Source of the DNA: a virus
Length of the DNA stretch: 36,028 nucleotides
IMG/VR virus record: IMGVR_UViG_3300008261_000066
Coordinates: 1-36,028 of that record
Direction: 5' to 3' (one strand)
Part shown: one piece after another, positions 1-36,028 of the stretch
Numbering within the stretch: the stretch's first letter is position 1
Layout: every line of letters starts with the position of its first letter
Position numbers and translations under genes: made by a program
Notes under the pieces: generated by a model
The model's database searches: none
What the model was told of the DNA's origin: nothing
Seen by the model: the letters and a program-made list of their open reading frames with translations, nothing else

Positions 1-2
1 AC

Positions 3-31
3 TTGACAATTTAATAGTTTTATGATATACT
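3..31 (+). promoter_or_regulatory. sigma70 promoter for the plus-strand arm
   Basis: TTGACA at 3-8 is a perfect -35 element. TATACT at 26-31 is a good -10 element, 17 bases away, preceded by an extended -10 TG at 23-24. Transcription should start near 38, giving a leader of about 44 bases before the terminase small subunit start at 82. A second TATAAT at 39-44 has no matching -35. The two other promoters in the window share this layout. Seen directly; activity is inferred. Confidence 0.75.
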
Positions 32-81
32 ATTCAGGTATAATATAAATTCGTCTTACAAAAACCAACTAACTGTCGTCT

Positions 82-627
82 ATGAACTTAAACAAATTAC
101 ATGCTTCTATGAAAGATGACATGGGTCGTTATAGGACTCAGAGTTTATTCTGGGAGCTACGTTATGGTGTAGATGCGAAGTATCCACCTATCTTCACCCT
201 CAAGCAAGAAGATATTATTCGTGACGGCGTTGAATATCTTTCCCTCAAGAAGTTATACATGGCCTATGATCATGTTCCAGGACTTGAGTATGAGTTCGCA
301 ATGGACGTATTCAATTCCTGGGATCATTGGCAAAAATTACAGGGAGATACAATCCCTGGAATTAAAGATGAGATTAAAGCTTGGAGAGAAGAACTAGACA
401 TTCGTATCAAGGCTAAGGCCATTAAAGCACTCATGACTTCTTCACTCGATAATGATGCTAAGGGTGTGAATGCTGCTAAGTACCTTGTTGAGAAAGGTTA
501 CCTCTCTAAACGAGGTCGTCCATCTAAAGAAGAACTTGAACGCGAGAAGAAACATATACTCGGAATAAATAAAGACGTTGCTAGTGATCTAGAACGAATT
601 GGTCTAAAGGTTGTCAACAATGCTTAA
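82..627 (+). CDS. terminase small subunit (probable)
   Basis: Protein of 181 residues that probably recognises phage DNA and hands it to the large terminase for packaging. The C-terminal third has an AAKYLVEKGY segment followed by RGRPSKEELE and a charged helix, which I know from small terminases of T7-like aquatic phages. It is longer than T7 gp18 (89 residues). No clear Shine-Dalgarno sequence precedes 82, and Met10 or Met14 could also serve as start. It is the first gene after the promoter at 3-31. Unusually, the large subunit lies about 6.5 kb downstream with fibre and lysis genes between. The assignment rests on the C-terminal motif and context only. Confidence 0.7.
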   Translation: MNLNKLHASMKDDMGRYRTQSLFWELRYGVDAKYPPIFTLKQEDIIRDGVEYLSLKKLYMAYDHVPGLEYEFAMDVFNSWDHWQKLQGDTIPGIKDEIKAWREELDIRIKAKAIKALMTSSLDNDAKGVNAAKYLVEKGYLSKRGRPSKEELEREKKHILGINKDVASDLERIGLKVVNNA

Positions 628-802
628 CTATCCAAATCCAGATACATTCATAGCTTACTGTGTTACTAAGAGCTATCCTAAACAATACAACGATGGTTTA
701 AAGAAAGCACTTGAAACTGATCTAGGTGTTACAGGTTTATCACTACCCGACTTAATGAGGCTCTACTCTGCAACTAATGGTTCAGAGTACTTGTACCCAT
801 AA
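620..802 (+). CDS. small conserved hypothetical protein
   Basis: Protein of 60 residues without a recognised domain, membrane segment or signal peptide. It starts at the ATG at 620, inside the end of the terminase small subunit gene. AAAGG at 606-610 lies 9 bases before this ATG, which favours it over a TTG at 611. Its stop shares one base with the next start (TAATG at 800-804), so translation is likely coupled with both neighbours. Function unknown; it sits among packaging and tail genes. Confidence 0.65.
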   Translation: MLNYPNPDTFIAYCVTKSYPKQYNDGLKKALETDLGVTGLSLPDLMRLYSATNGSEYLYP

Positions 803-1062
803 TGCCTTTTACTACAAACGGTAAACGAGATTACAAAAAAGAGCTCTCCTGGGAAAAGACATCAAAACCTGGCAGAGTTAAAGATAGAGCTAAACGTAAC
901 TCAGCAAGAAAAGCAGTTGGTCTTAAAGTTGGTGATAGTAGACAAGTAGATCATAAGCGCCCACTAAAGAGTGGGGGTAGTAACAAGAAAACAAACCTAC
1001 GTGTTGTATCTGCAAAAACAAATTTAACAAAAGAAGCAATGAGGAAAAAACGCAATGGCTAA
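802..1062 (+). CDS. small HNH-like nuclease-fold protein
   Basis: Basic protein of 86 residues. Its second half carries VDHKRPLKSGG followed by N-K-K-T-N-L-R and a later N, matching the core of the HNH (beta-beta-alpha metal) nuclease fold: Asp-His, then the Asn of the loop. The last metal ligand, often His, appears to be Asn, so activity is uncertain. Small HNH proteins often sit beside terminase genes, and some (HK97 gp74 type) help packaging; others are free-standing homing nucleases. The location next to the small terminase favours the packaging reading, but this is inference. Confidence 0.6.
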   Translation: MPFTTNGKRDYKKELSWEKTSKPGRVKDRAKRNSARKAVGLKVGDSRQVDHKRPLKSGGSNKKTNLRVVSAKTNLTKEAMRKKRNG

Positions 1063-1384
1063 AATTAGCATATCAAATTTAAGTTCTGGTTTTAATAGTA
1101 CCACTACGCTTAATAACGCGTTTGACACTATTGAAACAGAATTAAACAATAAAGTTTTATATCGAGATAATCCAGCTGGTGAACCTAACCAAATGGAACA
1201 AGATCTTGATATGAATGGATTCAAGATCCTCAATGCAGGTGATGTTGAAGTAGATGGTGTTAATATTATTGCACAAATGCAAACAATATATGATGACTAT
1301 CTTGCGTTAGTTGATCGTGTAACAATTAGTACCAGTTCGCCTACAGGTGGTTCTGATGGTGATATCTGGTTCAAAGTAACTTAA
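1055..1384 (+). CDS. short tail fibre base-like protein
   Basis: Protein of 109 residues. The central NQMEQDLDMNGFKILNAGD stretch (about residues 47-65) is a motif common in N-terminal, virion-anchoring parts of T7-like tail fibres. The C-terminus ends in a GDIWFKV-type motif also frequent at phage fibre ends. It overlaps the HNH-like gene by 8 bases, with GAGG at 1041-1044 as a possible ribosome site. There is no receptor-binding region, so it is best read as an adaptor or fibre-base subunit used with the fibre genes downstream. Confidence 0.6.
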   Translation: MAKISISNLSSGFNSTTTLNNAFDTIETELNNKVLYRDNPAGEPNQMEQDLDMNGFKILNAGDVEVDGVNIIAQMQTIYDDYLALVDRVTISTSSPTGGSDGDIWFKVT

Positions 1385-1401
1385 TTTAATAGGAGAAATA
1401 A

Positions 1402-1794
1402 ATGGCAGCTTTATCAGACTACGCAGAGAAGTTATTACTTGACTGGGCAATGACTACAGGTTCTGCAACACGACCAACAGCATGGTACGTGGCATTATAC
1501 ACAGCAGCTCCATCTGATTCAGGTGGTGGTACAGAAGTTTCAACAGGTGGTTATGCACGTCAAGCAGTTACATTTGCAGCGGCTACATCACCAGGTGGTA
1601 CAACATCTAACACAGGTGCAGTTTCATTTACTGCTTCTGGTGCTAACTATGGTACTGTAACACACATCGGTATTTTTGATGCACTCACAACTGGTAACCT
1701 TTTATGGCACGGTTCTATGACTGCTTCTAAAACAGTTAATGATGGTGATACACTTGAGTTTTCAATCGGCAATATTGACTTAACACTAGCTTAA
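1402..1794 (+). CDS. tail or virion structural protein
   Basis: Protein of 130 residues, rich in Gly, Thr, Ala and Ser, with the WYVALYTAAP segment near residue 28 and a GGYARQ motif near 50. I recognise this pattern from small phage tail-fibre-type structural proteins. Beta structure is likely throughout. It has a clear AGGAG site at 1391-1395. Codon choice (many CGT, GGT, GCT) looks more like the capsid gene than the AT-rich genes right after it, which suggests high expression. Exact position in the virion is unknown. Confidence 0.6.
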   Translation: MAALSDYAEKLLLDWAMTTGSATRPTAWYVALYTAAPSDSGGGTEVSTGGYARQAVTFAAATSPGGTTSNTGAVSFTASGANYGTVTHIGIFDALTTGNLLWHGSMTASKTVNDGDTLEFSIGNIDLTLA

Positions 1795-1796
1795 TC

Positions 1797-2672
1797 ATGC
1801 CAGATGGCTTTCGTATCCTCGAGAATGGGGACTATAGATTAACGGAAGCCAATGTCTTTCGGATTACTGAACGCTTTGATGAAGGGTTTAGTGATCACAG
1901 TGGTAGTGGTAGTTTAGCAGTAACTGGGTTATTAAACCAAAAAGCTTTTTTTGATATTAGTAGCGAAGGAATCTTTTCAGCTACACCAGTTTTAAAAGCT
2001 ACTGGAGCAATAAATTTAACTGGTAATGGATCTATAGCAGTAATAGGTGGACTAAAACAAATTGGTTTATCTAATTTAACAAGTACTGGAAGTTTAAGTG
2101 TAGTATCAGTAGTAGTTAAAAAAGCAGAGTCTTCTTTAACTAGTACTGGAGCACTAAGTGTAATTGGCACTGGAAAATTAAAAGGACTTGCAGACCTACA
2201 ATTAATTGGTACACATTTATTTGCAGGTGATCGTAAAATTGGTCACAGCCATAACTTTGAAGCCTCTAGTACAGTAGCTGCTATACCTGATGTAAAAGCA
2301 TATAGATCTAGTAATCTTACTTCTAGCTCTAATATAACTATTTCAGGTCAAGTAACAAGGTTTGGACTAAGTGCACTAACTGCTACAGGAACTCTTGTTA
2401 ATCAAGGGTTAAACATAAAATTTGGAAATGCTGCATTGTCAGCTACAGGATCTTTAAGTGCTGATTCAGATCTAATAGCAAAAGGTTTAAGTGCATTAAC
2501 AGGAACAGGTACTCTAGCAGCAGAAGGAACTAGAATAGCTTTCTCTTCTACTCTTTACGTTAACGATACTACTTGGAAAGTAACGACTCCTTATGTTAAA
2601 CATAATGGATCTTGGAAAACTCCAGATTACATTTATGTTAAAGTAAGTGGTGCTTGGACTAGGGTTTACTAA
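1797..2672 (+). CDS. modular repeat virion protein, 11-repeat paralogue
   Basis: Protein of 291 residues with three visible modules. Residues 5-28 hold three 8-residue units built on an xRITE pattern. Residues 34-253 are eleven consecutive 20-residue units without insertions, each starting near L-T-x-x-G-x-L. Residues 254-291 hold three short units ending in Trp (TW, SW, AW) spaced by YVK. The repeat suggests a beta-solenoid or trimeric fibre shaft. The next gene has the same ends with a single 20-residue unit. It sits in the fibre block, overlapping the next gene as TAATG. Probably a tail fibre component; the role is inferred from composition and location. Confidence 0.6.
   Translation: MPDGFRILENGDYRLTEANVFRITERFDEGFSDHSGSGSLAVTGLLNQKAFFDISSEGIFSATPVLKATGAINLTGNGSIAVIGGLKQIGLSNLTSTGSLSVVSVVVKKAESSLTSTGALSVIGTGKLKGLADLQLIGTHLFAGDRKIGHSHNFEASSTVAAIPDVKAYRSSNLTSSSNITISGQVTRFGLSALTATGTLVNQGLNIKFGNAALSATGSLSADSDLIAKGLSALTGTGTLAAEGTRIAFSSTLYVNDTTWKVTTPYVKHNGSWKTPDYIYVKVSGAWTRVY
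1896..2555 (+). repeat. eleven tandem 60-bp (20-residue) coding repeats
   Basis: Reading the encoded protein in blocks of 20 from residue 34 gives eleven units in register, with no insertion or deletion, ending at residue 253. The consensus is L-T-[ST]-[TS]-G-[ST]-L-x-V at positions 1-9, a variable middle, and a small residue plus Leu or Ala near positions 17-20. DNA identity between units is low, so the array is old and kept at protein level. Confidence 0.8.
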
Positions 2673-2974
2673 TGCCTTTAATTCAATATGCACAATTTGA
2701 AGCAATATCAGAAGAGTTAACTCGTATTACTGAAGCTAGTGATACTCGTATAACAGAAGCTGGTGACATACGAATAACTAATGAAACGGCAGGTAATACA
2801 GTTGTAGGTTCACTAGTAGCTAATCCTACATTAATACCTCTATCTTCTGAGCCTTATGTTAAAGTTAGTGGAGTCTGGAAATTATTTGTTCCTTATGTAA
2901 AGTACAATGGATCATGGCAACAACCGAATGCAATATATAAAAAAATAAGTGGAAACTGGAAAAGGATATACTAA
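2672..2974 (+). CDS. modular virion protein, 1-repeat paralogue
   Basis: Protein of 100 residues. Residues 17-40 are three 8-residue TRITEASD-like units. Residues 42-61 align with the last 20-residue unit of the preceding gene product (shared T, G, L, A, T, I, S, S positions). Residues 62-100 carry three YVK...W units ending WKRIY, matching the WTRVY end of the larger protein. So it looks like a short version of its neighbour with one shaft repeat. It overlaps that gene by one base (TAATG) and ends right before the large fibre gene. Probably part of the same fibre assembly; function is inferred. Confidence 0.6.
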   Translation: MPLIQYAQFEAISEELTRITEASDTRITEAGDIRITNETAGNTVVGSLVANPTLIPLSSEPYVKVSGVWKLFVPYVKYNGSWQQPNAIYKKISGNWKRIY

Positions 2975-4969
2975 ATGGCAAATGTAAAAATATCAGGTTT
3001 AACCTCCGCAGCAGCAGCAGCTGCAGCAAATGAGTTTGAAATTAATGAAGCAGGTACTTCTAAAAAAGTAACTGGGGCTCAAATAGCAACTTATGTAGGA
3101 ACAACTCTTGATGGAGATAAAGGTGATATTACAGTAAGTGGTTCCGGAGCAACATGGACAGTAGATGCTTTAGCAATTACATCTGGTAAACTTGCAGCAG
3201 GAGCTGCTACATTAGCTAAATTAGATACAACAGGGGCACTTGGAAAAGTTCTAACTGCTCAAGGGTCAGGAGTAGCCCCTACTTGGGAATCATCAAGTGC
3301 TGGAAGGTCAGATGCTTCTTATGTTACTTTAACAACAGGAACACTTAACGTAACTTTAACTTCAGCAAGCAATCAATTACAAGTTATTTCAGCAGATCAA
3401 GAGGGTTGTTCAGTTACATTACCTGACATGACTACTTTAACAAAAGGATCAGGATATTTTTATTTTTATAATACTTCATTATTTTCTATTGCAGTTAAAG
3501 ACGCTGGTGGAACTATTAGGGAGTATTTACAACCATGTCAAAATTTAGGAAGTGCACCTACTCAAATACCATCATTACCTTTAAATATTGAAGATATATC
3601 TTCTGCCAATGGTGTTTGGCATATTCAAGATTCTGTAAGTGCTGGATCATACAACACTAATACTAGTGGAGTATTTACTGCTTACACTCTTCCAGGCACA
3701 GCATATTTATACCAAACTTATTGCATTATTAATAGCACTCAATTTTTAATTGCATATGCTTCGAGTATAGGTGGAAATGCAGGAATTCCATATCTTCAAT
3801 TAGTAACAATTGATACATCAACAAAAGCGCTTACTTTTGCAACCCCTGTTTCACTAGGTAGTGTAGGAAGTCTAAATAGAATACAAGGAATAAATATTGA
3901 TTCTAATGGATCAGATCGTGGATTAGTATCTGTCATAACAGATCAATTCCAAAGTAACACTGCTGCAACAGGAACCAGGCATTATGGATGGGCTGTTGTA
4001 TCAAACGTCTTATATGTTTCAACATCTCAATTTGGTCCAAGCTTTAGTGATGGCATGGGGTCTACAACTGCGGGTAGTTTCTGTCAATATTCAGGATCAA
4101 GCAATTGGTTTATTTCTTGTAGCGGGAAAGCTGGAACATTAGGCACCAACTACTATGCGTATGCATATCAAGTTAATGTTGCTTCAACAACTGTTACACT
4201 TGCTACTGCAACAGGAAATGGTGCTAATCGAGCTTCTGCGGGAGGATCTGGCACTTATTACAATGTTTCTCCTACAAGTCAAACTACTTTTGTAGCGGAA
4301 ACTAACTCAGGAACTAACCCATCATTTATTAACTTTAATACAGGAACAAATACTATATCAGTAGGCGCTAGAACATCGCAAACAACTCCAATAGCTAATA
4401 CTTTAATTCCTATGATAACTAGCGGTCAAGGAAGAAATTTAATTTTAATGAATTCTTCGGGTTCAAAAATGTTATATGGGGTACCCAGTGAAGTAGCTTA
4501 TTCAACTACAAATGGTGGTTATTGCGTTGCGGTAGCTAATACAGGAACTGCTACTGTAACTGTATCTTTTACAACGGCTACTTATAAAAACTTTGCATCC
4601 AAAAATTATGCAACCATACAAAATAAAGGGCGTGTTGGTAATACTGTTTCAGCACTACCTAATATTCTTAGCTCATATACTGTTTCTGCAAGTAGTGTAT
4701 GGTTTGTAGGCGACAACTCTACTATCATTAATGCTGATCCTACAAATGCAAGCTACAACATGAATTATGAACATTTTAATGTAAGTGTTGGTTCAAGGAG
4801 ATCATCAGAAAATAGTCTTGTTTTAACACCAGTAACTCTTTATTTATGGAATAGTGCAACCACATTAGCTTGTGTATATTTAGACCTAAGCAGTACAACA
4901 ACAAACTATCTTACATTTAATGGTGGCTTTTGCTCTGTTTATAGTTTACCAACACCATTTGTTTCTTAA
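2975..4969 (+). CDS. tail fibre / receptor-binding protein
   Basis: Protein of 664 residues. The N-terminal 110 residues carry a poly-Ala run and a DKGDITVSGSG...W segment with TSGKLAAGAATLAKL and GKVLTAQGSG motifs, typical of fibre N-terminal regions in aquatic phages. The rest is rich in Ser, Thr, Gly and Tyr, with loosely repeating blocks of about 50-60 residues that could form propeller or beta-sandwich blades. It is the largest protein in the fibre block and the best candidate for host binding. No enzyme motif was seen. The adjoining small gene may be its partner. Confidence 0.7.
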   Translation: MANVKISGLTSAAAAAAANEFEINEAGTSKKVTGAQIATYVGTTLDGDKGDITVSGSGATWTVDALAITSGKLAAGAATLAKLDTTGALGKVLTAQGSGVAPTWESSSAGRSDASYVTLTTGTLNVTLTSASNQLQVISADQEGCSVTLPDMTTLTKGSGYFYFYNTSLFSIAVKDAGGTIREYLQPCQNLGSAPTQIPSLPLNIEDISSANGVWHIQDSVSAGSYNTNTSGVFTAYTLPGTAYLYQTYCIINSTQFLIAYASSIGGNAGIPYLQLVTIDTSTKALTFATPVSLGSVGSLNRIQGINIDSNGSDRGLVSVITDQFQSNTAATGTRHYGWAVVSNVLYVSTSQFGPSFSDGMGSTTAGSFCQYSGSSNWFISCSGKAGTLGTNYYAYAYQVNVASTTVTLATATGNGANRASAGGSGTYYNVSPTSQTTFVAETNSGTNPSFINFNTGTNTISVGARTSQTTPIANTLIPMITSGQGRNLILMNSSGSKMLYGVPSEVAYSTTNGGYCVAVANTGTATVTVSFTTATYKNFASKNYATIQNKGRVGNTVSALPNILSSYTVSASSVWFVGDNSTIINADPTNASYNMNYEHFNVSVGSRRSSENSLVLTPVTLYLWNSATTLACVYLDLSSTTTNYLTFNGGFCSVYSLPTPFVS

Positions 4970-4979
4970 AGGATAAAAC

Positions 4980-5309
4980 ATGAAATATATTTTAACAAAT
5001 ACACAAGGCGAGATTTTTGGTGCCTTTACTAAAATTGATAAATTATCTGATGGATACCTATGTGATAATTCAATTTTATATACAGTGATTACAGGAGAAG
5101 TTACAGAGTCAGAAGTAGCTGATGACTATATGACTCCAGAACAAATTGCTAACTATAATGACAATCAATCCCAATTAAGAGCTAAGGCATATCCTGTAGA
5201 AGCAGATCCTATTTTCTTTCAATACCAAAGAGGCTCTAAGACTGAACAAGAATGGTTAGATGCAGTCAATGCAATTAAAATACAATACCCTTATAAAGAT
5301 GTAGCATAA
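4980..5309 (+). CDS. fibre-linked small protein with AYP...EADPIFFQYQRG motif
   Basis: Protein of 109 residues. The C-terminal half contains AYPVEADPIFFQYQRG, then QEWLDAV and IKIQYPY, a conserved block I know from many phage genes placed after tail fibres. Function is not established to my knowledge; a fibre chaperone or small tail component is possible. It has an AAAGGA ribosome site before 4980 and overlaps the next small gene by one base (TAATG at 5307-5311). Confidence 0.55.
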   Translation: MKYILTNTQGEIFGAFTKIDKLSDGYLCDNSILYTVITGEVTESEVADDYMTPEQIANYNDNQSQLRAKAYPVEADPIFFQYQRGSKTEQEWLDAVNAIKIQYPYKDVA

Positions 5310-5479
5310 TGTCTAAGCCTACGCAAGCTGAATTAGAATCAAGACTAAGCACACATGAAGAGATTTGTGCCTATCGTTATGAGTCAATAAATGCACGACT
5401 CAAGCGACTAGAGCAGATCTTGTTAGGTACTGCAGGATTTGTAATTGTATTTTTATTAACACAAATATTTAACAAATAA
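5309..5479 (+). CDS. small coiled-coil, C-terminal membrane protein of the lysis cassette
   Basis: A 56-residue protein starting at the ATG overlapping the previous stop. Residues 6-38 are charged and helical (ELESRLSTHEE, INARLKRLEQ), followed by one membrane segment, about residues 39-53 (LLGTAGFVIVFLLTQIF). The layout matches XhlA-type membrane helpers that act with holins. It lies directly before the holin and endolysin, one base from the next start. Sequence similarity is weak, so a spanin-like or antiholin role cannot be excluded. Confidence 0.6.
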   Translation: MSKPTQAELESRLSTHEEICAYRYESINARLKRLEQILLGTAGFVIVFLLTQIFNK

Positions 5480-5480
5480 T

Positions 5481-5846
5481 ATGGATCCAATAACAATACT
5501 ATCAGCTTTCTTACCAGTCGCTATGGACTTAGGTAAGTCTCTTATTAACAAATTTGTAGCTCCTGACGTATTTAAACCAGCTACTATAGAACAATATACT
5601 CAAATGAAGAGTATAGACCTTGAATTCTTTAAAGTTATGAATGAGGTAGGAGCAGGTAATCCATCTTATCCATGGGTAGAAGCCATAGTTAGATTAATGA
5701 GGCCTATAATAGGGGTTCTTGTGCTTTCTACATGGGTGTATACAGTATGTACAGGTCAACCTAGTGAAGAAGTTAACAACTTTGCTAGTGCAGTAGGTTT
5801 TTACCTCTTTGGTGAAAGAAGTTTATTCTATATTAAGAAAAAATGA
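5481..5846 (+). CDS. holin
   Basis: Protein of 121 residues. An N-terminal hydrophobic stretch (residues 1-25), a membrane segment around residues 68-90 (MRPIIGVLVLSTWVYTV) and a third one around 100-115 (FASAVGFYLFGERSLFYI) fit the three-segment holin type. The PWVEAIVRLMRP and FYLFGERSLFY motifs are familiar from phage holins of this group. It would open the inner membrane at the end of infection. The endolysin gene overlaps it by 4 bases and a small membrane protein precedes it, giving a standard lysis cassette. Confidence 0.75.
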   Translation: MDPITILSAFLPVAMDLGKSLINKFVAPDVFKPATIEQYTQMKSIDLEFFKVMNEVGAGNPSYPWVEAIVRLMRPIIGVLVLSTWVYTVCTGQPSEEVNNFASAVGFYLFGERSLFYIKKK

Positions 5847-6280
5847 GCTTAACAAAACATTTTACGCTTGAAGAGTTAACAGCATCAGATATAGCAGCAA
5901 GGCATGGAATAGACAATACTCCAACTAGCCCTTTAATTTTAACAAATTTAAAGACTTTAGCAGAAGGGTTAGAACATGTCAGAACATTACTGGGTAAACC
6001 TGTTATTATTAATAGTGGCTATCGTTCTGTTATGGTTAACTCATTACTTGGAAGTAAACCGTCAAGCCAACACACGAAAGGATTGGCGGCAGATTTTATC
6101 TGTCCATCCTTTGGAACACCTAAAGACATTATTAAAAAGATTGTATCTAACGATATTAAGTATGACCAAGTTATCTTGGAATTTGATCGTTGGATTCATA
6201 TTAGCTTTTGTGAAGAGGGTTATAAACCTCGTAAACAAGCGTTAATTATAGATAGTAAGGGTACTAGAAACTTTAACTAA
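5843..6280 (+). CDS. endolysin, M15 peptidase type
   Basis: Protein of 145 residues that should cut peptide cross-links in peptidoglycan. It shows SGYRS at 58-62, SQHTKGLAADF at 75-85 with zinc ligands His77 and Asp84, and WIHIS at 117-121 with the third ligand His119. This is the D,D-carboxypeptidase-like Peptidase_M15_3 pattern, full length for a single domain. It has no signal peptide, so it needs the holin encoded immediately before it (4-base overlap). A clear AGGAG after its stop serves the next small gene. Confidence 0.85.
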   Translation: MSLTKHFTLEELTASDIAARHGIDNTPTSPLILTNLKTLAEGLEHVRTLLGKPVIINSGYRSVMVNSLLGSKPSSQHTKGLAADFICPSFGTPKDIIKKIVSNDIKYDQVILEFDRWIHISFCEEGYKPRKQALIIDSKGTRNFN

Positions 6281-6292
6281 AAGGAGAACGTT

Positions 6293-6421
6293 ATGCCTAT
6301 GGTCGGAAAAATGAAATTTGCTTACACAGAAAAAGGTAAAAAAGAAGCTAAAGCCTATGCTAAAAAGTCAGGTAAAAAGATGGCAGCTAAGCCTATGAAA
6401 AAGGCTGCTAAGCGTGGCTAG
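6293..6421 (+). CDS. small lysine-rich protein (42 aa)
   Basis: A 42-residue, very basic protein (about 16 Lys) beginning MPMVGKMKFAYTEKG and ending AKRG. The AAGGAG at 6281-6286 lies 6 bases before the ATG. The start block resembles a small conserved protein seen in aquatic T7-like phages before the terminase. Function unknown; nucleic acid binding or minor capsid association are possible from charge only. Its stop overlaps the GTG start of the next gene by 8 bases. Confidence 0.65.
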   Translation: MPMVGKMKFAYTEKGKKEAKAYAKKSGKKMAAKPMKKAAKRG

Positions 6422-6590
6422 TAAGTCAAAAGTAAATCAGGCAGGCAATTATACTAAGCCAACTATGCGTAAAGCTTTATTTAATAAAATTAAAGCTGGC
6501 AGTAAAGGTGGTGATCCAGGTGAATGGTCTGCTCGTAAAGCTCAACTCCTTGCCGTGCAATATAAAAAAGCAGGTGGGGGTTATAAGTAA
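6414..6590 (+). CDS. small basic conserved protein, GTG start (58 aa)
   Basis: A 58-residue protein from a GTG inside the end of the preceding gene (8-base overlap), ending at TAATG shared with the next gene. It contains AGNYTKPTMRK, GGDPGEWSARKAQLLA and the C-terminal GGGYK, a conserved pattern in many phage small proteins. An ATG in the same frame at 6465 would lose the conserved AGNYTKP block, so GTG is preferred. Function unknown. It belongs to a set of four short basic genes before the large terminase. Confidence 0.7.
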   Translation: MASKSKVNQAGNYTKPTMRKALFNKIKAGSKGGDPGEWSARKAQLLAVQYKKAGGGYK

Positions 6591-6826
6591 TGGCTCTTGC
6601 TAAATCTCAGCAGTCTTTAAAAGCTTGGACTAGTCAAAAATGGAAAACATCTGATGGCAAACCAAGTAAAGGTAAAAAAAGATACTTACCTGAGGCTGCT
6701 TGGAAAGCATTAAGCTCTTCTGAAAAAGCTTCTACAAATAAAGCTAAAGCACAAGGTAACAAAGCAGGAAAACAGTTTGTTAAACAACCAAAGAATATAG
6801 CAAAGAAAACAGCGAGGTTTAGATAA
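6590..6826 (+). CDS. small basic conserved protein (DUF5872-like)
   Basis: Protein of 78 residues: SLKAWTSQKWKTSDGKPSKG near the start, RYLPEAAWKALSS in the middle, and GKQFVKQPKNIAKKTARFR at the end. This order matches a small conserved family that I associate with the name DUF5872, though that label should be checked. No enzymatic motif. Strongly basic, thus DNA or capsid contact is possible. Starts within TAATG of the preceding gene and ends two bases before the next. Confidence 0.65.
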   Translation: MALAKSQQSLKAWTSQKWKTSDGKPSKGKKRYLPEAAWKALSSSEKASTNKAKAQGNKAGKQFVKQPKNIAKKTARFR

Positions 6827-6827
6827 A

Positions 6828-7121
6828 ATGAAAACACCAGCATGGACAAGAAAAGAAGGAAAGAATCCTAAGGGTGGATTAAATGCCAAAGGAAGAGCTT
6901 CCTATAAAGGTGGAACTTTAAAAGCTCCTGTTAAATCAGGTGATAATCCACGCAGAGCTTCTTTCTTAGCTCGTATGGGTGGTATGCCAGGACCAGAACG
7001 TAAACCTAACGGCGAACCAACTAGACTATTGTTATCTCTTAAGGCTTGGGGTGCTTCCTCTAAGGCAGATGCTAAAGCTAAGGCAAGGGCTATATCTGCT
7101 AGAAATAAAAATAAAAAATAA
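6828..7121 (+). CDS. small basic conserved protein (DUF6321-like)
   Basis: Protein of 97 residues with WTRKEGKNPKGGLNAKGR near the start, a central NPRRASFLARMGGMPGP, and LLLSLKAWGASSKADAKAKA near the end. This combination is a recognisable conserved small family in phages and some bacteria (I recall DUF6321; to be verified). Function unknown. It overlaps the large terminase start by one base (TAATG at 7119-7123), so it is likely translated with it. Confidence 0.65.
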   Translation: MKTPAWTRKEGKNPKGGLNAKGRASYKGGTLKAPVKSGDNPRRASFLARMGGMPGPERKPNGEPTRLLLSLKAWGASSKADAKAKARAISARNKNKK

Positions 7122-8653
7122 TGAAAGATAAATTAGACTTAATTAAAGAGTCTGCTGAAAACGATTTATCAGTTTTTATTAAACTCGTAGCACCACACTT
7201 AATGTTAGGTGCAGTACACGAAGAACTAATCCAATGGTGGACTCGTTCAGAAAGTAAGAACAATCAATTAGTTCTTCTTCCTCGTGGACACATGAAGAGT
7301 AAACTTGTTGCCTATAGAACAGCTTGGTGGATTACTAAATACCCTGAGACTACAATTCTATATGTATCTGCTACGGCAGACTTAGCTGAGAAACAGCTTT
7401 ACGCTATTAAACAAATTATTGATAGCCCTATTTATCGTAGATATTGGCCTGAAATGATCAATATAGAAGAAGGTAAACGAGAAAAGTGGGCCGTATCTGA
7501 GATTGCTGTAGACCACCCTCAACGTAAATTAGAAGGAGTTCGTGATGCGACTTGCAAAGCTGTTGGTCTTACATCTAATACCACAGGTTTTCATGCTGAC
7601 GTTGTGGTTCTTGACGATATTGTTGTTCCTAGCAACGCTTATACAGCTGATGGTCGTGAGAAAGTTGAATCTGCTTACTCTCAGCTTGCTTCCATTGAAA
7701 ATCCGGGCGCTAGAGAATGGGTCGTAGGTACTAGGTATCATCCAAAAGATATATATGATACCATGGTAGGAATGAAAGAGATTCTCTACGATAATGATGG
7801 TGATATAACTTCTGAGGAGGAAGTATATGAGTTATTCCAAAGAGTAGTTGAGACAGAAGGAGAGTTCCTCTGGCCTAAACAAACACGAGCAGATGGTAAG
7901 AAGTTTGGATTTGATGATAAAGAGTTAGCTCGTATTAAAGCTAAGTATATTGACACTACACAATTCTATGCTCAATACTATAATAATCCAAATAGTGAAG
8001 ACACTGCAAGAATTAGTGCAGATAAGTTTCAGTACTTTGATAAGTCTATACTTCAGAATAAAGAAGGAGATTGGTATATTAGAGATAGGAAGCTTAATAT
8101 TTATGCTGCTATTGACTTTGCTTTCTCTCTTCGTAAAAAGGCTGACTACACTGCACTAGTTACTATAGGTGTAGACCATCAAGGTAACTACTATGTACTC
8201 GATATTGATAGATTTAAGACTGATAGAATCGTAGAGTACTACGAACATATAGTTAGAGCTTGGGAAAAGTGGGGATTTAGAAAGATTAGAGCTGAGGTTA
8301 CTGTAGCTCAACAAACAATTGTTAAAGAATTAAAAGAGAGTTACCTTAAACCTAATGGTATACCACTCTCTATTGATGAGTTTAGACCTACAAGGTCATT
8401 AGGAGATAAGTATGAGCGTGTTTCAGCTGTACTAGAACCTAAATATGATAATATGCAAATATGGCACTACAAAGGGGGTAATTGTCAGTCCCTAGAGGAA
8501 GAACTAGTAATGGCACATCCTCCTCATGATGACATTAAAGATGCATTAGCAAACGCTATATCTATTGCAATGATACCTAAGCAAAGAGTTGGGGCATTTT
8601 CAGTAGGTAAAAACATTGTAACTCATAGCCGTTTCGGTGGAGTTTCTTACTAA
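7121..8653 (+). CDS. terminase large subunit
   Basis: Protein of 510 residues, the DNA-packaging motor ATPase and headful or end-cutting nuclease. A variant Walker A is at about 53-61 (LPRGHMKSK), Walker B at 161-166 (VVVLDD), and the coupling motif GTRYHP at 203-208. The RNase H-like nuclease domain shows Asp332 (AAIDFAF), Asp342 and the C-terminal HDDIKDAL at 469-476. The length and motif order fit T7 gp19-like terminases. It lies just upstream of the portal, with 9 bases between them. Confidence 0.93.
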   Translation: MKDKLDLIKESAENDLSVFIKLVAPHLMLGAVHEELIQWWTRSESKNNQLVLLPRGHMKSKLVAYRTAWWITKYPETTILYVSATADLAEKQLYAIKQIIDSPIYRRYWPEMINIEEGKREKWAVSEIAVDHPQRKLEGVRDATCKAVGLTSNTTGFHADVVVLDDIVVPSNAYTADGREKVESAYSQLASIENPGAREWVVGTRYHPKDIYDTMVGMKEILYDNDGDITSEEEVYELFQRVVETEGEFLWPKQTRADGKKFGFDDKELARIKAKYIDTTQFYAQYYNNPNSEDTARISADKFQYFDKSILQNKEGDWYIRDRKLNIYAAIDFAFSLRKKADYTALVTIGVDHQGNYYVLDIDRFKTDRIVEYYEHIVRAWEKWGFRKIRAEVTVAQQTIVKELKESYLKPNGIPLSIDEFRPTRSLGDKYERVSAVLEPKYDNMQIWHYKGGNCQSLEEELVMAHPPHDDIKDALANAISIAMIPKQRVGAFSVGKNIVTHSRFGGVSY

Positions 8654-8662
8654 GGAAAAATT

Positions 8663-10441
8663 ATGGCTGGAAAAGTAGCACAATTAAGAGAATTAATTAA
8701 TAGAGACACTTTTGCTAGACAGTTAGCAGGCCTCTATAATAATTGGTGGATTCAACGTAACGATAAAGAAATAGAGTGGAGAGAACTCCGTAACTATTTA
8801 TTCGCTACTGATACTACCAAAACTACTAACTCTAAACTTCCTTGGAAGAATAAAACTACTCTTCCTAAGCTTACGCAGATCAGAGATAATCTACATGCTA
8901 ACTATATGGATGCTCTATTTCCTAATGATGACTGGCTTAAGTGGGAGGGTTTTGATTTAAACTCAAGTACTCATAAGAAACGAAAAGCTATTGAGGCTTA
9001 TCTTAAGAATAAATTAAGAGAATCTAACTTTAGAGAAACGGTAGCTCAGTTAGTTTATGACTACATAGATTATGGTAACTCTTTTGCTGATGTAGTTTAT
9101 GTAAACGAGTCTCATATTGATCAGTATACTAAGGAAGAAATAACTACTTATAGAGGTCCTAAACTAGTTAGAATCTCTCCATTTGATATTGTATTTAATC
9201 CTACAGCTGTAACTTTTAAGAGTTCACCTAAGTTTACTCGTTATGTTAAATCAATTGGTGAGTTAAAGAAAGATATTAAATATAGACCAGATCTTAACTA
9301 TGATGAAGCTGCTGTAGAAAAAGCTATTAATGTTCGTAAAAACATTTCATTCTTTAAAATGGAAGACATTAATAAAGCAGAAGGTTTTATTGTAGATGGT
9401 TTTGGTTCTTTACAAGAGTATTATCAATCTGGTTTAGTAGAGATCCTAGAATTTGAAGGTGATCTTTATAGTGAAGTTACTGGAGAACTCTTAGAGAATA
9501 GAGTTATTACGATGATTGATAGATCTTATATTATTCGTAACGTTGAGAATACTTCTTGGCTAGGTACAGATAATAAACATCATGTTGGTTGGAGAGAAAG
9601 ACCAGATAATCTTTATGGTATGGGCCCTCTAGATAATTTAGTTGGTCTTCAGTATAGAATTGACCATTTAGAAAACTTAAAAGCGGATGCTTTAGACTTA
9701 ACAATACATCCGCCTCTGATTATTAAAGGTGATGTAGAACCCTTTGAGTGGGGTCCAGAAGCTACTATTCACATTCCTGAAGATGGTGGTATTGAAATGC
9801 TACCTCCTAATCAAGCTGCGTTCCAAGTTAACAATGAGATTGCAGCTTTATTAATGATCATGGAAGAGATGGCAGGTGCTCCTAAAGAAGCTATGGGTTT
9901 CAGAACTCCTGGTGAAAAGACAGCGTTTGAAGTACAACAGTTACAGAATGCTGCAGGACGTATCTTCCAACATAAAGTTAATAAATTTGAAATTGAGTTC
10001 CTTGAACCTATTCTTAATACTATGTTAGAAATAGCTAGACATAATATGGATATGGTAGAACTTTCAAGAGTTATGGATGATGACTTAGGAGTAACTGACT
10101 TCTTATCTATTACTAAAGAGGATATTACCGCTAAAGGTAAATTACGTCCTATTGGTGCTAGACATTATGCCGCTAGAGCTCAATTAGTACAGAATATGTT
10201 AGGAGTCTTTAACAGTCCTATTGGACAAATAATTGCTCCTCATATTTCTGCAAAACGTCTTGCTAAAATGGTGGAAGAGTATATGGGCTTTGAAAAATAT
10301 GCATTTATTAAAGATAATGCTGCTATATTTGAACAAGCTGAGACTCAGAAACTCGTTAGTGAAGTTCAACAATCTATGGCAGTACAACAAAATACTCCAA
10401 TAGAAGATGATCTTTTAGAAGCTCAGATGCCTGGAATGTAA
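8663..10441 (+). CDS. portal (head-tail connector) protein
   Basis: Protein of 592 residues with the features of T7 gp8-like collar/portal proteins: N-terminal WWIQRN...EWRELRNYLFATD, central NLYGMGPLDNLVGLQYRIDHLEN (abridged), and GAPKEAMGFRTPGEKTAFEVQQLQ regions, followed by a long helical C-terminal part. The dodecamer would form the DNA channel and the docking site for terminase and tail. AAGGA lies at 8653-8657. The neighbours, terminase before and scaffold and capsid after, fit the standard order. The promoter for the capsid unit begins just after its stop. Confidence 0.92.
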   Translation: MAGKVAQLRELINRDTFARQLAGLYNNWWIQRNDKEIEWRELRNYLFATDTTKTTNSKLPWKNKTTLPKLTQIRDNLHANYMDALFPNDDWLKWEGFDLNSSTHKKRKAIEAYLKNKLRESNFRETVAQLVYDYIDYGNSFADVVYVNESHIDQYTKEEITTYRGPKLVRISPFDIVFNPTAVTFKSSPKFTRYVKSIGELKKDIKYRPDLNYDEAAVEKAINVRKNISFFKMEDINKAEGFIVDGFGSLQEYYQSGLVEILEFEGDLYSEVTGELLENRVITMIDRSYIIRNVENTSWLGTDNKHHVGWRERPDNLYGMGPLDNLVGLQYRIDHLENLKADALDLTIHPPLIIKGDVEPFEWGPEATIHIPEDGGIEMLPPNQAAFQVNNEIAALLMIMEEMAGAPKEAMGFRTPGEKTAFEVQQLQNAAGRIFQHKVNKFEIEFLEPILNTMLEIARHNMDMVELSRVMDDDLGVTDFLSITKEDITAKGKLRPIGARHYAARAQLVQNMLGVFNSPIGQIIAPHISAKRLAKMVEEYMGFEKYAFIKDNAAIFEQAETQKLVSEVQQSMAVQQNTPIEDDLLEAQMPGM

Positions 10442-10448
10442 TTAACAC

Positions 10449-10463
10449 TTGACTTTTAGTCAA
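10449..10463. promoter_or_regulatory. dyad overlapping the -35 element, possible operator
   Basis: TTGACT, a TTT spacer, then AGTCAA form a perfect 6+6 inverted repeat that includes the entire -35 hexamer. It could bind a regulator that covers the promoter, or be chance, because half of it is fixed by the -35 consensus. Confidence 0.35.
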
Positions 10464-10477
10464 ATTTATGTTATAAT
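10449..10477 (+). promoter_or_regulatory. strong sigma70 promoter of the capsid unit
   Basis: TTGACT at 10449-10454 and a perfect TATAAT at 10472-10477 are 17 bases apart, with an extended -10 TG at 10469-10470. The expected start is near 10484, which is the A of the next gene's ATG. It sits in the only gap between portal and the small gene before the scaffold, and a hairpin terminator at 12923-12956 closes the unit. Seen directly; activity is inferred. Confidence 0.85.
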
Positions 10478-10483
10478 TATTCT

Positions 10484-10711
10484 ATGGATTTAAAATCTGA
10501 AAAAGCTAAAAGCTTATCAAAACAAGAAGTTTTTGACTTACTTAAAGAGTATATAAAAGACCAAGTAGAGCTATCTAGACGAAAGTCTGTAGATGAAGAG
10601 AGTTTCTCTTTACCTGCCTGGTCTGAGTATCAAGCCTATCAATTAGGTTTCCAAAAAGCATTTCTAAAACTTCAGTCTTTATTACCTGACCAAGGAGAAA
10701 ATAGTGTCTGA
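10484..10711 (+). CDS. small conserved protein between portal and scaffold
   Basis: Protein of 75 residues with SLSKQEVFDLLKEYIKDQVELS and a second part PAWSEYQAYQLGFQKAFLKL, both helical; a conserved small protein in T7-like aquatic phages, function unknown. It may be a scaffold or capsid assembly accessory. Only one Met is present, and there is no Shine-Dalgarno sequence upstream because the -10 box occupies that space, so the mRNA would begin at or within a base or two of the ATG. It overlaps the scaffold start by 8 bases. Confidence 0.7.
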   Translation: MDLKSEKAKSLSKQEVFDLLKEYIKDQVELSRRKSVDEESFSLPAWSEYQAYQLGFQKAFLKLQSLLPDQGENSV

Positions 10712-11411
10712 AGAAAATAAAATATCTGAGCCAAGTACCAACGAAGCACAGAACCAAGTTAACCAACAACCCGTATTCCAGATTCCGACAGAAGCTGCTG
10801 AATTAGTGGGAGATGGTAAGAAGTATCAGTCAGTAGAAGATGCGTTAAAATCAGTTCCTCATGCCCAAAAGCATATTCAAACTTTAGAGTCTGAACTTGC
10901 CTCAGTAAAAGAAGAACTAACTAAACGTAGAACTACAGAAGAGCTTCTAGATGAAATTAAGTCTGGCGTTCAACCTAAGGAAAACCCCCAAGGAGTTGAA
11001 TTAGATCAAGATAAATTACTGCAACTCGTAAATCAAACTCTAGACTTTAAAGAAAGACAAAAACAAGCTAAATCTAATGCTTCTCAAGTAGCGTCAAAGT
11101 TTACTGAAAAGTTTGGAACTCAAGCTGAAGTTGTCTATAAAAATATAGCTCTCGAGAATGGTTTAAGTGAGCAACAACTAAATAGCTTAGCAGCTAGCTC
11201 TCCAAATGTTGTATTAAAACTTGCAGGTTTAACAGAAGCAAAAATAACTCCTGTATCTAAACCTACTAGTTCTGTCAACACTGAGACTCTTAATCAACAA
11301 GTAGATCCGTCTACTCTTAGTGCTAGAGTTAAACAGGGTGCAACGACTAAAGATTTAGTCAACGCTTGGAAAATTGCTGGTGAAAAAGTTAAATTAAATT
11401 TATCAAACTAA
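10704..11411 (+). CDS. capsid assembly scaffolding protein
   Basis: Protein of 235 residues that should template procapsid assembly and then leave. It starts at a GTG at 10704 with AAGGAG at 10692-10697. The sequence is Gln-, Glu- and Lys-rich, lacks Cys, and has a central coiled-coil region (YQSVEDALKSVPHAQ, LESELASVKEELTKR, about residues 32-75), typical of T7 gp9-like scaffolds. The C-terminus is short and charged. Placement between portal and major capsid gene supports the call. Confidence 0.85.
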   Translation: MSEENKISEPSTNEAQNQVNQQPVFQIPTEAAELVGDGKKYQSVEDALKSVPHAQKHIQTLESELASVKEELTKRRTTEELLDEIKSGVQPKENPQGVELDQDKLLQLVNQTLDFKERQKQAKSNASQVASKFTEKFGTQAEVVYKNIALENGLSEQQLNSLAASSPNVVLKLAGLTEAKITPVSKPTSSVNTETLNQQVDPSTLSARVKQGATTKDLVNAWKIAGEKVKLNLSN

Positions 11412-11420
11412 GGAAAAACT

Positions 11421-12404
11421 ATGTCACAATTAACTAGTAATACAACTGCCTTTATTGAGGCACAACAGTATTCACAGTTTATTCTTGATAACTTACATGA
11501 TTTCTTACTACCTGAAGGTATGTGGAGAGATGTATCAGACTTCGGTTCTGGCACTACTTTAAACATTAAAACAGTTGGTACTGTAACAATTCAAGATGCT
11601 GCTGAAGATACTCCATTAAACTTTAACCCTATCGACACAGGTACTATCACTTTAGGTATCACTGACTATGTTGGTGATGCATGGAAAGTGTCTGACGACC
11701 TCCGTGAAGATGGTGCTCAAGTAGACTCATTAATGTCTATGCGTGCAATGGAATCAACTCGTGCTCTTGGTGAAAACCACGAATCACGTTTCTTAGCAGT
11801 AGCTAACGCTGCTCAAACTAACGCTAACGTAAACTTAGTTAACGGCCGTCCACATCGTTGGGTAGCTGGTGGTGCTTCTGCATCTACACGCGTTATGACA
11901 TTATCTGATATCATTGCTATGAAATTAGCATTTGATAAAGCTAATGTTCCTACAGCAGGCCGTATCGCTATTGTTGATCCAATCGTTGAAGCAACATTAA
12001 ACAGCATCACTAACTTAGTTAGCGTATCTAACAACCCAATGTTCGAAGGTATCGTTACAGAAGGTTTTGCTAAAGATCACAAATTTGTTAGAAACATCTT
12101 TGGTTTCGACATTTGGACTTCTAATCGTTTACCAGTTAAGACTGCTACAGAAGCATTAAACGCTTCTTCATACAACTTAGCAAACGATACAGCTGAAATC
12201 GGAGACGTAGCTAACATGTTTATGTGCGTAGCCGATGACTCAACAAAACCAATCATGCATGCTTGGAGACGTGCTCCTAAGACTGAAGGTTGGAGAGATA
12301 ACGAAGAACGTGCTGATAAATATCAAGTAACTTCTCGTTTCGGTTTTGGTGCCCAACGTGTTGATACACTTGGTGTTATTTTAACTAGCGGTTCTACATA
12401 CTAA
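11421..12404 (+). CDS. major capsid protein
   Basis: Protein of 327 residues, T7 gp10-like with the HK97 fold expected. The N-terminal LTSNTTAFIEAQQYS arm is followed by IKTVGTVTIQDA, ITDYVGDAWKVSDDLRED and later FGFDIWTSNRLP and a C-terminal TSRFGFGAQRVDTLGVI. It has an AAGGAAAAA ribosome site and codons richer in C-ending forms (AAC, CGT, GCT) than its neighbours, as expected for the most expressed protein. The scaffold precedes it and a decoration protein follows at 10 bases. The first 17 residues reappear in a small gene at 14317. Confidence 0.93.
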   Translation: MSQLTSNTTAFIEAQQYSQFILDNLHDFLLPEGMWRDVSDFGSGTTLNIKTVGTVTIQDAAEDTPLNFNPIDTGTITLGITDYVGDAWKVSDDLREDGAQVDSLMSMRAMESTRALGENHESRFLAVANAAQTNANVNLVNGRPHRWVAGGASASTRVMTLSDIIAMKLAFDKANVPTAGRIAIVDPIVEATLNSITNLVSVSNNPMFEGIVTEGFAKDHKFVRNIFGFDIWTSNRLPVKTATEALNASSYNLANDTAEIGDVANMFMCVADDSTKPIMHAWRRAPKTEGWRDNEERADKYQVTSRFGFGAQRVDTLGVILTSGSTY

Positions 12405-12414
12405 GGAGAATAAC

Positions 12415-12906
12415 ATGGGTTTTGAAATCGACGGTAAAAGAGGCGTAGCTAATTACTACGGTGTTCGTACTACAAACGGTAAGTTTGGTGGTCAACAATC
12501 AACAAAGAACGGTATTATCAAGTCAGCTGTATGGGATTTTGATTACAATGATCTTCCTTCACAAGGAAGTAATGGTCTTCAACTTTCTATCCCAGCTAAC
12601 GCAACTATCGTTTCAGCTAAATTATATGTTGACGTAGCATTTACTTCAACATCTACTACTACTGATTTAGACGTAGGTCTCTATCAAGCTGGTGGTACTG
12701 TAATTGATGCTGATGGTCTAATTACTGTATCTGAGGCAACTCAAACAGCAATTGGTACTGCTGGTAACGTAGTTACTGGTGCAGGTGCTCTAGTTGGTAA
12801 AACAATTGGTGCTGCAGCTGGTGAATTAAAAGTTACTCCTTCAGTTGATGACTTAACAGCTGGTGCTGGTCGCATCGTTGTTGAGTATATCTACAACAAG
12901 GACTAA
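12415..12906 (+). CDS. capsid decoration / minor head protein
   Basis: Protein of 163 residues, mostly beta-strand in character (SAVWDFDYNDLP, SIPANATIVSAKLYVDVAF, then alternating Thr, Ser and Val). It follows the capsid gene with an AAGGAGAA site and shares its codon preference, so it is made in large amounts. The position and composition match small structural proteins that decorate the capsid in related phages. It is the last gene before a terminator. No enzymatic motif. A neck role is less likely but possible. Confidence 0.6.
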   Translation: MGFEIDGKRGVANYYGVRTTNGKFGGQQSTKNGIIKSAVWDFDYNDLPSQGSNGLQLSIPANATIVSAKLYVDVAFTSTSTTTDLDVGLYQAGGTVIDADGLITVSEATQTAIGTAGNVVTGAGALVGKTIGAAAGELKVTPSVDDLTAGAGRIVVEYIYNKD

Positions 12907-12922
12907 GTAATAAACTGGGTAT

Positions 12923-12956
12923 GGCCTTTACATTAGTAAGGGCCCTCCCTTTCTTT
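12923..12956 (+). terminator. rho-independent terminator after the capsid genes
   Basis: GGCCTTTAC (12923-12931), loop ATTA, then GTAAGGGCC (12936-12944) form a 9-bp stem with one G-U pair, followed by a pyrimidine run CTCCCTTTCTTT (12945-12956). It sits in the 62-base gap after the decoration gene, the same place as the terminator after gene 10 in T7. The U tract is interrupted, so partial read-through into the tail genes is likely. Confidence 0.75.
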
Positions 12957-12968
12957 AAGGAATTCTAA

Positions 12969-13538
12969 ATGACTATTCAACATAAACTAATTGCAGACGC
13001 AGACTTACATGAACCAAAAGGCATAGCTTCTGCCGTATCAGGCAAAGTTTATGTATCCAATGGAACAGGATCAGGATCTTGGGTATATCCATCTGGTAAA
13101 GTGCACGGAGAAATCTATATAGATGCTGGAGCAACTGCCCAGACTCTTAGTGCAGGGTCAGCATATGCTAAATTAAATCCAGGAACAGAGTGGACATCTG
13201 GTATTTCCAGTGTTCTTACTCTTACTCCTGCAAGTGGTACAATTACTCTTTCCGAAGCAGGAGATTATTTAGTTAACTTTTGGGCTCAGTTTACTTGTGC
13301 AGCTTTAGCATCAGGTACTTTATATAACTTTAAATATAATCTTGATGGTACAAGTAGTGGTAGAACATTAACTGTTTCTAAATTTAGTAACGGTGCTGAT
13401 AAATTACATATTTCAGCTATGGGATTAGTAACCGCTACTGCTGGGCAACTTTTATCTATGTATGTTGCAGGGGATGCTACATCATCTGGTACAGCTATAA
13501 CAGTTCTTGAAGCTGGTTTAACAGCAGTTAAACTCTAG
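12969..13538 (+). CDS. virion protein with C-terminal beta-sandwich, head-fibre-like
   Basis: Protein of 189 residues. The first 45 residues (HKLIADADLHEPKGIASA, VYVSNGTGSGSW) form an anchoring segment seen in several phage structural proteins. The rest (about 65-189) alternates hydrophobic and Thr/Ser residues with GDYLVNFWAQF and LDGTSSGRTL stretches, resembling C1q- or TNF-like jelly-roll domains found on head fibres. The start is supported by AAGGA at 12957-12961. It is the first gene after the terminator. Exact site on the virion is unknown. Confidence 0.55.
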   Translation: MTIQHKLIADADLHEPKGIASAVSGKVYVSNGTGSGSWVYPSGKVHGEIYIDAGATAQTLSAGSAYAKLNPGTEWTSGISSVLTLTPASGTITLSEAGDYLVNFWAQFTCAALASGTLYNFKYNLDGTSSGRTLTVSKFSNGADKLHISAMGLVTATAGQLLSMYVAGDATSSGTAITVLEAGLTAVKL

Positions 13539-13546
13539 GAATAATC

Positions 13547-14317
13547 ATGGCTAAAATGACGCTACTCAATATGGTACAAGATATCTTATCTGACATGAAT
13601 TCAGATGAGGTCAACTCCATTAACGATAGTACTGAAGCTCTTCAAGTAGCACAGATTATTAAAACATCTTATTACAATATCATTGATGGTAAAGACTATC
13701 CTTGGTTAAAAGAGCTATTCCAGTTAGATGGTAATGGTACAGCAACTAAACCTACTCATATGGCAATGCCAGAAACAATTATTGATCTAGAGTGGATTAA
13801 GTATGATTGTAAAAAAGATGGAGAAACTCGTAATCGATATAATACTATTGAGTATAAAACTCCTGAAGACTTCTTAGATATTACTTATAAACGCTTAAGT
13901 ACTGACTCTAATATTACTGTTGTTACTGACGCTACTAGTGTTAAGTTAAACATTTATAATGATCGTGCTCCACAATACTTTACTTCATTTGATGATAATA
14001 CACTCGTATTTGACGCATATGACTCTGATGTAGAGTCTACTCTTATGACTTCTAAAACTCAATGTTTTGGTAAACGATCAGTAGCATTTACTCTTAATGA
14101 TTCCTTTACTCCTGACTTACCAGTTCAAATGTTTAGTTATCTTCTTAATGAAGCTAAATCTACTTCATTCTTAGTATTAAAACAAATGCCTAATCCTAAG
14201 GCAGAACAGATTGCTATGTCTCAAAAGCGTAAGATGAGTCAAGAATCATGGAAAATTCAGAATGGTATTACCTATCCTAATTATGGACGTAAACAAAACT
14301 CAACAGGACGTTACTAA
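13547..14317 (+). CDS. tail tubular protein A-like (gatekeeper / adaptor)
   Basis: Protein of 256 residues; a T7 gp11-like adaptor that would bind under the portal and begin the tail tube. The start MVQDILSDMNSDEVNSINDS, the IIDGKDYPWLKELFQL stretch (about residues 45-60), and the region VQMFSYLLNEAKSTSFL near 200 fit this family in aquatic podoviruses. It lies after the capsid genes and before the nozzle protein, as expected, although four small genes are inserted between the two here. Its stop overlaps the next start (TAATG). Confidence 0.8.
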   Translation: MAKMTLLNMVQDILSDMNSDEVNSINDSTEALQVAQIIKTSYYNIIDGKDYPWLKELFQLDGNGTATKPTHMAMPETIIDLEWIKYDCKKDGETRNRYNTIEYKTPEDFLDITYKRLSTDSNITVVTDATSVKLNIYNDRAPQYFTSFDDNTLVFDAYDSDVESTLMTSKTQCFGKRSVAFTLNDSFTPDLPVQMFSYLLNEAKSTSFLVLKQMPNPKAEQIAMSQKRKMSQESWKIQNGITYPNYGRKQNSTGRY

Positions 14318-14463
14318 TGTCAATGCTTACTAGTAATACTCCAGCATTTATTAACGCTGAACAATATGGAAAGAAAGGAAAAAAGAATGGCAGAAAAGTG
14401 GATTCAAAAGGCAATAAAAAAGCCAGGAGCATTAAGAAAGTCCCTAGGGGTAAAAGAGGGTAA
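14317..14463 (+). CDS. 48-residue protein with a capsid-like N-terminus
   Basis: ORF starting at the ATG shared with the preceding stop (TAATG). Residues 1-17 match the first 17 residues of the major capsid protein at 13 positions (shared blocks LTSNT, AFI, QY), then similarity stops and a very basic tail follows (KKGKKNGRKV to PRGKRG). The DNA in the matched 51 bases agrees at 37 positions, with several synonymous changes, so the match is at protein level and not a recent copy. The last 77 bases overlap the next gene in another frame, so the basic tail may partly reflect that lysine-rich gene. Real expression is likely but not certain. Confidence 0.55.
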   Translation: MSMLTSNTPAFINAEQYGKKGKKNGRKVDSKGNKKARSIKKVPRGKRG

Positions 14464-14569
14464 AACAATTCCAGCAGGTATGTTAGCCAAAGCTGCTAAG
14501 AAACCTGGTAAAATGGGTCAACGTGCACGTCTTGCACAAACTTTAAAGAAAATGAATAAGGGTAAATAA
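14387..14569 (+). CDS. small basic conserved protein (60 aa)
   Basis: Sixty-residue protein MAEKWIQKAIKKPGALRKSL, then GVKEGKTIPAGMLAKAAKKPGK and GQRARLAQTLKKM. This is a pattern I have seen in many phage and bacterial small proteins; function unknown. AAAGGA at 14374-14379 lies 7 bases before the ATG at 14387, which favours it over an in-frame ATG at 14366. It overlaps the preceding 48-residue ORF by 77 bases in a different frame. Confidence 0.7.
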   Translation: MAEKWIQKAIKKPGALRKSLGVKEGKTIPAGMLAKAAKKPGKMGQRARLAQTLKKMNKGK

Positions 14570-14570
14570 T

Positions 14571-14849
14571 ATGTCTACTATGCCAATCCAAAAGAAAAAA
14601 AAGCTACCTCCTGGTAGTATTGTTCCTGATACAGATGATGTTCCTGCAGAAGTTGTTCAAAGAATGAAGGATGAGAAAGAAACTGAAAAGTATCTTAAAG
14701 CTAATCCAGATGTAGCTCCTGCACCCTCAGCATATAAGAATAATGATGAGTATCTAAAAGAGAATGAAGCTAATAAAGAACGTATGAAACGTTCAATGCG
14801 TTACTCAGAAACTCTTAAAGAACTTGAAAACCCAAAGAAAAAGAAATAA
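14571..14849 (+). CDS. hypothetical charged protein
   Basis: Protein of 92 residues, Lys-, Glu- and Pro-rich, mostly disordered or helical (PPGSIVPDTDDVPAEVVQRM, EYLKENEANKERMKRSMRYS). No recognised domain or membrane segment. It ends in a run of lysines and overlaps the following start by one base (TAATG). Being inside the tail gene block, it could be a minor virion or assembly protein; there is nothing more specific to see. Confidence 0.6.
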   Translation: MSTMPIQKKKKLPPGSIVPDTDDVPAEVVQRMKDEKETEKYLKANPDVAPAPSAYKNNDEYLKENEANKERMKRSMRYSETLKELENPKKKK

Positions 14850-15061
14850 TGACTACATATAAAACACCTAATGGTAAAGAAATACAGATCTATAGAGATA
14901 AAGTATCTGCTCAATATAAGATTCAGTTTACTTCAGGAGGAGAATTACCTGAGGAGTTAACTGGTATTTTTACTAATGAGACTTTTGCTACTACAGCAAT
15001 TAATAAGTATTTAGAAAAACAAGAAACTAAAAAGACTAAAGCTGAATCTAAGGAAGATTAA
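14849..15061 (+). CDS. small conserved hypothetical protein
   Basis: Protein of 70 residues: KTPNGKEIQIYRDKVSAQYKIQF, then GGELPEELTGIFTNETFATTAINKYL, then a charged tail. The central GGELPEEL...F motif is recurrent in small phage proteins in the tail region; no function known to me. One-base overlap (TAATG) with both its neighbours suggests it is translated in series with the nozzle protein. Confidence 0.65.
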   Translation: MTTYKTPNGKEIQIYRDKVSAQYKIQFTSGGELPEELTGIFTNETFATTAINKYLEKQETKKTKAESKED

Positions 15062-17319
15062 TGGCTAAAGGTACCGAGAAGCTCTATAGGACATTTGTTA
15101 AGGGGATCGTTACTGAAGCCTCTCCTTTAACTTATCCTGAAAATGCTTCTATAGATGAAGATAACTTTGTATTAAATAGAGATGGTTCTAGATCTAGACG
15201 TTTAGGTGTAGACTATGAACTTGACTACTATTTAAAAGCTACAGGATTAGGCTCATCTACTATTACTACAGGAAAGCAGTCATTCCATAGGTGGGAATCC
15301 CCTGGTGGAGATACTTCTGTTTCTATTGGAGTTATTCGTATTGCTGATAGACTTTGGTTTATTGACTTACTTACAACTAATCCTAGTAACAACTTCCTTA
15401 ATAGTGGTAATTATATTACGCTTACAGGTTTAAACAAAGCGGATATTGATACTGCCGTAATTAATAATAGTTTAATTGTTTCTTCTTCTGATCTAGATGC
15501 TCCGATTCTTCTTACCTATAATGTTACTGCTCAAACAATTTCTCAACAAGAAATTACTCTTAAAGTTAGAGATATCTGGGGAGTAGATGATGGTTTAGAG
15601 TTAACTGAAAGACCTTCTTCTTTAAGTGATACTCATAAGTACAACCTTAGAAATCAAGGTTGGAGTTCTAACATAACTAATGATAATGATACTAAAGATG
15701 CTTTACCTTATCTTTTTGCAGGAAAATCCTATTATCCAAGTAACTCTGACTTATGGACTTTAGGTAAAGAAACAAATATAAGTTCTTCAGATTATGATAA
15801 ATTTGATAGAAATTTATTTGATCGTTCTGCTGTTTATACTGGATTAGCTCCTAAAGGTTCTTTTATTATAGATGCTTTTACTAGAGGAAACTCTAGAATG
15901 ACATCATCCGATGTTACTACAGGATTACCTACTGATCAAGAATCTGGTAATATTAGTACTGTAGCTGCTTATGCAGGTCGTATATTTTACTCAGGTGTTA
16001 CTTCTAGTGTATTAGATCCTGATGGTAGATCTCCTAATTATAGTGGATATGTATTTTTTAGTCAAGTTATTACTGAAAATTCTAAACTAGGTTTTTGTTA
16101 CCAAGATGCAGATCCAACTAATCCAGATATTAGTGATCTAATAGATACAGATGGAGGTACTATACAGATTCCAGAGTGCTCTAGAATTGTTAAAATTATT
16201 CCATCAAGAACTTCTTTACTTGTATTTGCAGAAAATGGTGTATGGGAAATCTTTGGAGATACTAATGGATTCGTAGCTACTTCCTTTCAAGTGAGTAAGA
16301 TTACTACCTTTGGTACAAGTAATGCAAAATCAGTTGTAAATGCAGGTGGTAACTTTGTATACTGGGCAAAAGCAGGTATAGTTTTACTAAAACAAGATGA
16401 TGTATCTGGTAGATATATTGCTCAAAACTTATCACTAACAACTATTCAAACTCTCTACTTAGGTATTTCTGAATTAGGTAAACAATACTGTAAAGGATTC
16501 TTTGATGAAAGAGAAAATAGAATTCGTTGGTTATATAATAGTACTGATACTTATAGTACAGAAAATTCTATTAATAGATATAATAGAGAACTAATATATG
16601 ATATTACTTTAGGATCTTTTTATACTAATACTATATCAAATTTAGTAAGTAATTCACCTTATGTAGTAGACTATATAGATATTCCTGGATACTCTGTAGC
16701 AACTGCAGATACTGAAGTTGTTGTAGGTAGTGATACTGTTATTATTACCTCTGGTACTCCTGTAGTTATTACTGAAGCACAAGTACAAAATAGAACATCA
16801 CAATTTAGTTTTTTAACAATGAATGGTACTTCTTTTACTTTATCTAAATATAGAAATACTACATTTTATGACTGGGTTACTGCTAGTGGTAGTATTGGAA
16901 TAAACTACTCTAGTTACTTAGTGACTGGTTACGAGTTATTTCAGGATCTTCTTAGAGAAAAAACAGTGCCTTATATTTTCTTTTACTTTAGACGTACAGA
17001 AAATGGATTTGAAACAGATGGTAGTGGTAATCTAATTTATACGGATCCTTCTGCATGTTTAGTACAATCTCAATGGAGTTGGGCTAACTCTGCTGCTAGT
17101 GGTAAATGGGGTACTCAGTTTCAAGCTTATAGACTTTTAAGAAATTATATCCCTACAGGTGCTGAAGATGAATTTGATTATGGTGAATCTGTTATTGTAA
17201 CTAAAAACAAACTAAGAGGTTCTGGTAAATGTTTAAGTCTTAAGTTTAACTCAGAAGCGGGTAAAGATATTAAAATCCTTGGATGGGGTGTTACTGGAAC
17301 AGCACTGAATAATCCTTAA
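15061..17319 (+). CDS. tail tubular protein B-like (tail nozzle)
   Basis: Protein of 752 residues, the T7 gp12-like nozzle that closes the short tail. It begins with LYRTFVKGIVTEASPLTYPENA, followed by DEDNFVLNRDGSRSRRLGVD, a hallmark opening of these proteins, and has a mid region CSRIVKIIPSRTSLLVFAENG and VWEIFGD (about 378-400). The length is near that of T7 gp12 (794). It is flanked by small genes upstream and the ejection proteins downstream. The fibres encoded at 1055-4969 would dock near here. Confidence 0.88.
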   Translation: MAKGTEKLYRTFVKGIVTEASPLTYPENASIDEDNFVLNRDGSRSRRLGVDYELDYYLKATGLGSSTITTGKQSFHRWESPGGDTSVSIGVIRIADRLWFIDLLTTNPSNNFLNSGNYITLTGLNKADIDTAVINNSLIVSSSDLDAPILLTYNVTAQTISQQEITLKVRDIWGVDDGLELTERPSSLSDTHKYNLRNQGWSSNITNDNDTKDALPYLFAGKSYYPSNSDLWTLGKETNISSSDYDKFDRNLFDRSAVYTGLAPKGSFIIDAFTRGNSRMTSSDVTTGLPTDQESGNISTVAAYAGRIFYSGVTSSVLDPDGRSPNYSGYVFFSQVITENSKLGFCYQDADPTNPDISDLIDTDGGTIQIPECSRIVKIIPSRTSLLVFAENGVWEIFGDTNGFVATSFQVSKITTFGTSNAKSVVNAGGNFVYWAKAGIVLLKQDDVSGRYIAQNLSLTTIQTLYLGISELGKQYCKGFFDERENRIRWLYNSTDTYSTENSINRYNRELIYDITLGSFYTNTISNLVSNSPYVVDYIDIPGYSVATADTEVVVGSDTVIITSGTPVVITEAQVQNRTSQFSFLTMNGTSFTLSKYRNTTFYDWVTASGSIGINYSSYLVTGYELFQDLLREKTVPYIFFYFRRTENGFETDGSGNLIYTDPSACLVQSQWSWANSAASGKWGTQFQAYRLLRNYIPTGAEDEFDYGESVIVTKNKLRGSGKCLSLKFNSEAGKDIKILGWGVTGTALNNP

Positions 17320-17645
17320 TGTTTAGAAATAGAATGGAGATACTCTACGAAGAACAAGGTAGAGGGTATGTTGGATTAAGTTTTGAACCTTTTTTGAATC
17401 AATGGGTTCTACATGTTAAATTTGAACCTAGTTTCTGGACAGAGGTTTATACAATGATTAAGTACTGTTTAAATGTATTTGAAAGTATTTTAAATGAGTT
17501 AAGAAGTAGAGGTATTACAGAAGTATTAGCCCTTTGTGGTACTGAAAAAGAAGCAAAGTTTGATAGAATTTTTGGATTTAAAGACACAGGTTTAATGGCA
17601 GTTACGCAAGAAGGTTACAAATATATATTAAAACTCGAGGTATAA
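17319..17645 (+). CDS. GNAT-like small protein, gp13 position
   Basis: Protein of 108 residues. The C-terminal part ITEVLALCGTEKEAKFDRIFGFKDTG resembles the last strands and helix of GNAT acyltransferases (the 'GFK.TG' turn), but the acetyl-CoA loop Q/RxxGxG/A is not evident. It lies between nozzle and membrane-active internal protein, where T7 has gene 13, so it may be a virion assembly protein with a degenerate GNAT fold. Enzyme activity is doubtful. Confidence 0.5.
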   Translation: MFRNRMEILYEEQGRGYVGLSFEPFLNQWVLHVKFEPSFWTEVYTMIKYCLNVFESILNELRSRGITEVLALCGTEKEAKFDRIFGFKDTGLMAVTQEGYKYILKLEV

Positions 17646-17646
17646 T

Positions 17647-18147
17647 ATGAAACATAAAAATGTAAGAAAAGTAGGTTATGGCCCAGTATTTTCAGCTGTA
17701 AGTGCTATAGTTGGTGTTGCTAGTTTCTTTAAACAACAAGAAGCAGCAGACGATGCAGCAGAAGCCCAAGAAAAACAACGTCAAATGCAAGAAAGAATTA
17801 ATTCCCGTAATGCTCAAAGACAAAGAGTTCAAGCATTAAGAGAAGAACGTATTAGCCGAGCTAGTATTCTTTCTAATGTTGCTCCTTCTGGTATAGTTGC
17901 TGGAGGTACCTCTGCAGTTATAGGAGGTGCTGGTTCAGTAACTTCTCAATTTGGATCTAATATTAGTAATATTAATACTAATTTATCAGGTGCAACTGCT
18001 ATGGGTGATGCTATGACTGACTACTATAATGCTACTGGTGCTATGCAGCAATGGTCAAGTATTGGATCTGCAGCAGGTACTATTTTTTCAAACGCTGATG
18101 CTATAGGTAGTGGTTTTACTAAATTAAAAAACTGGGCAACTAGCTAA
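17647..18147 (+). CDS. internal virion protein B-like (gp14-type)
   Basis: Protein of 166 residues. A hydrophobic helix at about 13-28 (VFSAVSAIVGVASFFKQ) is followed by a charged helix (QEKQRQMQERINSRNAQRQ, 40-60), then a Gly/Ala/Ser-rich C-terminal part. This layout matches T7 gp14, which inserts in the host outer membrane during DNA ejection. The gene precedes the giant ejection proteins, as in T7. The next gene starts inside its stop (TAATG). Confidence 0.75.
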   Translation: MKHKNVRKVGYGPVFSAVSAIVGVASFFKQQEAADDAAEAQEKQRQMQERINSRNAQRQRVQALREERISRASILSNVAPSGIVAGGTSAVIGGAGSVTSQFGSNISNINTNLSGATAMGDAMTDYYNATGAMQQWSSIGSAAGTIFSNADAIGSGFTKLKNWATS

Positions 18148-21100
18148 TGTTAGAAAACTTGCAAGATCAAGTACAGACATCTCCTTTAAGAGAAGAAGAA
18201 CCTATTTCAGTAACTCCTAACTATCAAGAGTTAAGTTCTGAATTAAGTCTTCCACCAATTGAAGAGGATAAAAAGTTACCACGTGCAAAAGATGCATATG
18301 AAGATGCTTTTTATGCTGTAGGTTCTTTTAGTAATACTCCTATTGAAGATCTAAAAAAAGCTGCAGATGATCTTCTAGAAACAGGGTATTCAGATCTTGT
18401 AAGTACTGCTAAACAACGTTGGGCTACAGAACAAGACCCAGCAATTAAAAAAACTATTGAAGGTATCATAGCTGATCCTACTATTCCTAGAGATAAAAAG
18501 ACTGATGTACTCTATACGTATTCTATTGGTGGTTATGTATCTACTGACTTAAAAGATAAGTATATTCAACGTACAGCTAGTGCAGTATTACCTAGCCATC
18601 TAGATGATCAGATTGCTCAAGAAAAAAACATTACAACTCTTCCAGAGAAGTTAGAGTTATCTATTAGTAAGAAACAAACTAAGGTTCTTAAAGATTTAAG
18701 TAATAGTATATCTGATACCGTTATTAAAAACTCTAAAGATATTGACTTTAAGGTACCTTCTCAAGTTTACGCTCACTCTCTTAAAAGCTTAGACCTAATG
18801 AAAGATACCATTCTAGATGGTATTAAGTTTGCTAATGGTACTTTAAAAGGCTACAAACAAAGCGGTGCTGAAGCAATAGCTCTTGAAAATTTATTATTTG
18901 AATCTGTGCCTTGGTTAGCAGACTTTACAGGTCGAACTTTATCTCTTGGTATTCAAGCAGGACAACTTAAAAAACCTAGTTTTAAAGAAGCTGCCGACAT
19001 TGGTGGAACAATGAAGAAAGAGCTTGGTCTTGTCTATAGTCCTATTGTAGAGAGTTTTATTGAAGGTCAAACTAAATTATTTGGAGTTGAAAAAGAATAT
19101 AAAGAAAGCTCTATTAGTAAAGGTTTAGCTAAACTTGGAGAAAAGATTGATAACGCTGCTACTCTAGTTGAAAAGAAAACTAATGGTGAAGTTTCAAAAG
19201 AAGCTTTTATTTATGGTGTTGATCTATTCTCTATCTTTGCTCCTCATCTATTAGGTAAAGGCTATAACAAACTTAAGAAAGCTTATAAAGATAGACAACC
19301 TAAAGAAGGTGAGATACTTCCTCCTGAAGATCAAGGTCCTGCTGGTCCTGGCTTAGAAAAAGGTTTAAGTGAGGCTATTGAAGGAGAATACACAAAAACT
19401 TATGACCCAGTTACTGGTCAAGAAGTAGATATTGCTAAAACTAAAGTACAAGCTCAAAGAGAAGCTAACTTAAATAAAGCAGAAACTATTGACTCAGAGA
19501 CAGGTAAAGTTGTTACTTCTACCGTTGATCTAGACTTAGGAATTCCTCCGGATAGTCCTATAGATGTAACAAATCAAACTAACCCACTAATTGGTTCAGA
19601 TGTTAGTATATTAGCTATTACTGATATGACAGGTCAATCTGCTGAAAGACTTGGCACTACTCGTGCTTCTATTTTCTTTAGCTCTATTCTACCTAGTTTA
19701 GAAAGAAGATCAATTGACTTAACTAATAATCCAGACTTAAGAGCGAAACTTAGAGCTCTTGAAACTGATTTACAAAGTAACCTTGATTATGCTTTATTTG
19801 ATCCTAATGCATTAGATATCTATGAATATTATGGAGATAGACTTGCTATTGATCGAGTTATTAATGAGGCTGCCCTACCCTATTTAAAACTAAATGACTC
19901 TTTAGTTAATCAAACTAATTTCTCATTTAAAGGTTCCTTACTCTTTACTCGTAATGAACATTTCTACTTTGATACAAAAGAACAAGTCATAGATGCTTAT
20001 AATAACCTAGTTAACTCCTTAGAGCATTTACCAGAGTCTGAAAGTAAAATAGCAATCTATGATAAGAAGACAGGTCAAAGATTAACCTTTGATGAGTTTG
20101 TTAAATCTAAGAAGTATGACACTAAAGATACACTAGTTCCAACAGAAGCTAATGAGTTAGCTATTGAATGGAACTTTAATAAAGAGTATGATGCTCTTGC
20201 TTCATTTATCAATGGCCTTGCTCATCACCAAGTTAAACTACACAAGGCTTTTGGTGGCTTTGATGTAACTAAACTAGCTATGTCTAAGTTTGGTTCAGAG
20301 AACCTATTCTGGACTGCTAAGTTCCCTAATTGGGTACAAAAACAATATGCAAGACAAGCAGAAAGAGCTGCCTTTGTTTCTTCTAAAGCTTTAATTACTG
20401 CTCAGGACTTGATTGCTAAATCTAAGAATCCAGCAGAATTGAATAAACTTATTCTTGACGCTAATGATTTAGGTTTAGATTTAGTACCATTACACTCAGG
20501 TGTTAACCAAGTAACTGGTAGATTTGAACGAGGTATAAGTGATCTATTCCCAGACCTATCTGATAAACAACATAAAGCTTTGTTTGCAGAGTTAGCTCAG
20601 TGGAGAGTACTTAACAATCATTTCTATGAAACAGCTAACATAGCTGCTAGATATGACTTAGTAGATCGTGGATTTACTTCAAGTATTTATAGTAATGGTA
20701 AGTATCTTGGTGCTGTTAAGACTGAATTCCCTCTCTTTACTGAAACACAAGAGATTCCTAAGTTTGTATACGACCTTGAGTCTAAACAAGCTGTACCCTT
20801 TAAGAAGTATCAAGGAGAACCAGTTAAACCTGGAAACTATGATATTACTGGTAGACAATTAGTTCAACTAGAAAAACCTATAAGTAATACTATTGAGTAC
20901 CAAAGCTATAATCCTGATGGTTCTTTAGGCCCTATTAAACAAGTTACTAGTATCTATAACTTTGCACTAGCAGGAACAAAGGTAATAGTAAGGGATGCTC
21001 TACCAAATAAAGTTCTTCCTAAGATCCCTGGACATGCTCCTGTTCTAAATAAGGGTCTTTATATTGTTATGATAGAACCTAAGGAGTTAACAGTTAATGG

Positions 21101-23453
21101 TTTCTACATTCCAGATACTGAAGAGTTCCTTAAAACTAGAACTAATTATAGACAAGCTGTTGGTATTGCTCAAACTAAAAAAGAACTCAAGGCTCTTAAA
21201 GTAGAGTTAGCAGCTAAATACCCTGACCATAAGATTCTTGAACGTGAAACTACTGATAGCATTAAAGATGTTACTGATAGAATGCAAATTCATAAAGAAC
21301 GTTTAGCTAGGTCTAAGATTCGTGGAGAAAGACTAGTAGGTCTTCATGGAGTACGCCCTCCTGTAGAAGAACCTTTAGGTGCAGCTATTGAAAGCTACAA
21401 AAATACAGTAAGAACTTTAACTATAAACGATGCTGATTATGCTCTTAAACGAGAGTTTATGAGAGAGTATGGTCATATGGTTCCAAAGGGAACTTTCCCA
21501 GATGTTGTTGAAGATATAGCTTATAGTTCTAATTACTCTGCAGAGGAGCGTTTAAAGTACTCTAAGGCTGTTGCATTGTTTAACTATAGACAAAGTTTAG
21601 AGTTACTTGGTAACTGGGATACTCTTGATAACTTATGGCAACAAACTTTTCATGGCATTGCTGACATCTTAGAAAATGTGAAAGTTTCACCAGAAATATT
21701 TAAAGAGTTAGGTAATAAAGGTATTCCAGTTGGTGCTCAAATGCGTAGACTTGCTTCAACATTAAGTATTGCATTGAATCCTCCTAAACAATGGTTTGTC
21801 CAAACAACACAGTTAGTAGAATCTTTAGGCATTGCTCCAACTAATGCTATTGCAAATGTAAGACAAGCTCTTGCTGTTAGAGCAGCTGCTATGGAAGACT
21901 CTTTCTTATTCAAACAACCTGGTCATAAACAAGCTCTTAGACACCTTGCTTGGAAGAGTTTACAAGGTTTTAATGACATTACAGAAGTAGAGTTTAATGT
22001 TTTAGTAGATGAGTTTAAGAAGTTAATTCCTAGTGCTGATCTAAACTTACTTGTTGCTGATATGTTTAGTGATGCTACTAAAAAGATGGATCCTACTGCT
22101 TTTGAGAAAGTTACAGGTGCTATTCCTGGAGCAACTGGTGCGGTAGTAGATGCCTTTAAACGAGTTGGCTTTACTAATGCTACTCTTTGGAATAGATTAA
22201 ATCTTTACATTTTTGCAATGAAGGATTTTAAAGCTAAAAACCCAGGTCAAAACTGGATGGTTCCTGCTATTAAAGAAAAGATTGCTTATGATTCTTGGCA
22301 ACTTGAAGGTGGTATGACTAAACCAGGTGCTTTAAAATGGCAATCTGAGGGTGCTGCTGCTTTTGTTTTACAGTTCGTAGCTAACAGCTGGAAAATGAAT
22401 ATGAATATGTTAGTTAAAGATGCTACTATTTTAACTCCTAAACAAACTGCTAAACTATTTGCAAGTAAACTAGCTTGGTGGGGTAAATATGCAGTACCTG
22501 GTGGTGCTATTATGTTTAACCACTTACTAGATAATGTAGAAGATCCTAATGCTAGAAAAGCCCTTACAACCTTGTTTGATGGTATTGAGAATTTAATTTG
22601 GAATAGTATCTTTAGACTAGTTACTGGTGCTAAATATTCTGATATAGATTTTGCAAGTCAATTAAGTTCTGCTGACTTACATCTTTTAGATGCTGCTAAA
22701 AATGTTTACTATGCCTTTGATGCTGATCCAGGAACAGAAGCTCGTTTCCCAATCACTCAAGGTGTGTCAGCTATTTTTGATACGTTCAGAGCTTTAAATA
22801 ACTTCTATTCTTTAAAGAAGAACTTAACTCCTGAACAAAAAGATATGGCATACACTCATTTATTTATGGATCTAGCTAATACTGTTAGAGGTTTTGATAA
22901 CACAGCTAAAGCAATTACGGCATGGACATTACGAGATATCAGAAATAAAGATGGTGTTCGTTATGGTATTAATATGTCAGAAGCAGATGCGTTAGGTAAA
23001 TTCTTTGGTATGCCTAATGCAGAAGAAAAGAATATTATTGAGTTTAACTTAGCTAAAACAGATCGTAATAAAGCTATTGATGCTCTAGCTAAAAACTGGC
23101 ATAGATATCTTATTAAAGAAGTAGGTAAAGAAAATCCTTCTGATATTAAAATTAAATTTCAAAAGCTTGCTTTATATGAAAACTTTAAACTTGCTATGAT
23201 TGACAGTGGTAAATGGGATCTAGAAGAAGTTGTAACTCTTGATAAGAAATTCCAACAACTTGATAACTATTCTCAGTCTGCTATGAAAGATAGCATCTTT
23301 AAATTTGTGTATGATCATCAAAACAATTTAAAAACAGAAGAACAAAAGAAAGCTATTCGTATTGTGGAAGACTGGTTAGTTACTCCTAAAGAATTAAAAC
23401 CTGAGCAAATTGACTCAATTAAAGATGTACTTGATCAAATTAAATCTAAATAA
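18147..23453 (+). CDS. giant internal virion (ejection) protein, gp16-like
   Basis: Protein of 1768 residues, larger than T7 gp16 (1318). It is a mix of long helical stretches with no signal peptide. Blocks such as FGSENLFWTAKFPNWVQKQYARQAERAAF (abridged; around residue 714-742) and LNPPKQWFVQTTQLVESLGI (around 1209) are typical of large ejection proteins of aquatic podoviruses. The lytic transglycosylase domain that starts T7 gp16 is absent here and is found as a separate gene at 25421. It would be injected with the genome and help form the trans-envelope channel. Confidence 0.82.
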   Translation: MLENLQDQVQTSPLREEEPISVTPNYQELSSELSLPPIEEDKKLPRAKDAYEDAFYAVGSFSNTPIEDLKKAADDLLETGYSDLVSTAKQRWATEQDPAIKKTIEGIIADPTIPRDKKTDVLYTYSIGGYVSTDLKDKYIQRTASAVLPSHLDDQIAQEKNITTLPEKLELSISKKQTKVLKDLSNSISDTVIKNSKDIDFKVPSQVYAHSLKSLDLMKDTILDGIKFANGTLKGYKQSGAEAIALENLLFESVPWLADFTGRTLSLGIQAGQLKKPSFKEAADIGGTMKKELGLVYSPIVESFIEGQTKLFGVEKEYKESSISKGLAKLGEKIDNAATLVEKKTNGEVSKEAFIYGVDLFSIFAPHLLGKGYNKLKKAYKDRQPKEGEILPPEDQGPAGPGLEKGLSEAIEGEYTKTYDPVTGQEVDIAKTKVQAQREANLNKAETIDSETGKVVTSTVDLDLGIPPDSPIDVTNQTNPLIGSDVSILAITDMTGQSAERLGTTRASIFFSSILPSLERRSIDLTNNPDLRAKLRALETDLQSNLDYALFDPNALDIYEYYGDRLAIDRVINEAALPYLKLNDSLVNQTNFSFKGSLLFTRNEHFYFDTKEQVIDAYNNLVNSLEHLPESESKIAIYDKKTGQRLTFDEFVKSKKYDTKDTLVPTEANELAIEWNFNKEYDALASFINGLAHHQVKLHKAFGGFDVTKLAMSKFGSENLFWTAKFPNWVQKQYARQAERAAFVSSKALITAQDLIAKSKNPAELNKLILDANDLGLDLVPLHSGVNQVTGRFERGISDLFPDLSDKQHKALFAELAQWRVLNNHFYETANIAARYDLVDRGFTSSIYSNGKYLGAVKTEFPLFTETQEIPKFVYDLESKQAVPFKKYQGEPVKPGNYDITGRQLVQLEKPISNTIEYQSYNPDGSLGPIKQVTSIYNFALAGTKVIVRDALPNKVLPKIPGHAPVLNKGLYIVMIEPKELTVNGFYIPDTEEFLKTRTNYRQAVGIAQTKKELKALKVELAAKYPDHKILERETTDSIKDVTDRMQIHKERLARSKIRGERLVGLHGVRPPVEEPLGAAIESYKNTVRTLTINDADYALKREFMREYGHMVPKGTFPDVVEDIAYSSNYSAEERLKYSKAVALFNYRQSLELLGNWDTLDNLWQQTFHGIADILENVKVSPEIFKELGNKGIPVGAQMRRLASTLSIALNPPKQWFVQTTQLVESLGIAPTNAIANVRQALAVRAAAMEDSFLFKQPGHKQALRHLAWKSLQGFNDITEVEFNVLVDEFKKLIPSADLNLLVADMFSDATKKMDPTAFEKVTGAIPGATGAVVDAFKRVGFTNATLWNRLNLYIFAMKDFKAKNPGQNWMVPAIKEKIAYDSWQLEGGMTKPGALKWQSEGAAAFVLQFVANSWKMNMNMLVKDATILTPKQTAKLFASKLAWWGKYAVPGGAIMFNHLLDNVEDPNARKALTTLFDGIENLIWNSIFRLVTGAKYSDIDFASQLSSADLHLLDAAKNVYYAFDADPGTEARFPITQGVSAIFDTFRALNNFYSLKKNLTPEQKDMAYTHLFMDLANTVRGFDNTAKAITAWTLRDIRNKDGVRYGINMSEADALGKFFGMPNAEEKNIIEFNLAKTDRNKAIDALAKNWHRYLIKEVGKENPSDIKIKFQKLALYENFKLAMIDSGKWDLEEVVTLDKKFQQLDNYSQSAMKDSIFKFVYDHQNNLKTEEQKKAIRIVEDWLVTPKELKPEQIDSIKDVLDQIKSK

Positions 23454-23464
23454 AGGATAAAATA

Positions 23465-25420
23465 ATGGCAACACCCTCTTTTTCTAAACAACTAAATATT
23501 GTAGATCCTCAGTTTACTCCTCCAGTGAGTAAAGCAGGACTTATAGAAGGTGAAAAGTATAGTAATCTAGCAAATACTCTTAAGATGGGTGTTGAATTTG
23601 CTACTGACTATTCAAAAAAGTCTACTCTTAAAGAGTTAGAGTCTGATTTATCAACAGAATCTGAAAAGTATATTGCACAGAGCCCTTCTTATCAAGGTCT
23701 TTTAAAGAATAATATTGAAAGTCTTGAAGCTGAACTAACTCAAACTAAAGGCAATCCTAATTTAGCTCCTGATGCTATTGATGTTAAAGTTAAAGAGATT
23801 CAATCACAACTTAATACAGAAACTCAAAGATTAACTAATGCTAGAGATCAAGGTACTATTACCCCTTTAGAATTAGAGACTCGTTTAGATCGTATTACTC
23901 GTGATAAAGTAGCTCAGAATCCTATGTTTAGGAAAGAGATTATTGCTCATGGAGCACAAACTAAAGATTTATTAGGTATTTCTGGTATTGTTAAACAAGA
24001 CATAGACTACTACAATAAACTAGATCAAGCTAGAAAAGAAAGAGAAACTCGTATCTATAAGTTAGCAGAAGATTACAAATTAGATATTGTAAACGACCCT
24101 CAATTTAGAAACTTAGATGGTACTACAAACTTACTAGCTGTAGAAGCTGAAGGTAATAAACGAAGAGGCTACATGGGTGTCAAACAAATGGGAGATACTC
24201 TAGCTGGTATGAAAGATATTGAGACTAAACTTAAAAAAGAAGATATTCTTAATAATGATTTACCTAATAAGTTTTTACAAGGTAATATACTAACTCTTCA
24301 AAATGAAGTAAATACTTTATTTAATATGCCTATTACTGAAGCTAACTATACTGAAAGACTCCGTTCATTAGAAGATGCCATTCAAAGAGGAAAAATGTCT
24401 ATAAACGGAATGACAGGTAGATACCGTAATGATAAAGATATTGCTTGGATTGCTGATGAATATAATAATATGGCAGATCGTTTACGAACTAACTTTAAAG
24501 ATATTAAGAGTGGTAAAGAGTTAAATGATTTCTTTACTAATCAGTATAGTGCTATTGACTCTAAACAGAAGCTAGGTTTATCTCAAATGGTTAATATGGC
24601 CGAACATAATTGGAGAATGAACATTATTGAGAAAGCAGGCCCTACACTATCTGCTACTGAGAAAACTAACTTAATGTCTACTACACTGGTACTAGCTAAT
24701 CAATTTAGTTTAGGTCAAGCCTCTAGAAATATACAACTTTCTGATCAAGTTTTAACTGATACCTTTGGTAAAAAACTAACTAGTGGTCAAACTCAAGGTG
24801 ATATTTTAGTTAAACAAACAACTGATTTGATATTAAAAACAGATGTAAAGGATCCTTCTTTTGAGTATAACTCTAATACTCTTGGTAATCTTTTAAAATC
24901 TCAACATATATTCATTAACTCAGGAACTATTTCTAGTAATGAAAAACTTAAAGAGTCAGATAAAGTAATGTTAACCTTAGGTAACTCTAAACTTAGAGCT
25001 AAGAATATTCAGTTCTCAGAAGATGTAAAAGGTGATATTACTGACTTAATTCAAACTTATGCTAAAGATGTAGATACAGAAATTACAAAACTCAAAGGTA
25101 GACCTGATGGTATAACAGTTAGTTCTTCACCTGATGGTACACTTGTTGCAGTAAAAGATCCTAGTGTTAAAGTAGCTAATGAAATGGATCAAAGAAACTA
25201 CATTAATAAGTTTAATGGTGTTATCATTAATCGTATTAATAATAGTTTAAAAGCCTATGCTACTTTATACAATATGGATACTAAAACAGCAGCTCCTGAG
25301 TTCCTAAGTAAGTTCTATGGTAGTACTTTTAGTAACTTACAATCTGTAAAAGATCAAGTAGACACAACTCCTGGTCTAACAGATAAGCAAAAAGAAGCTA
25401 ACAAAATCCTAGGAATGTAA
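23465..25420 (+). CDS. internal virion protein, gp15-like
   Basis: Protein of 651 residues, close in length to T7 gp15 (747). Predominantly helical and charged, with many Lys-Glu pairs and ELxxRLDRITRDKVAQNP, GQTQGDILVKQTTD and DQRNYINKFNGVIINR stretches, no membrane segment. It lies between the giant ejection protein and the transglycosylase, with AAAGGATAAA before the ATG. The order (giant first, then this) is reversed compared with T7 genes 15 and 16. The call is based on length, composition and position. Confidence 0.7.
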   Translation: MATPSFSKQLNIVDPQFTPPVSKAGLIEGEKYSNLANTLKMGVEFATDYSKKSTLKELESDLSTESEKYIAQSPSYQGLLKNNIESLEAELTQTKGNPNLAPDAIDVKVKEIQSQLNTETQRLTNARDQGTITPLELETRLDRITRDKVAQNPMFRKEIIAHGAQTKDLLGISGIVKQDIDYYNKLDQARKERETRIYKLAEDYKLDIVNDPQFRNLDGTTNLLAVEAEGNKRRGYMGVKQMGDTLAGMKDIETKLKKEDILNNDLPNKFLQGNILTLQNEVNTLFNMPITEANYTERLRSLEDAIQRGKMSINGMTGRYRNDKDIAWIADEYNNMADRLRTNFKDIKSGKELNDFFTNQYSAIDSKQKLGLSQMVNMAEHNWRMNIIEKAGPTLSATEKTNLMSTTLVLANQFSLGQASRNIQLSDQVLTDTFGKKLTSGQTQGDILVKQTTDLILKTDVKDPSFEYNSNTLGNLLKSQHIFINSGTISSNEKLKESDKVMLTLGNSKLRAKNIQFSEDVKGDITDLIQTYAKDVDTEITKLKGRPDGITVSSSPDGTLVAVKDPSVKVANEMDQRNYINKFNGVIINRINNSLKAYATLYNMDTKTAAPEFLSKFYGSTFSNLQSVKDQVDTTPGLTDKQKEANKILGM

Positions 25421-26080
25421 ATGGATAAAAATAGTTTAGCCAATATGTATGCTGATTGGATCGTTAAAAACTCCAATAAAAAAGGAACATCTGAGTTTAA
25501 CACTGTAGCTGATGCTTATAAAGAGACGCTACAATTAATAAGGGGAGGACCTTCAAATGATGAAAAAACTATTCCTAGCACTAGTGTTTCTAGTGTTGAT
25601 GACATCAGCAAAAAAACCGAACAAGAGGTTTCAAATGTAGAACCTACAAAGGTTAGTATGTTAGGGAAGTTACCTAAGTTTATTTCTGATGCTAATGCGG
25701 GTGAGGTTGACAAGAACCTTATGCCTAAATTAAAGAAACAAGAAACAGGTAATAGACATATTGATCCAACAACAATGCAATTGATTAAATCTTCTAAAGG
25801 AGCTGAGGGAGTTACTCAAGTAATGCCTGCTACTGGTATAGATCCAGGGTATGGAGTTAAACCTTTACAGAATAACTCTGAACAAGAGTTTACTCGTTTC
25901 TCTACAGACTATATTAAAGCTATGTTAAAAGAGTTTGATGGTGATACAGAGAAGGCTTTAGCGGCTTATAATTGGGGACCTGTAGTACTTAAGGCTCATA
26001 TTAAGAAGCATGGAGATAAATGGAAAGAGAAGCTACCTAGTGAAACAAAGAACTATGTAGCCTCTATTATGGGGAACTAG
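25421..26080 (+). CDS. lytic transglycosylase (SLT-type), virion-associated
   Basis: Protein of 219 residues. The first 95 residues are low-complexity and charged. The C-terminal domain shows the SLT pattern: QETGNRH with catalytic Glu108, GAEGVTQVMPATG at 127-139, and AAYNWGP at 181-187. It would cut the glycan strand locally to let the ejection tube cross the peptidoglycan. In T7 the domain is the N-terminus of gp16; here it is its own gene, directly after the gp15-like gene (stop and ATG adjacent). It has no signal peptide, consistent with delivery in the virion. Its stop overlaps the stop of the SLOG gene on the other strand. Confidence 0.85.
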   Translation: MDKNSLANMYADWIVKNSNKKGTSEFNTVADAYKETLQLIRGGPSNDEKTIPSTSVSSVDDISKKTEQEVSNVEPTKVSMLGKLPKFISDANAGEVDKNLMPKLKKQETGNRHIDPTTMQLIKSSKGAEGVTQVMPATGIDPGYGVKPLQNNSEQEFTRFSTDYIKAMLKEFDGDTEKALAAYNWGPVVLKAHIKKHGDKWKEKLPSETKNYVASIMGN

Positions 26081-26448
26081 ATAGATTTAATTACCATTAC
26101 TGGTATACCTCTCTTTTGAGAGTACTTAATCGAGTACTCTGTTCCCTTACTCTTCCCGTCCCAAATAGCTAAGACTTTATCAGCATTGTCTATGATCTGT
26201 TTAGACCTAATGAAGAAGTATTTACTACTAAATTCTGCACTAGGATCTAACAAATGGTATGGCAAAAACTCTATGAAGTCATATCCATGAGTCTTTGCAT
26301 ACTCTTTTGATATCTGATCAACTCCTTTAGCCCCACCTGAGATAAATACAGGGGTTCCTACGACCTGTTCTTTAATAAACTTGTCTATAATAGGAATGAC
26401 TATCTCAGGTTTATCGAGACTTCTACTACCTACAATGCAAATTTTCAT
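26077..26448 (-). CDS. SLOG-fold protein (YspA/DprA-like Rossmann domain)
   Basis: Protein of 123 residues with CIVGSRSLD at 4-12, the glycine-rich ISGGAKGVDQISKEYA at 36-51, and AIWDGKSKGTEYSIKYS near 93-109, the standard pattern of the SLOG superfamily (DUF2493/YspA group). These domains bind nucleotides, nucleotide-derived ligands or DNA. It is a single domain with no added catalytic part. It is the last gene of the ribonucleotide reductase unit and its ATG overlaps the stop of the 42-residue gene (ATGA). A role in nucleotide sensing or salvage is possible; not proven. Confidence 0.75.
   Translation of the reverse strand: MKICIVGSRSLDKPEIVIPIIDKFIKEQVVGTPVFISGGAKGVDQISKEYAKTHGYDFIEFLPYHLLDPSAEFSSKYFFIRSKQIIDNADKVLAIWDGKSKGTEYSIKYSQKRGIPVMVIKSI
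26092..26140. terminator. cluster of small hairpins at the arm convergence, possible terminator
   Basis: Four dyads in 49 bases: TACCA-TTAC-TGGTA (26092-26105), GGTATACC (26102-26109), CTCTC-TTTT-GAGAG (26109-26122) and AGAGTACT-N6-AGTACTCT (26119-26140). Neighbouring dyads overlap, so they are alternative folds. All are inside the 3' end of the SLOG gene, just past the plus-strand arm's last stop. No good U tract follows on either strand, so a classical terminator is uncertain. Confidence 0.35.
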
Positions 26449-26573
26449 TGCTTCTCTAAAGAGAATTGTAACCTTAGAATGAGTAAGTCAATGAGGAAAT
26501 AACTAAAGTATTCATCTTCTACATACTCAAATCCTACGTTTAAACCTGTAATAAATTCCATATCAAATAACAT
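26445..26573 (-). CDS. small acidic/hydrophobic protein (42 aa)
   Basis: Forty-two-residue ORF: MLFDMEFITGLNVGFEYVED, then a hydrophobic end FSYFLIDLLILRLQF. The F-I-T-G-(L/F)-N-V-G-F-E start is a pattern I have seen in small phage proteins. A strong AAGGAG lies just before the ATG. The stop overlaps the SLOG start by 4 bases. The C-terminus may be a short membrane-associated helix, although interspersed charges argue against a full membrane span. Function unknown. Confidence 0.65.
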   Translation of the reverse strand: MLFDMEFITGLNVGFEYVEDEYFSYFLIDLLILRLQFSLEKQ

Positions 26574-26582
26574 AATATCTCC

Positions 26583-28457
26583 TTAAATTTCACAAGAACC
26601 AGCAGTACATGCTAGTGTTTGTTGGCCTGTTGTATTATCTTCTACTTCTAAGAAGTCTGCCCAATCTATACGACTAGGAGTCTTAGCAAGAAGTTCCTTG
26701 TATTGCTCTTCAGTACAATCTTCGTAAGGAGCTTGTTGATATGTATGATTAGAATGTGGTAAGAAAGATACACCACTAATCTCATCAAAATGTTTCCATA
26801 CCCAAGCACCTACTTCAGGCCACTCTTCATCCTTAACTGAGATAGTTACAGATGGTTTATGCTCACACCAATGACGCTGATATACTAACCATATTTCTAA
26901 TTGCTCTATAGCAGTCTTATCGTTCCTAAGGATAGCACCTTTAGGGGCTTTCATAGGGAAACTAAATACTGCAGTACTGTCAGGACGGAATACTTCATCC
27001 TCTACTGTGACTCCCATTGCCTTGAGGTAATCGTAGATCGGATCCTTTTTATCCATGCGTATGCGTCTAGTATAAAAGTCGTTGTGACGAGCGTGGATAC
27101 CACTAGCGGAATCAACCAACTGTGACACAGTACCTGAAGGTTTAACGCAAGTAATAGAAGCAGAAGGTGCGATATCAAATTTCTTCGCATATTCCTCATT
27201 TGTTGACCTAGCGACATCTCTTAATTCCTCTAATAGTTTAGGATCAGGGTTATTAGTAATCTTAGCATCCATGATGCCAGTTAAACTAACTCCTAAGAGT
27301 CTTTCGTCAGAAGTATTCTTAACCCAATCACTAGATAAGAATTGAAAATTAGTTAAGGTTGACTGGATAGTTCCGAGAATTGTCGCAAGTCTGACCTTAC
27401 GCTTAAGGGTATCTCTGGTATCGTTTGCCCGTACAACCACTTCCGTAAGATTGCAGAATTGTTTATCACGAAGGATAATCTCTGAGCATGGATTGGTTCC
27501 GTAGCTGAGAGTCGGATCGCGTCTTCCCCACTTATTTGCTTGATTCTGAGCAGCAACACGATTAAAGATTCCTCGTTCACCTGATTTTGACTTAACCAAA
27601 CTGAGCCACTCTTCCATGAAAGTTTCGCTATCGGGTTTTTCTGTATAGGCGACAGAGTTATTGGCAAGTCCTCTATGTGAATTATCATTGTACCATGCTC
27701 CTGTTTTAGCATCTCTCATACGTTTATCAGTAAGATTTGAGAGTGAAATAAGAGCAGAGCGTCTTACTCCTCCTACAACTACAATCTCACCTATCATACA
27801 CATAATATCGTGTACTTCAATTGAATTTAACTTACGACCCTTAGCCTTTTTAAATGACTCTACTACAAAGTCAAAGAGTTTCTTGAGTGGTTCAGGGCCA
27901 CTGGCACGACCTCCAAATACTTTAAGTCTTGCTCCCGCAGGTCTTACTTTAGAGAAGTCAAATGTAGGTATATCACCTTCCCATAAAGAAGATAAGAGTT
28001 TCTTAAAGGCTTTAGCCCACCCTAGTTTACTATCCTCAACAAAGATAACATCATCTACATATTTTAATTCAGAAGGTACTTCAGGAAGTTTGTCTATCTC
28101 TTGACGTTCACAAGAGAATCCAACTCCTGTTCCGTTCATGAGTATATATAAAGCTTCACTAAAAGCACGTTTATTATTAACAGCAAGATAGCTACAATTA
28201 TAAGCAGCGATATTATCTCTTTCACAGGCTTCCCCAGCAGTCATGAGTAAACGCATAGAAGGCATAACTTCTAGGTTTAAGACTGAGTTATGTAAGTCAG
28301 CCCACTCTGTTGTATCTAATTCAACTTTAGTTTTAAGATATTCAGTTAAACGGGTTACTGTTTCTTCCCAATTTTCTCTACGTTTCTTTTCAGGCATATA
28401 TCGAGCATACCTGCTCATTGCTATTACTTCTTGGTATACACTTGGTAAACTACTCAT
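26583..28457 (-). CDS. nrdJ: ribonucleotide reductase, class II, monomeric
   Basis: Protein of 624 residues from the ATG at 28457 (an ATG at 28466 is too close to the AGAGGA). It reduces ribonucleoside triphosphates to deoxy forms with adenosylcobalamin. Counting from the earlier ATG, all five functional cysteines of Lactobacillus leichmannii RTPR are in place: Cys91, Cys327 (NPCSE, thiyl site with Glu329), Cys338 (11 residues later, as in RTPR) and the C-terminal pair Cys620-Cys625 (CTAGSC). It is shorter than RTPR (739). It works without a small subunit. It lies in a minus-strand unit driven from 29101-29129. Confidence 0.95.
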   Translation of the reverse strand: MSSLPSVYQEVIAMSRYARYMPEKKRRENWEETVTRLTEYLKTKVELDTTEWADLHNSVLNLEVMPSMRLLMTAGEACERDNIAAYNCSYLAVNNKRAFSEALYILMNGTGVGFSCERQEIDKLPEVPSELKYVDDVIFVEDSKLGWAKAFKKLLSSLWEGDIPTFDFSKVRPAGARLKVFGGRASGPEPLKKLFDFVVESFKKAKGRKLNSIEVHDIMCMIGEIVVVGGVRRSALISLSNLTDKRMRDAKTGAWYNDNSHRGLANNSVAYTEKPDSETFMEEWLSLVKSKSGERGIFNRVAAQNQANKWGRRDPTLSYGTNPCSEIILRDKQFCNLTEVVVRANDTRDTLKRKVRLATILGTIQSTLTNFQFLSSDWVKNTSDERLLGVSLTGIMDAKITNNPDPKLLEELRDVARSTNEEYAKKFDIAPSASITCVKPSGTVSQLVDSASGIHARHNDFYTRRIRMDKKDPIYDYLKAMGVTVEDEVFRPDSTAVFSFPMKAPKGAILRNDKTAIEQLEIWLVYQRHWCEHKPSVTISVKDEEWPEVGAWVWKHFDEISGVSFLPHSNHTYQQAPYEDCTEEQYKELLAKTPSRIDWADFLEVEDNTTGQQTLACTAGSCEI

Positions 28458-28635
28458 AAGTATCATATTCCTCTAATTCGTTATCGGTTTCTTTTAGTAA
28501 TCTATCTAGATTCTCTTCAATTTTATCTTGAAACATATCTACCAACTCTTCACTAGTAATATTTAAGAGTTCTAATAGAGTCGTTTCATCAAATTTCTTG
28601 AGATCTTCGCAGAGTTCTTGGAAAGTACGTTGCAT
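28450..28635 (-). CDS. small acidic helical protein
   Basis: Protein of 61 residues, Glu-, Asp- and Leu-rich, helical along its length (FQELCEDLKKFDETTLLELL, ITSEELVDMFQDKIEENLDR). No known domain beyond a general similarity to small phage proteins beside DUF3310. It may pair with one of its neighbours through the amphipathic helices. It overlaps the reductase start by 8 bases (17 if the earlier ATG is used), so the two are likely translated in sequence. Confidence 0.6.
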   Translation of the reverse strand: MQRTFQELCEDLKKFDETTLLELLNITSEELVDMFQDKIEENLDRLLKETDNELEEYDTYE

Positions 28636-28637
28636 TG

Positions 28638-28880
28638 TTAGCTTTCTGATGACCGACCATAGTGATCGCCATCGTTTCCGTTCTGTCCAATAGTATCAAC
28701 TTTATATACTTTTTGAACTTCACCAGTAGATTTATTTAATTCGTACTCTGTCATATCCTGTGTACTCAACTTCTGTTCCTTTATTCGTTTTCCAAAAATA
28801 CGATCCCAATTTTCTTGCCCCTCTTTTGAGAGAGTCTTTGATACTAGTCTCGCACCTGTTATTTCGTTCTGACTTGCCAC
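28638..28880 (-). CDS. small conserved protein, GTG start
   Basis: Protein of 80 residues beginning ASQNEITGARLVSKTLSKEG, with NWDRIFGKR after that: a recurrent small phage protein of unknown role. The GTG at 28880-28878 is preceded by an excellent AAGGAGG (7 bases away), which fixes the start and argues it is real. Its first 149 bases lie in another frame inside the 3' part of the DUF3310 gene. The C-terminal part is Gly-, Asn- and Ser-rich and likely disordered. Confidence 0.7.
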   Translation of the reverse strand: MASQNEITGARLVSKTLSKEGQENWDRIFGKRIKEQKLSTQDMTEYELNKSTGEVQKVYKVDTIGQNGNDGDHYGRSSES

Positions 28881-29079
28881 TTTCTACCTCCTTAAGCAGT
28901 TCCACATAGTGAATGACCTTATCTAAGTCATCCACTCCACCTTTATCACGCCATCTACTGATATATTTGATGATATTACCCTCAATATATGGTATATTAT
29001 TAGCCGTAATATATTGAATTGGTTGAATTTTAAAGCCTTTATAGTGCTGGCCACCAATTTGTTTATCTAATGCACTCAT
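28732..29079 (-). CDS. DUF3310 protein with overprinted C-terminal tail
   Basis: Protein of 115 residues. Residues 1-66 are a complete DUF3310 domain: QIGGQHYKGFKIQPIQYI, EGNIIKYISRWRDKGGVDDL, HYVELLKE, which in other phages is a small (about 70-80 aa) protein sometimes annotated as nucleotide kinase-like without firm proof. The remaining 45 residues coincide with the overlap with the next gene and are basic and unusual for the family. AAGGAG at 29088-29093 leads to the ATG. It is the first gene of the reductase unit, about 15 bases after the predicted transcription start. Confidence 0.8.
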   Translation of the reverse strand: MSALDKQIGGQHYKGFKIQPIQYITANNIPYIEGNIIKYISRWRDKGGVDDLDKVIHYVELLKEVESGKSERNNRCETSIKDSLKRGARKLGSYFWKTNKGTEVEYTGYDRVRIK

Positions 29080-29100
29080 TAAGTTATCTCCTTAGCTATT

Positions 29101-29129
29101 ATTATAACATTTTATTATATACTTGTCAA
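29101..29129 (-). promoter_or_regulatory. consensus sigma70 promoter of the reductase unit
   Basis: On the minus strand, TTGACA (29129-29124) and TATAAT (29106-29101) are both perfect and 17 bases apart, with an extended -10 TG. The expected start is near 29094, so the leader is about 15 bases and the ribosome site AAGGAG lies almost at its 5' end. A perfect 8-bp inverted repeat (arms 29106-29113 and 29132-29139) flanks the -35 element. Confidence 0.88.
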
Positions 29130-29482
29130 ACAAAATGTTCACGACTTATTAATAAAATCTCACATATTTCATCTGACATATCTTTGAACTTTTTTCTATG
29201 TTGATCATAATCTTTATGATGATTATAGTAAAAATACACATGTACCATCTCATGTAGCATAGTTTCAGCAATTTGGTAGAAGGTTTCGTTTAAGGTACTG
29301 ATTTGTATACGCATTGGTTCAGGAATAAATAGACCCATATAGTCTTCAGCGTCTGTTACCTCAAAAGTAATTTTACGACTAGGAGGCATACGTAACTCGT
29401 TGAATGGTGGAAGATCTTTAAAGCACTCGTATAGTTTACGAAGATACCTTTTATGTAGTATTGTTTTTTTAGAGACCACCAT
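29126..29482 (-). CDS. SprT-like zinc metallopeptidase domain protein
   Basis: Protein of 118 residues. TMLHEMVHVYFYYN at 74-87 holds the HExxH zinc motif (His77, Glu78, His81); a His at 95 in DQHRKKFKDM could be the third ligand, as in SprT. There is no C-terminal zinc ribbon. SprT/Spartan domains in cells remove DNA-crosslinked proteins, so a DNA-linked protease role is plausible. Its 3' end overlaps the -35 of the reductase promoter, and its start overlaps the preceding gene by 14 bases. Without the ribbon it may be a minimal form. Confidence 0.8.
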   Translation of the reverse strand: MVVSKKTILHKRYLRKLYECFKDLPPFNELRMPPSRKITFEVTDAEDYMGLFIPEPMRIQISTLNETFYQIAETMLHEMVHVYFYYNHHKDYDQHRKKFKDMSDEICEILLISREHFV

Positions 29483-29699
29483 GAGCCTCCGCTAACTTCT
29501 TAGCATCATACTTTTTAGTATTATTAACACGTTTAATGTTCTTTTCATCAGGAATCAATGGTATAATCTCTAGGTTATGTTGTTTATTCTTAAGGTCTTT
29601 AAGCCAACTAAGTTCAGTAGGCTCACTCATAAGTAAACCATACCAAACTAAATTACCTTTGCTATCAAACTCTTTAATTAGCCAGGCACTAGGTATCAT
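29469..29699 (-). CDS. hypothetical protein
   Basis: Protein of 76 residues: AWLIKEFDSKGNLVWYGLLM then TELSWLKDLKNKQHNLEIIPLIPDE. It looks like a small alpha/beta fold with a DSKGN...W turn, often found in short phage proteins, but I cannot name the family. It overlaps neighbouring genes by about 10 bases at both ends, so it belongs to the same co-translated series as the SprT-like gene. Function unknown. Confidence 0.6.
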   Translation of the reverse strand: MIPSAWLIKEFDSKGNLVWYGLLMSEPTELSWLKDLKNKQHNLEIIPLIPDEKNIKRVNNTKKYDAKKLAEAHGGL

Positions 29700-29919
29700 T
29701 TTTAAAATCCTCTTCTGTTAATACAGGTCTGTCTTTCTTTGCATCTGTAAGCATCATTTCTAACCTATTAATGATTTCTTCTTTGTTGTCACCCATAACC
29801 TCATCACGTTCGCAATAACCTCTTGGTTTACCATCATCATGATAATAAACCTCATTGAGTGTATAGTAAAATTCCCCTGTCCTAGGGCATTTACTTTTCA
29901 TGATTCTATAGTTCCACAT
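29689..29919 (-). CDS. small conserved hypothetical protein
   Basis: Protein of 76 residues starting MWNYRIMK, with YYTLNEVYYHDDGKPRGY and C-terminal EEIINRLEMMLTDA. The WNYRI...L.EVYYD..GKP pattern is widespread in small phage and bacterial proteins with no known role. Its start shares one base with the stop of the upstream exonuclease gene (29919), consistent with coupling. A small beta-rich domain is likely; nothing suggests an enzyme. Confidence 0.65.
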   Translation of the reverse strand: MWNYRIMKSKCPRTGEFYYTLNEVYYHDDGKPRGYCERDEVMGDNKEEIINRLEMMLTDAKKDRPVLTEEDFKNDT

Positions 29920-30665
29920 TATATATTTACCAACTTTTGAGAACCTTTTTCCTTAAGATTAGTACCATCTCTAAACCAATTACCACACGTACGGCATTGA
30001 TATCGTTGATATTTGCCTGTAGAAGTGAGGTTATAGCCTCTTTTCTGGAAAGATTTAGATGTACATGTAGGGCAACATAGTCCACTATTCTCAAGGACAT
30101 TATGATTAAGGTGATTCCTAATCCAAGGTTTAAAGCGTTCATAGACCTTTTCTAAAAGAATAACGTCATTCTTGTTATATTCTTCCATAAGTTTCCATGC
30201 TTTAGGGATACCTGCCATACACTGTACCCATAACTCATGGCCACTGTGTTCAGTTTTCTTACCTAAACCTAATGACTGGGCAACGTAATCTAGTTTGTTA
30301 GATACAAATCTAAATCTACCCTTGGCCACAGTCAATAAGTCTATTTCCTTAAATGGTGCTGGAGGAAACATATTATGTAATAAGAATTCTTTATTAAGAG
30401 AAGGGATGTCAAAACGTTTACCATTGTAATGGATAACAGCATCGGCTTCATCTAAGAGTTTATGGATACCCGCAAGCATCTTTTTATCTCCAGACTTCTT
30501 AACAGAATCAAACATCATCTTCTTATCACCAAGCCACTTAGCTGCATAACACATGACATACGAAGACTCTCGTAGTTGGTTAAGACCAATGTTCTGATCC
30601 CAAATACCCCATACGTGAGCCACGTTAGGTGCCATCTCTATATCTAATAAAAGAATCTTACTCAT
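29919..30665 (-). CDS. DEDD 3'-5' exonuclease fused to a C-terminal zinc ribbon
   Basis: Protein of 248 residues. ILLLDIEMAP gives Asp8 and Glu10, HYNGKRFDIPSL gives Asp86, and EEYNKNDVILL gives Tyr163 and Asp167, the four acidic residues and Tyr of DnaQ/RNase H-like exonucleases. Residues 198-227 hold CPTC and CRTC pairs in a transposase-type zinc ribbon (C-P-x-C ... Y-Q-C-x-x-C-G-x-W-F). I use the ATG at 30665 (MSKILLLDIE) over an upstream one at 30707 because the preceding small gene ends at 30667. Likely a DNA exonuclease in replication or host DNA breakdown. Confidence 0.8.
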   Translation of the reverse strand: MSKILLLDIEMAPNVAHVWGIWDQNIGLNQLRESSYVMCYAAKWLGDKKMMFDSVKKSGDKKMLAGIHKLLDEADAVIHYNGKRFDIPSLNKEFLLHNMFPPAPFKEIDLLTVAKGRFRFVSNKLDYVAQSLGLGKKTEHSGHELWVQCMAGIPKAWKLMEEYNKNDVILLEKVYERFKPWIRNHLNHNVLENSGLCCPTCTSKSFQKRGYNLTSTGKYQRYQCRTCGNWFRDGTNLKEKGSQKLVNI

Positions 30666-30666
30666 A

Positions 30667-30780
30667 TTATTGTACCTTTGTAGTAACTGCTTTCCATCTA
30701 GTTGCAAACAATATAAAGTTACGTCTATACTGTAAGAGTAAAGGGCTATTACCTTCTTTCAAATATCTTAACTGAATCAT
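30667..30780 (-). CDS. tiny protein (37 aa), MIQLRYLKEGNSPLLLQYR family
   Basis: Thirty-seven-residue ORF. Its first 19 residues match a short conserved block seen in several phage proteins that continue longer elsewhere; here the rest is different and stops early, so it may be a shortened member. The ATG overlaps the stop of the preceding gene (ATGA at 30777-30780), and the following exonuclease starts 2 bases after its stop. Function unknown. Confidence 0.55.
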   Translation of the reverse strand: MIQLRYLKEGNSPLLLQYRRNFILFATRWKAVTTKVQ

Positions 30781-30971
30781 TGAACACTTCCTCCTAGTTC
30801 TTTGTGTAGTTCAAACTCTTGTTCTGCTTGACCAAGGTTTACATTAATAATACCATGATGAATTAGATCTTTAATTGCATGATCCATCAGAAATGCTGCT
30901 TCTCCTGGATCTACATGGAAATCAAAATCATAACTCCCATCTTCATTTGCGACACAATTGCTTATAAGCAT
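30777..30971 (-). CDS. small conserved hypothetical protein
   Basis: Protein of 64 residues: DGSYDFDFHVDPGEAAFLMD, then HAIKDLIHHGIINV. The pattern DFDFHVDPxEAxFLxDxAIxxLIxxGI recurs in small proteins of T7-like phages, usually near endonuclease I. It is acidic, with no catalytic motif. It overlaps the endonuclease I gene by 29 bases and its stop shares 4 bases with the next start, so it is part of a tightly packed co-translated run. Confidence 0.65.
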   Translation of the reverse strand: MLISNCVANEDGSYDFDFHVDPGEAAFLMDHAIKDLIHHGIINVNLGQAEQEFELHKELGGSVQ

Positions 30972-31326
30972 TTAACCAATCCTTTCTAAAGTCTAGCCAT
31001 TCAAAACCATTGTCAGTGGCCCACATAGCATAGGTTGTTTTACTTCGTTTAGTTATCTTGTTATCAGGGTTCATGAATAAAAAGATAATACGGACAGTAG
31101 GATTAGAATCTCTAAACCAAACCATCTTCTTTCGTGTTTCTAAATCAAGCTTGCCTTTAGCTTCAATGAATACATTACTTCTTCCTGTTTTAAAGTCAGG
31201 AATATAAGTTCTTTCTACTTCAGGTTGTATGAATTTAAACCTTTGAGGTTCATACTTTACCGTTGGAAATTCTTTTTTTAATACTGACCATACCTTTTCT
31301 TCTAACTTACTCTTGAATGAGGGCAC
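30943..31326 (-). CDS. endonuclease I (Holliday junction resolvase)
   Basis: Protein of 127 residues, T7 gp3-like, which cuts branched DNA and helps degrade host DNA. From a GTG at 31326 (AAGGA 8 bases before it) the catalytic residues are Glu10, Asp44 (YIPDF), Glu55 and Lys57 (IEAKG), nearly the T7 spacing (E20, D55, E65, K67). KTTYAMWATDNGFEWLDF near the end is typical of the family. An ATG at 31350 would add eight residues without family support. It overlaps the exonuclease gene by 20 bases. Confidence 0.9.
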   Translation of the reverse strand: MPSFKSKLEEKVWSVLKKEFPTVKYEPQRFKFIQPEVERTYIPDFKTGRSNVFIEAKGKLDLETRKKMVWFRDSNPTVRIIFLFMNPDNKITKRSKTTYAMWATDNGFEWLDFRKDWLNAYKQLCRK

Positions 31327-32005
31327 TAAACCTATCCTTCCAGTTATCATCTAAGGATCTTAAAATCCATAACACACTTGCATTCATGATAAACTCATCA
31401 TCATTTCCATACAAATCTCTTACTTGGTTAAACATTTGGATATGGCTACTGCAATCAGCAAGTAACTTACTAGCTTTCTTCTCACCCAACCCTTCAATAC
31501 CTTTAACATTATCTGAAGTATCTCCTTTAAGACATTGTTTATAAAAGAGTCTTAGTCCTTCTAACTCTGTTTGTTCTATGAATGTATCAGGTCTAGTCCA
31601 ACCTTTACCATTAATTTCCCAGGAAAAATGTTTACCTGGTACTTGTAATAAGTCTTTATCTAAAGAACAAATAATTGTATCATCAGTTTGATAGATAGCT
31701 AAAGCATCATCAGCTTCAAGAGTTTCAGGTGCATACTCAGCACTTAATTTCTCAATACTATATTCTTGCAAATCTCTTAGATGCTTAGGTTTGGGTGCTA
31801 CTCTATTAGCTTTATACTCAGGGTATATTTGTTTTCTAAAATTATTAGGGCCAGTTAAGAATGCTCTATAACTGGTGGCTTGTGTCTTATTAAGAATGTT
31901 ATCTAGTAGTTCGTCTATTCTATATAAGGCAATGTTAAGATCATCATTCTCAGCACTAGCTGCACATCTATAACATAATAAGTCTTGATCAATAAGGGCT
32001 TGCAT
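31307..32005 (-). CDS. 5'-3' exonuclease (FEN-like, T7 gp6-type)
   Basis: Protein of 232 residues that should remove primers and chew DNA from 5' ends. Acidic residues line up as in this family: Asp6 (LIDQD), EADD at 97-100, DKD at 116-118, and GDTSDN at 161-166, followed by the helix-hairpin-helix GIEGLGEKKASKLL at 169-182. The size suits phage nucleases. It shares a base with the stop of the membrane protein gene upstream. Confidence 0.9.
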   Translation of the reverse strand: MQALIDQDLLCYRCAASAENDDLNIALYRIDELLDNILNKTQATSYRAFLTGPNNFRKQIYPEYKANRVAPKPKHLRDLQEYSIEKLSAEYAPETLEADDALAIYQTDDTIICSLDKDLLQVPGKHFSWEINGKGWTRPDTFIEQTELEGLRLFYKQCLKGDTSDNVKGIEGLGEKKASKLLADCSSHIQMFNQVRDLYGNDDEFIMNASVLWILRSLDDNWKDRFSALIQE

Positions 32006-32379
32006 TATAGACTAGGTTCTACTTTCTTATAAGTTTTATCTTGATTAGGATCTACCAAGAATACATTGGCGGGGAAAGTTGAAGTATCACCTTTATACCA
32101 TTGGATAACAATATTCTCTCCCTCACCTTTGTAACATGCAATCATTCTATTACCATCTACTCGTGTAGCAATTGCAGCCCAGGGATATAAATTTTTAATC
32201 TCAGGGATCATACAATCTACATTAGATAAGGTAATAACTACATTATCATTGTATCTATAGTGTAGATACTTTAACTCTTTAGCGTTAAGTCTGGAAAAGA
32301 ACATTGACCATGAAAGTAAACATAGTATAATTCCAGAAGCTAGTAGTGTTCTTATAACCCAGACTTCCCACTTTTTCAT
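32005..32379 (-). CDS. membrane-anchored hypothetical protein
   Basis: Protein of 124 residues. The N-terminus is Lys-Lys then a hydrophobic span of about residues 7-28 (VWVIRTLLASGIILCLLSW), a signal anchor, followed by a likely periplasmic part of about 95 residues with two Cys (in NVDCMIPE and IACYKGE), which could form a disulfide. I do not recognise it. A membrane protein inside a DNA replication run is unusual; superinfection exclusion or host-takeover roles are guesses. Confidence 0.65.
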   Translation of the reverse strand: MKKWEVWVIRTLLASGIILCLLSWSMFFSRLNAKELKYLHYRYNDNVVITLSNVDCMIPEIKNLYPWAAIATRVDGNRMIACYKGEGENIVIQWYKGDTSTFPANVFLVDPNQDKTYKKVEPSL

Positions 32380-32387
32380 ATTAAATC

Positions 32388-32897
32388 CTAGACTGGAATA
32401 TCATCTTGAAGTTCATTAATAGCATCTACACCTTCAGCTTTAGAGAATACATAAGCTTCAAATTGTTTAGCTACTCTAATAACTTCGTCAACTGATTTAC
32501 CTTGACCCAGTAATTCAACTGCAGTAGAGAGTGAAGACTGACGAATGATAAACACTTGTCGTGCTGCTCTTTCTTCTTTAGTTTCATAGTTAGATCCAGT
32601 TACTCTAGCACCTGTTGATGCACTTGCTGGTTTAGTTTCTGCCACTGCTCCATCTCCTTCTAAGCCTACCCAATCCCAGTAGCCTGTCTTTTCATTTTTA
32701 ACTGTAGTAACATTTACTACATCACCTTTAACCCATTCTTTAGCAGCCTTGTATACATTAGGGTTGCTGAATGAAATGAGTTTCTTTAACTGAGGTTGAC
32801 CTTGTTCATTCTTATAAGCCACTTCTAGCTGTTGAAAAGTTCTACCACTCTCAGATTTCTTTGTATTTTCTGTTACATCAATCACTGTAATTTGCAT
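32388..32897 (-). CDS. single-stranded DNA-binding protein (gp2.5-like)
   Basis: Protein of 169 residues. The first 80 residues have the OB-fold order (VIDVTENTKKSESGRTFQQLEVAY, later GDVVNVTTVKNEKTGYWDW), followed by a linker, a helical segment (ARQVFIIRQSSLSTAVELL) and an acidic C-terminus DAINELQDDIPV, which in such proteins contacts polymerase and helicase. It coats ssDNA during replication. It lies directly downstream of the polymerase gene with a 20-base overlap. Confidence 0.8.
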   Translation of the reverse strand: MQITVIDVTENTKKSESGRTFQQLEVAYKNEQGQPQLKKLISFSNPNVYKAAKEWVKGDVVNVTTVKNEKTGYWDWVGLEGDGAVAETKPASASTGARVTGSNYETKEERAARQVFIIRQSSLSTAVELLGQGKSVDEVIRVAKQFEAYVFSKAEGVDAINELQDDIPV

Positions 32898-33603
32898 TTA
32901 TAATCTCCATATTTCCCCATGTGGATCCTACTTGGCATTCCACTCTCATGGGTAGGTTAAAGTCTTTACCAAATAATTTTTTAAAATTACCTGGTATATC
33001 GTTGAAACACTTATCTACTAAATTTACTATACTAATATTATCCCATACTTTGGAATCAAAGTCAAGTATTATTGAATCATGTACAGTATTAACAAGTTTT
33101 ACTCCTTCCTTATTTAATAATCTATTTCTTAAACTTACCCTTGCAATAGCCATAAGGTCCGCTCCAAGTCCTTGCACTGGATAGTTAAGGATCTTGGTGC
33201 GTGGCCATTCTACTTTATTATACTTAACTTCAGGTTCATAGTAATAAGTTCTACCAGTAGGCATAACTAGTTTTCTATCACGTTTAGCGTCATTAAGAAT
33301 CCTAGTATGCCAGTCTCGTAAACCTTTATACTTATCATAGAACTGATCTATAACTCCTTGCCAGAATCTTTCGTTGCCAATATCTTTAAAGTTTGGATCA
33401 TTCGCATAAGAGTATGCAGATCCTCCGTAGATAAGTCTGAATACGAATGTTTTAGCAATAAGTCTACTTGGTAACCCAAATCGTTTTTGGTTGTCTGAAT
33501 GTTGATCAACACTATCCCATATCTCCTTTAATGCAGTCTGATCCTGAGATAAATAAGTAGCACCAACCCATTCCAATTGCTTAGCATCTGCTTGTAATAG
33601 CAT
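32878..33603 (-). CDS. DNA polymerase A, C-terminal palm/fingers subunit
   Basis: Protein of 241 residues, the second part of a split family A polymerase. Motif A is at the start: LLQADAKQLEW with Asp6 and Glu11. The O helix is SRLIAKTFVFRLIYG with Arg47, Lys51 and Phe55 (position equivalent to E. coli Phe762), then Arg56 where Gly is usual. NYPVQGLGADLM at 140-151 and motif C VHDS (His175, Asp176) complete the active site. It starts at TAATG with the N-terminal part. Both parts must assemble to form a working enzyme. Confidence 0.88.
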   Translation of the reverse strand: MLLQADAKQLEWVGATYLSQDQTALKEIWDSVDQHSDNQKRFGLPSRLIAKTFVFRLIYGGSAYSYANDPNFKDIGNERFWQGVIDQFYDKYKGLRDWHTRILNDAKRDRKLVMPTGRTYYYEPEVKYNKVEWPRTKILNYPVQGLGADLMAIARVSLRNRLLNKEGVKLVNTVHDSIILDFDSKVWDNISIVNLVDKCFNDIPGNFKKLFGKDFNLPMRVECQVGSTWGNMEIINANYSD

Positions 33604-34748
33604 TAGTTATACCTTGAAGTAAATAATGATTTGATTTCTCCATCAAAGTTTTGTAGGTTAGGTTTACTAGATGATAGTCTTCCTGTCCTAGCTACACATT
33701 GATTAAGTTGTCCGTATATCATTCCTTCATCCCAGTTAAGTTGCTTAATTAAATTAACTAATCCTTCATAATATGTTGACAATCTTTTCTCTAGTGTAGA
33801 GCGAAAGAGTAGAGTCTCAATTATTTCTTTAGCTTGTTTAGAACCTCGTAACGACTTAAGAGTATTCTCATCTGTAGAGTATAACCCTTCTTTCATTAAC
33901 TCAGATCCTTTTAAAGGATTTACGAGTCTTGGGAAAGAGACTGTGTAATCTTCCCATCGTTCCTTTGGTTGACCCACTCTACTGCCTGTCTTAAAAGTAC
34001 CGATAACCACTCGACGCTTAAGGCTGATGTCCCCACCATATAAGAAAGCACTAAGATGATCAGTGCTGTTAGGGTTAAACTGAGGACAAGTATGGTGTTG
34101 ATAAAGTGATTCGTCAATCTTATCAATGTATGTAGCAAGTTTTTCTCCTTCATTAATACTCTGTTTAGTATCATATAGAAGACCATTAAACTCCATCTCT
34201 TGTAAGACTAACAGATCTTGATTATGTAAGCTGATCAGTCTTTTTAAATGAGGTACAGTTTCTATCTGTTCTAGTTGTTTAAGATATACTTGTTCAGTTA
34301 GTTTGATATCTTGTGCTAGATATTCCTTAAGGATTTCTTCAGGGATATTAGGTGTATCAATCTTGTTCTTCCAGTATTCTTCTGCTACTATGTCTAACTT
34401 AGATTCTAATCCGTAGTACTCACACACTTTATTAAGACTAGGATAGGGATCTGATTGTCCAGTTAATATGAAGTGGACCAATTGGCAGTCCCATATCCTT
34501 TTGTCAGTAAAGTCTATTTGATATCGTTTGAGCCAGTGTAGGTCGAATTTAATATTGAATCCAACCAGAAGTTCGCATATATTAATTTGATCCTGGATCG
34601 TATCAAGTTTAGTTTTGTACGGAGCATCATCGTATTCAATACTGTATAAGCCATCTGTAGTTCCTACATAACAAAGTTTATTAGTTCTATCAAAGGGATT
34701 ACCTTTGTTAGATATTGTTGTTTCAACGTCAAGAGTTAAGTAGCGCAT
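33603..34748 (-). CDS. DNA polymerase A, N-terminal exonuclease/thumb subunit
   Basis: Protein of 381 residues. The 3'-5' proofreading domain has Asp7 and Glu9 (LDVETT), NIKFDLHWL with Asp69, and EYLAQDIKL with Tyr143 and Asp147. The thumb follows and then polymerase motif 1, ARTGRLSSSKPNLQN, at 353-367. The frame ends 25 residues after the TGR motif, in the loop before palm motif A, which is encoded by the next gene. No residues appear missing between the two. It overlaps a small gene by 13 bases at its start. Confidence 0.9.
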   Translation of the reverse strand: MRYLTLDVETTISNKGNPFDRTNKLCYVGTTDGLYSIEYDDAPYKTKLDTIQDQINICELLVGFNIKFDLHWLKRYQIDFTDKRIWDCQLVHFILTGQSDPYPSLNKVCEYYGLESKLDIVAEEYWKNKIDTPNIPEEILKEYLAQDIKLTEQVYLKQLEQIETVPHLKRLISLHNQDLLVLQEMEFNGLLYDTKQSINEGEKLATYIDKIDESLYQHHTCPQFNPNSTDHLSAFLYGGDISLKRRVVIGTFKTGSRVGQPKERWEDYTVSFPRLVNPLKGSELMKEGLYSTDENTLKSLRGSKQAKEIIETLLFRSTLEKRLSTYYEGLVNLIKQLNWDEGMIYGQLNQCVARTGRLSSSKPNLQNFDGEIKSLFTSRYN

Positions 34749-34897
34749 TCTCCGCGAGGTTCTCCATAAAATTTATCTATTGCTTCTTCTATTGTATCAT
34801 CTTCATTAGAAAAAAGCAAGAGATCTTCTGCTTCTTCAACAGATAAACTATCATCAAATTCTAAAATGTCTTGGACTGTTGCATTATAAATCTTCAT
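34736..34897 (-). CDS. small acidic protein (53 aa)
   Basis: Fifty-three-residue ORF between helicase and polymerase: MKIYNATVQDILEFDDSLSV, then EEAEDLLLFSNEDDTIEEAI, ending GEPRGECAT. About a third of the residues are acidic. It overlaps the helicase 3' end by 14 bases and the polymerase 5' end by 13, with a GAGGTAGCT ribosome site ahead of its ATG. No domain recognised; a binding partner of a replication protein or a DNA mimic are possible but unproven. Confidence 0.65.
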   Translation of the reverse strand: MKIYNATVQDILEFDDSLSVEEAEDLLLFSNEDDTIEEAIDKFYGEPRGECAT

Positions 34898-36028
34898 ATC
34901 GAGCTACCTCCGGTTTAATTAATACTTGTACTGATCCATGTCTAAGCTCTGGTAATGTATCTGCATCTCCTAGTAGTTTATTCTTAGTGATATTTAAATA
35001 TCTATAACGACTAGTGTTATCTTGTTCTTTACCAATACCTAGAATCCAGTCAGCTTCTCCTTGCTTAGCAGTTTTACTACTATCAACCATGTCCATGGTC
35101 AACCATAGTTTACCTTCTGCTTCACCACCAGCTTGGGATATAGCTATAACTGGTGCATATGTCTTAGCTATTTCACGAGCCCATTGATAGATTGCCTTTA
35201 GTTCCAAGTCATTACGATCTCCTTTAAATCCTTTAATCTTATCTATCTGGTCAAAGATAATCAAGGCAGGATTAGCTTCTTTAAGTATAGCTTCAATCCT
35301 ATTAGCTCTTGATGAATCTTCAAAGTCATAGATTTTAATTCGTTTACCTGTTTTCATTTCAAACAAAGCTTGGTTTCTTTCTATATCACCAAAGAGCGAT
35401 TCGGCTGTTACCCCAAGCACTGCTTGGTAACAACGAATAGCGACTTTATTACCTTGCTCTTCATTGTTAAACCAAATGATATCACCTTCAGTTTGCTCAA
35501 CCATATGTGATATTTCACTTGCTAAGAATGTAGTCTTACCAGTCTCAGGTCTAGCAAAAACAAATCCAAAGTCACCTTTGCGTAATGAACCAAGACTCTT
35601 ATTAAGAAACTCTAATCTCCATCTAAGTCCTGGTGTTGCAACTTGTGATTGATGTAAGTCTGCTAAGTTTAGTTCAATTGAAGTAGGTTGATCTGCTTGT
35701 ACTTCTTGATGTTCAAACTCATTAAACTTATCCATCAATTCTTTTACATCTGATTTACCATCTTCTACATCAAGGGCAAGTCTTGCTAAGTCTCCAGCAA
35801 GGCAGCGTCTACGATGCTCCTCAAGCAGAGTAACGACTGCATCAGGGTTAGATAGTTCAGAGTTTAAAACACGATCTAACAGATCGGATAGTTCTTTTCG
35901 TTCAGAGTCCTTTAGTAAATAATTACTATTGTAGGCTAACTCTAATTCTTCTTTAGTTATATTATTATTATTATTATATTTGTTATAGTAATACTCTATT
36001 ACTATAAACAATTTATATATATTACTAT
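34884..36028 (-). CDS. DnaB-like replicative helicase, 5' end outside the window
   Basis: At least 380 residues; the frame stays open to the window end, so the start lies beyond 36028 (an internal TTG at 36011 is not a credible start). Counting from that TTG, Walker A is ARPETGKTT at 153-161, Walker B LIIFDQID at 250-257, with ISQAGGE at 291-297 in motif H3 position. This is the RecA-like C-terminal domain of the DnaB/T7 gp4 family; the part before it is helical like the DnaB linker. No primase domain is visible. Near the end, the sequence has a five-Asn run. Confidence 0.85.
   Translation of the reverse strand, partial: SNIYKLFIVIEYYYNKYNNNNNITKEELELAYNSNYLLKDSERKELSDLLDRVLNSELSNPDAVVTLLEEHRRRCLAGDLARLALDVEDGKSDVKELMDKFNEFEHQEVQADQPTSIELNLADLHQSQVATPGLRWRLEFLNKSLGSLRKGDFGFVFARPETGKTTFLASEISHMVEQTEGDIIWFNNEEQGNKVAIRCYQAVLGVTAESLFGDIERNQALFEMKTGKRIKIYDFEDSSRANRIEAILKEANPALIIFDQIDKIKGFKGDRNDLELKAIYQWAREIAKTYAPVIAISQAGGEAEGKLWLTMDMVDSSKTAKQGEADWILGIGKEQDNTSRYRYLNITKNKLLGDADTLPELRHGSVQVLIKPEVARYEDL
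35961..35976. repeat. ATT trinucleotide run in the helicase gene
   Basis: Five ATT units plus one A on the plus strand encode five consecutive Asn in the helicase (minus strand). Triplet slippage here would keep the frame, so length variants would be tolerated. Its effect is probably small. Confidence 0.6.

What the first reader, a model, noticed from the sequence alone, without database searches (positions are those of the whole stretch)
1797..2974. Adjacent paralogues with 11 versus 1 copy of the same shaft repeat
Both proteins have three 8-residue xRITE units at the start and three Trp-ended YVK units at the end. Between them, the first has eleven 20-residue units and the second a single unit (residues 42-61) that aligns with the last unit of the first. 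This looks like one modular fibre protein present as a long and a short form side by side, perhaps used together or as an adjustable ruler.
Basis: partly seen in the sequence, partly recalled or inferred. Interest (0 to 1): 0.75.

Follow-up and report, generated by a model that had tools for sequence, protein, structure and literature searches.

The report
Bead-and-rope phage fibre, split gene
Two side-by-side genes of a marine phage probably encode a long 'rope' protein and its separate end-piece, the rope being one that strings bead proteins into a chain-like fibre, and the number of 20-residue repeats may set how many beads the fibre carries.

Summary
P1 (1797-2672) and P2 (2672-2974) share three RITE units and a three-Trp end block (BLASTP 2e-17). 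P1 has eleven 20-residue units and P2 has one. The interpretation needs changing. P2 is not a short form of P1: in relatives (CRP-4, CRP-5, many contigs) a single protein reads RITE3 - n units - RITE3 - 1 unit - W3, and P2 matches its C-terminal cap while P1 matches the rest. One contig (L094) shows the split without the extra W3 on P1. The context is the stronger result. The preceding gene (1402-1794) is a homologue of gp80, the dimeric bead of fibre I in podophage GP4 (PF23140, 2.4e-45; PDB 8jou). In 81 of 94 other gp80-type loci the very next gene encodes a period-20 repeat protein, against 3 of about 630 other ORFs. GP4's own next gene has about 11 such units, and 8jou holds 10 gp80 chains. 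I therefore read P1 as the rope of a bead-chain fibre, about one unit per bead, and P2 as its detached end-cap. The rope role, the 1:1 rule and the P1-P2 contact are inferred, not shown. Novelty: new variant of a known kind.

The parts
1402..1794 (+). gp80-type bead protein (130 aa), homologue of GP4 fibre I protein gp80
   Evidence: Pfam PF23140 E=2.4e-45; PDB 8jou_a E=1.4e-12 over residues 1-125; present in all 42 cap-bearing loci examined
1797..2672 (+). P1, rope protein (291 aa)
   Evidence: 11 repeat units; present in MEP401/402 and many contigs; purifying selection dN/dS about 0.41
1812..1883 (+). P1 three 8-residue RITE units (residues 6-29)
   Evidence: near-invariant in alignment A2; dN/dS 0.27
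1893..2552 (+). P1 eleven 20-residue units (residues 33-252)
   Evidence: autocorrelation at lag 20 and 40; most diverged part, dN/dS 0.44
2553..2669 (+). P1 W3 block, three Trp-ended YVK units (residues 253-291)
   Evidence: most conserved part, dN/dS 0.19
2672..2974 (+). P2, end-cap protein (100 aa); start codon overlaps P1 stop (TAATG)
2723..2794 (+). P2 three RITE units (residues 18-41)
2795..2854 (+).
2855..2971 (+). P2 W3 block (residues 62-100)
2975..4969 (+). downstream tail fibre gene (664 aa) with the MANVKISGL...GTSKKVTG N-terminal segment seen in relatives; ATG follows the P2 stop directly
   Evidence: no Pfam match, context only
1055..1384 (+). 109-aa protein upstream of the bead gene with tail-fibre-type N-terminal matches
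   Evidence: phrog_17462 3.6e-18, phrog_17587 (tail fiber protein) 8e-8

Best explanation
The genes 1402-1794, 1797-2672 and 2672-2974 form a bead-and-rope fibre module of the GP4 fibre I kind. The 130-aa protein is the bead. P1 is the rope: a conserved N-terminal RITE block, eleven 20-residue units that each probably dock one bead subunit, and a conserved Trp-rich C-terminal end. P2 is the C-terminal cap of the same rope made as a separate protein. In relatives the cap is fused to the rope, so P1 and P2 most likely act together in one fibre, P2 closing or anchoring one end. Repeat number would then fix bead number, about 10-11 here. Shown: homology, repeats, fused, split and two-gene forms, linkage of bead and period-20 genes, selection on both genes. 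Inferred: bead-unit docking, the 1:1 ratio, P1-P2 contact, presence in the virion.
For: Bead homology to GP4 gp80: PF23140 2.4e-45, 8jou_a 1.4e-12. The gene right after the bead has period 20 (z>6) in 81 of 94 further loci, against 3 of about 630 other ORFs (many loci are close relatives, 24 non-redundant ropes). The same in unrelated phages: DC1 gp54 and MW202462, Slicko01 myophage, mycobacteriophages Faith1 gp24 and Akoma gp33. GP4 or an identical contig (L230): the 325-aa gene after gp80 has period 20 above every one of 300 shuffles over the repeat region, about 11 units by eye, while 8jou holds 10 gp80 chains and 3 adaptor chains. Rope lengths cluster at 196, 216, 276 and 296, that is, whole units; window 291 against MEP401 271. 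Fused form in CRP-4, CRP-5 and at least 14 contigs, split form in L094, two-gene form in MEP401/402 and about 20 contigs. P1 and P2 abut in the two-gene loci checked. Papers: 8JOU_g is a dimeric fibril protein linking an adhesin to the tail collar (PMC13243795). The words 'five dimers of gp80 linked by an elongated rope protein' are from my memory of the GP4 abstract (J Mol Biol 2023), which was not held.
Against: Proteomics found the bead and adaptor in JC1 virions but not the rope homologue gp54 (PMC9144972); in phiM5 the bead is flagged as detected and the next gene is not. AlphaFold models of P2 and P1 are poor (pLDDT 47 and 42). The window has no recognisable homologue of the GP4 adaptor 8jou_D. 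In phiCbK and some contigs a bead gene has no period-20 neighbour. A dimer-parity signal (lag 40 above lag 20) was not found (13 of 24). In the two-gene form P1 carries its own W3, which a pure split would not need.
Confidence: 0.6

Rival explanations
1. Long and short forms used in parallel: P1 makes a long bead chain and P2 a one-bead short fibre at separate sites, as the first reader suggested in general terms.
For: In the two-gene form each protein has its own RITE start and W3 end; both are under purifying selection; from memory, GP4 carries two kinds of fibre on one collar.
Against: In one-gene relatives the P2 module is the C-terminus of the same chain; L094 has a P1-type protein without W3 next to a cap, which can hardly work alone if W3 is the anchor.
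Confidence: 0.2
2. P1 is an ordinary trimeric fibre shaft (beta-repeat shaft with head and tail domains) unrelated to the gp80 bead; the neighbourhood is chance or shared operon only.
For: The repeat has two predicted strands per unit (low confidence) and weakly resembles the repeat of a putative lipoprotein of known structure, 3jx8 E=1.6e-4.
Against: The linkage of bead gene and period-20 gene holds across podo-, sipho- and myophages that share little else.
Confidence: 0.15
3. P2 is a decaying or assembly-only by-product of a duplication in the rope gene, with no role in the virion.
For: It is small, and no proteomics was found for this clade (the MEP401 paper has none).
Against: P2 dN/dS 0.23 and 91% identity in its C-terminal part among relatives whose P1 repeats are 70% identical; the cap module is present in the relatives with this rope type.
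Confidence: 0.05

Closest known systems
Fibre I of Ralstonia podophage GP4 (gp80 bead chain, PDB 8jou, Pfam PF23140)
   Same: Homologous bead protein; next gene encodes a 20-residue-repeat protein of similar length with about 11 units
   Different: No homologue of the 8jou_D adaptor in the window; the GP4 protein has no RITE or YVK-W blocks; the window has a second gene, P2, close to where GP4 has its adaptor gene
Extra structural module gp34-gp36 of Alishewanella phage LSH1 and its relative Slicko01 (PMC13243795)
   Same: gp80-type fibril protein near a protein with a long region that could not be modelled; in Slicko01 that region is a period-20 repeat of roughly 700-800 residues
   Different: Sits behind a large N-terminal enzyme-like payload; no RITE or W3 blocks seen; order of genes differs
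Rope-cap proteins of Roseobacter phages CRP-4 gp54, CRP-5 gp55 and Methylophilales phages MEP401/402 (Zobellviridae)
   Same: Same RITE, unit and W3 modules in the same gene position after the bead gene
   Different: CRP-4 and CRP-5 have a single fused gene; MEP401/402 have the two-gene form with 10 units
Bead-chain neck fibre of Anabaena myophage A-1(L) (gp80-gp82, PMC10966104)
   Same: Bead chain, five fibres on a 15-subunit ring
   Different: Built of stacked trimers joined head to tail, no rope protein; the gp80 name is a coincidence of numbering and homology was not tested

Membership tests
GP4-type bead-and-rope fibre I | Bead protein homologous to gp80 (PF23140) | tested here: met
   PF23140 2.4e-45, cut-off 27 bits, score 154; 8jou_a 1.4e-12
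GP4-type bead-and-rope fibre I | Adjacent gene for an elongated repeat protein with period 20 | tested here: met
   P1 period 20; the GP4 equivalent has the same period
GP4-type bead-and-rope fibre I | Repeat protein is the rope seen in the fibre density | not testable with these tools
   No rope chain found in the PDB sequence set with relatives' ropes; the paper was not held
GP4-type bead-and-rope fibre I | Fibre-tail adaptor of the 8jou_D family encoded nearby | tested here: not met
   HMM of five adaptors finds GP4 and Faith1 controls at 1e-38 or better, nothing in the window below E=2
GP4-type bead-and-rope fibre I | Beads dimerise and form a chain of five dimers in the virion | not testable with these tools
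   Needs a structure or microscopy
Zobellviridae rope-cap family (CRP-4 gp54, MEP401 gp59/gp58) | RITE3, n units, then RITE3, one unit, W3, in one or two genes, directly after the bead gene | tested here: met
Trimeric tail fibre shaft | Homology to a known trimeric fibre or a confident trimeric repeat fold | tested here: inconclusive
   No Pfam family above cut-off; monomer models only and of low confidence

The most novel reading that the evidence does not exclude
Rope repeat number is a genetic ruler: one 20-residue unit holds one bead subunit, so the number of beads and the length of these fibres can be read from the genome in podo-, sipho- and myophages alike, and the two-gene form lets the end-cap evolve or be exchanged separately from the ruler.
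Probability: 0.4. Interest if true: 0.78.

Novelty: new variant of a known kind. Interest (0 to 1): 0.62.

Why it matters
As far as I know this bead-chain fibre has been solved in one phage only, and a 2026 paper lists the unmodelled region beside its bead-type protein as unexplained. The period-20 rope family offers an explanation for that region, gives annotators a way to recognise these fibres in hundreds of genomes where both proteins are called hypothetical or 'head protein', and makes a length-ruler idea directly testable by changing repeat number. The fused, split and two-gene forms show how a fibre protein can be cut into parts.

Tried and rejected
(2) Sequencing frameshift splitting one gene in L094: judged unlikely, because P1 there ends at its own stop and the cap has its own ATG directly after, as in the two-gene loci. 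(3) Two units per bead dimer shown by alternating units: lag 40 exceeds the mean of lags 20 and 60 in only 13 of 24 non-redundant ropes. (4) Dating the split with trees: the W3 tree has too few columns, and the bead-gene tree needs 2 changes for the two-gene form and does not reject a single origin, p-AU 0.31. (5) Gene conversion between P1 and P2: identity within genomes 0.47 against 0.46 between genomes, so no sign of it. (6) AlphaFold on P2 alone and on a P1 alignment: too poor to search with. (7) PDB sequence searches for the rope: nothing; 3jx8 is a weak repeat resemblance only. (8) GTDB genomes for the adaptor: nothing.

Full report
WHAT THE WINDOW IS. The window is a 36,028-base viral record of a podovirus. 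Its bead gene is closest to the isolates Methylophilales phages MEP401 and MEP402 (83% and 82% identity) and Roseobacter phages CRP-4 and CRP-5, all Zobellviridae.

THE OBSERVATION. P1 (1797-2672, 291 aa) and P2 (2672-2974, 100 aa) share both ends. P2 matches the last unit and the W block of P1 with 50% identity over 58 residues, E=2e-17, and the RITE block with E=2e-4; shuffled sequences do not reach the block scores. P1 residues 33-252 repeat with period 20 (eleven units) far above shuffles.

P2 IS THE CAP OF A ONE-GENE PROTEIN. Relatives come in three forms. One gene: RITE3 - n units - RITE3 - one unit - W3 (CRP-4 gp54, CRP-5 gp55, contigs L012-L020, L055, L057, L064, L067, L071, L074, L077, L080, L082, L083). 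Two genes: RITE3 - n units - W3, then RITE3 - one unit - W3 (window, MEP401/402, L002-L011, L021, L052, L056, L062, L070, L075, L086-L093 apart from L091 (a copy of L021) and L092). Split: RITE3 - n units without W3, then a cap with a W-type end (L094). P2 aligns along its whole length with the C-terminus of the one-gene proteins, including the segment before the RITE block (IQYGQFES against VHFGKLSS) and an invariant Asn at the start of the single unit that P1's last unit lacks. P1 resembles their N-terminus and repeats. The pair is thus two parts of one protein, with an extra W3 on P1, not a long and a short isoform. Which form is ancestral is not settled: trees are too weak. Proteins fused in relatives usually touch when separate (established principle), so an end-to-end contact of P1 and P2 is the best guess. 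The genes abut or overlap in the two-gene loci checked (TAATG, TAAATG, TAGATG, ATGA; a few bases apart in MEP401), which suggests coupled translation.

BOTH GENES ARE KEPT. Among five close relatives dN/dS is about 0.41 for P1 (repeats 0.44, RITE 0.27, W3 0.19) and 0.23 for P2. The ends are constrained and the repeats drift, as expected if the ends bind fixed partners.

THE NEIGHBOUR GIVES THE FUNCTION. The gene just before P1 (1402-1794) is a homologue of GP4 gp80 (PF23140 E=2.4e-45; 8jou_a E=1.4e-12). A 2026 paper describes 8JOU_g as a dimeric fibril protein linking an adhesin to the tail collar (PMC13243795). From memory, not checked here because the paper was not held, the GP4 abstract says fibre I is five gp80 dimers linked by an elongated rope protein. 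All 42 cap-bearing loci examined have the bead gene, and where I compared coordinates it lies directly upstream; of 43 loci with only RITE repeats one has it.

THE LINK BETWEEN BEAD AND PERIOD-20 PROTEIN IS GENERAL. I collected bead loci from other phages (94 scored) and scored all ORFs of 100 aa or more for period 20. The gene right after the bead scored z>6 in 81 of 94; among about 630 other ORFs three did. Many loci are close kin (24 non-redundant ropes in the pooled set), so 81 is not 81 independent events, but the pattern recurs in unrelated phages: Burkholderia DC1 gp54 and spring metagenome phage MW202462, the Slicko01 myophage (about residues 1000-1750 of WGH49683), and mycobacteriophages Faith1 (gp24, after the bead) and Akoma (gp33, before it), both with a Gly-rich domain. 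Most of these freshwater ropes share the same plan: a short N-terminal segment, n units, and a Trp-repeat C-terminus. Rope lengths cluster at 196, 216, 276 and 296, whole units apart; the window's 291 and MEP401's 271 also differ by one unit.

COUNTING AGAINST GP4. Contig L230 carries the 8jou_D adaptor at 100% identity and is GP4 or a near-identical phage. Its bead gene is followed by a 325-aa protein with period 20 in residues 15-250 (0.23 against a 300-shuffle maximum of 0.05). By eye it has about 11 units. The PDB entry holds 10 gp80 chains and 3 chains of the adaptor, which fits one fifth of a fivefold structure with a 15-subunit collar. Ten beads and about eleven units suggest roughly one unit per bead. 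This is a numerical coincidence until the density is inspected.

WHAT IS NOT SHOWN. I found no report of P1 or P2 in a virion. In JC1 the bead and adaptor were found by mass spectrometry, the rope homologue was not (PMC9144972); few copies could explain that. AlphaFold monomer models were poor. The window lacks a recognisable 8jou_D adaptor; P2 lies close to where that gene sits in GP4-type phages, and whether it replaces the adaptor is open. RITE and W3 functions are unknown; their conservation suggests interfaces.

BEARING ON AN OPEN QUESTION. The LSH1 paper could not explain why its gp34-type proteins carry long stretches that AlphaFold models badly, and asked whether a repetitive motif is the reason. 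In Slicko01, which that paper names as carrying gp34-like domains, the C-terminal region of the large protein encoded two genes before the bead is a clear period-20/40 repeat. LSH1 itself was not available, so this is tested on its relative only.

VERDICT. Observation confirmed; interpretation partly supported. Best reading: rope (P1) and detached cap (P2) of a bead-chain fibre of GP4 type; new variant of a known kind, with a testable ruler rule.

Noticed in passing
L226:5935-6327 (phiCbK gp072): Caulobacter phage phiCbK gp072 is a PF23140 bead-type protein (E=1.7e-16) close to the head genes and to gp76, the proposed but unproven head-filament protein (PMC3556154). No period-20 neighbour was found, but a bead-type protein in a phage with an unidentified head filament deserves a look.
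   Followed up: partly
window 1402-1794 and homologues: PHROG 240 labels this family 'head protein' and many records carry that label, although the only solved member I know is a fibre I protein of the tail.
   Followed up: no
L014, L017, L019, L062 N-termini: Some rope proteins carry extra N-terminal domains of about 190 residues or more before the RITE block or repeats, without a Pfam match; they look like payload domains at the far end of the rope.
   Followed up: partly
L022-L039, L095-L119: RITE 8-residue repeats also occur, nearly always without a bead gene, in large tail proteins of unrelated phages, some resembling tail-tip J proteins, so the RITE block is a widely shared small module.
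   Followed up: no
L228:3323-4114 (Arthrobacter phage Phaby gene 31): The W3-type YVK-Trp block also ends minor tail proteins of actinophages (phrog_6977); its role there was not studied.
   Followed up: no
L019:3007-6294: A 1095-aa single-gene form has a long repetitive N-terminal part before the rope repeats and cap, the largest fusion seen in this family.
   Followed up: no
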